Shown here in pieces: positions 1-64,000 of a stretch of 64,000 nt of DNA. The notes under the pieces are model-generated. The model ran no database searches, was not told where the DNA came from, and worked only from the letters and a program-made list of their open reading frames with translations. How positions within the stretch are numbered: the stretch's first letter is position 1; every line of letters starts with the position of its first letter. Made by a program: the position numbers and the translations under genes. Source of the DNA: Phycisphaerae bacterium (GTDB lineage: Bacteria; Planctomycetota; Phycisphaerae; UBA1845; UTPLA1); contig DATEMU010000004.1 in the NCBI GenBank assembly GCA_035275405.1, positions 62,001 to 126,000 of the forward strand, read 5' to 3'.

Positions 1-698
1 GAATTTCCCGGGTTGATCGGCGCATCCGTCTGCAGCCAGTTCTTGTAGTCAATGTCGACGTCGACTTCATTGCGCCCCGTCGCGCTGATGATCCCGTGGG
101 AAACGCTGTGGCCGAATTTAAAGGGGCTGCCAATGGCCAGGACGATGTTCCCGACCTCTGCCATGTCGGAATCGCCGAAACGGGCGGGGTGCAGGCGGCC
201 GGCGTCGATCTTGATCACCGCGACGTCGGTCATGGCGTCGGTGCCGACGACCCGGGCCCGAAACTCGCGGCCGTCGGCCAGCTTGACGCGGACGACGTCG
301 GCGTCGGCGACCACGTGATTATTGGTGACGATATGGCCCTCCTCGTCGAGGATCACGCCGCTGCCGGCGCCGGTCGTCGGTACCGGTTGAAACTCCTGAT
401 CGCCGAACAGCTTCTTGAGTTCGTTATTGACTTCCCGGTTGACCGTGGCGGCCCGGATGCTGACCACCGACGGCTTGACCGCGTTCGCAATGAGGCTAAA
501 GGCCCGTGAGAGCCGATCGAGTTCCCCCAGCGCCGCGCGATCGACCTCCGAGAGCTCCGGCGGAAAATGAAGCGGCGCGGGGTTATCAAACCCCCGGACG
601 TTCCCCGCACCGAACACGAGGAAAAAGATCAACGCCCAATGCCCGGCAGAGCTTTCACGTTTCCTTCCAGCCAACGCCCCTTCACGAATAGTCAGCAT
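1..698 (-). CDS. HtrA/DegP-like trypsin-family serine protease, 3' part cut by window edge
   Basis: The minus strand is open from an ATG at 698 to the window edge, giving 232 residues of an exported HtrA-type protease that would handle misfolded envelope proteins. A hydrophobic segment near residues 20-33 suggests a signal peptide or membrane anchor. The catalytic His lies in TNNHVV (about residue 128) and the Asp in TDVAVIKID (about 158). The frame ends in TDAPINPGN, and the last two visible bases are TC, so the next residue must be Ser, the expected nucleophile. The ribosome site AGAGGGG sits just upstream of the ATG. PDZ domains would lie outside the window. It follows dnaA in the same orientation, about 400 bases downstream. 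Confidence 0.9.
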   Translation of the reverse strand, partial: MLTIREGALAGRKRESSAGHWALIFFLVFGAGNVRGFDNPAPLHFPPELSEVDRAALGELDRLSRAFSLIANAVKPSVVSIRAATVNREVNNELKKLFGDQEFQPVPTTGAGSGVILDEEGHIVTNNHVVADADVVRVKLADGREFRARVVGTDAMTDVAVIKIDAGRLHPARFGDSDMAEVGNIVLAIGSPFKFGHSVSHGIISATGRNEVDVDIDYKNWLQTDAPINPGN

Positions 699-1099
699 GG
701 GTCACCCCTCTGGCGAATCTCGGATTTAATATCCGCTCCACGACGAGGCCTCGCGGCCCCCGTCTATGAACACGCCGCCGCGTATGCTCGGCGGCCAACA
801 CGACTCACGCGTCGCAAACGGCGCGCAGCCATAACACACGTTCACGCGTCTGCGTCGGGTACAAGAAGTTATGGGAACCCGCCCCGAAGCGAACTGTGTC
901 ATCGCTTGTCAATATGGTATCCATCCCAACTCAAATAGTCACCCATACGGGTTGGGAAATCCGGTCGTCCCCTGTCGGAAAGCCCGTGAATACCGGACTC
1001 CAAGAGGTCCGAATCTCCGGCAATTCCCGCCTTCTTCCGATATCGGTGAGCCCAGCCTGAATTCACGAATAACAATGATGCGGATACGCGAAGGCGGAG
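699..1099. other. Intergenic gap with no gene recognised
   Basis: About 400 bases separate the dnaA stop from the start of the HtrA gene. Frames that cross it lack a ribosome site and recognisable protein sequence. I see no tRNA, no clear hairpin followed by a T-run and no repeat. The promoter of the protease gene must lie here, but no convincing -35/-10 pair was found. Confidence 0.5.
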
Positions 1100-2518
1100 T
1101 TAACAGCCGAGTTGTTCTTCCTGACTTTGAATGATCGAAGTCAGTTTTCGAACTTGGAGACCCGTGACGCTCGGCCAGCTCACCTCGGCGTCGTCGTGCA
1201 ACAGTTGTCCGATTCGCCGGCACGCCAGGAGCACGGTGGTGTGGTTCTTATTGCCCATCATCCGCCCGATCTCGGGAAACGACAGATCGGTGTGCTTCCG
1301 GGCCAGGAACATCGCGACGTTTCGGGCCAGGGCGATGGTGCGGCTCTTGCGGGAGGTGTGCAGATCGGCCGGCGTGATGCCGAAAAAGGCCGCCGCGCCC
1401 TGCTCGATGTCGCTGACCGTCAGGATGCGGCCCGTCTGGCGAAGATGGTCTTCGAGGGCCTGGCGGGCGGTATCGAGAGTGATCGGGGACTTCATCAGGG
1501 AGGCAAAGGCAAGGAGCTTGACGAGGCAACCCTCCAACTCGCGGACATTGGTTTGTATTTTGTCGGCGATGTAGTGGATGACGGGCTCGGGAATGACCTT
1601 GTTCATTTTCTCGGCGCGGCGGCGGAGGATGTCGCCCCGGGTTTCGAAATCCGGCCGCTCGATCCGGACGATCATTCCCGACATGAGCCGGTTGATCAAC
1701 GATTCCGGCAGGTCCGCGATCATGCGCGGGTGCGCATCCGAGGCCAGTATGACGCGCTTTCCAACGGCTTGGATGTCGTTAAAGGTGTGCAGGAACTCTT
1801 CCTGCGTGGCCTTCTTGTTGGCGAGGAACTGGATGTCGTCCAAAAGAAGGACATCGATCTCGCGGTAGCGGTGCCGAAAGGCGTCAAGCCGATGCTCGCG
1901 AAGCGCAAAGAGAAACTGGTTGGTGAATTCCTCGCCCGAGGCATACACCCAGCGAATCGAAGGCTTCGTCTCGGCCAGGCTGTTCGCGATGCCCTGGAGG
2001 AGGTGCGTCTTACCTAAGCCGCAGGCGCTGTGAAAGAAGACCGGCCCGGCGTCGCGATCGGGATTCTCCACGACGGAACAGGCCACCGAGTACGCCAGCC
2101 GATTCGTGGCGCCGACGACAAATTCGTCGAGTCGGCCGCGCAGCTTGCGACCCGGTCCGATCGCGGCGGGCGAGCCGTTTTTGCCCGGGCGGACGGACCG
2201 CTCGGCGTTTTTTTCGATGAAGGCGGCCTGGGAATTGAGCTGGCTTTTGCGCATATTGCGGAAGAGCACGGGATCGATGGAAAAGCTAACCTCCACTTCC
2301 TTGCCGATGACTTCCCGCGCGGCGAGCGAAATAGCGTCGGAAAAGTGGTCCTCGATCCAGCCACCGATGAACAGATTCGGCACGCCGACCTTCATGAATC
2401 CGTCGGCGCACGTCAGGTGCGTCGAGTTCTTGAACCAGACCTTGTACCGCTGGGCCCCAATTAGTTCTTCGATGCGACTGCGAATCTTCTCAACTGGCTC
2501 TTTGAGTTGGACGGACAC
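1100..2518 (-). CDS. dnaA: Chromosomal replication initiator DnaA
   Basis: This is a 472-residue DnaA, the AAA+ ATPase that binds DnaA boxes and opens the replication origin. The N-terminal domain I (LKEPVEKIRSRIEELIG) is followed by a variable linker. The Walker A motif is ACGLGKTHLL near residue 170 and the Walker B is DVLLLDDIQFL. The C-terminal helix-turn-helix carries the family signature around MMGNKNHTTVLLACRRI. I chose the GTG at 2518 because AAGGAG lies six bases upstream; a frame from 2554 is open but would place that ribosome site inside the gene. It stands alone, without dnaN or recF beside it. The upstream region carries a palindrome and weak DnaA-box-like sites. Confidence 0.96.
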   Translation of the reverse strand: MSVQLKEPVEKIRSRIEELIGAQRYKVWFKNSTHLTCADGFMKVGVPNLFIGGWIEDHFSDAISLAAREVIGKEVEVSFSIDPVLFRNMRKSQLNSQAAFIEKNAERSVRPGKNGSPAAIGPGRKLRGRLDEFVVGATNRLAYSVACSVVENPDRDAGPVFFHSACGLGKTHLLQGIANSLAETKPSIRWVYASGEEFTNQFLFALREHRLDAFRHRYREIDVLLLDDIQFLANKKATQEEFLHTFNDIQAVGKRVILASDAHPRMIADLPESLINRLMSGMIVRIERPDFETRGDILRRRAEKMNKVIPEPVIHYIADKIQTNVRELEGCLVKLLAFASLMKSPITLDTARQALEDHLRQTGRILTVSDIEQGAAAFFGITPADLHTSRKSRTIALARNVAMFLARKHTDLSFPEIGRMMGNKNHTTVLLACRRIGQLLHDDAEVSWPSVTGLQVRKLTSIIQSQEEQLGC

Positions 2519-2735
2519 GGCGCGCTCCTTCCACGTAGCGCAAACGTGCGACACGTTTGCAACAAGGACCCATGACGATTATGACAAAGGCAAGCTCGGT
2601 AAAAGAGGTTCGCTCCGTGCTCCTCCGGCCTTCCGCGGTCTCTCGCCGACTCGTCGCCGGCCCACGGTGAAACTTGCCGAGCGGCAGTTTACGTTTCGCC
2701 GCGCGGCGCGTCAATCAGGAAACTTTAGCGAAAAT

Positions 2736-2741
2736 TTTATA
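2736..2741 (-). promoter_or_regulatory. Candidate -10 element of the dnaA promoter
   Basis: Read on the minus strand this is TATAAA, about 220 bases upstream of the dnaA GTG. A TTGCGC hexamer lies about 19 bases further upstream, within the palindrome at 2761-2776. The spacing is slightly long and the match is weak. Confidence 0.25.
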
Positions 2742-2760
2742 GTCGCGATTTGCATCGTGT

Positions 2761-2840
2761 GCGCAAGAGCTTGCGCGATAAAAAAAATTTGATCCACCTG
2801 TTATAAACACGTGTCTGCCGCTTGTGTACAGGGAGTGGAC
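2761..2840. promoter_or_regulatory. Palindrome and weak DnaA-box-like cluster upstream of dnaA
   Basis: A perfect palindrome GCGCAAGAGCTTGCGC occupies 2761-2776, followed by a run of eight A bases. Within the next 50 bases are two 7-of-9 matches to the DnaA box TTATCCACA: TGATCCACC near 2790 and TTATAAACA at 2801. This could be an autoregulatory site for dnaA or part of a replication origin. No T-run follows the palindrome on either strand, so it is not a terminator. Confidence 0.3.
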
Positions 2841-2877
2841 GAAGGGGCGACAATTCACCGCATCCTTAGGTGTTCGC

Positions 2878-3813
2878 TCACTTTGAGTCATGCAGTCGAA
2901 TCATCGCCCGGCGACGCATCGTCTCGACGAATCCGGCGCCGCGATAAAGTCGCATGGCCGGCTCGTTTTTCGCGTCCACCGCAAGCGTAACCTTTTCAAA
3001 CCGCTCATGATACGCAAGTCGGAGAGCATCCTCTATCAATAGTCGGCCCAAACCCTCTCGGCGCCGGGCAGTGTGAACACCCATATACGCCACTTCCAAG
3101 ATACGCCGTAAAGGGTTTTCGCCTAAGAGGATGCAACCGGCCGGGCTTCCCTGCACGCGGGTCAGCCGCCAGCGATGCGGCTGAAAAAGGCCCACTGACT
3201 TGTGGCCGGCGATGATATCTTCGATCTCCCTCAGGCCGGTCATTGCCGGGCAATCGAGGCTGCCCCGGTACGTTGCTTGAATCAACTCCGCGAAGTCCTG
3301 ATGGCCGCTGGTCTTGTAGTCGCCCCAGCAAAGATCGGTCCGCACCGGCGACTCTTTCCACCCCAAGGCCATTCTCGGTACATCGCACTCCATGTAAATG
3401 AGATCCGTAATCGAATGAAAGCCGGCTTGCGACAGAATCTGGTCATTCTCCCGATCGTCCAGGTTCAGCAAACATTGAGCCAGCCGCAGGTTGCGCTGCG
3501 CCTGATCGGCTAGGATGTGATCGATCAGATCTTGCAGCGCGTCCCGCAATCCTCCGCACAGGCCGTATGCCGACAGGAACAGCAATCCCGTGCGGCCCGG
3601 CGACTCGAGGCAGGAACAAGCCGCGACAATTCGACCGCCCTCCTGTGCGAGCCATTGTTGGCCAAGATCGAGGGAAAGGGCGCGGGCGTGGTTAATGAAC
3701 GTCGCGACGTGGATCTCGGTTTCCGATGGCGTTTGGCCCGGCGAGGCCAGCGTCAGCCGAAGCACCTGGCGGGCTTGAGCGGCGGGAACTCGCTGAATCG
3801 CGTACTTCGACAT
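2878..3813 (-). CDS. GNAT-family N-acetyltransferase (311 aa)
   Basis: The C-terminal half is a GNAT acetyltransferase domain. The acetyl-CoA pyrophosphate-binding segment reads RRREGLGRLLIEDALR, followed by VTLAVDAKNEPAMRLYRGAGF, the usual end of the fold. The N-terminal 150 residues probably form a second, degenerate GNAT domain, since the length is twice that of a single domain. The substrate cannot be read from the sequence. It is the last gene of a minus-strand operon with a GT9 glycosyltransferase 16 bases upstream, so a role in decorating a glycan or lipid is possible but inferred. Confidence 0.8.
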   Translation of the reverse strand: MSKYAIQRVPAAQARQVLRLTLASPGQTPSETEIHVATFINHARALSLDLGQQWLAQEGGRIVAACSCLESPGRTGLLFLSAYGLCGGLRDALQDLIDHILADQAQRNLRLAQCLLNLDDRENDQILSQAGFHSITDLIYMECDVPRMALGWKESPVRTDLCWGDYKTSGHQDFAELIQATYRGSLDCPAMTGLREIEDIIAGHKSVGLFQPHRWRLTRVQGSPAGCILLGENPLRRILEVAYMGVHTARRREGLGRLLIEDALRLAYHERFEKVTLAVDAKNEPAMRLYRGAGFVETMRRRAMIRLHDSK

Positions 3814-3829
3814 GGCGGAAACATCCCGT

Positions 3830-4789
3830 TCAGGGCGATGCGGGTCCGCAGATTGTTCGGATTGCGGCGAGAATGTCCATAGGGACCGGCCAGATCGCCC
3901 CGGCGCCCGTCACCACAGCGACGCGAGGACCAAGGGGCCGCCATCGTCCTGGTTGCGTCGGGCCAAAGATGGCGACCGTGGGAGCGCCGACGGCCGCCGC
4001 GAGATGCGCGACGCCGCTGTCGTTTCCGATGAAGAGATCTGCCGCCGCAAGCAGATCCGCGAGCGCGTAGAGCGCGCGACCTTCCACCGTTGGCGCCGCG
4101 GATCGCAGCCGGCCCAGGTCCGCAATCGAAAATTGTTCCGACTCGACAGGCCCGAGGATAAAAACCGAGTCCCATTTTTCAGCGGCTAGCGCGTCGCTGA
4201 GGTACAGAAAGCTCTCCAACGGCCAACATTTCCTGGCGGAACCGCTGCCCGGATGGATGAGGGCGATTCGCCCGCTCGTCCCGGTCATCCTGCGCAATTC
4301 TTCTCGCGCGGCGGCGACCGCTTCTCGTTCGAGTTCGATCCGCGGCGGACCGGCGTTCGTGTGCAACCCGGCGGCGCGAAGATCATCCAGCCATTGATCG
4401 CTGACATGCCCCGGCCAATCGGTTCGGGGCCGCGGATCGACCGTCACAACGCGCCGTACACCCATCCGGCGGAGCTTCTGCGGCAAGGAACTCTCGGCTC
4501 CACCCAGCAGGTCCACGACCAACGTGAATGTCGACAACCGGTGACAAAGCTCATCGGGAAGCCGGGCGCCGTCGGAGAATAGTGCATGACCGCCGCCGGT
4601 ATTCAGGTCGATGAATTCATCCACGCCGCCCCGGCGGGCGAGCACCGCGAATTCCGTCCGCCCCATGAAACCAACGCGCGTCGCGCCGCTCAATCGCAAC
4701 GTGAGAACGACGCGCAGGGTCATGACAAAATCGCCCAGCGCGCCGCCGTGGATGATCAGGGCGTCTTTGCAGTCGCTTTCAGGGAACAT
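3830..4789 (-). CDS. Glycosyltransferase family 9 (ADP-heptose:LPS heptosyltransferase-like)
   Basis: This 319-residue protein has the GT-B layout of family 9. The N-terminus reads ALIIHGGALGDFVMTLRV, the nucleotide-sugar lobe starts with IALIHPGSGSARKCWPL, and the donor site motif is FIGNDSGVAHLAAAVGAP followed by FGPTQPGRWRPLG. Family 9 enzymes transfer heptose or related sugars to lipopolysaccharide core. I chose the ATG at 4789, since it gives the standard length; a frame from 4909 only extends into the upstream gene. The chosen start overlaps the upstream stop by 11 bases, implying translational coupling. Confidence 0.88.
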   Translation of the reverse strand: MFPESDCKDALIIHGGALGDFVMTLRVVLTLRLSGATRVGFMGRTEFAVLARRGGVDEFIDLNTGGGHALFSDGARLPDELCHRLSTFTLVVDLLGGAESSLPQKLRRMGVRRVVTVDPRPRTDWPGHVSDQWLDDLRAAGLHTNAGPPRIELEREAVAAAREELRRMTGTSGRIALIHPGSGSARKCWPLESFLYLSDALAAEKWDSVFILGPVESEQFSIADLGRLRSAAPTVEGRALYALADLLAAADLFIGNDSGVAHLAAAVGAPTVAIFGPTQPGRWRPLGPRVAVVTGAGAIWPVPMDILAAIRTICGPASP

Positions 4790-7205
4790 GGGAAGAGGGC
4801 CGCCCCTTCGTCTCCAATCGCCACAACAGGATGTTATCGACGATCCGCTCCGTGGATTCAGGCAGATAGCCGCTGCGGTTCCAGATAAAATGACCGTCCA
4901 GCCCGGCAATCACGTCGAACGGACAAGCCAAAACGACAACGCGGCCGTCGAGCGTGCGCGTGAACATCGGCGGAGGCGCGCCGCCGCGCGTCAGCCCCGC
5001 CCCGGCATCGGTCGCTACAAGATCGGTCAGGGGCCGGCCGTTGCGGAACGAGCCGCGAAAGATGGCATGCTCCGTGGGCAGGACGCCTCGTTCGCCGATT
5101 TCGATCTGATCCACCCATTCGCCGACGGACTGGATGCCAGCGGGCTGACCGTCGCCGGCATCAATGAGCAGAAACCCGCCGCCCTTCAAATACTCCGTAA
5201 GACGATCGGCAATCTCCCGCGGCAAGCCGCCCGGCGCCTTGACGGTCAGGTAGACCAAATCCGCTTCCGCGAAAGAAGGAGCGTCCGGGGTGATATCCGG
5301 AGCGACGAACAGATCTATCCCGGCGCGGTGCCGCAGTCCGATGCTGTAGCGCTGCCACGCGCCCGAGTGCGCGTTCCAATGTCCATCGTGCGACAGGCGC
5401 GCGAGGCGCAGCGCGCCCGCCGGCGGCGCCGCGCGACCGGGCGGCTGGCTCTCCCGGAGTATGCGCGGGAGTTGTGCGTAGGGCGGCGCGCTATAGACGC
5501 GAACATTGGCCATGATACGGAACAGGTCTTCAAAGCGGCCGCGATCCTGATGCCATGCGCCCGCGATGTCCTTGGGGCAAAGGAAGACCATGACTCGCGA
5601 GCCGTCGGACAACCCCCTCAACGGCACAATATGTTTCCACGGCGTCTGCCCGGCCCCGAACTGCGCATGATAAACGGCATGTCCTTTTTCCAACTCCTGA
5701 AAACGATAGCCGCGATCGCCGAACATTTTTTCAAAAAGCGCGGTCGCTGAGGCCGTGAACGCCCTGGAGGCGCCGTCGGAATGCAGGAAAACGGTCCCGC
5801 CGGCATCGAGGTAATGACGAATTCGCTGGTGCGTCGATTCCGGCAGCTCCAATCCGCGCCGCCCGCTGAGATAGAGCAGCGGCGCGTCCTGCATCTCCCG
5901 CAACTCGGCGTTCACGGATATCCGCTGCCAGCGGTGCAAGCGCTCAAACGTGCGCGACAGGTAGCGCGTCAGGTTGGCGACATCGCGGAAATAATATCCC
6001 GCGTCGCGATCTTGTTGGCCCCACACCATGCGCTGAATCACGACCGGTGCCTGCCCATGGACGAGAAAGATGAGGGCGAAAGAATCGGCGACGACATTTT
6101 CCCCCCAACCTCGGCGAGAGACTGCGTCAACGTACTGTCGATACCAGTCTTCGCCACCGAGGATCGCCTGCCCACTGGCCAAGCCCAGCCGCTCCAATCC
6201 AAACAGCTCATACCCGTCGTTCATCGTCGGATTCGGTGGATTTTCGCGCAAGTAGTCGTCGCCCCGCGCGATGGCGGCGCAGATTCGCTGAACCGGCTCC
6301 TCCGATTTCTTGTCCGGTCGAATGCCCCCAAAAAGCCGGTACGCGCCGCCGGAGCGCGTGTACAGTTGGTCGAGAACAATATAAAGGCTGTTGCATCCGG
6401 CGATCGTCATCGACGACGTCGGCGTCGATTCTCCGCGATAGCTCCACCCGCCGGAATCGTCCTGCGTTTCGAGCCAATGATGGCTGATCGTTTGGTAGGT
6501 TTGGGGACTAACCTCCAGCTTCGCGACGCCTGCGGCCCAGACGCCGAGGTTACCGAACTGCGTATTGGAGTGGTCCCAGCGCCCTCCCGCCTGCGTGTAA
6601 TTGTACCCCCCGTCGGGCTGCATCGCCTGGACCAGCCACCGCAAATCGGCCGTCAGCAGTTTTCGAAATCGCTGCCGGTTCGGGCGGCTGATGCGCCGCT
6701 CCAGAAGCGCGCTCCACGTTGCCGACCGCAAGCTGTGAACGTAGGTCCCCATCTCGTTCGTGTCATCTTGAGCCAGCGCATCGAGGAGCATGGCCATCTT
6801 TGGCTCCGTCGTTTCGACGCCCGCGGTGACCAGCGCCAACGCCGCCAGCGCCGACGGCCCGCCGCGCAGCATTCCCTCCAGCTCCGGTGTGATATGCCCA
6901 CGCGTGACGATCTCGGAGACGCGATTTTGGGCAATGGAGAGGGTCCAGCCCTCCGGCGTCTTCAGACGAAGAGTGCCGCCGGCGTTCTGCACAATGGTCC
7001 CCCGAACTTTCAAGGTCTGAGGAGGATCGTCCGTGGAAACGTACGTCACCTCGTCCAACTGGCTAATCCGATCCAGGAGGGCCGCCACGCCCCTGCGGAT
7101 CGCGGCGTCCACATCGCGATCCGAAACGCCTTCCGCAAAAGACGGAATGCAACAGCCGATGACGATCAGATAAGCAATGGCTCGCGCGCGATAGTGCATA
7201 AGCAT
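4779..7205 (-). CDS. Exported alpha-toroid (prenyltransferase/squalene-cyclase-like) plus DUF4159 protein
   Basis: This 808-residue protein begins with a signal peptide (AIAYLIVIGCCIPSFAEG). Residues of roughly 80-430 resemble the alpha/alpha-toroid repeats of terpenoid cyclases, with QPDGGYNYTQAGGRWDHSN and DDSGGWSYRG as repeat signatures, but the catalytic Asp-rich box of real cyclases was not found. The C-terminal half matches what I know of DUF4159: APLLYLSGRRGLELPES, then HYLDAGGTVFLHSDGA, and a similar segment repeated later (LTEYLKGGGFLLIDAGDG). Such proteins are common in Planctomycetota and of unknown function. It lies between a cysteine desulfurase and a GT9 gene on the same strand. 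Confidence 0.8.
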   Translation of the reverse strand: MLMHYRARAIAYLIVIGCCIPSFAEGVSDRDVDAAIRRGVAALLDRISQLDEVTYVSTDDPPQTLKVRGTIVQNAGGTLRLKTPEGWTLSIAQNRVSEIVTRGHITPELEGMLRGGPSALAALALVTAGVETTEPKMAMLLDALAQDDTNEMGTYVHSLRSATWSALLERRISRPNRQRFRKLLTADLRWLVQAMQPDGGYNYTQAGGRWDHSNTQFGNLGVWAAGVAKLEVSPQTYQTISHHWLETQDDSGGWSYRGESTPTSSMTIAGCNSLYIVLDQLYTRSGGAYRLFGGIRPDKKSEEPVQRICAAIARGDDYLRENPPNPTMNDGYELFGLERLGLASGQAILGGEDWYRQYVDAVSRRGWGENVVADSFALIFLVHGQAPVVIQRMVWGQQDRDAGYYFRDVANLTRYLSRTFERLHRWQRISVNAELREMQDAPLLYLSGRRGLELPESTHQRIRHYLDAGGTVFLHSDGASRAFTASATALFEKMFGDRGYRFQELEKGHAVYHAQFGAGQTPWKHIVPLRGLSDGSRVMVFLCPKDIAGAWHQDRGRFEDLFRIMANVRVYSAPPYAQLPRILRESQPPGRAAPPAGALRLARLSHDGHWNAHSGAWQRYSIGLRHRAGIDLFVAPDITPDAPSFAEADLVYLTVKAPGGLPREIADRLTEYLKGGGFLLIDAGDGQPAGIQSVGEWVDQIEIGERGVLPTEHAIFRGSFRNGRPLTDLVATDAGAGLTRGGAPPPMFTRTLDGRVVVLACPFDVIAGLDGHFIWNRSGYLPESTERIVDNILLWRLETKGRPSSHVP

Positions 7206-7237
7206 GGTGAGCCCCGCCGTGCAGCGATGGCCGACGG

Positions 7238-8413
7238 TCAGCGGCTGACGGCGACGTCGGAGAGCTTGCCCAACGCCTCTACGCAGAAGTCGATGTGCGC
7301 CGGCGTGTTAAAGGCGCCAAACGAAATCCTCGTCGTGCCGCCGTCTGTGTGGGTGCCAATCGTCTCGTGCGCCATTGGAGCGCAGTGCAAGCCTGAACGG
7401 GTCAGAATGCCAAATTCGGTTTCCAGAAGAGCCGACAATTCACCGGGCTCCAGCCCGCTCAGCCGAACACTGAACACGCCGACCCGCTCCTCCGCGTGCT
7501 GCGGGCCATAAACAACCAAACCGGGGAGTTCACGGGCTTTTTGCAGGAAGCGGGCACAAACCGCTCGATCATGTGCCGCCAGCGATTCAATGGATTGATC
7601 CTCGATCCATTGAAGTGCCGCCGCCAGGCCCGCCAAACCGATCGCATTGTGGCTGCCCGACTCGAACTTGTCCGGCATGAAATCAGGTTGCACCGGCCGC
7701 TCGCTGACAGAGCCCGTCCCGCCCTGCACCAGCGGCGTAATCGCTCCTTCGAGGCCCGGCCGTATATACAGCGCGCCGGTGCCCAGCGGACCAAGCAACC
7801 CCTTGTGGCCCGGAATCGCCAGCAGATCGATTTTCATGGCCTGCACGTCAATGAGAACATGACCGGCGGTCTGGGCCGCGTCGACCAGAAACGGAATCCC
7901 GCGCCGCTGGGCCTCCGCGCCGACAGCTTCGATCGGCTGCAATGTGCCGGTCACATTACTCGCGTGCGCGAGGACGATCAATTTGGTTCGCGGCCGAATT
8001 GCGGCGAGCAGGTCTGCGGCATCCACTCGCCCTGTCTCGCAGTCCGCCGGTGCATGAGTGACTTCGAGGAGACCCTCGTCCGACAACGCCTGAAGCGGAC
8101 GCAATACGGAGTTATGCTCCATCCGCGAAGTGACGACGTGATCGCCCTTCCGCAAATAGCCTTTGATCGCCTGATTGAGCGCGGTGGAGCAATTGTGGGT
8201 GAACACGACATGATCGGTCGCCGGCGCGTTGATCAGCGTCGCCAGGCGCCGGCGGCAATCGGCGACGAGTTCCCCGCTCGCCAGTGCCTCCCGATACGCC
8301 CCGCGGCCGGCCGACGCGCCCAGTTCCTCGGCATAACGCCGCATGGCCTCGAAGACCTCCGGCGGCTTGGGAAAGCTCGTGGCGGCGTTATCGAGGTAGA
8401 GTCGCGAGGTCAA
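7238..8413 (-). CDS. Cysteine desulfurase family protein (class V aminotransferase fold)
   Basis: This 391-residue PLP enzyme starts with YLDNAATSFPKPPEV, typical of the cysteine desulfurase group. The PLP-binding Lys is in AIPGHKGLLGPLGTGALY. The C-terminal loop RSGLHCAPMAHETIGTHTDG contains the Cys that would carry the persulfide, and GGTTRISFGAFNT closes the domain. Members take sulfur from cysteine for Fe-S or thio-cofactor synthesis. No suf or isc scaffold genes are nearby, so a specialised rather than general role is possible. It is the first gene of the operon running down to 2878 and is divergent from the tag gene. Confidence 0.9.
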   Translation of the reverse strand: MTSRLYLDNAATSFPKPPEVFEAMRRYAEELGASAGRGAYREALASGELVADCRRRLATLINAPATDHVVFTHNCSTALNQAIKGYLRKGDHVVTSRMEHNSVLRPLQALSDEGLLEVTHAPADCETGRVDAADLLAAIRPRTKLIVLAHASNVTGTLQPIEAVGAEAQRRGIPFLVDAAQTAGHVLIDVQAMKIDLLAIPGHKGLLGPLGTGALYIRPGLEGAITPLVQGGTGSVSERPVQPDFMPDKFESGSHNAIGLAGLAAALQWIEDQSIESLAAHDRAVCARFLQKARELPGLVVYGPQHAEERVGVFSVRLSGLEPGELSALLETEFGILTRSGLHCAPMAHETIGTHTDGGTTRISFGAFNTPAHIDFCVEALGKLSDVAVSR

Positions 8414-8500
8414 AGGGCCGGCTCCAATGGTTGGGGGAGAGTGCGTTTTCCAGTATTCTATGCGATTCGAGGCGGACAGGCACCCCCAGGAGCGATCCCC

Positions 8501-9055
8501 ATGGCACGTAAGCTGATATTAAAAAAGGCGGTGCCGCCGTTGGATAACCGAGGGCGATGCGATTGGGCCGCACGGGATCCCCTCCTCGCTGCCTACCACG
8601 ACGAAGAATGGGGTCGCCCCATCCGCACCGATGCCGGCCATCTGGAGCGAATGGCGTTGGAAGTCTTCCAGTGCGGCCTCTCATGGAAGATCGTACTGAC
8701 CAAGCGGCCCGCGTTTCGGCGCCTCTTCGAACGGTTTGACGTGGGTCGCGTGGCATCTTTCAAGGCCCGAGACGTGGAGCGCCTCTGCCGCGACGCGTCG
8801 ATTATCCGCAACCGGCTAAAAATCAAAGCCATCGTGGCCAACGCGCGGGTGTTTCTCAAGATCGCCGAAGAGCATGGTTCGTATCGGCGGTGGTTTGATG
8901 CTTTGCCCGCCACCGACCCTCGCGCACAAAAGGCCCTCTTCCCGCTCTTCAACGAGACCTTTCGGTTCATGGGTCCGGAGACGACGAAATGTTACCTAAT
9001 GGGGGTCGGAAAGATCGCACCGCCACACGAGCCGCAATGCTGGCGTTTTGAGTGA
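8501..9055 (+). CDS. tag: DNA-3-methyladenine glycosylase I
   Basis: This 184-residue protein excises 3-methyladenine from alkylated DNA. It has the family start CDWAARDPLLAAYHDEEWG, in which the Cys and His are zinc ligands and the Glu lies in the base pocket, the central LEVFQCGLSWKIVLTKR, and a C-terminal His and Cys (PPHEPQCW) that complete the zinc site. The ATG at 8501 has CAGGAGCG upstream and gives the expected length. The same frame is open far upstream, but that part is antisense to the cysteine desulfurase gene. It is a single gene, divergent from its left neighbour. Confidence 0.94.
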   Translation: MARKLILKKAVPPLDNRGRCDWAARDPLLAAYHDEEWGRPIRTDAGHLERMALEVFQCGLSWKIVLTKRPAFRRLFERFDVGRVASFKARDVERLCRDASIIRNRLKIKAIVANARVFLKIAEEHGSYRRWFDALPATDPRAQKALFPLFNETFRFMGPETTKCYLMGVGKIAPPHEPQCWRFE

Positions 9056-9373
9056 TAACTTTTTTAAGCATAGGGACTTCGGGGAGTCCGCCAATCGTCG
9101 CCAAATCGGTAGAAATGGCCCGCACTGGCAAAATCCGCTTGCATTTACCGATTAAACGAGTAATACTTGGTCGTAGAAGGGCCCGCCGAGAGGTCCTGAT
9201 CAACCATTAATGTGACTGGGGCTCGGCTACACATTTTTCGCAGCGTGATTGCAGACTGACGACGGAGCGTGAGGAACAGTCTGACCCAGGATGGTCGAGC
9301 AGGGATCGCAACCGCGCAAGCGGCGCGCCGCCGCTTCCTCGCGCAGGATACCGGGTCCAGGAGGATTCCAAGG
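9056..9373. other. Intergenic gap with no gene recognised
   Basis: About 318 bases separate the tag stop from the small frame at 9374. The left part is AT-richer than its surroundings, and a GC-rich stretch with GCGGCGCGCCGCCGC lies near 9320. No tRNA or convincing terminator was seen. Confidence 0.4.
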
Positions 9374-9562
9374 ATGAAGGTTATGGAAGAAAAGTCCCGA
9401 CATGAGATTATCACTCGGGCAAAGATCAGTTACGCGGAACAGAAGACCAATGTGTCCATGCGGGCCTGGATCGATCGCGAGCTGAGCGAGCTGGGCCTGC
9501 CGGCCATGAGCGACGAGGAATGCCGCAATTACGCCCTGTCAAACGGGCCGCGGATTTTCTAG
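9374..9562 (+). CDS. Small hypothetical protein (62 aa)
   Basis: The protein is short and charged, with MKVMEEKSRHEIITRAKISY at its start and DEECRNYALSNGPRIF at its end. I chose the ATG at 9374 because a perfect AGGAGG lies nine bases upstream, which is the best evidence that the gene is real. An in-frame start at 9269 has no ribosome site. There is no signal peptide, membrane segment or recognised domain. It faces pruA tail to tail. Confidence 0.55.
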   Translation: MKVMEEKSRHEIITRAKISYAEQKTNVSMRAWIDRELSELGLPAMSDEECRNYALSNGPRIF

Positions 9563-9603
9563 TCAGCGCCGAACGCGCATTCGGTCCCCCTTCGAGTCGC
9601 CGC

Positions 9604-11154
9604 TCATAATCGCTCGGTAATGCTCTTTCCCTGCAGAAAGTGCAACAGATAGTCCCGGCCGCCGGCCTTGCTGTCGGTACCGGACATGTTGAAGCCGCCG
9701 AACGGCTGCACGTCCACCAGCGCGCCCGTGCATTTGCGATTCATGTACAGATTGCCGACGTGAAACTCGTGGCGGGCCCGTTCCAGTTCCATGCGATCGC
9801 GGCTGTAGAACCCGCCCGTCAGGCCGTATTCCGTCCCGTTCGCGATGGCCAGTAAATCATCGAGCCCGCGGCCTTTGATGACTGCGAGGACAGGACCGAA
9901 GATCTCCTCCTGGGCAATTCGCGCGTCGCGCGCAATGCCGGTGTAAATCGTGGGCGGGATGAAATAACCGCCGGTTGGTACCTTGGTCCCGCCGAGCGCC
10001 AATTGGCCTTCCTTCTTGCCGACGTCGATGTATCCGTTGATCTTGTCGAAGGCCGAGGTATCGATGACCGCCCCCATGAAATAGTTTTCGGGGCCGGTCG
10101 GGTTGCCGATCGTGAGACGCTTCGTCCGCTCGACGACTTTCTCCACCAGGACGTCGTGGACTTTTTCATCCACCACGAGGCGGCTGCAGGCCGAACATTT
10201 TTGACCCTGGAAGCCGAAGGCCGCCGCGACCACGCCCTCGGCCGCGGCATCAATGTCCGCCGACTCCGTCACGACGATGCAGTCCTTGCCGCCCATCTCC
10301 AGCGTCGTGCGCTTCAGCCAGATCTGGCCGGGATGAACCTTAGACGCGCGCTCGAAGATCCGCAGGCCCACGTCGCGCGAGCCGGTGAACGCGATGAAGC
10401 GCGTCCGCGGATGATCGACCAATGTATCGCCGACTTGACCCCCGGGGCCGGGGCAGAAATTCAGCACGCCCGGCGGCAGCATGACCTCCTCCATCACCTC
10501 GACGAACTTCGCGGCGATAATCGGCGACGTGCTGGCGGGTTTGAGCACGACCGTATTTCCCGCGACGATCGCCGCCGTCGTCATGCCCGCCATGATGGCA
10601 AAGGGGAAGTTCCAAGGCGGGATTACGACGCCCACGCCGAGGGGGATGAAGCGGACCTCGTTCTCCTCCCCCACCTGCGGAACTACAGGTTGTGAGCCGC
10701 CCAGCCGCATCATCTCGCGGGCGTAGAATTCGAGAAAATCAATGCACTCGGTCGCGTCCGCGTACGCCTCGATCCACGACTTCGAGACTTCATAGACCAT
10801 CCAGGCCGAGAATTCGTACACCCGGCGGCGAATGATGGCGGCCGCCTTAAGCAGGTACCGCGCGCGAATATCCGGCGGGACCCGCGACCAGCTCTTGAAC
10901 GCCTCATCCGCCGCGGCAATGGCCGCGAGCGCATGTTCCTGCGTCGCCTTCGCGGTCGTGCCGACAATCTGCTCGCACCTCGCCGGATTCAACGACTCGA
11001 TCTTGCCGGTCGTCTCGATTTTTTTTCCGCCGATCCGCAGGGGATACCCACGTCCTAATTGGGATTCGACCAGCTTGAGGGCGTCGAGCATCTTCTGCCG
11101 CGGGCCGGGTTCGTTGAAATCGACGTAGGTCTCCGGTTCGTAAGGGATCAACAT
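9604..11154 (-). CDS. pruA: L-glutamate gamma-semialdehyde (1-pyrroline-5-carboxylate) dehydrogenase
   Basis: This 516-residue aldehyde dehydrogenase oxidises glutamate semialdehyde to glutamate, the second step of proline breakdown. The visible motifs are VVIPPWNFPFAIMAGMTTAA near the cofactor, IAFTGSRDVGLRIFE, the general base Glu in TTLEMGGKDCIVV, and the nucleophilic Cys in FGFQGQKCSACSR. The N-terminal PYEPETYVDFNEP matches stand-alone P5C dehydrogenases of the RocA/PruA type. No proline dehydrogenase gene is adjacent. It is divergent from the prs-like gene at 11343. Confidence 0.92.
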   Translation of the reverse strand: MLIPYEPETYVDFNEPGPRQKMLDALKLVESQLGRGYPLRIGGKKIETTGKIESLNPARCEQIVGTTAKATQEHALAAIAAADEAFKSWSRVPPDIRARYLLKAAAIIRRRVYEFSAWMVYEVSKSWIEAYADATECIDFLEFYAREMMRLGGSQPVVPQVGEENEVRFIPLGVGVVIPPWNFPFAIMAGMTTAAIVAGNTVVLKPASTSPIIAAKFVEVMEEVMLPPGVLNFCPGPGGQVGDTLVDHPRTRFIAFTGSRDVGLRIFERASKVHPGQIWLKRTTLEMGGKDCIVVTESADIDAAAEGVVAAAFGFQGQKCSACSRLVVDEKVHDVLVEKVVERTKRLTIGNPTGPENYFMGAVIDTSAFDKINGYIDVGKKEGQLALGGTKVPTGGYFIPPTIYTGIARDARIAQEEIFGPVLAVIKGRGLDDLLAIANGTEYGLTGGFYSRDRMELERARHEFHVGNLYMNRKCTGALVDVQPFGGFNMSGTDSKAGGRDYLLHFLQGKSITERL

Positions 11155-11342
11155 AGGCAGTTCACCTGTGGCTTATCTAATGGCGCGATTCCCAACGACA
11201 TGGTTATAGCACGAAAACACGACGGATTCGACGCCCCGATGCACGAAAAGGCGGGTCCGGAAATGCGGCGAAGGCCCGATTGGTTGCGGCGCGGCCGCCC
11301 CGCTAAGATGGCCCTTGGGGATGACTCTCCAAGGGTGCGGGT

Positions 11343-12293
11343 ATGCCCAAACGCGGCGAGCTATTGATTTTCGCGGGTTCGGCAAGCGTCAATTTCACCG
11401 CCGCCGTTTGCAAGCAACTTCATGTCCGGCCGGGCAAGTGCTTCACTCAGAGATTCTCCGAGGGCAATACTTTTGTGCGGGTCGGTGACAACGTCCGCGG
11501 CAAGGACGTTTTCTTTGTCCAATCGATCAGCTACCCGGTCAACGACAATTTCATGGAACTCCTCTTTTTCATCGACGCCTTCAAACGGGCGTCGGCGCGA
11601 AGCGTGACGGCCGTCATCCCGTTCTTTGGATATGGCAAAGGCGACAAGAAGGACGAGCCGCGCGTGTCGATCCGCGCGCGGGTCTGCGCCGATTGCCTGG
11701 AAGCCGCAGGGGTCGATCGCATCGTTACGATGGACTTGCACGCCCCGCAGATCCAGGGCTTCTTCCGCGTGCCGGTCGACCATCTCTACGCACTGCCCGT
11801 GATCCAAAAGCATTTCAAGGGGCGGATGAAGAACGACTGGGTCGTCGTGGCCCCGGACGTCGGCGCCGCCGGAATGGCCAACGCCTACGCCTCCGCGATG
11901 GGGGCCAAGACAGTCATCGCCGAAAAGACTCGTGTGGACCACAAGGAGCGGGCGGTCGTCAAGCGCCTGATCGGCCACGTCGCGGGCAAAAACGCGCTGA
12001 TCGTCGATGATTTCACGATCACCGGCGGGACGCTCATCGCCACGGCCCAGCGACTCAAGCAGGAGAAGGCCAAGGACATCTACGCCGCCGTGGCCCACGG
12101 CGTACTCGGCAAGGGAACAGCGGCCAAACTCGACGCCAGCCCCATCAAGGAACTGGTCATTACCGACAGTCTGGAGTATCGCTTCGAGCCGCTGCCCAAA
12201 AAGGTGAAGGTCGTTTCCGCCGCGCCACTGTTCGCGAAGGCGATCCGGAACATTCACAACCAAACGAGCGTGTCGGAGCTTTTCAAGTTGTAG
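11343..12293 (+). CDS. Ribose-phosphate pyrophosphokinase paralogue (divergent)
   Basis: This 316-residue protein has the full PRPP synthetase layout: RFSEGNTFVRVGDNVRGKDV, the catalytic flexible loop region PFFGYGKGDKKDEPR, MDLHAPQIQGFF, and the ribose-phosphate loop IVDDFTITGGT. It differs from the second copy in this window (53219-54184), which has PYFGYARQDRKDEGR and IDDMIATAGT and is the more canonical of the two. It may be a kinetically distinct isozyme or may act on another pentose phosphate; the sequence alone does not tell. It stands alone between pruA and the DUF819 gene. Confidence 0.85.
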   Translation: MPKRGELLIFAGSASVNFTAAVCKQLHVRPGKCFTQRFSEGNTFVRVGDNVRGKDVFFVQSISYPVNDNFMELLFFIDAFKRASARSVTAVIPFFGYGKGDKKDEPRVSIRARVCADCLEAAGVDRIVTMDLHAPQIQGFFRVPVDHLYALPVIQKHFKGRMKNDWVVVAPDVGAAGMANAYASAMGAKTVIAEKTRVDHKERAVVKRLIGHVAGKNALIVDDFTITGGTLIATAQRLKQEKAKDIYAAVAHGVLGKGTAAKLDASPIKELVITDSLEYRFEPLPKKVKVVSAAPLFAKAIRNIHNQTSVSELFKL

Positions 12294-12307
12294 TCGGGAG
12301 TCTACTG

Positions 12308-13549
12308 TCAGCCCCCCGCCACCAGTCGACACAACTGCACGCAAAGATACCCGCCGATAGTCCCCAGGGCATACCCCGCAATCGCCAGCAACACCCCCAC
12401 CGGGGCCAGCACCGGGCTGAACGCCGCCGCAACGACCGGGGCTGAGGCTGCGCCGCCGATGTTTGCCTGCGAGCCCATCGCGAAATAGAAAAACGGCGCG
12501 CGGACCAGCCGACCGACGACAATGAGCACCGCCGCATGGATCGCCATCCACGTAATGCCGACGGCGAGGTACCAGCCCGCGTCGCGCAGGTGCGCAAAGT
12601 CCGCCCCCGCCCCGATGCACGCAATGAGAAGATACAACATCAAATTGCCCATCGATGATGCGCCCACGCCCTCCAGTGTCCGCACCCGCGTGAACGACAG
12701 AATCATCCCGATGCCCGTCACGATGAGCATCTTCCATACAAAGGCATCCGCATAGTCGCGAAGAGCAGCGAACGGCCCCGCCGCCAGCCATTGACCGACG
12801 CCATGGGCGACCGCCGTCGCGCCAAACGCAACGGCCAGGACGGCCAGCCAATCTCCCACCTTCGCGTTGCGCATGACACGCGCGTGAAAGGCCTCCATCG
12901 ACCGTTGCAAGTCATCGATTGCCGACCGATCGGCCCGAAACCACCGATCCACGCGCTCGCTGCGACCCGCAAGGTACAACAACAGGCCCATCCAGGTGTA
13001 CCCGACGGCGATATCCACAATGACCATGGGGCCGATGAGCGCCTCGGCATGCACCGCGCGGCTTACGGCCAGGCCATTGGCCGACCCCCCAACCCAGGTG
13101 CCCGCAAGATAGGACATCGCCAGCCAGGCGTCAGCGGGAAGTACGCCCTTCCAAAGCGCCAGCGCGATTGGCCCGCCCAGCACGACGCCCACGGTCGCCG
13201 CAAGAAACATGATCAGGGCCCTGGGTCCAAGTCGGAAGATCGCGGGCACGTCGAGTGAAAGGGTGAGCAACACGAGGCTCGCCGGCAGAATAAAGTCCTT
13301 GATCCAGCGATATAGTTCGGAATGATTGGGGATGATGCCGAGCGTCGAAAAGAGTGTGGGAACGAAGTAGCAGAAAGCAATGGCGGGGACGACCTTAAAC
13401 AGGCGGCGCAGGCGGGCATGATCCTGTGCCCACACAATCGCGGCGAGCGTGGCGACCAGCACCGCAAGGATGGCGATGGGTTCACGGAGCAACGGCGGAT
13501 CGATGGCGGCAACGACCCCCGTTCCGTTCGCCGACCAGGAATCTCGCAT
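12308..13549 (-). CDS. DUF819-family polytopic membrane protein
   Basis: This 413-residue protein is very hydrophobic with about ten predicted membrane helices. It carries the two inverted signatures of the DUF819 family: AMSYLAGTWVGGSANGLAV in the first half and GSQANIGGAASAPVVAAAF in the second. A hydrophilic loop of about 40 residues with many Arg and Asp (around DRWFRADRSAIDDLQRSM) separates the halves. The repeated architecture suggests a transporter, but the substrate is not known to me. It converges on the prs paralogue with a 14-base gap. Confidence 0.85.
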   Translation of the reverse strand: MRDSWSANGTGVVAAIDPPLLREPIAILAVLVATLAAIVWAQDHARLRRLFKVVPAIAFCYFVPTLFSTLGIIPNHSELYRWIKDFILPASLVLLTLSLDVPAIFRLGPRALIMFLAATVGVVLGGPIALALWKGVLPADAWLAMSYLAGTWVGGSANGLAVSRAVHAEALIGPMVIVDIAVGYTWMGLLLYLAGRSERVDRWFRADRSAIDDLQRSMEAFHARVMRNAKVGDWLAVLAVAFGATAVAHGVGQWLAAGPFAALRDYADAFVWKMLIVTGIGMILSFTRVRTLEGVGASSMGNLMLYLLIACIGAGADFAHLRDAGWYLAVGITWMAIHAAVLIVVGRLVRAPFFYFAMGSQANIGGAASAPVVAAAFSPVLAPVGVLLAIAGYALGTIGGYLCVQLCRLVAGG

Positions 13550-13638
13550 CCCGTCGATGGTAGCTTCGTGCCGGCCTTGCGCCTATGCGTTTACACACAT
13601 TCCCGATATGCAGTCCCGCGCAGACGGCTGCCAAGGTA

Positions 13639-13647
13639 TGGTATAAT
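13639..13647 (+). promoter_or_regulatory. Extended -10 promoter candidate for the TPR gene
   Basis: TGGTATAAT is a perfect extended -10 element (TGn plus TATAAT). It lies 27 bases upstream of the GTG at 13674 and directly before the GGAGGG ribosome site. No clear -35 hexamer is present, which is usual for extended -10 promoters. Confidence 0.5.
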
Positions 13648-13673
13648 CTAGCGACCTTGGAGGGCGTTGGGGC

Positions 13674-14603
13674 GTGTACCGCGCGATTGCGATTCTTGCC
13701 TTTGCCAGTGTGGCGGCCTTGAGCGCCGAAGCGCGCGCCCATCCCGGGCCCCACCACGACATCGAGCGATTAACGAAACTCCTTGCGAAAGAGCCGGGTC
13801 GAGTAGACCTTCTAATGGATCGGGCCCGCGCCTACCGGTACGACGGTCAGGCGGCCCGCGCGCTGGACGATCTGGACCGCGCGGAGCGCGTGGGCGGCGA
13901 TGTTTCAATGATTGCGTTGGAGCGCGGACTGGCCCTGGCCGAATTGGGCCGCGATTCCGAAGCGGAAACCGAACTCACGAAGCATCTTCGTGGGCCAAAT
14001 CCCAAAGCGAGCGCCTATGCCCGGCGCGCCGCGCTGCGCGAGCGCGGCGGTCGTCCGAACGAAGCCACTCGCGACTACACGGCAGCCCTGGCCCTCGCGG
14101 CCGACGTAGAGTGGTACCTCCGCCGGGGACGCTTGCAGGAAACGCAGGGCCTGCTCAACGACACCGCCGCAGGGCTTCGCGAAGGACTGGCACGCTGCAC
14201 CGGGGCTGTGGCGATCCGGTTGGAATTGCTTCGATTGGAGACGACCCAAGGGCACTTCGAATCCGCGACGCAGCTCATTGACGAAGCGATCGCGCAGGCC
14301 GACGTCAAGACCGAGTGGTACCTGAGGCGGGCGGACGTCCAAGCAGCCGCCGGCAATTCTGTGCAAGCCGCATGCGATCGAAAAGCGGCACTGGCCGAGG
14401 CAGACCGGGCGGTCGCGCGGCGTCCGACCGCGCTGCGCCTCTTGACGCGGGCCAGGGTTTTTGTCGCCCTGGGCCAGCCCGAAAAAGCGGCCACGGATCT
14501 GCGGGCCGCCCTGCGCAAGGCTCCCGGGCTCGTAGAGGCGGCGGAGTTGTTGACGACAATTCAAGGACCAACACACACGAGCGTGCCGAATGCCAGGAAC
14601 TAA
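13674..14603 (+). CDS. Exported TPR-repeat protein (309 aa)
   Basis: The protein starts with a short signal peptide (IAILAFASVAALSAEARAHP) and then consists of tetratricopeptide-like helical pairs, for example AYRYDGQAARALDDLDRAE and VFVALGQPEKAATDLRAAL. TPR arrays bind other proteins; the partner is unknown. I chose the GTG at 13674 because GGAGGG lies about ten bases upstream and an extended -10 element lies just before it. Its stop overlaps the start of the next gene by 14 bases, so it and the phosphatase are probably one operon. Confidence 0.75.
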   Translation: MYRAIAILAFASVAALSAEARAHPGPHHDIERLTKLLAKEPGRVDLLMDRARAYRYDGQAARALDDLDRAERVGGDVSMIALERGLALAELGRDSEAETELTKHLRGPNPKASAYARRAALRERGGRPNEATRDYTAALALAADVEWYLRRGRLQETQGLLNDTAAGLREGLARCTGAVAIRLELLRLETTQGHFESATQLIDEAIAQADVKTEWYLRRADVQAAAGNSVQAACDRKAALAEADRAVARRPTALRLLTRARVFVALGQPEKAATDLRAALRKAPGLVEAAELLTTIQGPTHTSVPNARN

Positions 14604-16632
14604 CCGACAGCGGGCATGGCCCGTTCTTTTTCTATTTGTCATTGCGTCAACGGCCTCCGCCGTCAACGTCACGTATCAGGAAGGCGTCAACGGCTACACC
14701 GGTACGGCCGACACGTTCCTCCAACAAGCCGCGCCGGCTTCGAACAATGGCGCGCTCGACCGCTGCGAGTGGGACAGCGACGACCCCGTCGGCACAGGAC
14801 AGGACAACGTCGCGCTGATCCGCTTCGAGAACATCTTCGGCAATGGTGCCGGACAGGTCCCGCCGGGCTCGCAAATCTTCTCCGCGACGCTCTCCCTCGT
14901 CGTCTTCAACTCAGGAGATGCCGGCACAGTTCGCGAGGCGGCCATCGACTGGAGTGAATCGACAACATGGAACACCTTCGGGCCAAGCCCCGGCGTGCAG
15001 GCCGGCGACTACGGCGCCAGCGTGGCTACTGTCGGCGGATCGATTACGACGCAAAACATTACCGTCACCAGCAGCCTCGCGACCTGGTCGGCCGATCCCG
15101 CGGCCAATCGCGGGTGGATCATCCTCCCGACGGGCAATGGTGGCGTCGAGTTTCGATCCAGCGAATACGCGGTCAATCCTCTCCTTCGGCCCAAGCTCAG
15201 CATCTCGTACGGCACGCCTCCTCCGCTCGCGCTGGTGCGACAACCGTATCTCCAAAGGGGCACACCCACGTCCATGACGATCTGCTGGCGGACCAACATC
15301 GCCAGCGACAGCATCGTGCATTACGGCTCAAACCCGGCGATGCTCGATCAGACGGCGTCGAGCGGGGCCAGCGTGACGGACCACATCGTGACGATCAACG
15401 ACCTGTCGCCGGCGACGACCTACTATTACGACGTCGGCTCAACTGCCGAGGTGCTCGTCGGCGGAGACGCGGATCACTATTTCGTCACATCGCCGAGCGC
15501 GGGCCAGCCCACCGCGTTCAAGGTCTGGATCGTCGGCGATTCCGGCACGGGCGACGCCAATCAGGCGGCGGTGCGGGATGCGATGCTTGCCGCGACCGGT
15601 GCGACGCCGCCGGACCTTTACGTCCACGTCGGCGACATCGCCTACAACAGCGGGACCGATCAGGAATTCACCGACAATTTCTACGCACCCTACGAGGCGA
15701 TCCTTCGCCACACCGTCTGCTGGCCGACGCTCGGCAATCACGAGGGCGCATCCTCCGACTCGCAAACTCAGTCCGGCCCGTATTACGAGGGCTACGTCCT
15801 GCCCGCCGCCGCCGAGGCGGGCGGGCTCGCGTCGGGCACCGAGGCGTACTACTCCTTCAACTATGCCAATGCGCACTTCATCTGCCTCGACTCCCACGAC
15901 ACGCCGCGCACGCCGGGCTCGGCCATGCTGACCTGGCTCGCCGCCGACCTCGCGGCAACGGACCAGCACTGGATCATCGCCTTCTGGCATCATCCGCCCT
16001 ACAGCAAAGGCTCGCACGATTCCGATGACCCGTTCGATTCCAGTGGCCGATTGGTCGAGATGCGCGAAAACGTCCTGCCGATCCTCGAAGCGGGCGGCGT
16101 CGATCTCGTCCTCGCCGGTCACTCGCACATCTACGAACGCTCCTACCTCGTAGACGGAGCCTACGACACCCCGACGACCGCGGCGGGACATATCGTCGAC
16201 GCCGGAGATGGCCGGCTCACCGGCGACGGGGCCTATCTCAAGCCCTACGGACTCGCCGCGCACGAGGGCGCGGTCTATGTCGTGGCGGGCCACGGCGGGG
16301 CGAGCCTTGGCGGCACGGGAGGACACGTCCTCATGTATTTCGACGAGCTGGCATTCGGCTCGTGCCTGTTGACCATCGACGGAAACCATCTCTCGTTGCA
16401 AAACCTGCGCTACGATGGTGCGATCACGGATACGTTTGATCTCATCAAACCTCCGCCCGGCGACATCGACGCCGACGGCGACGTGGACTTCGTCGACCTC
16501 GACCTCTTCGTCGCCGTTTTGCTCGAACAGGAAACGGACACCGGCCGCATCAGTCGCGCCGACCTGGACGGTAGCGGCACGCCCGACGGTCTCGACGCCC
16601 AGCCATTCGCCGCGGCATTACTCGGGTTATAG
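14590..16632 (+). CDS. Secreted purple acid phosphatase-like metallophosphoesterase with dockerin-like tail
   Basis: This 680-residue protein has a signal peptide ending near STASAVNV. Residues of about 25-210 resemble a DNRLRE/CBM-like beta-sandwich. A fibronectin-like purple acid phosphatase N-domain follows (LVRQPYLQRGTPTSMTICWR). The metal site of the metallophosphoesterase is visible as IVGDSGTGD, YVHVGDIAYNSG, TLGNHEG, FWHHPPYS and LAGHSHIYER. The last 60 residues contain two Asp-rich half repeats, GDIDADGDVDFVDLDLFVAV and ADLDGSGTPDGLDAQPFAAA, as in dockerin type I. It probably acts outside the cytoplasmic membrane on phosphomonoesters. It overlaps the upstream TPR gene by 14 bases. 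Confidence 0.87.
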   Translation: MPGTNRQRAWPVLFLFVIASTASAVNVTYQEGVNGYTGTADTFLQQAAPASNNGALDRCEWDSDDPVGTGQDNVALIRFENIFGNGAGQVPPGSQIFSATLSLVVFNSGDAGTVREAAIDWSESTTWNTFGPSPGVQAGDYGASVATVGGSITTQNITVTSSLATWSADPAANRGWIILPTGNGGVEFRSSEYAVNPLLRPKLSISYGTPPPLALVRQPYLQRGTPTSMTICWRTNIASDSIVHYGSNPAMLDQTASSGASVTDHIVTINDLSPATTYYYDVGSTAEVLVGGDADHYFVTSPSAGQPTAFKVWIVGDSGTGDANQAAVRDAMLAATGATPPDLYVHVGDIAYNSGTDQEFTDNFYAPYEAILRHTVCWPTLGNHEGASSDSQTQSGPYYEGYVLPAAAEAGGLASGTEAYYSFNYANAHFICLDSHDTPRTPGSAMLTWLAADLAATDQHWIIAFWHHPPYSKGSHDSDDPFDSSGRLVEMRENVLPILEAGGVDLVLAGHSHIYERSYLVDGAYDTPTTAAGHIVDAGDGRLTGDGAYLKPYGLAAHEGAVYVVAGHGGASLGGTGGHVLMYFDELAFGSCLLTIDGNHLSLQNLRYDGAITDTFDLIKPPPGDIDADGDVDFVDLDLFVAVLLEQETDTGRISRADLDGSGTPDGLDAQPFAAALLGL

Positions 16633-16639
16633 TAACGGG

Positions 16640-18517
16640 ATGCCCCGCCGCTCGGCCGCTTCTCTTCCCCAAGCCTCAAGCCTCAAGTCTCAAGCCTCTT
16701 ACATGGTGCCCCCCTACTGGCACTACGCCATCATAGTGCTGGCCGGACTCATTGCCTATTGGCCCAGCTTTCGCGGCGTCTATCTGCTCGACGACGACCT
16801 GCACATCGTCGCCAACCCCGAAATTAAACAACTCTGGCCCATCACGCGGCATCTGTCCGATCCGGATCGGCCGGTCGTACGACTCTCGCTAGCCATCAAC
16901 TACGCGCTGGGCGGCATCGAACCGTTTGGGTTTCACATCTTCAACCTCGCCATCCACTTCCTGGCCGCGCTGACGCTGTACGGACTGATCCGCGGAACGC
17001 TCGCGCTCCGCGCGCCAAGTCCTGCTCAAGCCTCAGGCCTCAAGTCTCAAGCCTCATCCTTGGCGTTCACCGTTGCCCTGCTCTGGGTCGTGCATCCCCT
17101 GACGACGCAGGCCGTCACCTACATTATCCAGCGCGCCGAATCGACGATGGCCCTCTTTTTCCTCCTCACCCTCTACTGCGTCATGCGCGGCGCTCGCTCG
17201 GCCCGCGCGCCGCTCTGGTACGCCGCCGCCATCGCCGCCTGCGCCGCGGGGATGGGGTGCAAGGAAGTCATGGCGACCGCACCGCTTGTCGTCCTGCTCT
17301 ACGATCGCATCTTCCTCGCCGAATCGTGGAAGGACGTGCTGCGCCGCCGCTGGCCGCTCTACGCCGGCCTCTTTCTGACTGGCGCGATTCTGCTTCGCGG
17401 CGGGGCGGCGGCGGGACTGACGGGAGCGGAATCGGCGAACGCCGCGACCGTCGGCTTCGGGTTTGAAGGCGTCACGCCCTGGCAATACCTCCGCACGCAG
17501 CCCGAAGTCATTCTCCATTACCTGAGGCTCGTCGTCTGGCCGCACCCGCTCTGCTTTGACTACGACTGGCCGCCGGCCACGCTCTCCTCCCGGACGATCT
17601 CGGCCGGTCTGGCGATCCTCGCGGCGGTCGTGGCATCGGCCTGGGCCGTGTGGCGAGGCCGCCCAATCGGCTTCCTCGGCGCGGCGTTCTTCCTGATCCT
17701 CGCACCCACATCAAGCTTCGTGCCCATCAAGGACCTCGCCGTCGAGCATCGCCTGTACCTGCCGCTCGCGGCGGTCATTGCCCTGATCGTCTTCGTCCTG
17801 CACCGACTCCTCGGCTCGGCCGATTCGCGCTCAACGCCGCTGCACGCCGTGCTGCTTGGCGGTGCGGCGCTACTGTTCGGACTACTTACTTATCAACGCA
17901 ACACCCTCTACCAAAGCGAGATCGGCCTTTGGACCGACGTCGTCGCGCAGCGACCGGGTAACGCCCGGGCGTGGGATCATCTGGGCAATGCACAGATGGA
18001 CGCCGATCAGACGGACAAGGCCATCGCTTCCTTTCAGGCCGCGCTGCGGATCGTGCCGAATTGGGCGCTGGTCGAGAACAACCTCGGTAACGCACTGGCC
18101 AAGGCCGGTCGGCTGGAGGAGGCCGCCGCCGCATTGCAGTCCGCGCTGGATCACGCTCCCGTCCTTACTCATGTCCACCTGAACCTCGGCATGGTCCTGC
18201 ACAAGCTCGGCCGCCTGGGCGACGCGGTGGAGCACTACCGGCTGGGGCTGGCCGCGTCGCCGCAACTGGTCCCGTCGCAGAACAACATGGGGATCGCCCT
18301 GCGCGATCTGGGCCGGCTGGCGGAGGCGGAGGAAGCGCATCGAACCGCGCTGCGCTATGCGCCAAACGACGCCGACACGCGCTACGCGCTGGCGTATGTT
18401 CTGGAGTTGCAGGGCAAGCGCGCCGAAGCGGCGGCGGAGTATCGCGAGGTCCTGCGGATCGAGCCGGGCCACGCGAACGCGAAAGTGCGGTTGGCGGCGC
18501 TTGGACAACCGAAGTGA
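16640..18517 (+). CDS. TMTC-like polytopic membrane protein with C-terminal TPR repeats
   Basis: This 625-residue protein has about ten membrane helices followed by TPR units from about residue 425 (GNARAWDHLGNAQMDADQ onward). The membrane part resembles O-mannosyltransferase TMTC-type proteins, with LLDDDLHIVANPEI in the first loop carrying the acidic residues expected of GT-C enzymes. A transferase role in protein glycosylation is therefore possible but not shown. The start could be the ATG at 16640 or 16703; the segment between them is encoded by a short repeat. The same repeat recurs at 17027-17055 inside a loop. The gene begins eight bases after the phosphatase stop. Confidence 0.75.
   Translation: MPRRSAASLPQASSLKSQASYMVPPYWHYAIIVLAGLIAYWPSFRGVYLLDDDLHIVANPEIKQLWPITRHLSDPDRPVVRLSLAINYALGGIEPFGFHIFNLAIHFLAALTLYGLIRGTLALRAPSPAQASGLKSQASSLAFTVALLWVVHPLTTQAVTYIIQRAESTMALFFLLTLYCVMRGARSARAPLWYAAAIAACAAGMGCKEVMATAPLVVLLYDRIFLAESWKDVLRRRWPLYAGLFLTGAILLRGGAAAGLTGAESANAATVGFGFEGVTPWQYLRTQPEVILHYLRLVVWPHPLCFDYDWPPATLSSRTISAGLAILAAVVASAWAVWRGRPIGFLGAAFFLILAPTSSFVPIKDLAVEHRLYLPLAAVIALIVFVLHRLLGSADSRSTPLHAVLLGGAALLFGLLTYQRNTLYQSEIGLWTDVVAQRPGNARAWDHLGNAQMDADQTDKAIASFQAALRIVPNWALVENNLGNALAKAGRLEEAAAALQSALDHAPVLTHVHLNLGMVLHKLGRLGDAVEHYRLGLAASPQLVPSQNNMGIALRDLGRLAEAEEAHRTALRYAPNDADTRYALAYVLELQGKRAEAAAEYREVLRIEPGHANAKVRLAALGQPK
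16670..16698 (+). repeat. CTCAAGY heptamer tandem repeat, copy 1
   Basis: Four tandem units of a CTCAAGC/CTCAAGT heptamer form a 29-base block at the start of the membrane-TPR gene. It is read as QASSLKSQAS if the 16640 start is used. A copy with one mismatch lies at 17027-17055. Confidence 0.75.
17027..17055 (+). repeat. CTCAAGY heptamer tandem repeat, copy 2
   Basis: This 29-base block differs from copy 1 at 16670 by one base. It lies inside the same gene and frame, encoding QASGLKSQAS in a loop between two membrane helices. Such heptamer repeats resemble the short tandemly repeated elements known from cyanobacteria. Confidence 0.75.
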
Positions 18518-18539
18518 TCGCCGCCTCTTTACGCCGAAG

Positions 18540-18765
18540 GCGTTACATCCGTTAGCCCGGGGTTGGTCGCACCAGCGACTTACCCTGGGTCGCCGACACG
18601 CGCATGCAACCCAACCCCATCGGGGTTGCGCCACAACCCCGTTGGGGTTGAGACCGTCTTCGCATCGCAAACCCAAGGTAGCCCCGGCGCGCCGGGACAA
18701 CCCTGGGCTAATGGATATAGCCCCGTTGGGGCATTTGCGGCGCACCGGCTATTAGCCGGTGCCAC
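18540..18765. repeat. Cluster of GC-rich palindromic repeats (REP-like)
   Basis: The gap between two genes holds at least five hairpins. Two share the same 7-bp stem CAACCCC/GGGGTTG (18612-18628 and 18634-18650). A perfect palindrome CCCGGCGCGCCGGG lies at 18683-18696, CCCCGTTGGGG at 18721-18731, and GCACCGGCTA/TAGCCGGTGC with a one-base loop at 18742-18762. The last covers the stop codon of the gene ending at 18752. The element recalls intergenic palindromic families seen in Planctomycetota. It may also slow or end transcription from both sides. Confidence 0.65.
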
Positions 18766-20320
18766 ACGATAACACGCCATTGGCCAGGACATACTGCCGC
18801 TTGCACCGCGAACATGCGGCGTTGGTCGTGATTTCCGGCAACCGCTCGCCGCATTCGCAGACCCAGCCCGCCTGTTTCGCCGGGACGCCGAGCATCAGCG
18901 CGTAATCCGGCACGTCGCCGGTCACGACCGCGCCGGCGCCGATGAAACAATGCCGGCCCAGCGTGTGACCGCAGAGGATTGTCGCGTTGGCGCCGATTGT
19001 CGCCCCCTGGCGGACGAGCGTCTTGTGATAATGCTCCGCGCCCCGCTGGGGGTACTTCGAGCGCGGGTCAGTGATGTTCGTGAAGACCATCGACGGGCCG
19101 CAGAAGACATGGTCCTCCAGCTCCACGCCTTCATAGACCGAGACGTTGTTCTGAATCTTGACGTGGTCGCCGATGCGGACGTTCGGGGCGATGTTGACGT
19201 TCTGGCCGATGGAGCAGTTCTTTCCGATCCGCGCGCCGGTCTGCACGTGCGAAAAGTGCCAGATCTTCGTGCCGGCGCCGATCTCCGCGCCGTCGTCGAC
19301 GTAGCTGGACGCGTGTACGAAATAGTCCTTGCCCACGTGCTGCCCTCTCCGGTCGGTCTCCACGAGACTCTGCGTCGCCTGCTCCAGGATCTCCAGCACC
19401 TCGATCGCGCTGGCCGCGTCGGCGATCTCCGGCGGGCCCTTATCGAGCCGCTCGACAAAGTAGGCCATCTCCGCGGTCAGCGGCGGCGTGGCGTCGTACG
19501 CGATCGACTCGGGCGGACCTTTCGGCTTGACCGGCGCACCGGCCATCCAATCGATGTCGGCCGGGTATCCATAATAGTGCAGACCGCCGCCGGACGCCGA
19601 GTCCACAAACGTGAGCATGCCCTTGTCGCCGATGATCACGAGCCGGTGCTCCTTGAACGGGTGCAGCCAGCTCACGAAGATGTGACCGGTCACGCCGCCG
19701 GGGTACTTGAGAACCGTGAGCGTCGAGTCGTGCAGCGGCCGGTCGAGGAACATCGCCCCGTGCGTGCCGATGTCGATGGGCCGCGCACCGATCAGGTATT
19801 GGAAGATCGAGATGTCGTGCGGGGCGAAGCTCCAGAGGATGTTTTCCTGCTGGCGGATGATGCCGAAGTTGAGGCGGTTGCTGTAGAGGTATTGCAGGCG
19901 GCCGATCTTGCCCGCGGCGAGCAGTTCCTTGATCCTGCGGATCGCGGGATGGAAGAGCAGGACGTGACCGACCATGAGGGGGACGCCCTTTTTGTCCGCG
20001 AGGGCCTTGAGGGCCTTCGCTTCGGCGGAGGTGAGGGCCAGCGGCTTTTCGACGAGGACGGGCTTGCCGGCGGTGAGGATCTGGCGGGCGATATCGAAGT
20101 GCGTCTCGGCGGGCGTGGCGACGGTGAAGGCGTCGAACCCGGCGGCGAGGGCGTCCGCAACTTCGCCGAAGGTCGGGATGCCGGGGTAGCCCTGGCCAAG
20201 CGTGGCCAGGGCCTTCCTGTCGCAGTCCACGACGGCGCCGAGATGGCCGAAATCATGGAGCGTCTTGACGTGGTTTCGGCCCCATCGACCCGCCCCGACG
20301 ACGCAGATACGCTTGGCCAT
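18752..20320 (-). CDS. Fused Gfo/Idh/MocA oxidoreductase and hexapeptide acetyltransferase with zinc-ribbon tail
   Basis: Residues of about 1-320 form a Gfo/Idh/MocA NAD-dependent oxidoreductase, with VVGAGRWGRNHVKTL as the nucleotide loop and VEKPLALTSAEAKAL as the family EKP motif. Residues of about 335-480 form a left-handed beta-helix acetyltransferase (YVDDGAEIGAGTKIWHFSHV, CSIGQNVNIAPNVRIGDHV). The tail has four Cys in CECGERLPE and CSRCKRQYV, a likely zinc ribbon. The pair resembles the WbpB/WbpD (WlbA/WlbB) steps that make UDP-2,3-diacetamido uronic acids for surface polysaccharide, here joined in one chain. The intermediate aminotransferase is not nearby. The last codons overlap a palindromic repeat. 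Confidence 0.87.
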   Translation of the reverse strand: MAKRICVVGAGRWGRNHVKTLHDFGHLGAVVDCDRKALATLGQGYPGIPTFGEVADALAAGFDAFTVATPAETHFDIARQILTAGKPVLVEKPLALTSAEAKALKALADKKGVPLMVGHVLLFHPAIRRIKELLAAGKIGRLQYLYSNRLNFGIIRQQENILWSFAPHDISIFQYLIGARPIDIGTHGAMFLDRPLHDSTLTVLKYPGGVTGHIFVSWLHPFKEHRLVIIGDKGMLTFVDSASGGGLHYYGYPADIDWMAGAPVKPKGPPESIAYDATPPLTAEMAYFVERLDKGPPEIADAASAIEVLEILEQATQSLVETDRRGQHVGKDYFVHASSYVDDGAEIGAGTKIWHFSHVQTGARIGKNCSIGQNVNIAPNVRIGDHVKIQNNVSVYEGVELEDHVFCGPSMVFTNITDPRSKYPQRGAEHYHKTLVRQGATIGANATILCGHTLGRHCFIGAGAVVTGDVPDYALMLGVPAKQAGWVCECGERLPEITTNAACSRCKRQYVLANGVLSCGTG

Positions 20321-20893
20321 GGGCAGGTTTTACTCCGGCGGTGGACTTCGGGCAAACGACGGGAACCACAGAGACACAGAGGCGCAGAGATATTTTTTCC
20401 TTTTTTCTGGAAGCGCCACTGGCTGGGATTTGGTGGGACGGGAGAGTTTGGTCTGCGGAATGGGAGGACGTTCAGCATGGTCCCCCCCCGTGGGTGAATG
20501 AGCCTGAAGGAGGCTGAATGAGCCGGAACGTGATCCAGCCATGACGCACGCAGAGGCGCGGAGGCGCAGAGTTTTTTTTGTTGGTGGAACAAGGCGGAAC
20601 CAGGCGGAACGGGTCCACCAATGGCGCAGATGGGGACAGATGGAGGAGGTGAACAGGAGAGCAGGTGACCGGGGGGGAGGGGGGGCCGAAATTGAGCGGA
20701 ATTGAGCGAGAAAACGGACGGGATTTGCACTTTGTTGGCGACATGGTCTCGTACCTCGATGCGGGCGCGGAGTTCCCTTGCGTACGGGGATATTCTCCCG
20801 CAGCACATGGTACCTAACAACAACCTAATACAATAGCGCATTGGAAAAGAAAGTCAAGTGAAGGTTTGAAGTTCCTCAGGCAGGAGACCTGGC
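20321..20893. repeat. Non-coding gap rich in low-complexity and dispersed-type repeats
   Basis: No gene is supported in these 573 bases. Two related segments read ACCACAGAGACACAGAGGCG near 20370 and a variant with GCAGAGGCGCGGAGGCGCAG near 20545, each followed by a run of T. This motif type is scattered in many bacterial genomes. Other direct repeats are TGAATGAGCC near 20496 and 20513, GGCGGAAC near 20595, and AATTGAGCG near 20692 and 20701. A long G-run lies near 20670. The 5' leaders of the two flanking minus-strand genes must also lie around here. Confidence 0.55.
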
Positions 20894-22816
20894 TTAATTG
20901 CAAAATCGCATGGGGAAAAGATGGTGTTTGCAAAGCCCTTCGCGGAGGAGCGAATCGGCGCGATCCTTCGGCATATCCTCAAACTGCTGAGACTCGAACC
21001 ACTCAGAGAAGGCCTTGATGTCGTCGTCGCCGGCCGACCACGACGTTTTCATCCCAACGGAACCTGGAAATACGACGCGGCCTTTGCGCCGGATGGGGCC
21101 CTCACCACAGCCGCCTCCCAGCAAGTGAGAATAATCCGGACCCGCATTAGCGAGGTCGCCAGGTCGCGACACGCCGTTTTCCAACGCGAATTTACGATAG
21201 TAAACCATTAACTCTGGGCGGGAGACCTTGGCGGATTCCAAGATTGCCGCGCGCAGTATTTCTTTGTCCAATTTCAACGCGACAGCCCGTCGCAATGCCC
21301 ACAGCCATTGGCGGGCGACGTCCACGTCCTGTTTCAAATACTCAATAAGGTTGGCGGGCGGGTTTTGCAACTCGATCTTTTGGATCGCCTCGTCTAACGA
21401 TCCAATCAGGCAGCGATCGCCGGGATAAACCGTTTTTTCTCGCATCCGTTGGAGAATCGGCAGGGTCTCCACATCGCCCGCGTCGGCGAGGATTTCGACC
21501 ACATACCAGGTCCGCTCACTTCGAGCGATGATTTCCCTGAGCGACGCCAATGTGGTTTTGTCTATCAGGGGAACTATTCGATACGCCGCAGTTCTGCCGC
21601 CCATGCCGCCGCGTTTGATGACATCCATTAACATTTCCCGCCGGGCCCCATCCGACGGCAGTAATTCGAGAAGGGTTTCAATGGCCGTCGCCGCCTCGGT
21701 GTAATGGATGGTCGAATCAGGCCACGTCGCCAATCGAATCAGGAATGATCGTATCGCAGGAGACGAACGAAACGCCGGATTCCACAGCGAAAGGTCCGAC
21801 GCGACAAACATCTGGACACGATGTACGTCATGGTAATAACTACTAGGGGCGGGATATGCTCCCGAAGTCTTGGAACTTCGTTCCACGCACTCGTTCATGT
21901 CAGACGCGACAAGCTCGGCGACGCGATCGTTTCCTTTTTCACACAGGACTTCCGTTGCTTTGAGTCGCAGAAGGCCGGGCCGGGCGGTGCCCATGAGGTT
22001 GATGATCTCTGGGGCGAGGCGCTCGAATGCTCCGGGCGGTAGCCGTCTGAGCATGTCCAAGGAATCCCAAATTTCACGGGCTGTTTCATGGGTTAATCGG
22101 CATGACAGATCGCCGAATATACTGGTTGGCGCGCGCGCTGGCGTGTTCGTCGTCGGGCGCAATAGTTCCTTTAACGGGGTCTTGGGACGTGAATCGCTGA
22201 TGACGACATCAAAATCTCCCCCTTCTACAAGACGTATCGTCATGACATCGGGGCAATCCCTACGGGCATCAAACCCATGTGTTATCACCAGGGGTCGGCG
22301 CACGTCGCTGCGATACCAGATGTCGCGGGAGTTCCTCGGGCCGTCGGCACGCTGGAAGACGAGGTTCCGTAAGGAATCCACGACCTGACCGGCGGGGTCA
22401 TACGTCAGCACATCGACCAAGACGTAATCGGGGGGCTGGATCCTAGAATTGGGGTCGACACGCAGCGGGACTTCAACCGCCATCTGGTACAACCACATCC
22501 TCGCCAATTGGGAACAATCGTGGAACCCTCCCGGGCCGAGCGTTCTCATTTCATTCAGCTGCGCACCGTATTCAGGAAGGTATCCATCACAATCGTGCGG
22601 GTCCCATTCGAAGTCGAGAAAACGATAGCTATTTGTTGCACCGCGCAGCAATTCGGCGAACAAGGCCAGAGGATTGGGCCCTTCCAATTCCTGCTTGTTC
22701 TCAACGGGTTGTTCGGCTGCGAGTGCTTGGAATATGATCCATCCGGGCAGCCCCACGGCCAATGCGATCAATGCGATAGCAATGATTCGATGCCGAGCCC
22801 GCATCCGCGTACGCAC
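20894..22816 (-). CDS. Large hypothetical exported or membrane-anchored protein (640 aa)
   Basis: I do not recognise this protein. It starts with an N-terminal membrane segment (IIAIALIALAVGLPGWIIFQAL) and the rest is soluble and mostly helical. The central part from about residue 230 to 520 looks like irregular HEAT-type helical repeats, for example LRRLPPGAFERLAPEIINLM. The C-terminus has DDIKAFSEWFESQQFEDMPK and several Cys. Base composition is somewhat lower in GC than its neighbours, which may hint at transfer. It follows uvrA by about 60 bases on the same strand. Confidence 0.65.
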   Translation of the reverse strand: MRTRMRARHRIIAIALIALAVGLPGWIIFQALAAEQPVENKQELEGPNPLALFAELLRGATNSYRFLDFEWDPHDCDGYLPEYGAQLNEMRTLGPGGFHDCSQLARMWLYQMAVEVPLRVDPNSRIQPPDYVLVDVLTYDPAGQVVDSLRNLVFQRADGPRNSRDIWYRSDVRRPLVITHGFDARRDCPDVMTIRLVEGGDFDVVISDSRPKTPLKELLRPTTNTPARAPTSIFGDLSCRLTHETAREIWDSLDMLRRLPPGAFERLAPEIINLMGTARPGLLRLKATEVLCEKGNDRVAELVASDMNECVERSSKTSGAYPAPSSYYHDVHRVQMFVASDLSLWNPAFRSSPAIRSFLIRLATWPDSTIHYTEAATAIETLLELLPSDGARREMLMDVIKRGGMGGRTAAYRIVPLIDKTTLASLREIIARSERTWYVVEILADAGDVETLPILQRMREKTVYPGDRCLIGSLDEAIQKIELQNPPANLIEYLKQDVDVARQWLWALRRAVALKLDKEILRAAILESAKVSRPELMVYYRKFALENGVSRPGDLANAGPDYSHLLGGGCGEGPIRRKGRVVFPGSVGMKTSWSAGDDDIKAFSEWFESQQFEDMPKDRADSLLREGLCKHHLFPMRFCN

Positions 22817-22876
22817 GATGATGCTCCAAGAGACTATTTCATTCTACACCGTGTCGCCGTAATAGTCATACGATTA

Positions 22877-25711
22877 TCACGCTGATCGGTTCAGGACCAT
22901 TTTTAGATACTGCCCCGTATAGCTCCGCTCATTCGCCGCGATCTCCTCCGGCGGGCCTTCGGCGACGATGCGGCCGCCGGCGTCGCCGCCTTCGGGGCCG
23001 AGGTCGATGATCCAGTCGGCCTGTTTGATCACGTCCAGGTTGTGCTCGATGACCACGAGGCTGTGACCGGCGGCCACCAGGCGGTTGAGCACGTCCACGA
23101 GTTTGTGGATATCCGCGAAGTGCAGGCCGGTCGTCGGCTCGTCGAGGATGTAGAGGGTGTGACCGACGGCGGTCTTGCCGAGTTCGGCGGCGAGCTTGAC
23201 GCGCTGGGCCTCGCCGCCCGACAGGGTGCTGGCGGCCTGACCGAGGGCGATATAGGCGAGGCCGACGTCGGAGAGGGCCGTGAGGAGCTGCATGATGTTG
23301 GCGAAGGGCTCGAAGAAGGCGAGGGCCTCCTCGACGCGCATCTCGAGGATGTCGGCGATGGACTTGCCGCGGTACTTGATCTCCAGCGTCTCCGGGCTGT
23401 AGCGCGAGCCCTTGCACTCGGCGCAGGGGACGAAGATGTCGGGCAGGAAGTGCATCTCGATCCGCCGCGTGCCCTGGCCCTGGCAGGCCTCGCAGCGGCC
23501 GCCCCTCACATTGAAGCTGAAGCGCTGGGCCACGTAGCCGCGGACCTTGGCCTCGCGGGTCTTGGCGAAGAGCTGCCGCACGAGATCGAAGACGCCGGTG
23601 TAGGTCGCGGGGTTGGAGCGCGGGCTGCGGCCGATGGGCGACTGGTCGATCTCGATGACCTTGTCGATGTGGCTGATGCCGAGGATCTGCCGGTGCGCGC
23701 CGACGGGCTCGCGGCTGTCGGAGAGTTTGCGCCGGAGCGCCGGCAGGAGGACCTGACTTACGAGCGAGGACTTGCCCGAGCCGGATACGCCCGTGACGCA
23801 GCAGAAGACGCCGAGGGGGAAGCGGACGTCGATGGACTTGAGGTTGTTCTCCGCCGCGCCCTTGATCTCGATGGCTTTCTTGGCGGAGACGGGGCGGCGC
23901 TCCGAGGGCATGGCGATGGCGAGCTGCCCGCGGACGTATTGGGCGGTGATCGACTCCTTGGAGGCGAGCAGTTCGGCGCGCGGGCCGTTGACGAGGATGC
24001 GGCCGCCATGTGCTCCCGCACCGGGGCCGACGTCGACGATCCAGTCGGCGGCGGCGATCGCCTCGACGTCGTGCTCGACGACGAGGACGGTGTTGCCCAG
24101 GTCGGTCAGTTGCCGCAGCGTGCGGATCAGCCGGGCGTTGTCGCGCTGGTGCAGGCCGATGGTCGGCTCGTCGAGGACGTAGCAGACGCCGACGAGACCG
24201 CTGCCGACCTGCGTGGCGAGGCGGATGCGCTGGGCCTCGCCGCCGGAGAGGGTGGCGGCGGAGCGGGAGAGGGTGAGGTAGCCGATGCCGACATCGATCA
24301 TGAACTGGAGGCGCTGGCGGATTTCGCGGATGATGGGTGCGGCGATGGTTACGTCCGCGCCGGTGAACTGCATGGAGGAAAAGACACCGGCCGCGGCGTC
24401 GATGGAGAGCGCGGCGATCTCGTCGATGTTGCGGCCGTCGATCCGCACGGCCAGCGCTTCGGGGCGAAGGCGGGCGCCCTTGCACGACGGGCACGGGCGC
24501 TGCGACATGAATTCGTGCAGGCGGGTCTTGAGGGCATCGCTGTCGGCGGCAGCCCAGCGGCGCTTGAGGTTGGGAATGACGCCCTCGAAGTGATGGCCGT
24601 GCTTCTGTTCGTCGCCGGACTTCGTGCCCCAAAGCAGAATCTCCCGCAGAGGCGCGGAGAGCGCGGAGTATGGCGCGCCGGGCGGGACTTTGAAGGCCTC
24701 GCAGAACTGTTTGAGCAGCTTCGCGTGTATCGGCGTGAGACCTTTGCCGCTTCGCCCCCACGGCGCGATCGCGCCAGCTTCGAGAGGAATGCCCGGGTCG
24801 GGCACGACGGCCGCGGGGTCAAACTCAAGGACGATGCCCAGACCGTCGCACTCCGGGCAGGCGCCGTGCGGTGAGTTGAACGAGAAGAGCCGCGGCTCCA
24901 GGGGCGGGAGGCGGACGTCGCATTCCGTGCAGGCGAAGCGCTCGCTGTAGGTCTCGTCGCGCCAGCGATCGGGATCGTTGGGCGCGGCCGAGGCGACGAC
25001 GACGAGACCGTCTGCGACCTTCAGGCTCGTCTCGACCGACTCGGCGACGCGCGAGCGGACGTCGGACTTGACGATGATGCGGTCGACGACGGCGTCGATG
25101 CGGTGCGTCTTGGCGGGATCGAGCTTTGGGGCTTCCTTGGCCTCAAAAAGCTCACCGTCGATGCGGACGCGAACGAACCCCTCGCGCTGAATGCGGCTGA
25201 GCACGGCCTTGTGCTCGCCTTTTTGATTGCGAACGAGCGGGGCGAGGATCATGACCTTCGTTTGCCCGGGCAGGGCGAGGATCGCCTCGACGATCTGCGC
25301 TCGCGTCTGCCGCGCGACGGCCTTTCCGCACTTTGGGCAGGTCGGTTGCCCCACGCGGGCGAAGAGGAGCCGTAGGAAGTCGTACAGCTCCGTCGCCGTC
25401 GCGACGGTCGAGCGCGGATTCGCGCGGACGCTCTGCTGGGCGATGGCAATCGTCGGCGGCAGGCCGGTGATCTGCTCGACATCGGGCTTGATCATCTGCC
25501 CGAGGAATTGCCGGGCGTAGGCGGAGAGCGATTCGACGTATTTGCGCTGCCCCTCGGCGTAGATCGTGTCGAAGGCGAGGCTGCTCTTGCCCGAGCCGGA
25601 CAGACCGGTGATGACGACGAGCTGGTCGCGGGGGATGTCGAGGGAGACGTCGCGGAGATTATGGGTTCGTGCGCCGCGGATGTGGATGAACTTGGTTGAC
25701 GTCTCCGGCAT
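22877..25711 (-). CDS. uvrA: UvrABC excision nuclease subunit A
   Basis: This 944-residue protein is the damage-recognition ATPase of nucleotide excision repair. Two ABC modules are visible, with Walker A motifs [14 protein letters not shown] near residue 35 and [15 protein letters not shown] near 650, and two ABC signatures, [12 protein letters not shown] and [12 protein letters not shown]. Zinc-binding Cys pairs occur as CTECD with CPECDGLG, and CEACQGQGT with [10 protein letters not shown] chose the ATG at 25711, which has GAGG upstream and family length; a GTG four codons earlier is possible. uvrB and uvrC are not in the window. Confidence 0.97.
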
Positions 25712-25804
25712 GGGGCGACACACCTCGCGGCCCGCGGTTCATGGGGCGCGGCGTCAGTGTATTCGACCCGTGAGGGTGGACAAAGGATGGTCGTGGCGGA
25801 AGTA

Positions 25805-28800
25805 CTATTGGGAGGGCTGAGTTGTCGCCCGCCACTCGGCGGCTTTGGCGTCGTAGCCTTGGTTCGGCTCGGCCGCATGCCAGGCATCGTAGAGGGCCGC
25901 CAGCGCGGTGGCCACCTCGGCGACATCCTGCGGCCGCGCACCTGTCGCCCCGATCAGGATGGTGTGTGCTTCGGTGAGGCTTGCCTCCGCCGCCGCGAAC
26001 TCGCCGGTGGCGTTGCGCGCGCGGCCGAGGATACTGAGGAACAGACCCAGGCGAATGGCATTACTGCCGGTGAAAACCCTGCGAGCCGCCGCCTCTGTCG
26101 GGCCCAGCAGGTCGATCGCCTCTTGAGGCCGTGCCTGGGCCAGGAGAAGACCGCTCATGTTGCCGATCGCTGAGAGCGTGAGCAGATGTTGATCACCCAG
26201 CACCCGTCGACACTTTTCCAACGCTTCCCGCGAGTAAGGCTCGGCCTCCGTCAGCTTGTTCTGTGCTCTCAACAAACCGGCAAGGTTAAAGAGGGAGTTC
26301 AGCGTGTCCGGGTGCTCGTCGCCCAGAAGGCGCCGTCGGATCTCCAGAGATTCGCGCGAAAATGCCTCGGCCTCGGCGAACTTGCCCTGCTGTCGGAGTA
26401 TGGCCCCCAGGGTATTGATGGAATTGACCGTATAGGGGTGTTCGTCGCCCAGTGTGCGGCGGCGGATCGCCAGCGCCTCGCGACTCGACTCTTCCGCTTC
26501 AGTCAGTTTTCCCCGGGTCAGCTGCAGCAGGCTCAGATTGCCTAACGAGGTGAGCGTGTCCTGGTGCTCTTCGCCCAGCACTCGGCGGCGCTTGTCCAAC
26601 GCCTCGCGGCACGATACTTCGGCCTCCTCCAGTTTGCCCGCGGATTGGAGCACCGTGCCCAGGTTGCTGATCGCCATCAGCGTGTGTGGATGGTCGTCAC
26701 CGAGGACGCGGCGGCGCTTCTCCACGGCCTCGCGGGCAAAAACTTCTGCCTCCTCCATGCGGCCCGCCGTCTTGAGCAGCATGGCGATATTGCTGATCGC
26801 CGTAAGCGTGTCGGGATGTTCGTCACCCAGGACACGGCGGTACCTCTCCAGGGCCTCGCGGTAATAATCTTCCGCCTCCGCCATTTTGCCCAAGCCATAT
26901 AGCATGACCGCCATGTTGTTGATGGCGATGATCGTGTGGGGATGGTCGTCGCCCAGGACGCGGCGATATTTCTCCAGCGCCTCGCGGTCATATGCTTCGG
27001 TTTCGGCGACCTTGCCCTGTGCTTTGAGAAGCATTCCCATGTTGACGAGGGAGGCGAGCGTGTCGGAGTGCTCCTCGCCGAGGACGCGGCGTCGCCCGTC
27101 CAACGCCTCGCGGACATAGGCTTCAGCCTCCAGCAGCTTTCCCTGGTCTCGAAGCAGGATTCCCAGCTTATCGATGGAGTCGAGGGTGTCGGGATGATCG
27201 TTACCAAGGACACTGCGGCGCTTCTCCATCGCCGCGCGCAAATGCGGTTCCGCCTCCGGGAAATTGCCCTGAGCCCAGAACAGATAGCCCATCTCTTTCA
27301 TTGAATCGAGCGTATCCGGATGTTCATCGCCCAGTTCACGGCGACGGATCGCCAGTGCTTCTTCCTGCGGCGCAGTGGCCGCGTCGAGCAATCCCAGATC
27401 GCGCAGGGTCGTAGCCGACGTCTGCAGGAGCCGCGCTCTTACCAGCGGTTGATCGGCGAATTCGTCATCGATGGCGCGGAGGGCCGGCTGGAAGAAATTT
27501 TCGTCCAGCGATTCCAATGCCAGACCCGTGAAGTCGCTGCCGGCGACAAGCTTTTCCAGCTCCGCGACGCGGGCTTCGACTTCATCCGGCGGCAGGTTTG
27601 AGGCCTTGGCGGCGGCCCGCGCCTTTTCGAGCAGATCGCCCCGGAGCTTCACACCCATCGTCTGGGCGTTGATGCCCGAGAGCTGCACCTGCTGGAAGCT
27701 CGCAACTTTCGCGAGTTCGTCGGCCCGTGCCTGCGTTTCTTGCTCAGCCGTCTCGGCTCGTGTGAGCGCGTTTTCGGCGGTCCGGCGCGCGCGGATTTCG
27801 CGAATGCCGAACGCAATGGACACGCCGCTCCCCAGAAGAAGGGCCGCCGCCACCACCGCGCCCGCAACCACTAGCCCGCGATTGCGCCGAACGAACTTGC
27901 GCAAGCGATAGCCGGTGCTCGGAGGAGTCGCCAGGATGGGCTCGTTCGCCAGATGGAGGCGAATGTCGCGAACCAACTCACCGGCGCTCTGGTACCTTTG
28001 CTCCGGTTCCTTGGAAAGACACTTCAGGATGATCGTCTCGACGTCGCGATCCAAGTCGCGACGAATTGAAGAAGGACGAGCCGGGCTCGTGTGAACGATG
28101 TGACGAACGACGTCGTCGATCCGCCCCGAAACCGGATAGGGGAAGCGCCCCGTCACGAGTTGGTAAAGGATCACTCCGAGGGAATACACATCCGTGCGAA
28201 TATCCAGCAGATCGGAATCACCGCCCGCCTGTTCCGGGCTCGCCCAGGGTAGCGAGCCGACGAACTGCCCGGTCATGGTCATGCCGCGCGCGGAGGAGCG
28301 CTCCGCGGCTTCCTGGACCCACTTGGCCAGGCCGAAGTCGAGGATGCGCGGCTGACCCTCCTCGTCGATTCGAATGTTGCCGGGTTTGAGATCGCGATGA
28401 ATGACGCCGCGCAGATGGGCGACATTGACGGCATCGCAAATCAACGCGAAAAGTCTCAATAACTCGTCAATGGACAAATCCGCGCCGGCCACATAGGCGT
28501 CGAGGGGCTGGCCCGCGATGTAGTCCATCACATAGTAGGCATGACCGGCGGTGGTGCCGTGGTCATGGATGCCGACGATGTGGGGATGATCGAGCCGGCT
28601 GAGCAAGTCGATTTCACGATCGAAACGTAAGCGTTCGGACGCCTCGGCGAACGGGCCTTCCTTGAGAACCTTGATGGCCTTCTTGCGCAGCGTGGATTCC
28701 TGAATGGCCTGATAGACGACGCCCTGACCCCCGCGATGGACTTCGCCCAGAACCCGGTAGCCGGGGACGTGAAGAGGCGCTGGATCGTGTTGGGTACGCG

Positions 28801-28981
28801 GGGAAGCCGTATTCTGAAAGCTGGAGCCCCCAATCCCCCGGCTGTTCGATATCAACTCGAACTGGGCCCATGCGGCGCTGACGAGCTTTCGCTCAGAATT
28901 GGATGCGCGGACGTCCCGGCCGGGGTCTGCCTTCGAAGGCTCATGAAGAGGATTGGAGGCTCCAGCGGTCTCGCGGGGCAT
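25805..28981 (-). CDS. Membrane Ser/Thr protein kinase with kinesin-light-chain-type TPR array
   Basis: Of 1058 residues, about 75-345 form a Hanks-type kinase domain: [14 protein letters not shown] (Gly-rich loop), [10 protein letters not shown] (Lys), [13 protein letters not shown] (catalytic loop) and ILDFGLAKW (DFG). One membrane helix follows ([20 protein letters not shown]) and then a coiled-coil stretch rich in Ala, Glu and Arg. From about residue 510 there are roughly ten 42-residue TPR units with the signature [13 protein letters not shown], as in kinesin light chains. The TPR part would face outward or bind partners. The ATG at 28981 has GGAG eight bases upstream. It lies 43 bases after the ECF sigma gene, a common pairing in Planctomycetota. 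Confidence 0.92.
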
Positions 28982-29024
28982 GCGCACATCTCCGACCCTT
29001 CAGACGACAATCCACCGGCGTCCT

Positions 29025-29648
29025 TCACGCCGATCCCGTGAAAAATTGCGAGCTGCTTCCCAGGTCCTGCCGAAGGCGGTCGTGGCCGCGGGCTCGGAGC
29101 ATGTGGACAGCCCCCACGGAGCGATTCATCGCGGCGGCCACATCGGAGACCGTTCGCCCTTCCAGATCATAAAGGTGGACCGCCGTGCGATAGTCCGGAG
29201 GAAGCCGCTCGACTGCGGCCTTGAGGACTTCGGCCGCATCCCGACTCACCGCCTCGCGGCTGGGCGTGGTTGTCGTCACGCCGAGGCATTCGAGGAGTCC
29301 GACATAGGAATCGGTGACGGTGGCTGGGGCGATCCGTCGGGCGGGATCGGGGCGCTTTTGCCGCGACAAGCCCCGAATGGCATCGCGGATGGCGTTTTCG
29401 GCGATGCGGGTCAGCCACGCGAGGAATGACTGGGTATCGCGTGCCGTAAGCTGATCGATGTGCAGGAAGGCCTCGAGGTAGGTCACCTGCATCACGTCGT
29501 CCTCATCGAGCAGGGCCTGCCAGCGCTTATCGATGCGGCCGGCAATCCTCTGTCGGACCTCGCCGCCGAACCGTTCCAGAAGTAGACGTAATGCGGCCAC
29601 GTCCCCCTCTACGGCGCGCTGCAGCAGAGTTGTGTCGTCATCCGCCAT
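29025..29648 (-). CDS. ECF-family RNA polymerase sigma factor
   Basis: This 207-residue protein has region 2 (LLERFGGEVRQRIAGRIDKR, DEDDVMQVTYLEAFLHIDQL) and region 4 (LPPDYRTAVHLYDLEGRTVS, then MNRSVGAVHMLRARGHDRL). It belongs to the ECF group that precedes a Ser/Thr kinase gene in planctomycetes. I chose the ATG at 29648 with GGGAG upstream; an upstream in-frame start would read through a GC-rich hairpin. It is transcribed away from the secreted-protein array that begins at 29842, so it and the array share one upstream region. Confidence 0.9.
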   Translation of the reverse strand: MADDDTTLLQRAVEGDVAALRLLLERFGGEVRQRIAGRIDKRWQALLDEDDVMQVTYLEAFLHIDQLTARDTQSFLAWLTRIAENAIRDAIRGLSRQKRPDPARRIAPATVTDSYVGLLECLGVTTTTPSREAVSRDAAEVLKAAVERLPPDYRTAVHLYDLEGRTVSDVAAAMNRSVGAVHMLRARGHDRLRQDLGSSSQFFTGSA

Positions 29649-29841
29649 GGGCCGCTCCCCGCCCCAACCCGGCAGTCCCGGCGAGCCGGGACACATTTGC
29701 CCAAAAAAGACCTGGCAACCCCCTATTAGAACCGGAATCCGCGTGAAAGTCGCGGGGGAAAGATCGTCCAGAGAGGGCAGGACCGGATCAGAGGTGATCG
29801 ATCAATTTTACTGCCCAGTAGCACGGGACTGGAGGATTGTC
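29649..29841. promoter_or_regulatory. Divergent upstream region between sigma gene and secreted-protein array
   Basis: The region holds a perfect hairpin, GTCCCGGC/GCCGGGAC, at 29675-29692, similar in kind to the palindromes at 18683. It must contain promoters for both directions. I could not pick out convincing -35/-10 elements. The ribosome site GGAGG of the kelch gene lies at 29831. Confidence 0.4.
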
Positions 29842-31359
29842 ATGTGTTGCACACGGTTTTCATTGAGGTTTCTGGCGGTGGCGGGCGTCGCATCGGCCTT
29901 TCTGTGGCGACCAATCAGCGCCCACGCCCAGTGCGATGGGAGCTGGTTTCAGCAAAGTCCGGCCGTTACGCCATCGGCTCGGGGACTTGTCGGGATGGCG
30001 TTTGATTCCGAGCGACAGGTGACCGTCCTGTTCGGCGGTCAGCTTTCCAACGGAGATGAGGTCGACGAGACGTGGGAATGGGATGGGACCAACTGGGCCC
30101 AAATAACCCCGGCCATGTCGCCCTCGGCCCGTGCCGGCCATGCGATGGTGTACGACTCAGGCCGCGGCGTCACCGTTCTCTTTGGCGGCGCAGCAAACGC
30201 CGTCACTAGCGACGAGACGTGGGAGTGGAACGGCACGAACTGGACCGAAAAGGCCCCGGCGGTTTCGCCCCCCGCGCGCAATGCCCACGCGATGGCCTAC
30301 GACAGCGCCCGGGGTCGAACCGTACTCTTCGGCGGCGCGGACGCGAACGGCCTCCTCGACGATTCGTGGGAGTGGGATGGAACGAATTGGTCGCTCAAGA
30401 GTCCGTCGAACGCCCCAACATCGCGACTTGGGCACGGTATGGTCTATGACAGTGTCCGAGGCGAAACGGTCTTGTTCGGGGGTATTGTAGATATCTCCAA
30501 CGTCAATAACCTGATTTTCAGCAACGAAACGTGGGAATGGAACGGCACGAACTGGTCCCAGAAACTGGCCGCAACGGCGCCTCCCCCCACTTTTTTTTCC
30601 CCGATGTCGTTCGATTCCGGTCGAGGCAAGACCATACTCTTCGGCGGCGTCGTCGCGCTCAATCCAACTGTGGCCAGTGCCGAATCCTGGGAATGGGATG
30701 GACTTGATTGGACGCTTACGCATCCCGCCGCATCGCCGTCCGCGCGGTTCGCCCAGGGAATGGCCTACGACAGCGTCAGACACCTCACGGTGCTCTTCGG
30801 CGGCTCGGATGGCATCGCCAGCAATGACGAAACCTGGGAACTGAATGTTCCCACGATCATCATCGACCAGCAGCCGGCCGATCGGTCAATCGCTGCGGGC
30901 GAGAGCGCCAGCTTCACGCTAGGAGCTTCCGCCGGGGCTGTTCTGCTCGACTTCGCGTGGCGGCGCAACGGCACGCCGCTGTCCGACGGCAGCGCGATCA
31001 GCGGATCCGCCACGCCGACGCTGACGATCAATCCCGCGAGCGCCGACGACGCCGGCAATTACGCCTGCGTGGTCAGCAATGCGTGTCAGACGGTCATCAG
31101 CGAATCCGCCGCGCTGACTGTTACCACACCGCCAGTGGACGCAGACGGCGACGGTGTCGCCGACGATGTCGACAACTGCCCGGCGGTCTTCAACGCGGAT
31201 CAAGCCGATGCGGACGCCAATGGCGTAGGCGACGCGTGTGAGACGCCGGAGCCCCAGCCCGTCCCCGACGCCGCCTGTGGGACCTGCGGCGCGGGCACGA
31301 TTGCGATGATGCCCATCAGCGCCCTGGCGCTTTCATTCCGCCGTCGTCGGTTTCGCTGA
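29842..31359 (+). CDS. Secreted kelch-like beta-propeller with Ig domain, calcium repeat and Cys/TM/Arg C-terminal tail
   Basis: This 505-residue precursor has a signal peptide (FLAVAGVASAFLWRPISAHA). Six kelch-like blades follow, each with a form of MVYDSGRGVTVLFGG and ending ETWEWDGTNW. An Ig-like domain (QQPADRSIAAGESASFTLGA) comes next, then a thrombospondin type-3-like unit ([20 protein letters not shown]). The tail has [11 protein letters not shown], a hydrophobic stretch and FRRRRFR. The tail looks like a membrane sorting signal, so the propeller is probably displayed at the cell surface. The ATG at 29842 has GGAGG six bases upstream. It is the first gene of the array. Confidence 0.82.
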   Translation: MCCTRFSLRFLAVAGVASAFLWRPISAHAQCDGSWFQQSPAVTPSARGLVGMAFDSERQVTVLFGGQLSNGDEVDETWEWDGTNWAQITPAMSPSARAGHAMVYDSGRGVTVLFGGAANAVTSDETWEWNGTNWTEKAPAVSPPARNAHAMAYDSARGRTVLFGGADANGLLDDSWEWDGTNWSLKSPSNAPTSRLGHGMVYDSVRGETVLFGGIVDISNVNNLIFSNETWEWNGTNWSQKLAATAPPPTFFSPMSFDSGRGKTILFGGVVALNPTVASAESWEWDGLDWTLTHPAASPSARFAQGMAYDSVRHLTVLFGGSDGIASNDETWELNVPTIIIDQQPADRSIAAGESASFTLGASAGAVLLDFAWRRNGTPLSDGSAISGSATPTLTINPASADDAGNYACVVSNACQTVISESAALTVTTPPVDADGDGVADDVDNCPAVFNADQADADANGVGDACETPEPQPVPDAACGTCGAGTIAMMPISALALSFRRRRFR

Positions 31360-31470
31360 CTACAGCCACTCCATGAGTATCCAAAAACGCGCGTGACAGT
31401 GGAGGGCCAAAGATCGTCCATAACGTGCCGGACCGTACTTGGACAAAGGCAATATGCGAGGTCACATCAA

Positions 31471-33135
31471 ATGTCAGTAATGCGTGTCAATACCATTGTA
31501 GTGATCGTCGTCGGATTCGTGTGCATCGAGGCCCGCGGCCAATTCCCTGCGGCGATATCTCCGGTCGAATCCATTCCTACCAATGGGGGCGCTGGTCCAT
31601 TTGTTACGACGGACGGTCTCGGACATTGGGTGGCCGTCTGGACGTCGAACGATGATCTGAACAACACGATTGGTTCGGACTTCGACATCCTCGTTTCGCG
31701 CAGTTCGAACAATGGGCTGACGTGGACGGTTCCCGTTCCCCTGAACACCAACGCGGGGCCTGATTCGGGAGGCGACTTCAGTCCACAGGTCGCGACCGAC
31801 GGCCAGGGCCGTTGGGTGGCGGTCTGGTCTTCTACCAACGATCTCAGCCCGAATATGGGGACCGACAACGACATTCATGTGGCCCGCAGCACGAACAACG
31901 GAATGACGTGGACTTCTCCCGCCGCGCTGAATACGAACGCGGCAACCGACGCGGGCGACGATTCCGTCCCACAGATCTCGACGGACGGCAAGGGTAATTG
32001 GCTCGCCGTGTGGAACTCGGACGACGATTTGGGCATGACCATCGATACCGATAACGACATTCTTGTGGCCCGAAGTTCGGATAATGGCGCGACGTGGACG
32101 CCGCCGACACCGGTCAACACGAATGCAGGCGGCGACACGGGCAGCGACACTGCGCCTTCCCTCGTCACCGACGGCCAGGGGCACTGGATCGCAGTGTGGG
32201 ACTCCAGCGAGAACCTCGCGGGTATCGGGCCGGACCGGAACATCCTTGTCGCCCGAAGTTCGAACAATGGTGCGTCCTGGACGCCGCCAGCGCCGCTCAA
32301 CACCAACGCGGCGACCGATACCGGCAACGACAGCGATCCCTGGATCGCCACGGATCGCGCAGGGCATTGGGTCGCAGTGTGGCATTCCAACCCGGGCGTC
32401 GCATTCGGTACGGACTTCGAAATCTTTGTCGCACACAGCGAGGACAATGGTGCGACATGGAGCGCTCCGGCGGCACTCAACAGCAACGCCACAAGCGACT
32501 CGGGCAATGACGTCGACGCGCGGATCGCCAGCGACGGTCAGGGGCATTGGGTGGCCGACTGGGAAACCGAAGAACCGTCGGGTGGAATTGAAAGCGATGG
32601 CGACATCCTTGTGGCGCTCAGCACGGACAATGGAATTACTTGGACGGCGTCCGTGCCATTGAATGGCAACGCAGGCACGGATGCAGATTTGGATCAAGAC
32701 CCGCAAATTGCGACCGACCGCGCCGGTCATTGGATCGGCATTTGGGCCGCGAACAAAGCTCCCAGCGGAACAGCGGGGATTGTCGTCGCACGTTTCGCGC
32801 TGCCGGACTGCAACTCGAACGGCGTGCTCGACGCGGAAGATATCGCCAGCGGTGGGAGCGCCGATTGCGACGGCAACGGTACGCCCGATGAGTGCGATCC
32901 CGATGCCGACGGCGATGGAAAGCGCGACGCCTGCGACAATTGCCCGGCGGTCTTTAACGCGGATCAATTGGATTCGGATGCCGACGGCGTGGGCGACGCC
33001 TGCGCGCCGCCGCCGCCGCCCGACGCCGCCTGCGGTACTTGCGCGCCGGGAGCGTTCCCCGTCGCCGGACTGGTCGTCCCTGCATGCCTGATCGGCCGGC
33101 GCATTCGGCGGGTGGCGCCTCCGCACCAGATTTGA
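31471..33135 (+). CDS. Secreted BNR/sialidase-type beta-propeller with calcium repeats and Cys/TM/Arg tail
   Basis: This 554-residue precursor has a signal peptide ([18 protein letters not shown]). Seven repeats follow with cores such as [15 protein letters not shown] and six Asp-box-like segments such as [11 protein letters not shown], pointing to a seven-bladed BNR propeller. The sialidase catalytic residues were not found, so it may bind rather than cut. Then come [17 protein letters not shown], a type-3 calcium repeat region, and the tail [18 protein letters not shown] with RRIRR. The ATG at 31471 has GAGG about ten bases upstream. The upstream part of the open frame lacks a ribosome site. 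Confidence 0.78.
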
Positions 33136-33170
33136 AGCGAGAACCGGAAGACAATTTACGGAGATTGACA

Positions 33171-34577
33171 ATGTCTCAACGCAAACAACTTCGAAAACAC
33201 GGTCTGCTTTTTTCACTGCTCGCTGCGCTGATCGTTACGGCTCACGGGCCCGGTCGGGCTAGTGGCGAGGTTATCACTGAGATCATCGACGCGACCGGCG
33301 GCGCGGGAGAGCCGCTCAACGAGCCCCAGGCCATCGCCGTGGACGGCGCGGGCAACGTGTACGTGGCGGCCTTAAGCCAAAACGTCTTCAAGATTACTAG
33401 AGGGGGGGCGATTACGGTGATCATCGACGCCACAGGTGACGGGACAAATGCTCTTGATGTTCCCACCGCCGTCGCCGTCGATGGCGACGGCAACGTCTTT
33501 GTTGCGGGGAGAATCAGCGACAACGTCTTCAAGATCACACCCGCCGGCGTTATCACCCAGATCATCGACGCGACCGGCGACGGCACGAATGCACTGGACG
33601 AGCCGCAGGGCATTGCCTTCGATAGCGCTGGCAATGTCTACCTAGCGGGTTCAGTAAGCGATAATGCGTTCAAAATCACGCCGGCCGGGGCCAGGACGCA
33701 GATCATAGACGCGACCGGCGCGGGCGGGGCCAGCGCTCTCAATGATCCCGTCGGTATTGCAGCAGATGCCGACGGCAACGCCTTTGTGGCGGGTCTCAGC
33801 AGCAACAACGCCTTCAAGATCACTCCTGCCGGGGCCATCACGGAGATCATTGACTCGACCGGTGATGGCGCCGGTCATGTGCTGGTCTCTCCTCTGGGTG
33901 TCGCTCTGGATACCACGGGAAACGTGTACGTCACGGGGAGTGATAGCAACAACGCGTTTAAGATCACGCCTGCCGGGGTCATCACCCAGATCATCGACGC
34001 GACCGGCGACGGCGCGGGCCAGCCGCTGCTTGATCCCGCCGGCATTGGCGCGGATGCCGCGGGCAACATCTTTCTGGCGGCAGAGAACAGTGACGGCGTC
34101 TTCAAGATCACTCCCGCAGGCGTGATCACCAAGATCATCGGGCCGGACGGCGACGGGGCGGGCAATACGCTCAACGATCCGTACGGTCTCGCCGTGGATC
34201 CCGGGGGCAACGCCTACGTGGCAGGCGTGCTCAGCGACAACGCGTTTCGGGTTTCGCCGGACGACGACGGCGACGGCAAAGCGAACGATGCCGACAACTG
34301 TCCAAACGCATTCAACGCCGACCAGGCCGATGGCGATGGCGACGGTAAAGGCGACGCGTGCGACAACTGCCCGGCAGTCTTCAATGCGGATCAGGCGGAC
34401 GCAAACGCCGACGGCGTCGGCGACGCCTGCGCGCCGCCCCCGCCGCCCGACGCCGCCTGCGGAACCTGCGCGCCGGGGGCGTTCCCCGTCGCCGGATTGC
34501 TCGTACCGGCCGGCCTGATCGGTTGGCGACATCGCCGACGACGCATTCACGCCCGGACAGGCAATTCCCCAATTTGA
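33171..34577 (+). CDS. Secreted seven-repeat propeller (family A) with calcium repeats and Cys/TM/Arg tail
   Basis: This 468-residue precursor has a signal peptide ending near GPGRASG. Seven repeats of about 48 residues follow, each with a form of [20 protein letters not shown] and [13 protein letters not shown]. They resemble NHL/SMP-30-type propeller blades. Two type-3 calcium units and the tail [20 protein letters not shown] with RHRRRR follow. The ATG at 33171 has GGAG seven bases upstream. Large parts are nearly identical at DNA level to the gene at 40058, and its last 250 bases of propeller are nearly identical to those in 37402 and 40058. Confidence 0.8.
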
Positions 34578-34605
34578 TACCAAAAGTGATTCAGGAGACA
34601 CAACT

Positions 34606-35130
34606 ATGAAGTATTTCAGAACACCGAGCCGGTGGAGACACTCCCTGGTCACATGGTTGGCCTGTGCGCAAATCCTGCCTTGCGGCTGCGTGCAGTTTCC
34701 AATGGGACTCACGCAGCAGACAGACAATTTCGAGGGGACGATCGATTTCTCGACCGAGCGGGTGACGCCCTTCACGCTCCATGGCACTGAGCCCGACATC
34801 GGAGAGTACACCGCGCGGGGCGAGGTTCTGTTTCGTCCTGGCGACCAGCCAGACTCGCTGATCGGCGAAGGCGTGGCGGTTTTCACGACTACCGATGGCA
34901 GCAGGCTGGCCGGCGTGGTGACGTGGCAGGCCGGTCCCGAGATCAATGGAGAGCGAGACAGCAGTATTGAGTTTTCCTGGCGCGATTCGGTTCAGTTCAG
35001 TGACGGAACAACCGTCTCGAGCGACGGGCAATTTGCGCAAGCGGAAAACCGGCCGCGCGGGCTCGTGGTCATTGCCATCATCGCGATCCTCATCGCCATG
35101 CTGCTGCCTGCGGTTCAAAAAGTGCGTTGA
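34606..35130 (+). CDS. Small lipoprotein-like protein with pseudopilin-type C-terminal hydrophobic segment
   Basis: The first 26 residues include a hydrophobic stretch ending LPCGC, which could be a lipobox-like signal. The body (about 30-148) is a small beta-rich domain with [20 protein letters not shown] and several acidic patches. The last 26 residues, [20 protein letters not shown] plus VQKVR, match the N-terminal helix of planctomycete DUF1559-type pseudopilins, but here the segment is C-terminal and lacks the FTLVE cleavage region. It may serve as a membrane anchor. The ATG at 34606 has AGGAG upstream. It sits inside the array and has no DAACGTC tail. Confidence 0.6.
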
Positions 35131-35276
35131 ACGAAGCGCATCACCGCGCGGGGACTGGGTGTAATGATCGCCTTGCTGCCCGCGGTTTAAGAGTGATGGG
35201 GTCAAAAGATGGGCATTTTCCTGACAACCACTCGCCGCCCACCCTCGCGCCGGCGGAATTCAAAAGGGAGACGATC

Positions 35277-37391
35277 ATGATCCGATCCAACGGTGCCGTC
35301 ATCGCACTTCTCGTTTCCAGTCTCCAGTTTCTGGTTTCCAGCAGGCCCGCTACCGGGTTCCCCATCGATCAGCAAGCCTACGTCAAGGCCTCGAACACCG
35401 GCGCAGGTGACGTCTTTGGCCTCTCGGTGGCCGTGTCGGGCGACACGGTCGTGGTCGGCGCCGCTGGCGAGTCCAGCATGGCCACGGGCGTGGACGGCGA
35501 ACAGGACGACGACAATGCTGCGAACTCCGGCACTGTCTATGTCTTTGTCCGCACCGGCGAGGTCTGGAGCCAGCAGGCCTACCTCAAGGCCTCGAACACG
35601 GACCCGAACGACTTTTTCGGCACCTCGGTGGCCATATCAGGCGACACGGTGGTGGTAGGGGCTCCGAACGAGGCGAGCATCGCCACGGGAGTGAATGGCG
35701 ACGACACCGACAACACCCTGTCCAACTCCGGCGCTGCTTATGTCTTTACGCGCAGCGGGACGACCTGGACTCAGCAGGCCTACCTCAAGGCTTCCAGCGT
35801 CGGGCCGAACGCCCTCTTTGGCACGGCGGTGACGATGTCGGGCGACACGGTGGTGGTCGGCGCCCCCGGCGAAGACAGCAACGCGACGGGCGTGAACGGC
35901 AATGAGGGCGACAATAGCGCTGTGAACTCCGGCGCGGCGTACGTCTTTACGCGCAGCGGGACCACCTGGAGCCAGCAGGCCTACGTCAAGGCTTCCAACA
36001 CCGGGGCCGAAGACCAATTCGGCTTGTCGGTGGCCATTACAGGCGACACGCTGGTGGTTGGCGCCCCAAGCGAGGACAGCAGCGCCATGGGTGTGGACGG
36101 CGACGGGGGCGACGACAACACTTCCGCCTCCGGCGCTGCCTATATCTTTACGCGCAGCGGAACGTCCTGGAGCCAACAAGCCTTTGTCAAGGCCTCCAAC
36201 ACCGGGGCCAATGACCAATTCGGCATCGCGGTGGCGGTGTCGGGCGACACGGTCGTGGTCGGGGCGGACGGCGAGGCCAGCAACGCAACGGGCGTCAACG
36301 GCAATCAGGCCAACAACAGCGTTTCAAGCTCCGGCGCTGTCTATGTCTTCGTACGTGACACCGGTGGCGCATGGAGTCAGCAGGCTTACGTGAAGGCGTC
36401 GAACACCGGAGGCAGTGACTTTTTTGGCCGCGCGGTGGCGGTGTCGGCCGACACGTTGGCGGTCGGCGCTCAATTCGAGGACAGCAATGCCACAGGCATC
36501 GACGGCAACGGGTCCAACAACAGCGCTTCGAGCTCCGGCGCCGCCTATTTTTTCGTGCGGTCCGGCGGTGTCTGGAGCCAGCAGGCGTACACGAAGGCCT
36601 CGAACACAGGGGCCGGTGACCGGTTCGGCCTCTCGTTGGCCATGTCGGGCGACACGTTGGCGGTCGGCGCCCCAAACGAGGCCAGTAGCGCCATGGGAGT
36701 CAATGGCAACGAGGCCGACGACACCGCCTCCAACTCCGGCGCGGCGTACTTCTTCACGATCGACATCGACGGCGACGGCATCCGTGACTCGCAAGACAAC
36801 TGTCCGACTGTTTCCAATCCTGATCAGGCCGATTGCGACCAGGACGGTGTCGGCGATGCGTGCTCGGCCGATCCGGACAACGACGGCGTTCCGAACGCAT
36901 GCGACAACTGTCCTTCCATAGCCAATCCGGATCAAACGGATTCTGACGGAGATGGTATCGGCGATGCCTGCGATACCTGCCAGACCGTCGCCAACCCGGG
37001 ACAGGAAGATGCGGACGGCGACGCGATCGGCGACGCCTGCGATAACTGTATCTCCGTCGCCAATCCGGATCAGGCCGACGCCGACGGGGATGGCAAAGGA
37101 GACGTCTGTGACAATTGTCCGGCGGCGTTCAATGCCGACCAGGCCGATGGTGACGGCGACGGCACAGGCGACGCCTGCGACAACTGCCCAGCTGTCTTCA
37201 ATGCGGATCAAACCGATTCGGACGGGGACGGCATCGGCGACGCCTGCGCGCCACCGCCTCCTCCCGACGCCGCCTGCGGTACTTGCGCGCCGGGAGCGTT
37301 CCCCGTCGCCGGACTGGTCGTTCCTGCCAGCCTGATCGGCCGTCGGTTGCGACAACGGCGTGTTCGCACCGGTGTCGGCAAACTACATTAA
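35277..37391 (+). CDS. Secreted FG-GAP-like seven-repeat propeller with six calcium repeats and Cys/TM/Arg tail
   Basis: This 704-residue precursor has a signal peptide, part of which is encoded by a simple repeat (35312-35342). Seven repeats of about 68 residues follow, each with [30 protein letters not shown] and [12 protein letters not shown]. This resembles FG-GAP/integrin-alpha-type blades. Six thrombospondin type-3-like units form an unusually long stalk (residues of about 495-655). The tail is [20 protein letters not shown] with RRLRQRR. The ATG at 35277 has GGGAG six bases upstream. The stop is 10 bases before the TTG of the next gene, so they are probably cotranscribed. Confidence 0.8.
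35312..35342 (+). repeat. TTTCCAGTCTCCAG-type simple repeat inside a signal peptide
   Basis: The bases form imperfect tandem units of a TTTCCAG/TCTCCAG heptamer. They encode the hydrophobic core [11 protein letters not shown] of the signal peptide of the FG-GAP-like gene. This resembles short tandemly repeated elements placed in frame. Confidence 0.65.
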
Positions 37392-37401
37392 GGAGATTCA
37401 C

Positions 37402-40047
37402 TTGAACAGGTTTCAGCGCTCAGACAGTCTTTTCCTTCACTGCGCGCTCGTTGCCTCACTGGCTATCACGGCCGTGGGGGCAAAACGAGCAGGTGCCCAG
37501 CTCATCATCACGGAGATCATCGACGCCACCGGCGGCGCGGGGCATGGCCTTCTTCGTCCTTTCGGCATCGCCGTGGACGCCGCCGGCAACGTCTACGTGA
37601 TCGGAGTGGGCAGTAACAACGCCTTCAAGATCACGCCCGCCGGGGGCATTACGCAGATCATCGACGCGAGCGGCGACGGCAACAATGTCCTTGCTGGTGC
37701 CGCCGGCATCGCCGTGGACTCCGCGGGAAACGCGTATGTGACAGGACAGAACAGCGAAAACGTCTTCAAGATTACGCCCGCCGGCGCCATTGTCCAGATC
37801 ATCGACGCAACCGGCGACGGTACGCATGTGCTTGATGAGCCAACCGGCGTCGCCGTGGATGGTGCGGGTAACATTTACGTGGCGGGAACCGTCAGCGACA
37901 ACGCCTTTAGGATCACGCCCGCCGGGGTCAAGACCCAAATCATCGACGCGGCGGGCAGTGGGCCGGGCAAAGCCCTAGATTCTCCTCGCGGCGTCGCCGT
38001 GGACGGCGATGGCAATGCTTACGTAACGTGTATCAGCTCAGGCAACGCCTTCAAGATCACTCCCGCCGGAGTCATCACCCAAATCATCGACGCCGCCGGC
38101 GACGGTGCCGGCCATGTCCTCGCCTATCCTGAATTCGTTGCCGTAGACGCAACAGGCAACGTGTACGTGACGGGCGCTGATAGTGACAACGCCTTCAAGA
38201 TCACGCCTGCCGGGGTCATCACCCAGATCATCGACGCGACCGGCGACGGCGCGGGCCAGCCACTGCCTGATCCCGCCGGCATTGGCGCGGATGCCGCGGG
38301 CAACATCTTTCTGGCGGCAGAGAACAGTGACGGCGTCTTCAAGATCACTCCCGCAGGCATGATCACCAAGATCATCGGGCCGGACGGCGACGGGGCGGGC
38401 AATACGCTCAACGATCCGTACGGTCTCGCCGTGGACGCCGCGGGCAACGCCTACGTGGCAGGAATTCTCAGCGACAACGCGTTTCGGGTTTCGCCGGACG
38501 ACGACGGCGACGGCAAGGCGAACGACGCCGACAACTGTCCGACTGCATTTAATGCGGATCAGGCCGATGGGGACGGAGACGGCAAGGGCGACGCCTGCGA
38601 CAACTGTCCGGCGGACTTCAATGCGGATCAACTTGATTCTGATTCCGACGGCATCGGCGATGCTTGCGCACCTCTCCCTCCTCCCGACGCCGCCTGCGGG
38701 ACCTGCGCGCCGGGCGTGTTTCCGACGGTGGGGTTGTTTACGCCGATCGTGCTCGTCGGCTGGAAGCGGCGGCAGCGGCCGGCAAAACGAGCCGTAGGTG
38801 GGGCGAATCGCAATACGACGAAGAACCGTGTCGCTGGAATGGGTAGCAGGTATGCACTCACATGGGCGATGCTGTTCGTGTTCTGCGCGGCATCCGGCGC
38901 CTCGGCCCAGCCGGTCCGGCTGCTCGTCAGCAGTGAGAGCAGTGACCAAGTCCTTCGCTACAACGGCGCGACCGGCGCCTTCAGCGACGCCTTCATCCCG
39001 TCCGGCGTCGGCGGATTGGATGGGCCCCAGGGTCTGGTGTTCGGCCCGGACGGCAACCTGTACGTCGGCAGTTTCTTTAGCGATACCGTCCTGCGTTACA
39101 ACGGCGCGACCGGCGCCTTCATCAACGCCTTCGTCCCGGCCGGCAGCGGCGGGTTAAATGGGCCCAAAGGCCTGATTTTCGGCCCGGACGGCAACCTCTA
39201 CGTCAGCAGTACCGTCACCGACAGCATCCTTCGCTACAACGGCGCGACGGGCGCCTTCATCGGCGCCTTCGTCCCTACCGCGTCCGGCGGGCTGAATGGG
39301 CCCAGCGATCTGGTCTTCGGCCCGGATGGCAACCTGCACGTCAGCAGTGAAAGCAGCGACAGCGTCCTGCGCTACAACGGCGCGACCGGCGCCTTCATCG
39401 ACGCCTTCGTCCCGGCCGGCAGCGGTGGGCTGGACGGGCCCTTCGGACTGGTCTTCGGCCCGGACGGCAACCTGTATGTCAGCAGTGGCGGCACTGACAG
39501 CGTCCTGCGCTATAACGGCGCCACCGGCGCCTTCATCGACGCCTTCGTCCCCGCCGCCGGCGGGGGGCTAAATTTGCCCCGTGGGCTGGCCTTCGGCCCG
39601 GACGGCAACCTGTACGTCCCTGGTCTGCTCCCCAGCACCATCCTGCGCTACAACGGCGGGACCGGCGCCTTCATCGACGCCTTCGTCCCGACCGGCAGCG
39701 GCGGACTGGATGGGCCAAGATTCCTGATCTTCTACTACGACGACGGCGACGGTGTATCGGGCGCCGCCGACAATTGTCCCATCGTTTCCAATTCCGATCA
39801 AGCCGACGCGGACGGCGATGGGAAGGGCGACGCGTGTGACAACTGCCCTACCGACTTCAATGCAGATCAGGCGGACGCAAACGCCGATGGCGTCGGTGAT
39901 GCTTGCGAGCCGCCGCCTCCTCCGCCTGACGCCGCCTGCGGCGCCTGCGCGCCGGGGGCTTTTCCCTTCGCCGGACTGGTCGTCCCGGCCTGCCTGATCG
40001 GACAGCGTTTTAGGCGAAACCACTCAAGACTCGGAAAAAAATTTTAG
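37402..40047 (+). CDS. Double precursor: family A propeller plus tail, then internal signal peptide, family B propeller plus tail
   Basis: This single 881-residue frame holds two complete precursors. Part one (37402-38838) has a signal peptide ending GAKRAGAQ, seven family A repeats (NAFKITPAG), calcium units and a tail ([18 protein letters not shown], then [10 protein letters not shown]). Part two starts near 38839 with [20 protein letters not shown] as a signal peptide, has six family B repeats ([33 protein letters not shown]), calcium units, and a final tail ([23 protein letters not shown]). I chose the TTG at 37402 because AAGGAG lies six bases upstream. No stop separates the parts, and no good ribosome site precedes 38839. 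The product may be a fusion cleaved later. Confidence 0.75.
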
Positions 40048-40057
40048 GGAGTTAACT

Positions 40058-41461
40058 ATGTTCAAGCACAAACAGTTGGGAAATTACAGGTTCTTCCTTG
40101 CCGCCGTCTCAATATTCCTGATGGCCGCGCCGGGAGTTGACCGGGCTGGCGGCGAGATCATCACCGAGATCATCGACGCAACCGGAGGCGCGGGGAAGCC
40201 GCTTAATGCGGCCCTGGCCATTGCTGTAGACGGCGCGGGCAACGTGTACGTGGCGTCCGGAACCCATAACGTCTTCAAGATTACTCCAGACGGTGCGATT
40301 ACGGTGATCATCGACGCCACAGGTGACGGGACAAATGCCCTTGATGTTCCCACGGCCGTCGCCGTCGATGGCGACGGCAATGTCTTTGTTGCCGGGCAAG
40401 TCAGTGACAACGGCTTCAAGATCACGCCCGCCGGAGTCATCACCCGCATCATCGACGCGACCGGCGACGGCACGAATCCCCTGGACAACCCACAGAGCAT
40501 TGCCGTCGATGGCGCGGGCAATGTCTACATTGCGGGATCGGACAGCAACAATGCCTTCAAGATCACGCCGGCCGGGATCAAGTCGCAGATCATCGACGCC
40601 GCCGGCGCGCCCGGAGCCAGCGTTCTCAATAATCCGCTCGGCATCGCCGCGGACGCCGACGGGAACGCCTATGTGACTGGTTATGGCAGCAACAACGCCT
40701 TCAAGATCACGCCGGCTGGAATTATCACCGAGATCATCGACGCGACCGGTGATGGCGCCGGCCATGTGCTGGACTCCGCTCTTGGTGTCGCCCTGGATGC
40801 CGCAGGAAACGCATACATCACAGGAAGCAACAGCCAGAATGCGTTCAAGATCACGCCTGCCGGAGTCATCTCCCAGATCATCGACGCGACCGGCGACGGC
40901 GCAGGCCACGCGCTGCTTGATCCCGCCGGCATTGGCGTGGATGCGGCGGGCAACATCTTTCTGGCGGCAGAGAACAGTGACGGCGCCTTCAAGATCACAC
41001 CCGCAGGCGTCGTCACTCAGATCATCGGGCCGGACGGCGACGGGGCGGGCAATACGCTCAACGATCCGTACGGTCTCGCCGTGGATGCCGCGGGCAATGC
41101 CTACGTCGCGGGCATTCTCAGCGACAACGCCTTTCGGATTTCGCCGGACGACGACGGCGACGGTAAGGCGAACGACGCCGACAACTGTCCGAATGCATTC
41201 AACGCCGACCAGGCCGATGGCGACGGCGATGGGAAGGGCGACGCCTGCGACAACTGCGCGGCGATTTTCAATGCGGATCAACTTGATTCGGATTCCGACG
41301 GCATCGGCGATGCTTGCACACCTCTGCCACCGCCCGACGCCGCCTGCGGATCTTGTGCGCCGGGAGTGTTTCCGGTCGCCGGACTGGTCGTTCCCGCCTG
41401 CTTGATCGGCCGTCGGTTGCGGCGATGGCGCGTTCACACCGGTGTCGACAAACTAAATTAA
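40058..41461 (+). CDS. Secreted seven-repeat propeller (family A) with calcium repeats and Cys/TM/Arg tail
   Basis: This 467-residue precursor has a signal peptide ([20 protein letters not shown]), seven family A repeats ([20 protein letters not shown]), two type-3 calcium units and the tail [20 protein letters not shown] with RRLRRWR. It is the closest paralogue of 33171-34577, with long stretches of near identity, but its C-terminal tail DNA resembles that of 35277-37391 more (TGVDKLN against TGVGKLH). The ATG at 40058 has GGGAG upstream and lies 10 bases after the previous stop. It ends 10 bases before the next start. Confidence 0.8.
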
Positions 41462-41471
41462 GGTGAATTAT

Positions 41472-44228
41472 ATGTGCAGATTTGTACCATCAATCAATCG
41501 TTGCTTGCCGCGCGCCCTCGTCGCCATTCTGACCGTCTCCGCCCTCGGACTGAGTCGCGCAAGCGCCCAGCTCATCATCACCGAGATCATCGACGCGACC
41601 GGCGGGGAAGGCCAAAACCTCATAAGCATCGAGAGCATCGCTGTAGACGCGGCGGGCAACGCTTATATCGCGGGCGTGGGCAGTAACAACGCCTTCAAGA
41701 TCACGCCCGGCGGAAGCATCACTCAGATCATCGACGACAGTGGCGATGGGGCGGGTAATGTCCTCACGCTTCCCCGCAGTATCGCCGTGGACGCCGAGGG
41801 TAACGCCTTCATCGTAGGACAGTCCAGCGATAACGCCTTCAAGATTACGCCCGCGGGGTTTATTACTGAGATCATCGACGCGACCGGCGCTGGCCCGGGC
41901 AATGGACTTGATGGTCCTACGGGCATTGCCGTGGATGCCGCAGGCAACGTGTACGTAACCGGTGTCCAGACCCATAACGCCTTCAAGATCACGCCCGCCG
42001 GGGTCAAGACGCAGATCATCGACGCAGCCGGCGCTGGCCCCGGACAGGACCTTGATAGTCCTCGCGCCATCACGGTCGACGCCGCGTTTAACGTGTATGT
42101 CGCAGGGGCGAACAGCGACAACGTCTTCAAGATAACGCCCGCCGGGGTCATTTCCGAGATCATCGACGCGACGGGCGACGGCGCAGGAAATGTCCTAGAT
42201 TTTCCTTTCCTCGGCATTTTCGTGGACTCGGCGGGGAACGCCTACGTGACGGGGGCGGCCAGCAATAACGCCTTCAGGATCACGCCCGCCGGGGTCAAGA
42301 CGCAGGTCATCGACGCGACGGGCGACGGTAGCACTGTCCTGGATGGTCCCACCGGCATCGCCGTGGATGCCGTGGGGAACATTTACGTAGCGAGCGAAAA
42401 CAACGACGTCGCCTTCAAGATCACTCCCACCGGCGTCATCAGCAAAGTCATTGACGCGGGCGGCGACGGTGCGGGTCATGGCTTGGACGCGCCATTCGGC
42501 ATCGCCGTGGACGACGCGAGCAACATCTACGTAGCGGGAGCAAACAGCGACAACGCCTTCAGGATCGCGCCGGACACGGACGGTGACGGCAAAGCCGATG
42601 ATGCCGACAACTGCCCCAGCGCATTCAACGCCGATCAGGCAGACACCGACGGCGACGGCAAAGGCGATGCCTGTGACAACTGCCCCGACGTGTTCAATGC
42701 TGATCAGGCGGACGCGGATTCAGACGGCGTCGGCGACGCCTGTGCGCCGCTGCCGCAACCGCCACCGCCCGACGTCGCTTGCGGAACCTGTGCGCCGGGC
42801 GCCATGCCCGCGGCGGTGTTGAGTCTGTCGTTTTTGATGGCGACGCGACGGCCGCCGCCGACCAAGCGAACCCTTTGGAGAGCCAGTTATATGAAGACGA
42901 AGAATCGTGACTCGGGAATCGGCAACAAGTGTAGCCCCGCGTTGGCGGCAATCCTGGTGTTCACCGCGGGGTCCAGCGCGTCGGCCCAGCCGGTCCATCT
43001 GCTCATCAGCAGTGGAAACACCGACCAAGTCCTGCGCTACAACGGCACGGCCGGCGCCTTCATCGACGCGTTCGTTCCCGCAGGCGGCGGCGGGCTGATT
43101 GGGCCCGCGGGCCTGGTCTTCGGCCCGGACGGCAACCTCTACGTCAGCAGTTACGACATCGACAGGGTCCTGCGTTACAACGGCGCGACCGGCGAGTTCA
43201 TCGACACCTTTGTCTCGGCCGCTTCCGGCGGGCTGGATGCACCCAACGGCCTGGTCTTCGGTCCGGACGGCAACCTGTATGTCAGCAGTGAAAACACAGA
43301 CGGGGTCCTGCGCTATAACGGCACGACTGGCGCCTTCATCGACGCCTTGGTCCCTGCCGGCGCCGGCGGGTTGGATGAGCCCCAAGGCCTGGTCTTCGGC
43401 CCGGATGGCAACTTGTACGTCAACAGCGGAACCACCGACAGCGTCCTGCGCTACAACGGTGTGACCGGCACCTTCATCGACGCCTTCATCCCCACCGCCA
43501 GCGGCGGGCTGGATGGGCCCCACGGGTTGGTCTTCTGCCCGGACGGCAACCTGTACGTCAGCAGTGGCTCCACCGACAGTGTCCTGCGTTTCAACGGCGC
43601 GACCGGCGCCTTTATCGACGCCTTCGTCCCAGCCGCCAGCGGCGGGCTGGATGTGCCCTTCGGTCTGGTCTTCGGCCCGGACGGCAACCTGTACGTCAGC
43701 AGTCAACGCACCGACAGGGTCCTGCGCTACAACGGCGCGACCGGCACCTTCATTGACGCCTTCGTCCCCGCCGTCTCCGGTGGGCTGGATAATCCGTCGT
43801 ATCTGATCTTCGACAACGACGGCGACTTCGACGGCGTGCCTGACGATGCCGACAACTGTCCGTTCGTCCCCAACACCGATCAGACTGACGGCGACGGTGA
43901 TGGAGTGGGAGACGTGTGCGACAACCTCGCGTTCGATAACGACGGCGATGGCGTGCCCAACGGCGCCGACAATTGCCCCATCGTTTCCAATTCCGACCAA
44001 GCCGATCCCGATGGCGATGGCAAGGGCGACACCTGTGACAACTGCCCGGGCGTATTCAATGCGGAACAAGCTGATGCGAATGCCGACGGCATAGGTGATG
44101 CTTGCACGCCTCCGCCACCTCCCGACGCGGCCTGCGGGACCTGCGCGCCGGGAGTTTTGCCGGCATCGTTCTTAAGTCTCTCGCTGATGATGTGGGGACG
44201 ACGGCGGAATTATGGCCGCAAAGATTAG
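41472..44228 (+). CDS. Second double precursor: family A propeller plus tail, then internal signal peptide, family B propeller plus tail
   Basis: This 918-residue frame repeats the design of 37402-40047. Part one (41472-42890) has a signal peptide ending SRASAQ, seven family A repeats and a tail ([18 protein letters not shown], then ATRRPPPTKR). Part two starts at an in-frame ATG at 42891, preceded by GGAG ten bases upstream, with a signal peptide (LAAILVFTAGSSASAQ), six family B repeats, four calcium units and the tail [18 protein letters not shown] with WGRRRNYGRK. Part two could be made by restart at 42891, by read-through from part one, or both. The main ATG at 41472 has AAGGTG seven bases upstream; a GTG at 41463 is less likely. 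Confidence 0.75.
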   Translation: MCRFVPSINRCLPRALVAILTVSALGLSRASAQLIITEIIDATGGEGQNLISIESIAVDAAGNAYIAGVGSNNAFKITPGGSITQIIDDSGDGAGNVLTLPRSIAVDAEGNAFIVGQSSDNAFKITPAGFITEIIDATGAGPGNGLDGPTGIAVDAAGNVYVTGVQTHNAFKITPAGVKTQIIDAAGAGPGQDLDSPRAITVDAAFNVYVAGANSDNVFKITPAGVISEIIDATGDGAGNVLDFPFLGIFVDSAGNAYVTGAASNNAFRITPAGVKTQVIDATGDGSTVLDGPTGIAVDAVGNIYVASENNDVAFKITPTGVISKVIDAGGDGAGHGLDAPFGIAVDDASNIYVAGANSDNAFRIAPDTDGDGKADDADNCPSAFNADQADTDGDGKGDACDNCPDVFNADQADADSDGVGDACAPLPQPPPPDVACGTCAPGAMPAAVLSLSFLMATRRPPPTKRTLWRASYMKTKNRDSGIGNKCSPALAAILVFTAGSSASAQPVHLLISSGNTDQVLRYNGTAGAFIDAFVPAGGGGLIGPAGLVFGPDGNLYVSSYDIDRVLRYNGATGEFIDTFVSAASGGLDAPNGLVFGPDGNLYVSSENTDGVLRYNGTTGAFIDALVPAGAGGLDEPQGLVFGPDGNLYVNSGTTDSVLRYNGVTGTFIDAFIPTASGGLDGPHGLVFCPDGNLYVSSGSTDSVLRFNGATGAFIDAFVPAASGGLDVPFGLVFGPDGNLYVSSQRTDRVLRYNGATGTFIDAFVPAVSGGLDNPSYLIFDNDGDFDGVPDDADNCPFVPNTDQTDGDGDGVGDVCDNLAFDNDGDGVPNGADNCPIVSNSDQADPDGDGKGDTCDNCPGVFNAEQADANADGIGDACTPPPPPDAACGTCAPGVLPASFLSLSLMMWGRRRNYGRKD

Positions 44229-44312
44229 TGAGGAGGCCCTTCGGCTTAAGCGGCGCTCGGAGCATCCGCACCTTCGTAAGGAACCAAGTACTTTTCTGGA
44301 GGCGAGAGAGAT

Positions 44313-46607
44313 ATGCCACGATCAGTATCAGCAAGCAATAGGCCTGCGAGCCGAAATGCAGTCCGGCTCGGCGGTCTCATCGCGTGCGCGGCATTTGTGA
44401 TCGCGGGGGAACGCTCGAGCGCCGCCGCCCCGCCGGTGCCCGGAGGATGTCGGGCGCCATCTCCGAGTAGCCATAGCAACGGCGGCTGCCCGGTTGCTAT
44501 TCCGGATAACAATTCGGCCGGCATCACCTCTCAGATTATGGTTTTCGGCTTGCCGTCCGTCATCTGGGACGTGAATGTCGTGACCTTCATCCATCACACG
44601 TTTCCCAGCGACCTCGACATAACGCTGACGTCGCCTGCAGGAACCGTCATCACGCTTTCGACTGACAACGGGGGCAACAATGACAACGTCTTTAGCGAAA
44701 CGCTCTGGGACGACCAGGCGGGCGAGGATAGCCCTCCGGGGCCGGTCGGCGACGCCACGTACGCGGACGGAGTCGCGGAACTCACGGTTGCGCCGGAGGA
44801 ACCTCTAAATGCCCTCGCGGGCCAGGATCCCAACGGCACGTGGACGCTGACGATCGCCGACGACGCGGCTCCGGATATCGGCTCTTTGTGCGGTTGGTCG
44901 CTTCTGATCTCAGCGGTCTCGGCCCCGCCGACGGTTGCCGGTACCAGCTCGTTTTCGCAACTTGCGGCCTTCGCCATCCCTGACAATAACCCAGCGGGCG
45001 TGAGTTCCGCGCTCGATGTCGACGGACTGACGGGAACGATCTGTTCGGCGCGCGTCAATACCTCCATCACGCACACGTTTCCCGGCCATATTGACATGAC
45101 GCTGACGTCGCCTGCCGGAACTGTCATCACCCTCAGCACGGACAATGGGGGGACAAGTGACGACGCCTTCAATGGGACGTGGTGGCAGGATAATGCGGGC
45201 GCGACCAATCCGCCGGGCCCCGCGAACGACAATGCTCCTGCGCCGGGTGTCACCGAGACTCCGCTGGCGCCGGAAGAGGCCTTCGCCGCACTGATCGGTG
45301 AAAACCCCAACGGAATGTGGACGCTGACCGTCGCCGACGACTCCGCGGGCGACACGGGAACCTTGCAAAACTGGACTTTGGAGATAACGACGTGCACGGC
45401 GCCCGACGGCGACAGCGACAACGTCGGAGACGCCTGCGACAACTGCCCGAACGATCCGAACCCGGGACGGGAGGACGAAGATCTAGATGGCATCGGCGAT
45501 GCGTGCGATCCGTTTCCCAGCGCGAGCGGTAACGATCGCTTCGGTCATCGGTTCATTGACTCCAACGCGCTGAATGGACCCCCCTTCCAGTTCGTTGACA
45601 TCAGTAACACGGGGACACAGATCACGCCATTTAGCAACACTACCGTCGCCGGGCCGCTGGCCATCGGCTTTCCGTTCAGTTTCTACGGGGCGAACTTCTC
45701 CAACGCATTTCTCGACGACGACGGCTGGCTGCACTTAGGCGACGCCGCCCCCGCCAGCGACCAGACCAATGACTGCCCTCTGCCCAGCACTGACGGTATC
45801 AACAACATGATCGCCGGCTTGTGGGATGCGCTCGATCCGATCGACGCGATTCCCAACGGCAGCGCCTTTCATCAGTCGTTCCCTGCCGGAAGCTGCCCTT
45901 ACAACGACTACCCCGGGGCGTGTTTCATCGTCGAGTGGCTCAACACCTACCGCGAAACCCTTGCGGACAGCGTTACTTTTGAGTTTATCCTGCTCGATAA
46001 CAGCGACATCCTCGTCCAGATTCTCGACGCGGGTAACGAGATGGGCAGAAGTTCAACGACGGGAATCGAAAACCTCCTCGAAGATGACGGTCTGACCTAC
46101 GACCCGGACGGCGGCGGGGGGCTGAAGTGCAATGTTACGGGCCACCTCGCGGACAATCTGGCAATCATGTTCTTCGTCGATCCGCTGGATAACGACGGCG
46201 TCCCCGGCTCGCTCGACAATTGCCCGTCAACGCCCAATGCCGATCAGGCCGATTCCGACGGCGATGGGCGGGGCAGCGCCTGCGACAACTGTCCGACCGT
46301 GGCCAATGACGATCAGGCGGACCCGGACGGCGACGGCAAGGGCGATGTCTGCGACAACTGCCCTGGTGCATTCAACGCTGACCAGGCCGACGCCGACGGT
46401 GATGGGAAGGCGGACGCCTGCGACAACTGTCCGGACGTCTTCAACGCCGATCAGGCGGATGCGAACTCTGACGGCATCGGCGATGCCTGCGAAGTTGCTC
46501 CACCGCCCGACGCCGCCTGTGGAACTTGCGCGTCGGGTGCTCTGCCCCCCGCGCTGCTTAGCTTCTCGCTGATGATGTGTGGCCGCTGGCGGCAGCGTCG
46601 TAGGTAG
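44313..46607 (+). CDS. Secreted protein with two P-domains, calcium repeats and Cys/TM/Arg tail
   Basis: This 764-residue precursor has a signal peptide (LIACAAFVIAGERSSAAA). Two domains resemble the proprotein convertase P-domain, with paired motifs HTFPSDLDITLTSPAGTVIT and HTFPGHIDMTLTSPAGTVIT and the closing PNGTWTLTIADDAAPDIGSL. After a calcium unit comes an uncharacterised beta-rich domain of about 200 residues (GFPFSFYGANFSNAFLDDDG). Four more type-3 calcium units follow, then the tail [18 protein letters not shown] and GRWRQRRR. Its tail is close to that of 41472-44228. No protease domain is present, so the P-domains probably act in adhesion or folding. Confidence 0.8.
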   Translation: MPRSVSASNRPASRNAVRLGGLIACAAFVIAGERSSAAAPPVPGGCRAPSPSSHSNGGCPVAIPDNNSAGITSQIMVFGLPSVIWDVNVVTFIHHTFPSDLDITLTSPAGTVITLSTDNGGNNDNVFSETLWDDQAGEDSPPGPVGDATYADGVAELTVAPEEPLNALAGQDPNGTWTLTIADDAAPDIGSLCGWSLLISAVSAPPTVAGTSSFSQLAAFAIPDNNPAGVSSALDVDGLTGTICSARVNTSITHTFPGHIDMTLTSPAGTVITLSTDNGGTSDDAFNGTWWQDNAGATNPPGPANDNAPAPGVTETPLAPEEAFAALIGENPNGMWTLTVADDSAGDTGTLQNWTLEITTCTAPDGDSDNVGDACDNCPNDPNPGREDEDLDGIGDACDPFPSASGNDRFGHRFIDSNALNGPPFQFVDISNTGTQITPFSNTTVAGPLAIGFPFSFYGANFSNAFLDDDGWLHLGDAAPASDQTNDCPLPSTDGINNMIAGLWDALDPIDAIPNGSAFHQSFPAGSCPYNDYPGACFIVEWLNTYRETLADSVTFEFILLDNSDILVQILDAGNEMGRSSTTGIENLLEDDGLTYDPDGGGGLKCNVTGHLADNLAIMFFVDPLDNDGVPGSLDNCPSTPNADQADSDGDGRGSACDNCPTVANDDQADPDGDGKGDVCDNCPGAFNADQADADGDGKADACDNCPDVFNADQADANSDGIGDACEVAPPPDAACGTCASGALPPALLSFSLMMCGRWRQRRR

Positions 46608-46678
46608 GAGTTTCCATTGAATCAGACCCGGCAACTACGCCTTCAAGCCACAAAGTGCCGACGCTGGCACGCGATGCT

Positions 46679-46810
46679 TCATCCGGTGAGCCTCGCTCGG
46701 GCACGGTCGGGCATGACTTCGGCGAAGAACTTGGTGTCCGGGCCCAGCCACTTGCGCATGTCCTTGTGGATGTCGCGGATCGAGAAGATAGGAATCCATC
46801 GGCCAGGTGC
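46679..46810 (-). pseudogene. Possible remnant of an unrelated minus-strand gene
   Basis: On the minus strand a segment reads WIPIFSIRDIHKDMRKWLGP and continues FFAEVMPDRARARLTG to a stop at 46679. It has the character of real protein sequence, unlike the surrounding antisense frames. Upstream of about 46810 it runs antisense into the leader of the next array gene, and no start or ribosome site is visible. I read it as the 3' end of a decayed or recombined gene. I do not recognise the family. Confidence 0.3.
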
Positions 46811-46869
46811 CTGCACGCAGGGCAGGCCAGCCCCCGAAGCGCCGACCGGCGCAGACAGGAGAGAGAAAC

Positions 46870-48411
46870 ATGAGCCACTTGATTCAATCTGTGGGCAAGC
46901 ATTTCCCATTTCGGCGAACCACATTGGCCAATGTCGCGGTACGCCCCAGGACCACGTGCGTGCTAGCGGCCGCACTCTGTCTGGCGATTGTTCCCGCCGC
47001 CGACGGGCAATGTCCCTCGTCGTTTGCCCCGTCGGTCAACTACGGCGTGGGCAACGCGCCCCGGTGCGTGGCCATTGGCGACCTTAACAGCGACGGCCGG
47101 CTCGATCTGGCCACCGCGAATGAAGGCAGCGGCACTATTTCCATCCGGCTCGGCAATGGCGATGGATCGTTTCAGAGCATGAACAACTACGGTGTGGGCA
47201 ACGGTCCACGATTCGTGGCGATCGCCGATCTGAACGCCGACGGCAAGCCCGACTTGACTTCGGTGAACAACGCCAGCAACAACATCTCGGTACGGCTGGG
47301 TAACGGCGATGGGACGTTTCAATCGTTTGCGAACTACAACGTCGCCGGAATCCCGTTTGCCACGGCGGTCGGCGATTGGAATGCGGATGGCACGCCGGAC
47401 CATGCGGTCGCGTGCAATGGCGGCACGAATGTGTCGGTGCTTCTGGGGAACGGGGATGGCACGTTTCAGGCAATGGTCAACTACGTCGCGGGCAACGGTT
47501 CCCAATCGATTGCCAGCGGCGATATGAACGGTGACGGGATTCCCGACCTCGCCGTGGCGAATAACTTCAGCAGTGATGTCTCGATCCTTCTGGGCAATGG
47601 AGATGGCACGTTCCAGGCGCCCGTCAACTTCGCCGTAGGAAACGGTCCCCGATCGGTTGCAGTCGGCGACGTTAACGGTGACGGACGGCTCGATCTGGCG
47701 ACGGCGAACGATGGCGGCGGCAGTAATGTCTCAGTGCTGTTGGGGAACGGTGACGGCACATTTCAGGCATTTGTCAACTACGGCGCGGGCGGCGGCGCCC
47801 GATCCGTGGCCATGGGCGATCTCAATCTCGACGGACGGCCTGACCTGGCGGTCGCCAATAGCGGCACCGCGAACATTTCCGTATTGCGGGGCATCGGCGA
47901 TGGGACGTTTCAGGCGGCGGTCAACTTCAATGTCGGCAATAGCCCATTCCATGTGGCGATTGGCGACCTCAATAACGACGGCCAGCCCGACATGGTCTCA
48001 GCGAACAACGGCGGCAGTAGCGTCTCCGTGCTAATTAACACCAGCCCGTCGATCGGGATCAACCCCCAACCCGTCAGCCAATTCGTGGCCGTCGGCGAGA
48101 CCGTGATCTTTACGGTGACGGCGACGGGAACGGGGCCATTCACATACCAATGGCGGCGGAACGGCGTGGCGCTGACCGACGGCGGCCCTTTCAGCGGCGC
48201 GGCCACCGACACCCTGACGGTGAGCAGCGTCACGGCGGCCGAGGTCGGTTCGTACGACGTGCATATCACGGGCGGTTGCAACGGCACGATCGGCGTGACA
48301 AGCAGCCCGGCGACACTCTCGGTGTGCGTCGTCCCTGGCGATTTCAACGGCGACAACAGCTTCGACAGCGCGGACATTCAGGGAATCGTGGACGCGCTGC
48401 TTCAAGGTTAG
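46870..48411 (+). CDS. Secreted FG-GAP/VCBS seven-repeat propeller with Ig domain and dockerin-like tail
   Basis: This 513-residue precursor has a signal peptide ending near PAADGQ. Seven repeats follow with cores such as VAVGDVNGDGRLDLATANDG and VLLGNGDGTFQAPVNF, typical of FG-GAP/VCBS propellers with calcium-binding DxNxDG loops. An Ig-like domain (INPQPVSQFVAVGETVIFTV) follows, then a single dockerin-like half repeat, GDFNGDNSFDSADIQGIVDA. It lacks the DAACGTC tail found in the eight frames before it, so the array ends with a member using a different C-terminus. The ATG at 46870 has AGGAGAG upstream. Confidence 0.83.
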   Translation: MSHLIQSVGKHFPFRRTTLANVAVRPRTTCVLAAALCLAIVPAADGQCPSSFAPSVNYGVGNAPRCVAIGDLNSDGRLDLATANEGSGTISIRLGNGDGSFQSMNNYGVGNGPRFVAIADLNADGKPDLTSVNNASNNISVRLGNGDGTFQSFANYNVAGIPFATAVGDWNADGTPDHAVACNGGTNVSVLLGNGDGTFQAMVNYVAGNGSQSIASGDMNGDGIPDLAVANNFSSDVSILLGNGDGTFQAPVNFAVGNGPRSVAVGDVNGDGRLDLATANDGGGSNVSVLLGNGDGTFQAFVNYGAGGGARSVAMGDLNLDGRPDLAVANSGTANISVLRGIGDGTFQAAVNFNVGNSPFHVAIGDLNNDGQPDMVSANNGGSSVSVLINTSPSIGINPQPVSQFVAVGETVIFTVTATGTGPFTYQWRRNGVALTDGGPFSGAATDTLTVSSVTAAEVGSYDVHITGGCNGTIGVTSSPATLSVCVVPGDFNGDNSFDSADIQGIVDALLQG

Positions 48412-48419
48412 GGCAGCGG

Positions 48420-48451
48420 TGCGAGGTTTTCGAAACGCTTCAAACCTCGCA
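48420..48451 (+). terminator. Strong hairpin after the array, possible terminator
   Basis: TGCGAGGTTT and AAACCTCGCA form a perfect 10-bp stem around a 12-base loop, nine bases after the last array stop. No T-run follows, so intrinsic termination is uncertain. The hairpin separates the array from the convergent tRNA and dnaB operon. Confidence 0.4.
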
Positions 48452-48459
48452 TTCGAGAC

Positions 48460-48532
48460 AGCCGCCGATCGGACTCGAACCGATGACCTGCGGTTTACAA
48501 AACCGCTGCTCTACCAACTGAGCTACGGCGGC
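48460..48532 (-). tRNA. tRNA-Thr (anticodon UGU)
   Basis: Read on the minus strand the sequence folds into a full cloverleaf. The acceptor arms GCCGCCG and CGGCGGC pair perfectly. The D arm is GCTC/GAGC, the anticodon arm is GCGGT/ACCGC around TTTGTAA with anticodon TGT, and the T arm is ATCGG/CCGAT around TTCGAGT. The discriminator base is T, and CCA is not encoded. It lies just upstream of neither operon and is convergent with the array. Confidence 0.96.
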
Positions 48533-48593
48533 ACGTGGTCTGCACAACATGGATTCTAATTGGACTGGTCGGAATTCGCCATGCGGACCGCCC

Positions 48594-50123
48594 TCAGAAC
48601 GGCGCGCCTTCGTCTTCCGGACCCCCCATCGGGCCGACATCGGGTATCGCGTCGTAGGATTGGCTCGTATAGGCGCCGCCGTCGTCGAGATAGGCCGGCG
48701 CGGCGTTGTCGAAGCGCGTGAACTCGGGGTTGAAGTGCAGCTCGACGTCGCCGGTCGGGCCGTTGCGCTGCTTGGCGACGATCAATTCCGCCTTGCCTTT
48801 CACTTTGTTGTACTGCTCGGAGAACTCCGCCGAGGCGTTCTTCTTCTTGTGAAGATAGTATTCTTCGCGGTGGAGCAGGATCACCACGTCCGCATCCTGC
48901 TCGATCGCCCCGCTTTCGCGCAGATCGCTCATCCGCGGGCGGTTGCCCTCGCGGCCCTCCACCTGGCGATTGAGCTGGGCCAACGCCACCACGGGGATGT
49001 TTAACTCGCGGGCCAGGGACTTGAGCCCCCTGCTGATCGCCGAGATCTCCTGCTGGCGGTTCTCCTTCGACGCCCGGTCGAACATCAATTGCAGGTAGTC
49101 GACGAAGACGACCTTGATGTCGTGGAGCATCTTGAGCCGCCGGGCCTTGGCCCGCAGCTCCATGACGCTCATTCCCGGCGTATCGTCGATGAACAGCTTG
49201 TAGTTGCGCATGTTGCCGCAGATAAGCTTGAGCTTGGTTTTTTCCGCCTCGCTCAGCTTGCCGTGCCGCAGCCGTTTCAAGTCAAGCTGGGCGTGCGAGC
49301 AGAGCATGCGCTGGGCGATCTGGAGCTTGCTCATTTCCATCGAGAAGAACGCGGCGGGGAGGCTCTCGACGATCCCGATGTACTCCAGCATCGACAGTCC
49401 CAGCGCCGTCTTGCCCATGCTCGGCCGCGCCGCGATGACGACGAAATCCCCGTGCTGCATTCCCCCGAGCATTGAATCGAGCTCGGTGAATCCTGTCGCC
49501 ACTCCGGTCAGGGCGCCTTCCTGCAAGGTCTCGATCTGCCGCATCGTCTCGTCGAGAAAATCGCGGATCGCCACGGCCTGGTTGGAGACGCGCTGCTCGG
49601 TCACTTCGAACAGGTGCTTCTCCGCCGCGTCGAGGATGTGCGACGCCTCCTCCTGGTCGTCGTAGGCGGATTGCAGGATCGTGTGGCTGCATTGAATCAG
49701 ATCTCGCAACAGGCCCTTATCGCGCACGATCCGGGCGTAGTATTCGCTGTTTGCCGCGCTGGGTACCGATTCACACAGATCGACGAGATAGTCGCGGCCG
49801 CCGACCTCTTCGAGGAGGCCGCGCTTGCGCAGCTCGTCCTCCAAAACGATCAGATCGATCGGCTTGTTGACGTCGTACAGGTCGATCAGCGTCTCGAAGA
49901 GCAGGCGATGGTCCGCGCGGTAGAAGCGGCCCGACTGATCCCGCGGGATGATCTGCAGGACCAGGCCGATCGAGTCCCGATCGAGCAGCATCGAGCCCAG
50001 GAGGCTGATCTCCGCCTCCAGGTCCTGCGGCGGGAGCTTGCCCGCGGCGGCGGGATCAGTTGTTCGAACTCCCGGCGTCGGTCGGTTGAGCGCTGGCGTC
50101 GGCGGCGGTGCGATTCTGGTCAT
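48594..50123 (-). CDS. dnaB: Replicative DNA helicase DnaB
   Basis: This 509-residue hexameric helicase unwinds DNA at the replication fork. The N-terminal domain begins PPQDLEAEISLLGSMLLDRD, and the C-terminal RecA-like ATPase has Walker A in VVIAARPSMGKTALGLSM, ALSFFSMEM-type sequence (AAFFSMEMSKLQIAQRML) and Walker B VVFVDYLQLM. The start at 50123 has GGAGG six bases upstream, so the gene overlaps the end of rplI by 68 bases in another frame. No other start codon would avoid the overlap without losing conserved residues. It is the last gene of the operon. Confidence 0.96.
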   Translation of the reverse strand: MTRIAPPPTPALNRPTPGVRTTDPAAAGKLPPQDLEAEISLLGSMLLDRDSIGLVLQIIPRDQSGRFYRADHRLLFETLIDLYDVNKPIDLIVLEDELRKRGLLEEVGGRDYLVDLCESVPSAANSEYYARIVRDKGLLRDLIQCSHTILQSAYDDQEEASHILDAAEKHLFEVTEQRVSNQAVAIRDFLDETMRQIETLQEGALTGVATGFTELDSMLGGMQHGDFVVIAARPSMGKTALGLSMLEYIGIVESLPAAFFSMEMSKLQIAQRMLCSHAQLDLKRLRHGKLSEAEKTKLKLICGNMRNYKLFIDDTPGMSVMELRAKARRLKMLHDIKVVFVDYLQLMFDRASKENRQQEISAISRGLKSLARELNIPVVALAQLNRQVEGREGNRPRMSDLRESGAIEQDADVVILLHREEYYLHKKKNASAEFSEQYNKVKGKAELIVAKQRNGPTGDVELHFNPEFTRFDNAAPAYLDDGGAYTSQSYDAIPDVGPMGGPEDEGAPF

Positions 50124-50613
50124 CCTTGTCCTCCGTTCGCGATCCTTCTTCTTCGCCCTCGCCGAGGGTCTTTTCGGCGACGACCCACACCTTTACCGAT
50201 GCCCGAATATCATCCGACAGGACCACCGGGACTTCGACCGCCCCGACTTCCTTGAGGTTGTGCGACATCTTGATCTGGTCGGCGTGAACGCTGTGGCCCT
50301 CCTGCATGAGCGCGTGGGAGATTTCCCGCGGGCCGACCGAGCCGTACAGGTGGCCGTCGGGCGTGCAGGCGGCGCTGATCGTCACTTCCGCGCCGGCCAG
50401 CCGGTCGGCGGTCTGCTTGAGCAGCGTCTTGATGCGTTCGCGCTCCTGCGCCGCAACTTTCTTGTCTTCCTCGATCGACTTGAGGTTTGCCGAAGTCGGT
50501 TCGAGGGCCAGATGGTGCGGCAGGAGGTAGTTGCGGGCGTATCCGGACGACACCTCGACGATGTCGCCGCAGAGACCCAGCTTGTCGATGTCTTTTCGTA
50601 AGAGCAGTTTCAT
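50056..50613 (-). CDS. rplI: 50S ribosomal protein L9
   Basis: This 185-residue protein starts MKLLLRKDIDKLGLCGDIVE and continues VSSGYARNYLLPHHLA, the L9 signature that binds 23S rRNA. It has the C-terminal domain with YGSVGPREISHAL. An acidic, low-complexity tail of about 35 residues (GEGEEEGSRTEDKDDQNRTA onward) is not part of the usual fold, and most of it overlaps dnaB. I chose the ATG at 50613, eight codons inside a longer open frame, for family fit. It lies 14 bases after rpsR. Confidence 0.94.
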   Translation of the reverse strand: MKLLLRKDIDKLGLCGDIVEVSSGYARNYLLPHHLALEPTSANLKSIEEDKKVAAQERERIKTLLKQTADRLAGAEVTISAACTPDGHLYGSVGPREISHALMQEGHSVHADQIKMSHNLKEVGAVEVPVVLSDDIRASVKVWVVAEKTLGEGEEEGSRTEDKDDQNRTAADASAQPTDAGSSNN

Positions 50614-50627
50614 AGTATCTATCGCTC

Positions 50628-50909
50628 CTATCCGCAAAACGGCATCAAGCCGATAAACCGCGCCCGCTTAATCGCCCGGCAACTGGAGCGCTGATGGTGC
50701 GCACAGTTTCCGCTGCGCTTGCGCGAAAAATGTTTGCCCTGGTTGCTGACCAATTTCTGCAACGACGCGAGATCCTTGTAGTCGATCTCGTCGATCTTTT
50801 CACGGCAGAAGCGGCACTTGGCAACCTCGCGGGTGCGCAGGCGCTTCTGCTGCTTTTTCTTGTCGAATTTCTTGTCCTTCTTCCGAAATCCAAATCCGAA
50901 TCCTGACAT
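50628..50909 (-). CDS. rpsR: 30S ribosomal protein S18
   Basis: This 93-residue protein has the S18 core: CRFCREKIDEIDYKDLASLQ, then GKHFSRKRSGNCAHHQR and AIKRARFIGLMP. The Cys pair together with the later Cys and His make a zinc-type S18. A basic N-terminal extension (GFGFRKKDKKFDKKKQQKRL) is longer than usual, and the C-terminus has extra Cys residues. It lies 27 bases downstream of ssb and binds S6 in the ribosome, encoded two genes upstream. Confidence 0.94.
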   Translation of the reverse strand: MSGFGFGFRKKDKKFDKKKQQKRLRTREVAKCRFCREKIDEIDYKDLASLQKLVSNQGKHFSRKRSGNCAHHQRSSCRAIKRARFIGLMPFCG

Positions 50910-50936
50910 AATCTACCTCTCTGGGCCAATCGTCCT

Positions 50937-51395
50937 TTAGAACGGAATATCCTCGCCCGCAGGCGCCACTTCCTCAACCGGCGGCATCTCATCCATACCG
51001 CCACCCCTCGCCGGCTCGGCAGGGCGCCCGGGCGGAGGTCCGCCGGGTCCGCGCTGCCCCCCGGAGGGGGCGCCGATGAATTGAAAATTCTCCACGACCA
51101 CGTAGAGCTTGCTTCTTTTTTCCCCTTCCTTGCCTTGCCATTGGTCGTACTTGAGACGACCCTCGACCATCAACGGCTTTCCCTTGTTCATATACTGGTT
51201 CAGCGTCTCAGCCTGCCTTCCATACGCACGCATGTCGACGAAACAAACATCTTCGCGCGATTGCCCATCCTGGCCTTTCCATTTTCGATTGATGGCCATG
51301 CCGAATTCGCAGACCGGTGTATTGCTCGGCAGGTACGAGAGCTGCGGATCGCGCGTCAAATTGCCCGCCAGGATCACCTTATTGAAATTCGCCAT
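50937..51395 (-). CDS. ssb: Single-stranded DNA-binding protein
   Basis: This 152-residue protein has the OB fold of SSB: MANFNKVILAGNLTRDPQLS, then VCFVDMRAYGRQAETLNQYM and GKPLMVEGRLKYDQWQGKEG. The C-terminal third is Gly/Pro-rich and ends in EEVAPAGEDIPF, the acidic tip that recruits repair and replication partners. Its place between rpsF and rpsR matches the conserved rpsF-ssb-rpsR order. Confidence 0.96.
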   Translation of the reverse strand: MANFNKVILAGNLTRDPQLSYLPSNTPVCEFGMAINRKWKGQDGQSREDVCFVDMRAYGRQAETLNQYMNKGKPLMVEGRLKYDQWQGKEGEKRSKLYVVVENFQFIGAPSGGQRGPGGPPPGRPAEPARGGGMDEMPPVEEVAPAGEDIPF

Positions 51396-51447
51396 GGTCC
51401 ATTCCTTTCACGCGCCTGGCATCAAGTGCTCGGCCGCACGAAGCTCC

Positions 51448-51936
51448 TTATCTCTCGATCTCGTCGGGAAGATCGGCCACCGCCACCGCCGACACGGCGT
51501 CCAGGTCCTCCACCGGGGGGAGGGCCTCCGGGCCTTCACCCGGCGCGCCGAACCGACCGCGACCGGCCGCGCTCCACTCATCGCCGCGGGACAGCGTCTT
51601 GGGCGGCGCGGCAGCGGCCATCGCCTTCTCCACGTCCTCCGGCGTCAATCGATCCCGTCGAATCACCAGCACGCGCACCAGCTTCTCGCTGAGCTGCACG
51701 TCCCGCTCGATGCCCGTGATCTTATCCGGTTCGGCCTCGAAATAGGCGAGCACGTACAGACCGCGCTTGTGGAGGCCGATCGAGTAGGCGAGTTTTCGAT
51801 CATCCCACTTCTTCAGTCCCAGCACCTTGGCCGAGGCGCGATCCAGAACTCTCCGCACTTCGGCCTCCGCCGCCGGCCAGTCCGTTGCCAGGGCCGCATC
51901 CATCAGAAACATCGCTTCGTAACTCTTCACGTTCAA
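51448..51936 (-). CDS. rpsF: 30S ribosomal protein S6
   Basis: This 162-residue protein starts MNVKSYEAMFLMDAALATDW and has the S6 core with KVLGLKKWDDRKLAYSIGLH and KRGLYVLAYFEAEPDKI. It is longer than the usual 95-135 residues because of a Pro/Ala/Glu-rich C-terminal extension (GRFGAPGEGPEALPPVEDLD). S6 pairs with S18 on the small subunit. The gene lies 13 bases after pth and 52 before ssb. Confidence 0.92.
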   Translation of the reverse strand: MNVKSYEAMFLMDAALATDWPAAEAEVRRVLDRASAKVLGLKKWDDRKLAYSIGLHKRGLYVLAYFEAEPDKITGIERDVQLSEKLVRVLVIRRDRLTPEDVEKAMAAAAPPKTLSRGDEWSAAGRGRFGAPGEGPEALPPVEDLDAVSAVAVADLPDEIER

Positions 51937-51949
51937 TTCTCCCTGTACT

Positions 51950-52528
51950 TTACTGTTCGTCCGCGTCTTCCGCCCGGTTCGTGCGATTCATGGCCGCGTG
52001 GATCCCGTCGTTCAACCAGCATTCCACCGCTTCAGCCGCCTTTGGAATCATCGCTTCCGCGACCGGCGCCTCGCTCTCGGCAAACGTCCCGAGCACATAA
52101 TCCGCCACGTCGCCCCGGGCCGGTCGGCCGATTCCCAATCGCAGCCGGGCGATTTCCTGCGTGCCCAGGCAGCGCAGGACGTCATCCAAACCCTTCTGTC
52201 CGCCCGCTGATCCGCTGCCACGCATCCGCAGCCTGCCCAACGGCAGGTCCACGTCATCCGAGACGATCAGCACATCCACCGGCGAACACTGATAAAACTG
52301 CACGGCGGCCACGACGCTCTTGCCGCTCAAATTCATAAAAGTCGTCGGCCGCAGCAAGCACACCCGTTCGCCCGCCGCCAGACCTTCGGCGACGAGGCCG
52401 GAGAACTTCTCCCGCCAGGTCCCCAGTTGCCAGCGCTCGCACAATTGCTCCGCCACACGGTAGCCGACATTGTGCCTCGTCCGGGCATACTGCCGTCCCG
52501 GATTTCCCAAGCCGACGATCAGTTTCAT
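51950..52528 (-). CDS. pth: Peptidyl-tRNA hydrolase
   Basis: This 192-residue enzyme frees peptides from dropped-off peptidyl-tRNA. The start [20 protein letters not shown] contains the conserved Asn and the catalytic His of RHNVG. Other signatures are [35 protein letters not shown] (catalytic Asp) and [10 protein letters not shown]. Its ATG overlaps the stop of the upstream L25 gene by four bases, which couples their translation. Confidence 0.96.
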
Positions 52529-53208
52529 TCCTTCGCCGCTTTGGCCGGTTTTTCCTTTTCAGCGCCTTCGGCGCCTTCCTCTTCAATCTTGCCCTTGGCG
52601 ATGACCTCCGGCTCCGCCGCGCCTTCCACGGGCGCCGCCGCCTCGGTCGAGACCTCCGCCTGCACCTGCGGCACCCGGCAGGTCGCCACGACCGTCTCGG
52701 GATCGTTGACGGCGCGAATGCCGGCATCCAATTTGAGGTCCTTGACGTAGAGCACCTGATTGAGCGCAAGATCGGCGACGCTCACACGGATGTTCTCCGG
52801 AATGTTCGTCACCAGACACTCGACTTCCAGTTCCATCAGGTCCTGCCGCAACTGGCCGCCCTCGGCCGCGCCCTTCGGCGTGCCGCGAAGCTCCAGGGTC
52901 ACGTGGACCTTGACGGTCTCATTCAAATCCACGCGGGCCAGGTCGAGGTGGACCAACTCGGCGCCCAAATGGTCGTATTGCGCGTCTTTAATCAAGCACG
53001 GCTGGACCTTGCCCTGCACGTCGAGGTTTACCAGGTGCGCCCCGTGCGAAATTTGTAACTCCACGTCGCGCATCTCCAGGGCCACGGCGAGCGGATCCTG
53101 CTTATGACCGTACACGATGGCGGGCAACTTGCCCTTGCGCCGCAGACGCGCCGCCGCGCGCGATCCGGCCGCCTGCCTCGACTCTGCCTTGATGGTGGGA
53201 ATCTCCAT
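52525..53208 (-). CDS. rplY: 50S ribosomal protein L25 (general stress protein Ctc type)
   Basis: This 227-residue protein has the L25 N-domain that binds 5S rRNA ([20 protein letters not shown]) and a C-terminal beta domain ([34 protein letters not shown]). An acidic Ala/Glu/Lys tail ends it. I chose the ATG at 53208 for family fit; the open frame extends further upstream only as antisense-like sequence into the prs gene. It lies 10 bases after prs and overlaps pth. Confidence 0.93.
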
Positions 53209-53218
53209 GAAATCGTCC

Positions 53219-54184
53219 TCACGAATTAAACAGACTGCTGACCGATCGATGTTTGTGGATCCGCGCGATGGCCTCGCCAAAAATGTCCGCCACGCTGAGC
53301 AGGACGAGATTCGGCAGGCTCTTGCGGGCCTCGTTGGACATTGGAATGGTGTCGGCGACGACAATTTCCGTGAACGGCGCCGCCGCCAGCCGCTCCAGGG
53401 CCGGCCCCGCGAACACCGCGTGAGTCGCCGCCCCGCGAACGCTCCGGGCCCCCCGGTCCATGACCAGCCGCGCCGCCTCGCAGACCGTCCCGGCGGTCGC
53501 GATCATGTCGTCGATCATGACGACATCGCGGCCTTCCACCTCGCCGATGATGTTGTACATGATCGCCGTGCTGCCGCTGGTGCGCCGCTTGTCGATCACC
53601 GCCAGATCGCACCCGACCTTCTCCGCGTACATGCGGGCCCGTTTGACGTTGCCGACGTCGGGGCTGACAAAGGTCACGTTCTTGAAATCCAGATTTTGAA
53701 AGTGCTTGGTAAACGCCGGCTCGGCCTGCAAATGGTCCACGGGGATATCGAAGAAGCCCTGAATCTGCGCCGCGTGCAGGTCCATCGTCAGGACGCGATC
53801 GGCCCCCGCCTCGCGGATCAGGTTGCTGACCAGCTTGGCCGTAATGGGCACGCGCCCCTCGTCCTTGCGATCCTGCCGCGCGTAACCGAAGTACGGCAGT
53901 ACCGCCGTGATCCGCCGCGCCGACGCCCGCCGCAGGCAGTCCATGAATACGAGCATTTCGAGGAGATTGTCGTTCACCGGCCGGCAGGTCGGCTGAATCA
54001 CGAACACATCGCGCCCGCGGACGTCGTCGTTCAGCTTGACGAACAATTCGCCGTCGGGAAACGTCTCGGCATGCGCCCGGCCGGGACGGATCTCCAAGTA
54101 ATTGCAGATCGCGTCCGTGAGCGCGGGGTTGCCCCGCCCGCTGAAGACTTTTAATTCGCCGTCGGGTTGATTGTGCATCATCAT
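53219..54184 (-). CDS. prs: Ribose-phosphate pyrophosphokinase (PRPP synthetase)
   Basis: This 321-residue enzyme makes PRPP from ribose 5-phosphate and ATP for nucleotide, His and Trp synthesis. All family motifs are canonical: FPDGELFVKLNDDVRGRDVF, LPYFGYARQDRKDEGRVPIT, VLTMDLHAAQIQGFFDIPVD and VVMIDDMIATAGT. The ATG at 54184 overlaps the glmU-like stop by four bases and has GGAGG upstream; two further ATG codons follow at once. The frame is open further upstream but that part is antisense-like. It is the housekeeping copy next to the divergent one at 11343. Confidence 0.95.
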   Translation of the reverse strand: MMMHNQPDGELKVFSGRGNPALTDAICNYLEIRPGRAHAETFPDGELFVKLNDDVRGRDVFVIQPTCRPVNDNLLEMLVFMDCLRRASARRITAVLPYFGYARQDRKDEGRVPITAKLVSNLIREAGADRVLTMDLHAAQIQGFFDIPVDHLQAEPAFTKHFQNLDFKNVTFVSPDVGNVKRARMYAEKVGCDLAVIDKRRTSGSTAIMYNIIGEVEGRDVVMIDDMIATAGTVCEAARLVMDRGARSVRGAATHAVFAGPALERLAAAPFTEIVVADTIPMSNEARKSLPNLVLLSVADIFGEAIARIHKHRSVSSLFNS

Positions 54185-55260
54185 GACGCCCCTCCGACAA
54201 TGGAACTCTGCGCGGGCGGCCGCCGGACCACCTGCACCGTTCGCTTGGCCGGCGCGTTCGAAATAGGCCGCGCCCCCCCCACCGTGTCCAGCGCCGAGAG
54301 CGCGCCCGGGCCCACCCGCGCGCCATCGTTCACCACCGCGCCGTTCGCGACGTACGCGAAAGGTCCGACCGTGCATCCCGCGCCGATGCGGGCATTGCCT
54401 TCCAGAAAGCAAAAAGGCTTGATGACCGTCTCTGACCCAATGGCAACGCGGCTGTCAATCCACGTATTCACCGGATCGACGATCGTCACGCCCCGCTCCA
54501 TCCACGCGTCCTGGATGCGCCGCTGCATCAGCCGCGCGACCTCGGCCAGATCGGCCCGCGAGTTGATGCCCGTCGCGTCCTGCGCGGGCACACTCGTACT
54601 CGCCCGAACCGTTCTTCCCGACGAGCGCAGGATCGAGAGGACGTCCGTGATGTAATATTCGCCCTTGGCGTTGTTCGGCGTGACCTGCGAAAGGGCGTCA
54701 AACATCGCCGTCGCATCGAAACAGTAATAGCTGGGATTGACTTCGCGAATTTCCAACTGCTCCGGCGTGCAATCCCGGTGCTCGACGATCCCGGCGAAGG
54801 AGCCGTCCTTATCGCGGAGGATTCGTCCGTAACTCGTCGGATCCTGCAGCACCGTCGTCGCCAGCGAGGCCGTCGCGCCGGTGGCGCGATGGCTGCCGAC
54901 CAGCGTCCGCAGCGTTTCCGCGCGGATCATCGGCATGTCGCCGGCGATCACAACGCAGTCGCCCTCGAAGCCCGCCAGGGAATCCTCGCACATCAGCACC
55001 GCGTGGCCCGTACCTTTTTGCTCCGTTTGTTCGACAAAGGAAACGCCCGGCTCGGCGCCGAACGCCGCAATGACCGATTCCTTCCCAAAGCCCACGACGA
55101 CGTAGCACTGCTCAATCCCCGCCTGGCGGCAGGCATCCAGAACGTACGCCAGCATCGGCTGTCCGCAGATCTCATGCATGACCTTCGGCAGGTCGGACTT
55201 CATCCGCGTCGACCGCCCCGCCGCGAGGACGATCGCGACCAGGCCGCGGGACGATGGCAT
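54181..55260 (-). CDS. GlmU-like N-acetylglucosamine-1-phosphate uridyltransferase with shortened beta-helix
   Basis: This 359-residue protein has the nucleotidyltransferase domain of GlmU: VAIVLAAGRSTRMKSDLPKV, EQTEQKGTGHAVLM, CVVIAGDMPMI and NSRADLAEVARLMQRR. The left-handed beta-helix then runs only about four hexapeptide turns (SRVAIGSETVIKPFCFLEGN, ARIGAGCTVGPFAYVANGAV) and stops some 95 residues short of full GlmU. The acetyltransferase active-site region is missing, so it probably makes UDP-GlcNAc from a ready-acetylated substrate or needs a partner. I chose the ATG at 55260. It opens the operon. Confidence 0.86.
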   Translation of the reverse strand: MPSSRGLVAIVLAAGRSTRMKSDLPKVMHEICGQPMLAYVLDACRQAGIEQCYVVVGFGKESVIAAFGAEPGVSFVEQTEQKGTGHAVLMCEDSLAGFEGDCVVIAGDMPMIRAETLRTLVGSHRATGATASLATTVLQDPTSYGRILRDKDGSFAGIVEHRDCTPEQLEIREVNPSYYCFDATAMFDALSQVTPNNAKGEYYITDVLSILRSSGRTVRASTSVPAQDATGINSRADLAEVARLMQRRIQDAWMERGVTIVDPVNTWIDSRVAIGSETVIKPFCFLEGNARIGAGCTVGPFAYVANGAVVNDGARVGPGALSALDTVGGARPISNAPAKRTVQVVRRPPAQSSIVGGAS

Positions 55261-55306
55261 TTTGCTTTGCGAATCTGAAGCCACTGGCGATTTCCCGGCA
55301 AAAAAA

Positions 55307-55377
55307 CTACCCGGCGAGGACTCGAACCTCGACAAACAGGACCAAAACCTGTTGTGCTACCATTACACTACCGGGTA
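55307..55377 (-). tRNA. tRNA-Gln (anticodon UUG)
   Basis: Read on the minus strand, acceptor arms TACCCGG and CCGGGTA pair perfectly, with a weak T-A first pair typical of tRNA-Gln and a G discriminator. The anticodon arm ACAGG/CCTGT holds TTTTGGT with anticodon TTG. The T arm has TTCGAGT. CCA is not encoded. A run of T follows directly, which may help end the transcript. It lies 46 bases upstream of the glmU-like gene on the same strand. Confidence 0.96.
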
Positions 55378-55852
55378 ATGGTGTAGCGTTATTTTCGCCA
55401 AACGGCAGCGTCTTAGGCTCGGTCGTCACTTCGACCGGACAAAAGCTTGGCCCACCGGGGCCAGATTGGACGCGGCATCGATTGGGTCCACTCCCGAGGC
55501 TAGAGCACCGGGCCGCGTGCCACGATGCCCTCAGACCGCCGCCGCACTTTGGCGCCATCGGCCGGCCTCTTGGGGAGAGACATTCTCGCATTCGATCAAT
55601 TGAATGCGGTCGGGAAGCGTAACCGGACTGGAACGGGGTGTCAACGCCCTTCAGCGAACCGTCGAAACGGCCCCCATAACAGCATTCTTCACAGCGTCCG
55701 AGAAACGCCCAGGAATAAGCCCCGCCGCCCCCACCCCGGCATCTTCGGCTCCCTTAATCCTTTGCCAAGAGCAGCCGCGTATTGGATATCAATAGTACCG
55801 TCCGCCCGAATACCGGAGGCGGGCGGCTCGTGTCCATCACGAGAACGCTTCA
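55378..55852. other. Intergenic gap with no gene recognised
   Basis: About 475 bases separate tRNA-Gln from the calcium-repeat lipoprotein gene. The frames crossing it lack ribosome sites and family sequence. An inverted pair GCATTC/GAATGC lies near 55588-55607. The promoters for the tRNA (minus) and the lipoprotein gene (plus) should lie here. Confidence 0.45.
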
Positions 55853-56527
55853 ATGAAACTTCGCGTACATCCATTGTGCCGTATTCCTTCGATGGTGATT
55901 CTAGTCGCCGCCCTCGCCCTTCTGCCGGCGATGAGCGGTTGCAGCACCGAGGTGCTGAACGCCATGTTTGACTCCGGCGTTCTTTCTCAGAATTTTCCCG
56001 GCCAGACCGTTCCCCCGATCAGCGAAGCCGACCTGGCGGCCATGACCGACAGCGACGGCGACGGGATCCCGGACGATTTTGATGAATGGCCGGACGACCC
56101 CGACCACGACGGTGACGGTGTGACCGACGGTTCGGATGGCGATTGGGACGCCGACGGTGTTCCGAACTGGGAGGATCCCGACGCCCTTGCGCAGGACGCC
56201 GACGGCGATGGCATCCCCGATCTCTTTGACGAATATCCCCTGGATGATGACGCCAACGGCAACGGCGTGCCCGACGGTGAGGAAAACGACGCCGATGGCG
56301 ACGGCACGCCCGACGCCTACGACACCTATCCCGACACCGCCGACGCGAACGGCAACGGCGTCCTGGACGGTCTGGAAAACGACTACGACGGCGACGGTCT
56401 CGCCGACGCCAACGACAATTACCCCGATCAGGACGACGCCAACGACAACGGCCTGCCCGACGGCTTCGATCCGTCCTACGACAACGACGCCGAGTATATC
56501 GGTCCGGTGGATGGAGAGTTGAATTAG
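55853..56527 (+). CDS. Lipoprotein made mostly of thrombospondin type-3-like calcium repeats
   Basis: This 224-residue protein has a lipoprotein signal peptide (MVILVAALALLPAMSGC) whose Cys at about residue 30 would be lipidated. From about residue 65 to the end it is almost only acidic calcium repeats such as DSDGDGIPDDFDEWPDDPDH and DANGNGVPDGEENDADGDGT, about eight units. It has no head domain and no DAACGTC tail. It looks like a bare stalk, perhaps a spacer or calcium store at the outer face of a membrane. The ribosome site is weak. Confidence 0.75.
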   Translation: MKLRVHPLCRIPSMVILVAALALLPAMSGCSTEVLNAMFDSGVLSQNFPGQTVPPISEADLAAMTDSDGDGIPDDFDEWPDDPDHDGDGVTDGSDGDWDADGVPNWEDPDALAQDADGDGIPDLFDEYPLDDDANGNGVPDGEENDADGDGTPDAYDTYPDTADANGNGVLDGLENDYDGDGLADANDNYPDQDDANDNGLPDGFDPSYDNDAEYIGPVDGELN

Positions 56528-56661
56528 GTCATCGCCCTGTGATGCCCCGGCCGCCTCGCGCCTTACGCGATCAAGACACAGAGAGGGCGAGGCACCGGCC
56601 GAGCCACGACCGCAAGACGGGTCTCCGTTTACGCGGAATCACATGACTACCTAAACAGGTC

Positions 56662-58194
56662 TTAGAGCGCATGCGCCGGCGTGGGCATGTCGGAGTGGAT
56701 CTTCTGCTGCTGCGACTGCTCGCCGTCGTGGGAGAAGAGAACCATCTCGTCGTTGATCAGCGCTTGCAGGTGCACGGGCCGCCGCCAGATCCGCTGCACG
56801 TTTCGCAGCGCCAGCGATGCGTACTTGATGTCCAGGTCCACGCCGTTGTGCTTGTGGCCGAGGTACAACTCGCCGCGATTGGCGTAGTTGCCGTCGAGCA
56901 CGTAGAGATACGGCTGACCGTGGTTGGTGAGCATGAAGAGGAGCTGAGCCTTGATCTTGTCGAAGTCGCGGTTGACCACGACCATGCGCCGCGTCGAGGG
57001 ATCGAAGCGGTAGTGATAGAGGCGGAAGCGGTCGACGAATTCGGGGGTCAGGAATTCGTCAATGAACGTCACGTCGTTGTGGATGCGGCGGACCTCAAAG
57101 ACCTTTTCCATCCCCTTGCCAAGCTTCTTGTCCCACTTGCGCTGCTCCTCCATCGAGCGGCATTCTTCGTAGTCCTTGCCGAAACGCCCCTTGTTCCAGC
57201 GATCCTCGATGTCGCGGAAGAGTTCCACGCCGATCTTGTACGGGTTCATCTGACCGGGGGACATGGCGACCGTGCCGCTGTGATGGTCGGCGTAGGTGAT
57301 AATCTCGTCGTCGGCGAGGATTTTGGTGGTCATCAGACGGCTGTGCCAGAAGGTCGCCCAGCCCTCGTTCATGATCTTGGTCTGGCCCTGCGGGGCGTAG
57401 TAGTAGGCTTCTTCGCGGATGGTGGAGAGGATGTCGGCCTCCCAGTCCTCGAGCGGGGCGTGTTCCACGAGAAACTTCAGCACGTCCCGCAGCGGCTGCT
57501 TGGGCAGAACGCTCTTTTTCTTTTCATGCTGGGCGAGCAGGTTTTTGCGCTGCAGCCTCGTCGCCTCGGGCGGATTGATCCAGGATTCCATGTAGGGCTT
57601 GCTCTTGAGGCGGACGATCTTGCCCTCGACCTGCCGCTCGGCCGACATCGTCGTCGGGGCGGCGTCGGCCTCGGTCCGCTGCATGAACATGGCGTGGGGA
57701 TCGATCAGGTTATCCAGCGAGTAGCAGATATCCACAAACCGTTCGACCTTCTCAAAGCCGAGTCGATCGACGTGACGACGAATGCGCGTGCTATGGTTGG
57801 CCATTTCGTCCATCATCTTGCGATTGGTCTTGCTGAACCAGTAGTTGTGCTTGAAGAAGTCGCAGTGCGCATAGACGTGGGCCATCACCAGCTTCTGATC
57901 GACCGTCGAGTTGTCCGCAACGAGATAGGCGTAGCAGGGGTCATTATTGATGACCATTTCGTAGATCTTGCCCAGACCGTACACGTGCTGCTTGCGGAGC
58001 CGCTCGTATTCCATGCCGAAGCGCCAATGCGGATATCGCTGCGGGAAGCCCCCGAACGCCGCGATCTCCTGCATCGTGTCGAAATCGACCAGCTCGAAGC
58101 GCGTCTCGAAAAAGTCCAGGCCGGCGGCGCGGGCAATCGCCGAGATTTCCCTTGCGTAGCGGGCCAGATCGGGTCGGGCGTGGTGGAGACTCAT
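56662..58194 (-). CDS. SpoVR-family protein
   Basis: This 510-residue protein is recognised as SpoVR (YcgB in enterics) by FELVDFDTMQEIAAFGGFPQ, RYPHWRFGMEYERLRKQHVY, MVINNDPCYAYLVADNSTVD, NEGWATFWHSRLM and YADHHSGTVAMSPGQMNPYK. Many His, Glu and Trp residues are conserved, but the biochemical activity is not established. It lies 37 bases downstream of a DUF444 gene. In many bacteria these two occur with the PrkA kinase; that gene is not next to them here. Confidence 0.93.
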   Translation of the reverse strand: MSLHHARPDLARYAREISAIARAAGLDFFETRFELVDFDTMQEIAAFGGFPQRYPHWRFGMEYERLRKQHVYGLGKIYEMVINNDPCYAYLVADNSTVDQKLVMAHVYAHCDFFKHNYWFSKTNRKMMDEMANHSTRIRRHVDRLGFEKVERFVDICYSLDNLIDPHAMFMQRTEADAAPTTMSAERQVEGKIVRLKSKPYMESWINPPEATRLQRKNLLAQHEKKKSVLPKQPLRDVLKFLVEHAPLEDWEADILSTIREEAYYYAPQGQTKIMNEGWATFWHSRLMTTKILADDEIITYADHHSGTVAMSPGQMNPYKIGVELFRDIEDRWNKGRFGKDYEECRSMEEQRKWDKKLGKGMEKVFEVRRIHNDVTFIDEFLTPEFVDRFRLYHYRFDPSTRRMVVVNRDFDKIKAQLLFMLTNHGQPYLYVLDGNYANRGELYLGHKHNGVDLDIKYASLALRNVQRIWRRPVHLQALINDEMVLFSHDGEQSQQQKIHSDMPTPAHAL

Positions 58195-58231
58195 GGGATA
58201 TTGGTCCTACAGGCCCAAGTGGCCCTCATCA

Positions 58232-59332
58232 CTACTTTCCTGGGGAGAAAAAGGCCTTGAGGGAGTCGTAGATGTCGTCCTTGGTGTTCACCCGGCTGGT
58301 CACCACGTTGCCGACGTCGTCCAGGTGTTCGTGGATGACATTGATGAAGTTGCCGCTGCCGTAGGCGCTGGCCACCTGGCAGTAGCCGAACATGTTGATC
58401 TGCGGCAGGAGCGAGTCCCGCAGCATCTTGCAGCATTCCCGCGAGTCGCTCTCGCTGGAATTGTCGCCGTCGGAGAAGTGGAAGATGTAAATGTTCCACT
58501 CCGAGGGGCTGTAGTGCGTGTCGATGACGCTCTTGCAGAGCTTGAACGCGCTGGAGATCTTGGTACCGCCATCCTCGCGGATATGGAAGAAAGTCTGGCG
58601 ATTCACCTCCGCCGCGCGGACGTCGTGGACGATGTACCGGCTTTCGATGCCTTCATAATTCCGCCGCAGCCAGGCATCGATCCAGAACGCCTCCAGCCGC
58701 ACCAGTTCCTTCTGCTCGTCGCCCATCGATCCGGATACGTCCATCATGTAGATCAGCACCGCGTTGGACTGCGGTTTGAGCACGGTCTTCCAACTGCGAT
58801 ACCGCCGGTCAGACCGCACCGGCAGGATCATCGGATTGTCGGGGTCGTAGGTGCCGGCCATGATCTGCCGGCGCAGCGCCGCGCGGAAGGTCCGCTTGAA
58901 GTGCCGGAGCGATTCGGGTCCCGTGGTGCGGATGCCGCTGTAGCGATCCTTCTCCGAGGTGATTTGGTGCTGGCCCTTGGGCTTGATTCGAGGGAGCTTG
59001 AGCTCTTCGCCCAGGATGTCCGCCAGTTCGTCCAGCGAAACCTCGACCTCCATGATGTGCGAGCCGGGGGACGTTCCGCCGGGGCCCTGGTCACCGTCGC
59101 CGGAATCCACGGGATCGCCGACCTGCGCGTCGCCCGCGCCGACGCCGCCGTCGTTGTTGTCGCCGTAGCGGAAGTGCGGGATCTCGATGCCGCGGACGGG
59201 GATGCTGATGAGGTTCTTGCCTTCCTTGCCGATCAGCTCGCCGCGCGTGAGGAACTTGCGCAGGTCGTCGCGGATCTTGCCCTTGACGATCTGGCGAAAC
59301 CTCTGGTGGTCTTTGTCGATCTTCAGATACAC
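58232..59332 (-). CDS. DUF444 (YeaH/YhbH-type) protein with von Willebrand A-like domain
   Basis: This 366-residue protein starts [20 protein letters not shown] and has the VWA-type metal site [20 protein letters not shown] followed by [21 protein letters not shown] Gly/Asp-rich linker lies near residues 60-95. It is the DUF444 partner of SpoVR, and the two genes are one operon. The family is linked to the PrkA kinase in stress or stationary phase in other bacteria. Confidence 0.93.
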
Positions 59333-59539
59333 GGTCCTACCCGCTCAATGCGCCGCCCAACTCCTCTATTATACGGAGACGAACACTATTCCGGCGGCCA
59401 TTCTCCAGATACTACGCAAGATATCGGACAGCCTATTGGGCGACTAGAGCATTCGTCGTCCGAACCACCAAACCCGCCGAGGGTGCTTCTTTCAACGCGT
59501 TCACTGGCCTGTAAGGCTTCAGAGGGCGAGAATAGCGGC

Positions 59540-60208
59540 ATGTCCGTCAAAGTCGTCGCCTTTGATGTCTACGACACGCTGGCCCGGTGGCCGGTTGGCC
59601 GGGTCCAGCCGATCGAGGTCCAGCGACTCCTGGGCCGATTCGGCATCGAGATCAGCTACCAATCCTTCGAGGCCGCCCGGCAGGCGGTCTTTTTCTTCGA
59701 CAGCCCCAAACGTGAGATCGTCGGGTGGACGGACTATCTCGCCCTCGTCTTCGCGCGGATGGGCGTGATGGTGCCGCTCGACCTCTTGACCTGTGTCGCG
59801 GCGGAGTACGAATCACGCAATAACATGGAGATTCTTCCCGGCGCGTTGGAGGCGATCGAGGGGGCGAAGCGGGCGGGGAAGGTGACCTGCGCATTCACGA
59901 CATTGCCGAAGTTCATGATCGGTCTCCGCAAGCACGAACTGCTGTCGCGGCTGGATCATTATTTTGATGCGAGCGCAACCGGCTTCGGCAAGGGCCATCC
60001 GGCGTTCTACCGGCGGATCGCGGAGATGCTCGGCGTCGCGCCGAACGAGATTCTCGCCGTCGGCGACGATCCAATTTGCGATGTGGAGTTGCCAAGGGAG
60101 GCGGGGTGGAGAGCGGTGTTACTGAGTCGAGACGGCTCTCAAAGCAACGACAAAATTACCCTAAGCCTAAAGGCGCTTAGCGAATTACCGACTTATTATT
60201 CATCGTAG
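59540..60208 (+). CDS. HAD-superfamily hydrolase
   Basis: This 222-residue protein has the HAD motifs in order: nucleophile Asp in VVAFDVYDTLARW, motif II Thr in TCAFTTLPKFM, motif III Lys in ATGFGKGHPAFYR and motif IV in LAVGDDPICDVELPREAGW. It resembles the haloacid dehalogenase/phosphatase group with a helical cap; the substrate is unknown. I chose the ATG at 59540, since the long open frame upstream is antisense to the DUF444 and SpoVR genes. Confidence 0.85.
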   Translation: MSVKVVAFDVYDTLARWPVGRVQPIEVQRLLGRFGIEISYQSFEAARQAVFFFDSPKREIVGWTDYLALVFARMGVMVPLDLLTCVAAEYESRNNMEILPGALEAIEGAKRAGKVTCAFTTLPKFMIGLRKHELLSRLDHYFDASATGFGKGHPAFYRRIAEMLGVAPNEILAVGDDPICDVELPREAGWRAVLLSRDGSQSNDKITLSLKALSELPTYYSS

Positions 60209-60227
60209 TCAGGCAGATGGTGCTGCG

Positions 60228-60488
60228 ATGCGAACATCTGAATTACGGGCTTGGCATCGATATAGCTCGAATCACCGCTCGTTGATCGAACGGAGCGATC
60301 GATGCGCCTGTTTTTATTGTCTTGAGATTTTCCAACCGAGTGAGATCGAGCGATGGATAGACGTTCACGAAGGGAGGGGTACGACGGCCTTGTGCCCCCG
60401 CTGTGGCATTGATTCAGTGATTCCATCTGCTGCGCCCGTCGAATTGACCGATGCATTCTTGCGCGAAATGAACGAGCATTTCTTTTGA
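60228..60488 (+). CDS. Small Cys-pair protein, probably zinc-binding (86 aa)
   Basis: The protein has two Cys pairs, CACFYCLEIFQPSEIERWID and TTALCPRCGIDSVIPSAAP, which could hold one zinc ion. I recall small cytoplasmic proteins with the same CFYC and CPxCGIDSV layout in many bacteria, without known function. GC content is lower than in the neighbours. It begins 20 bases after the HAD gene on the same strand and converges on accC. Confidence 0.7.
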   Translation: MRTSELRAWHRYSSNHRSLIERSDRCACFYCLEIFQPSEIERWIDVHEGRGTTALCPRCGIDSVIPSAAPVELTDAFLREMNEHFF

Positions 60489-60499
60489 TGCGGGGGGAA

Positions 60500-61843
60500 C
60501 TACTTCTGCATCATCCGCTCGATGAAGCCGGTGTCGATGTTGGCGTTCAGGAAGTCGGAGTTCTGGAAGATCTGGCGCAGCAGCGGGATCGTCGTCTTGA
60601 GTGGGGCGATGTGGAACTCGTCGAGGCAGCGGCGCATGGTACGGATCGCTTCCTCACGGTTTTTGCGATGTACGATCAGTTTGCCCACGAGCGAATCGTA
60701 GTAGGGGCTGATGGTGTAGCCGGCGCAGGCGTGCGAATCGAAACGCACCCCCAGACCGCCCGGCGGGCGGAACTCGGCAATCGGTCCCGGCGCCGGACGA
60801 AAGCCGTGTTCGGTGTCCTCGGCGTTGATCCGCACCTCGATCGCGCAGCCGCTGCGCGGGATGTCCTTTTGCCGGAGCGTCAGCTTGTCCCCCGCCGCGA
60901 TGCGGATCATCCACTTGATCAAATCGACGCCCGTGATTAGCTCCGTCACTGGATGCTCAACCTGAATCCGCGTATTGACTTCAAGGAAGTAATAGCTGCC
61001 GCCCTTGTCGACGATGAATTCGACCGTCCCGGCAGAAAAGTAGTCGGCGGCCTGGACCAGCTTGACGGCGGCCTCACACAGGCCGCTCCGCGTCTTTTCG
61101 TTGATCGCCGGGGAGGGCGATTCCTCGACGAGTTTCTGATGGCGGCGCTGGAGCGTGCAGTCGCGCTCCCACAGGTGGACGCAGTTGCCGTGCTGGTCGG
61201 CAAGGATCTGCACCTCGACGTGACGCGGCTGCTCCACGAGCTTTTCAATATAGACGCGACCGTCTTTGAAGGCGTTTTCCGCCTCGGTCCGGGCGTTGCG
61301 AATCTGCGTCCGGAGCGTCGCCTCGTTGTGCGCGATCCGCATGCCGCGCCCGCCGCCCCCCGCCGTGGCCTTGATCATGACCGGATAGCCGATCTCCGCG
61401 CTGATCTTCACGGCGTCGTCGTCGTCCTCGACCACGCCCTCGCTGCCGGGGACCGTCTTCACGCGACTCTTCCTGGCCAGCTTCTTGGCCGCGGCCTTGT
61501 CGCCCAATAGCTGGATCGATTCTGAACTCGGCCCGATGAATTCGATCTTGCTGGCCCGGCACTGCTCCGCGAAATCCGCGTTTTCCGCAAGAAATCCATA
61601 TCCGGGGTGGATCGCATCGACGTTCGCGACCTCAGCCGCGGCGATGATTCGGTCGGCCCGCAGGTAGCTCTGCGACGCGGGGGCCGGGCCGATGCAGATC
61701 GCCTCATTGGCCAGCGTCAGATACGGCGCCCCGCGGTCGGCCTCGGAAAACACGGCGACCGTCTCGATCCCCATCTCGCGGCACGCGCGGAGGACGCGCA
61801 GCGCGATTTCGCCCCGGTTGGCCACGAGGATCTTGGAGAACAT
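60500..61843 (-). CDS. accC: Acetyl-CoA carboxylase biotin carboxylase subunit
   Basis: This 447-residue ATP-grasp enzyme carboxylates biotin on AccB for fatty acid synthesis. It starts [20 protein letters not shown] and shows [17 protein letters not shown], the Gly-rich ATP loop [37 protein letters not shown] and [21 protein letters not shown] used the ATG at 61843, where family members begin. A second ATG at 61945 overlaps the accB stop as TGATG and would add 34 residues rich in Ala, Ser and Lys, so coupled translation from there is a real alternative. Confidence 0.95.
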
Positions 61844-61944
61844 GCGTTTCTGCACGCCGCCCTTGGCAGGCTTCCGCGCGAAGGCGTCCGCCATTTTGGC
61901 CGACAAGCTGGCCGCCGATGAATTGGAGTCCTTGCCCGATGCCA

Positions 61945-62400
61945 TCAAGCGACCCGCACCATCATCAGGGGCTGACCGAACTCGACGGGCGCGCCGTTGC
62001 GCACCTCAATCGATTCGATCGTGCCGGCCCGCTCGGCCTTGATCTCGTTGAAGACCTTCATGGCCTCGATGATGCAGACCACGGTCTCGGGGCTGACCTT
62101 GTCGCCGGTCTTGACGAAAGGCGGCGATTCGGGATTGGCGGCGGCGTAAAAGGTGCCGACCATCGGCGAGGCGATCGGTTGAAGTCCGGGATCGGCCACC
62201 GGGCTCGTCGCCGCGACGACCGGCGGGTTTGCGGAAGCGGCCATCATGGGCGGCGGCGGCGCATGATGTAACGGCGAGTGAACGACGGGAGCGCTGCCGC
62301 GGCGCAGGACAATCCGCTTTTCCCCGTCGCGGATCATGATCTCGGAAAGGTCGTTATCGACCATCAGGTCGGTAAGGGTCTTGATCTCTTCGATGTCCAT
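61945..62400 (-). CDS. accB: Acetyl-CoA carboxylase biotin carboxyl carrier protein
   Basis: This 151-residue protein has the biotinyl domain with the biotinylated Lys in [15 protein letters not shown]. The N-terminal helix region [20 protein letters not shown] and a Pro/Ala-rich linker (about residues 45-75) are typical of AccB. I chose the ATG at 62400; an earlier start at 62433 adds 11 atypical residues. It is directly upstream of accC. Confidence 0.94.
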
Positions 62401-62554
62401 CCAGGTGCTCTCAAGTGCTAAGCCGCCGGACACGGGGCTCCTTGTTCAAGGGGGCGATTCTAGGGGTACAGCATATTCCACGCAACCGGATTATCGCGGT
62501 TCACAAACCTCGTGCTGGTAAGATGATGATGAACGCACTAATTGTGGAGGCTGC

Positions 62555-62842
62555 ATGTGGATGCGTAAACCCGTTCACTCGTCATTCCTATTGGTATTCG
62601 CCTTCTTCTCCATGTCGACCGCGTTGATGTGTTCAACAGTAACGATAAGCAGAGGCGGCTACCGCGGAGTATTACTCGCGGCGATCGGCTTGATGCTACT
62701 GGCCGACGCTATTTGCCTGAAGGAGATTCTCCGCAAGCATCCGGTCTGGATAGTTATTGCGGGTGCGATGATGCTGCCATCGCTATTCATTATTTGGGAT
62801 TTTTGTTCGCGAGGACCGCATGTCTTTGGTCTCGTGAAGTGA
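62555..62842 (+). CDS. Small membrane protein, unknown (95 aa)
   Basis: The protein is mostly hydrophobic with about three membrane helices (SSFLLVFAFFSMSTALMCST, GVLLAAIGLMLLADAICL, WIVIAGAMMLPSLFIIWDF). The ATG at 62555 has TGGAGG close upstream. Its GC content is lower than the neighbouring genes. It lies on the opposite strand to accBC and the hydrolase gene and overlaps the 3' end of the latter by 53 bases, tail to tail. I do not recognise the family. Confidence 0.55.
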   Translation: MWMRKPVHSSFLLVFAFFSMSTALMCSTVTISRGGYRGVLLAAIGLMLLADAICLKEILRKHPVWIVIAGAMMLPSLFIIWDFCSRGPHVFGLVK

Positions 62843-63650
62843 GCAGCGGCGCGACGACGTATTGGATTAACGCCTGTGAGGATGAAGAGGTGTGGTTGCT
62901 GAAATAGCCGTATCGCAACCATCTAGGATGCCAGCGGACTTCGCGGAAGCCGGCCGGGTGATGGTGCCAGCCAATCCAGCCGGCGGAGGGTGAGTGGACG
63001 CGATTGGATGTGCCGAAGAGCGTCGTGCCGACGCCGAGAAAGAAGAAATCACCGGGACCGCCGATCGAGACGAGGCCGCTCGCGCATCGGGAGGTCGCGC
63101 AAGTAATGTCGTAATCCGGCGAAATCGACGGCGCGATGAGAACCGCGCTGTCAACGCGGATGTCCACGGGGAGCTGCTCCAGCGCCTTCAGCACGATCCA
63201 GCACCCGCCGGATTGCGCGAGCAGATTGACTGGGGCATCCGGGTAACGACACTTGTACGAAACGATCCGCTCGACGAGCCGCGCGGTCTGCCGCGCGTGG
63301 TGGCAGCGGCTCATCAGGTTGACCAGGCTGCGCAGGAAGGGAATGCCCCGGTTCCAGCCAAATCGCACGACCGCCCCGCGATACCGCGAGCGCAGCATGC
63401 CACACGCCATCGCGTGGTTATACGGGCTGGGGCCTTCAATGCCGCCTAATACCAGCAGCAGCCCGCGCTTTCGCCGCCTCGGCGTGTCCGCCTTCGCGGG
63501 CAGCCGGGGCCACCAAAATATGCTGGCGATCTTGACGAATACCCCCATGAGCGGATCGACCAGACCGCTCAGGATCGCGAAAGCGCTCCAGTAAACAGAG
63601 AAATGTCGCGGGGATGTGGGCAGCGGTGAACTGAGACTCAAATCCGCCAT
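62790..63650 (-). CDS. Alpha/beta hydrolase-like protein (286 aa)
   Basis: After an N-terminal hydrophobic region (FAILSGLVDPLMGVFVKIAS) the protein shows GLLLVLGGIEGPSPYN, then VNLLAQSGGCWIVLKALEQL. AQSGG looks like the nucleophile elbow of alpha/beta hydrolases, with Ser as nucleophile. A candidate His is in WIGWHHHPAGF, and Asp lies in VSIGGPGDFFFLG. The substrate is unknown. It sits between efp and accB, which are often adjacent in other bacteria, and its 3' end overlaps a small plus-strand gene. Confidence 0.65.
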   Translation of the reverse strand: MADLSLSSPLPTSPRHFSVYWSAFAILSGLVDPLMGVFVKIASIFWWPRLPAKADTPRRRKRGLLLVLGGIEGPSPYNHAMACGMLRSRYRGAVVRFGWNRGIPFLRSLVNLMSRCHHARQTARLVERIVSYKCRYPDAPVNLLAQSGGCWIVLKALEQLPVDIRVDSAVLIAPSISPDYDITCATSRCASGLVSIGGPGDFFFLGVGTTLFGTSNRVHSPSAGWIGWHHHPAGFREVRWHPRWLRYGYFSNHTSSSSQALIQYVVAPLLTSRDQRHAVLANKNPK

Positions 63651-63699
63651 GCAGTCGAACCCTCACGCCAACCCTGTCCCTCGAAGGGAGAGGGAGCGG

Positions 63700-64000
63700 T
63701 CAGGCCCGTTCCATATACTCGCCGGTGCGCGTGTCGACGCGGACCACCTCGCCGTTGGTAATAAACGGCGGAACGCGAACGGTCAGACCGGTTTCGAGGA
63801 TGGCCTCTTTGCTTTGGTTCGTCGCCGTCGCGCCTTTGACGACCGGCGCGGCATCGGTAACGGTCAGTTCGACAATGTTGGGCAACTCGACGCCGACGAC
63901 CTGGCCGTCGACGAATTTGGCCATGAGCCGCTCATTGCCTTTGAGGTACTTGTCGGCATCGGGCATGATCTCGGCGGGGACGTTGATCTGGTCAAAGGTC
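63700..64000 (-). CDS. efp: Elongation factor P, 5' part outside the window
   Basis: The open frame continues through the window edge at 64000. The visible 99 residues cover the second and third OB-type domains: FDQINVPAEIMPDADKYLKG, GVELPNIVELTVTDAAPVVK, GATATNQSKEAILETGLTVR and VPPFITNGEVVRVDTRTGEY. EF-P relieves ribosome stalling at proline runs. The modified Lys/Arg loop of domain I lies outside the window. It is upstream of accB and accC on the same strand, with a hydrolase gene between. Confidence 0.95.
   Translation of the reverse strand, partial: TFDQINVPAEIMPDADKYLKGNERLMAKFVDGQVVGVELPNIVELTVTDAAPVVKGATATNQSKEAILETGLTVRVPPFITNGEVVRVDTRTGEYMERA

Follow-up and report, generated by a model that had tools for sequence, protein, structure and literature searches.

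CTCAAGC heptamer arrays in a membrane-protein gene and in conserved enzymes of a Phycisphaerae bacterium: a likely dispersed DNA repeat

In-frame insertion of repeats in genes is already known from Rickettsia, whose palindromic elements, about 100–150 nt long, lie in frame in unrelated genes at tolerated places. The cyanobacterial STRR sequences are dispersed heptamer arrays, and small mobile elements of cyanobacteria, some of them located within tandem heptamers, were reportedly described by Elhai in 2008. Dispersed heptamer arrays are also on record in the accessible parts of two further papers (PMC4692102, PMC4679880). The first of these, in the part available, treats the GGGAATC and GGGGA(C/T)T repeats of Xanthomonas and Nostoc as G-quadruplex formers that are over-represented intergenically. 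The second deals with the TAACTGA repeat of Beggiatoaceae, and its available part describes sets of two to six units each, most of which lie just before start codons. Of about 169 sets, 24 lie in or overlap genes, and many of these occupy stop codons or protein ends or belong to short hypothetical proteins; horizontal transfer was suggested for the spread of the repeat, the mechanism not being evident (PMC4679880, same part). For Borgs, the accessible text of PMC9879509 reports in-gene repeat units that are all divisible by three, and repeat regions that arise independently.

Here, we analyzed a stretch of 64,000 nt (the window) from a Phycisphaerae genome of 5.29 Mb on 19 contigs, referred to as G000. 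A gene in this window carries two CTCAAGC arrays (Table 1). A preliminary description had reported two 29-base blocks with a single base difference and a common reading frame, and alignment, codon phase, and TRF all agree with it. The 29-mers at positions 16670–16698 and 17027–17055 are identical at 28 of 29 positions and have a common codon phase, and TRF reported period-7 repeats of 4.1 units at 16670–16698 and of 4.6 units at 17025–17056. With flanking codons, block 1 and block 2 translate as PQASSLKSQASY and AQASGLKSQASS. The host gene was matched in all 61 genomes searched, G000 counted. A Pfam scan assigned TPR families to its product (best 3.7e-25), and a PMT_2 match of 22.8 bits remained under the cut-off of 26.1.

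Table 1. Features of the window gene that carries two heptamer arrays (positions within the window).
Feature	Position	Strand	Description
Host gene	16640..18517	+	625-residue membrane protein; TPR repeats C-terminal; N-terminal part weakly PMT_2-like
Array 1	16668..16697	+	CCCAAGC CTCAAGC CTCAAGT CTCAAGC CT; flanking partial units included
Alternative start ATG	16703..16705	+	Directly 3' of array 1; from sequence
Array 2	17025..17056	+	CTCAAGC CTCAGGC CTCAAGT CTCAAGC CTCA; partial units included

The frame of the host gene opens at ATG 16640, the upstream gene ends at 16632, and block 1 begins 36 bases past this end. The coding status of block 1 is a matter of which start codon is used, since ATG 16640 lies before it and ATG 16703 after it. 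Judged from the sequence, block 1 may be translated if ATG 16640 is the start, and may otherwise belong to a leader just upstream of the true start. The AlphaFold model has block 1 in an N-terminal region of low confidence (pLDDT about 50–54). Block 2 lies well within the gene whichever start is used. It had been assigned to a loop between membrane helices, which holds only approximately: the model puts it (residues 129–139) at the opening of helix 128–151, the second of two predicted helices, after a break at 124–127, and pLDDT falls to 62–72 there. Among 16 aligned homologues of the window protein, the stretch around block 2 varies in length, and the LKPQASS-type peptide was absent at both block sites in all 16.

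Neither window array contains an inner inverted repeat of at least 8 nt, the single reported pair (16991–17012) being located outside the array, and no inverted terminal repeats were found at either of them. A hairpin or palindromic element was set aside for lack of an inverted repeat in both arrays. In this respect the two arrays differ from elements of the MITE/REPIN type and, being tandem and ~31 nt long, also from the Rickettsia palindromic elements. A megablast search of window positions 16000–18600 against plasmids returned no match.

The blocks had been interpreted as a spreading short tandem repeat, and counting them across the genome supports this interpretation. An exact 20-mer gave 19 matches in G000 and none for the reversed control, and a 25-mer search that tolerated three mismatches or fewer gave 84 matches versus one for the control; the 84 matches collapse into 49 arrays. 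The 25-mer search is biased to arrays of at least about 3.5 units. A two-unit pattern gave 113 matches (control 0), which include at least six extra places beyond the 49 arrays among the matches listed. Based on the genome counts compared to the reversed control, a chance origin of the blocks was set aside. In having a tandem 7-nt unit, and in having it at many separated places above chance, the family agrees with the dispersed heptameric repeats.

The typical array is C(CTCAAGC)4CT, i.e., four heptamers. Alignment of the units revealed a leading C in 40 of the 49 arrays, heptamers near CTCARGY, and a trailing C and T in 45 and 44 arrays, respectively. Merged lengths were 32 nt in 38 arrays, 25 nt in eight, 39 nt in two, and 53 nt in one. 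Units are often imperfect; at unit 2, the variants G and T are linked (Fisher p = 0.0014, uncorrected and for one of four units tested). Furthermore, the array loci L086, L100, and L104 have a longer composite in common, with TCGAAGACTCGACGYGGCGAG inside heptamer units. L086 and L100 are both predicted to be coding (L086 by codon score and frame only) and read the composite in different frames, which favours spread at the DNA level over a selected peptide. We consider it likely that a non-autonomous DNA repeat of ~31 nt, dispersed over 49 places, has spread as DNA and that the two blocks are copies of it.

Outside G000, the distribution is patchy. The exact 20-mer was found in 7 of 61 relatives versus 2 of 61 for the reversed control word, and in 11 of 392 phylum genomes versus 9 of 392 (G000 counted). 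As the phylum counts are near-equal, the word is not commoner than its reverse, and the excess lies within particular genomes; presence elsewhere in the phylum may be of independent origin. Two genomes, G008 and G039, contained 155 and 162 overlapping matches (control 0). Array length is variable in samples from both and in other genomes, unlike in G000. A scan of species genomes revealed at least 114 stretches, and the 80 listed span many phyla, eight of them being contigs of one groundwater Wallbacteria genome. This breadth may reflect either transfer or repeated origin. As a 7-nt unit that is dispersed through one genome and patchy across distant phyla, CTCAAGC resembles TAACTGA as presented in the accessible part of PMC4679880. 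The reversed control word itself reached 14 and 20 matches in G092 and G216, two genomes of one family (f47), and constitutes another dispersed heptamer family there.

These data also bear on ordinary slippage, by which each array would have grown separately where it stands, starting from a short seed and without moving between sites. Heptamers are over-represented among bacterial long simple repeats, according to the available parts of PMC4692102 and PMC4679880, arrays of other species span 2.9–14.9 units among the contigs listed, and the occurrence of the reversed word in arrays of nine phylum genomes demonstrates that other heptamers arise too. In G000, however, a single heptamer occupies 49 sites versus one control match, the length is mostly four units, a composite is common to different sites, and steps of 7 nt would break the frame in coding copies. 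We therefore regard independent growth as unlikely. Slippage probably adjusts array length in other genomes, and slippage alone fits poorly for the G000 arrays; the description as a short tandem repeat thus needs correction insofar as the G000 arrays, nearly fixed at four units, are not the product of simple slippage.

An automatic rule based on codon statistics and an open frame, with thresholds set after inspection of the first scoring, placed 19 of the 49 arrays in frame in genes, 29 in a class termed other, and one at a contig edge. The term other means not classed as coding, and not necessarily intergenic. The rule misses block 1 of the window, which was added by hand (20 of 49), and includes L086, whose host was not Pfam-scanned. 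All 17 distinct host proteins that were scanned had a Pfam match, and these hosts are unrelated. They comprise MutS, diaminopimelate epimerase (DapF), a dihydroorotase-type amidohydrolase, an RNB ribonuclease (RNase R), UbiD, a DHO_dh plus ferredoxin protein (PreA, our label), a protein of the B12-dependent methionine synthase type (MetH), FabA-like domains, and a CofH/MqnC-type radical SAM protein, among others. In a protein kinase, the array lies between HRDLKPANIL and DFG. The repeat thus reaches the interior of conserved enzymes, which extends the preliminary description beyond the window gene. This differs from TAACTGA, as 19 of the 49 CTCAAGC arrays are in frame, many of them deep in conserved enzymes. 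A GH31 frame of 1230 codons at L094 carries two arrays (C7:366794 and 368188) ~1.4 kb apart, like the pair in the window gene.

All three sense frames of the consensus are stop-free and encode a rotation of LKPQASS, and the antisense strand contains TGA in each frame. Stop codons in one orientation limit placement within genes, as for TAACTGA (PMC4679880, available part). The coding copies are all sense-oriented (25 of 25 in three genomes), which is partly by construction, because the rule requires an open frame. An antisense array between same-frame coding flanks was found in none of the 48 arrays scored in G000 (the contig-edge array was unscored). The nearest case, C8:70262, has flanks that are best read antisense in one frame, with an upstream score of −0.11, below the cut-off. 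The same search gave two cases among the 46 arrays sampled from G039, both at L376, and none among the 18 sampled from G008. These samples comprise 15 regions of G008, one of which was picked for its PreA copy, and 40 regions of G039, drawn from the 155 and 162 overlapping matches. Four of the 18 sampled arrays of G008 and two of the 46 of G039 were coding (42 of 46 in G039 were classed as other).

Two further explanations can be weighed against these positions. If the repeat were a regulatory or binding sequence, a role put forward for TAACTGA of Beggiatoaceae, it would be kept for use by the cell, with coding copies being incidental. The 29 copies not classed as coding, plus the one at the contig edge, and the possible position of block 1 directly 5' of a start codon would suit such a role; the patchy occurrence (7/61 relatives and 11/392 phylum genomes) speaks against it and makes it distinctly improbable in our view. 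Alternatively, the arrays could be contingency tracts for phase variation, in which the gain or loss of one 7-nt unit by slippage shifts the frame and so turns a gene on or off. Given hosts with housekeeping functions such as MutS, DapF, and dihydroorotase, often imperfect units, and a nearly fixed length, we find this scarcely credible.

Ten hosts, chosen from the 17 as the more conserved, were aligned with five to eight relatives each, all of the same family and none of the same genus as G000. In 10 of 10 hosts, the array lies in a short stretch that differs between genomes in sequence and mostly in length, within an otherwise well-conserved protein, and the residues of the relatives opposite the array are unrelated or missing at all ten loops. 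Identity among the relatives was 0.04–0.45 in the alignment window over the array, compared to control-window medians of 0.40–0.85 in the same proteins. For nine of the ten hosts, no control window was as variable; for RNase R, 6.5% were. The weakest loop is that of MetH, where the relatives are 0.45 alike and 7–8 residues long. Variation in length was a less clear measure than identity, being reached by 26% of the control windows in MqnC and by 18% of those in DapF, and its UbiD control was inflated by partial alignments; the conclusion rests on identity.

Compared to compact relatives, the net gain is ~4 to 11 residues by eye, a spread that does not establish a clean 30-nt insertion. Comparison with PDB structures (best chain) placed gaps opposite the array of 8 residues in MutS, 8 residues in DapF, and 11 residues in three pieces in dihydroorotase. 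The alignments of the relatives suggest that the coding copies are insertions. Like the Rickettsia palindromic elements, they are in frame within unrelated protein genes. The sites may reflect selection rather than targeting, loops being variable anyway. That the insertions occupy tolerated sites, as previously proposed, agrees with the length-variable stretch around block 2 and with the variable stretches in the ten other hosts.

The alignments also bear on a selected linker peptide, PQASSLKPQAS, which would be retained for protein function. Three genera have a similar peptide in the PreA loop, and among the coding copies one phase is weakly preferred (11, 5, and 3 copies in phases 1, 2, and 0; p = 0.06). 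However, the hosts are unrelated, all three phases are present, and the same consensus is seen, by eye, in copies not classed as coding. Moreover, at the ten loops the relatives either lack residues or have unrelated ones, and the frame in which the composite is read differs between two predicted genes. The same peptide encoded by other codons, which would indicate constraint on the protein, was not seen: among the relatives, the peptide turned up in PreA from G008 and G013, and there its coding sequence consists of the same heptamers. Taken together, we judge retention of a peptide to be very improbable, and continue with spread as DNA as the preferred reading.

Several of the loops contain other repeats in other genomes. 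The PreA loop could be read by motif in 10 of 15 loci (unmatched: G003, G005, G009, G011, and G016), and G006 and G014 had distant PreA matches only. CTCAAGC arrays occupy this loop in G000, G008, and G013, which represent three genera. In G002, a sister species of G013 in the same genus, the loop holds the palindromic CCCTCTCCCTCCCAGGGAGAGGGCCGGGGTGAGGG; G012 has another palindrome and G015 an unrelated longer filler. The loop is shorter in G001 and G004 and nearly missing in G007 and G010. One half of the G002 palindrome gave 58 matches in G002, 24 in G000, and 11 in G013 (control 0 in 17 of 17 genomes). The MqnC loop of G001 consists of GTCAAAAN octamers, with 10 matches in this genome including the loop copy (control 0), and the MutS loop of G008 of GGGGGACC octamers, with 25 matches including the loop copy (control 4). 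Further fillers are palindrome-like in MetH of G008 and ATCCAAA-like in RNase R of G012 (seen at the loop only).

In an unrooted tree built on ten protein segments, with nine genomes included, G000 lies next to G008 (support 72) and G013 groups with G002 (support 100). With this placement, the PreA array must have been gained twice, or gained once and lost at least three times. It is conceivable, and we propose it tentatively, that the housekeeping-enzyme loops of this family are recurrent landing sites for several unrelated small repeat families, so that the active repeat of each genome fills the same loop.

Other repeats were observed in the window and at the array loci. A 30-base sequence at window positions 20571–20600, GTTTTTTTTGTTGGTGGAACAAGGCGGAAC, has words of at least 18 bases in common with the array loci L085, L087, L092, L113, and L115, and looks, from sequence comparison, like a second dispersed repeat that accompanies the heptamers. 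Short stretches at 20413–20435, 20510–20529, and 20654–20671 are common to L095, L095, and L113, respectively. The hairpin-like CACCGGCTATTAGCCGGTG at 18741–18767 overlaps the 3' end of a minus-strand gene at a convergent pair, also occurs in L100, and is possibly a terminator or a palindromic repeat. In L079, L087, L092, L093, L102, and L105, the array is followed by sequence that resembles ACAGGGAGCGCTGAGCA by eye, as though these tails belonged to a larger composite repeat; with a strict pattern, two of the six (L079 and L102) are recovered. TRF further reported long tandem repeats, their units measuring about 126 to 201 nt, at 26574–26987, 35370–36742, 37563–38480, 38950–39716, and 43006–43790. 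The repeat at 35370–36742 has words in common with L100, whose frame carries FG-GAP repeats.

Regarding a mechanism for the spread of CTCAAGC arrays, we assume that copies would land widely and that selection would purge those that break proteins. Survivors in genes would be sense-oriented, comprise a net multiple of three, and lie in loops. With less confidence, we suggest that whole arrays could be copied from resident arrays by recombination or by template switching in repair. Copying of whole arrays is favoured by the near-fixed length and the shared composite; the linkage signal at unit 2 is modest.

In having a small insert inside heptamer units, the TCGAAGACTCGACGYGGCGAG composite resembles the small mobile elements reportedly found in cyanobacteria. 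The CTCAAGC family shares its dispersed heptamer arrays with the GGGAATC and GGGGA(C/T)T repeats reported from Xanthomonas and Nostoc in the available part of PMC4692102, but within the CTCAAGC word neither G nor C occurs three times in a row, CC being found only at unit junctions. Like the repeats in Borg open reading frames (PMC9879509, accessible text), the arrays are tandem, located in genes, and encode a low-complexity peptide; unlike these, one 7-nt unit is common to many sites. Among the papers listed by limited word searches of the literature, no title concerned a CTCAAGC repeat or repeats lying in frame within enzymes of planctomycetes. Within the literature searched, one heptamer array deep in many conserved enzymes, at loops filled differently in each genome, appears to be new.

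The arrays demonstrate that a short dispersed repeat survives deep in conserved enzymes, at loops that sister lineages fill otherwise. How heptamer arrays spread without an evident mechanism is a question also posed in the available part of PMC4679880. The CTCAAGC family provides a concrete, testable case in which repeats give rise to new protein sequence, and PreA, MutS, MqnC, and RNase R are sites at which their gain, loss, and replacement can be tracked. If the loops of this family are indeed recurrent landing sites, repeat movement would be a steady supply of new protein segments.
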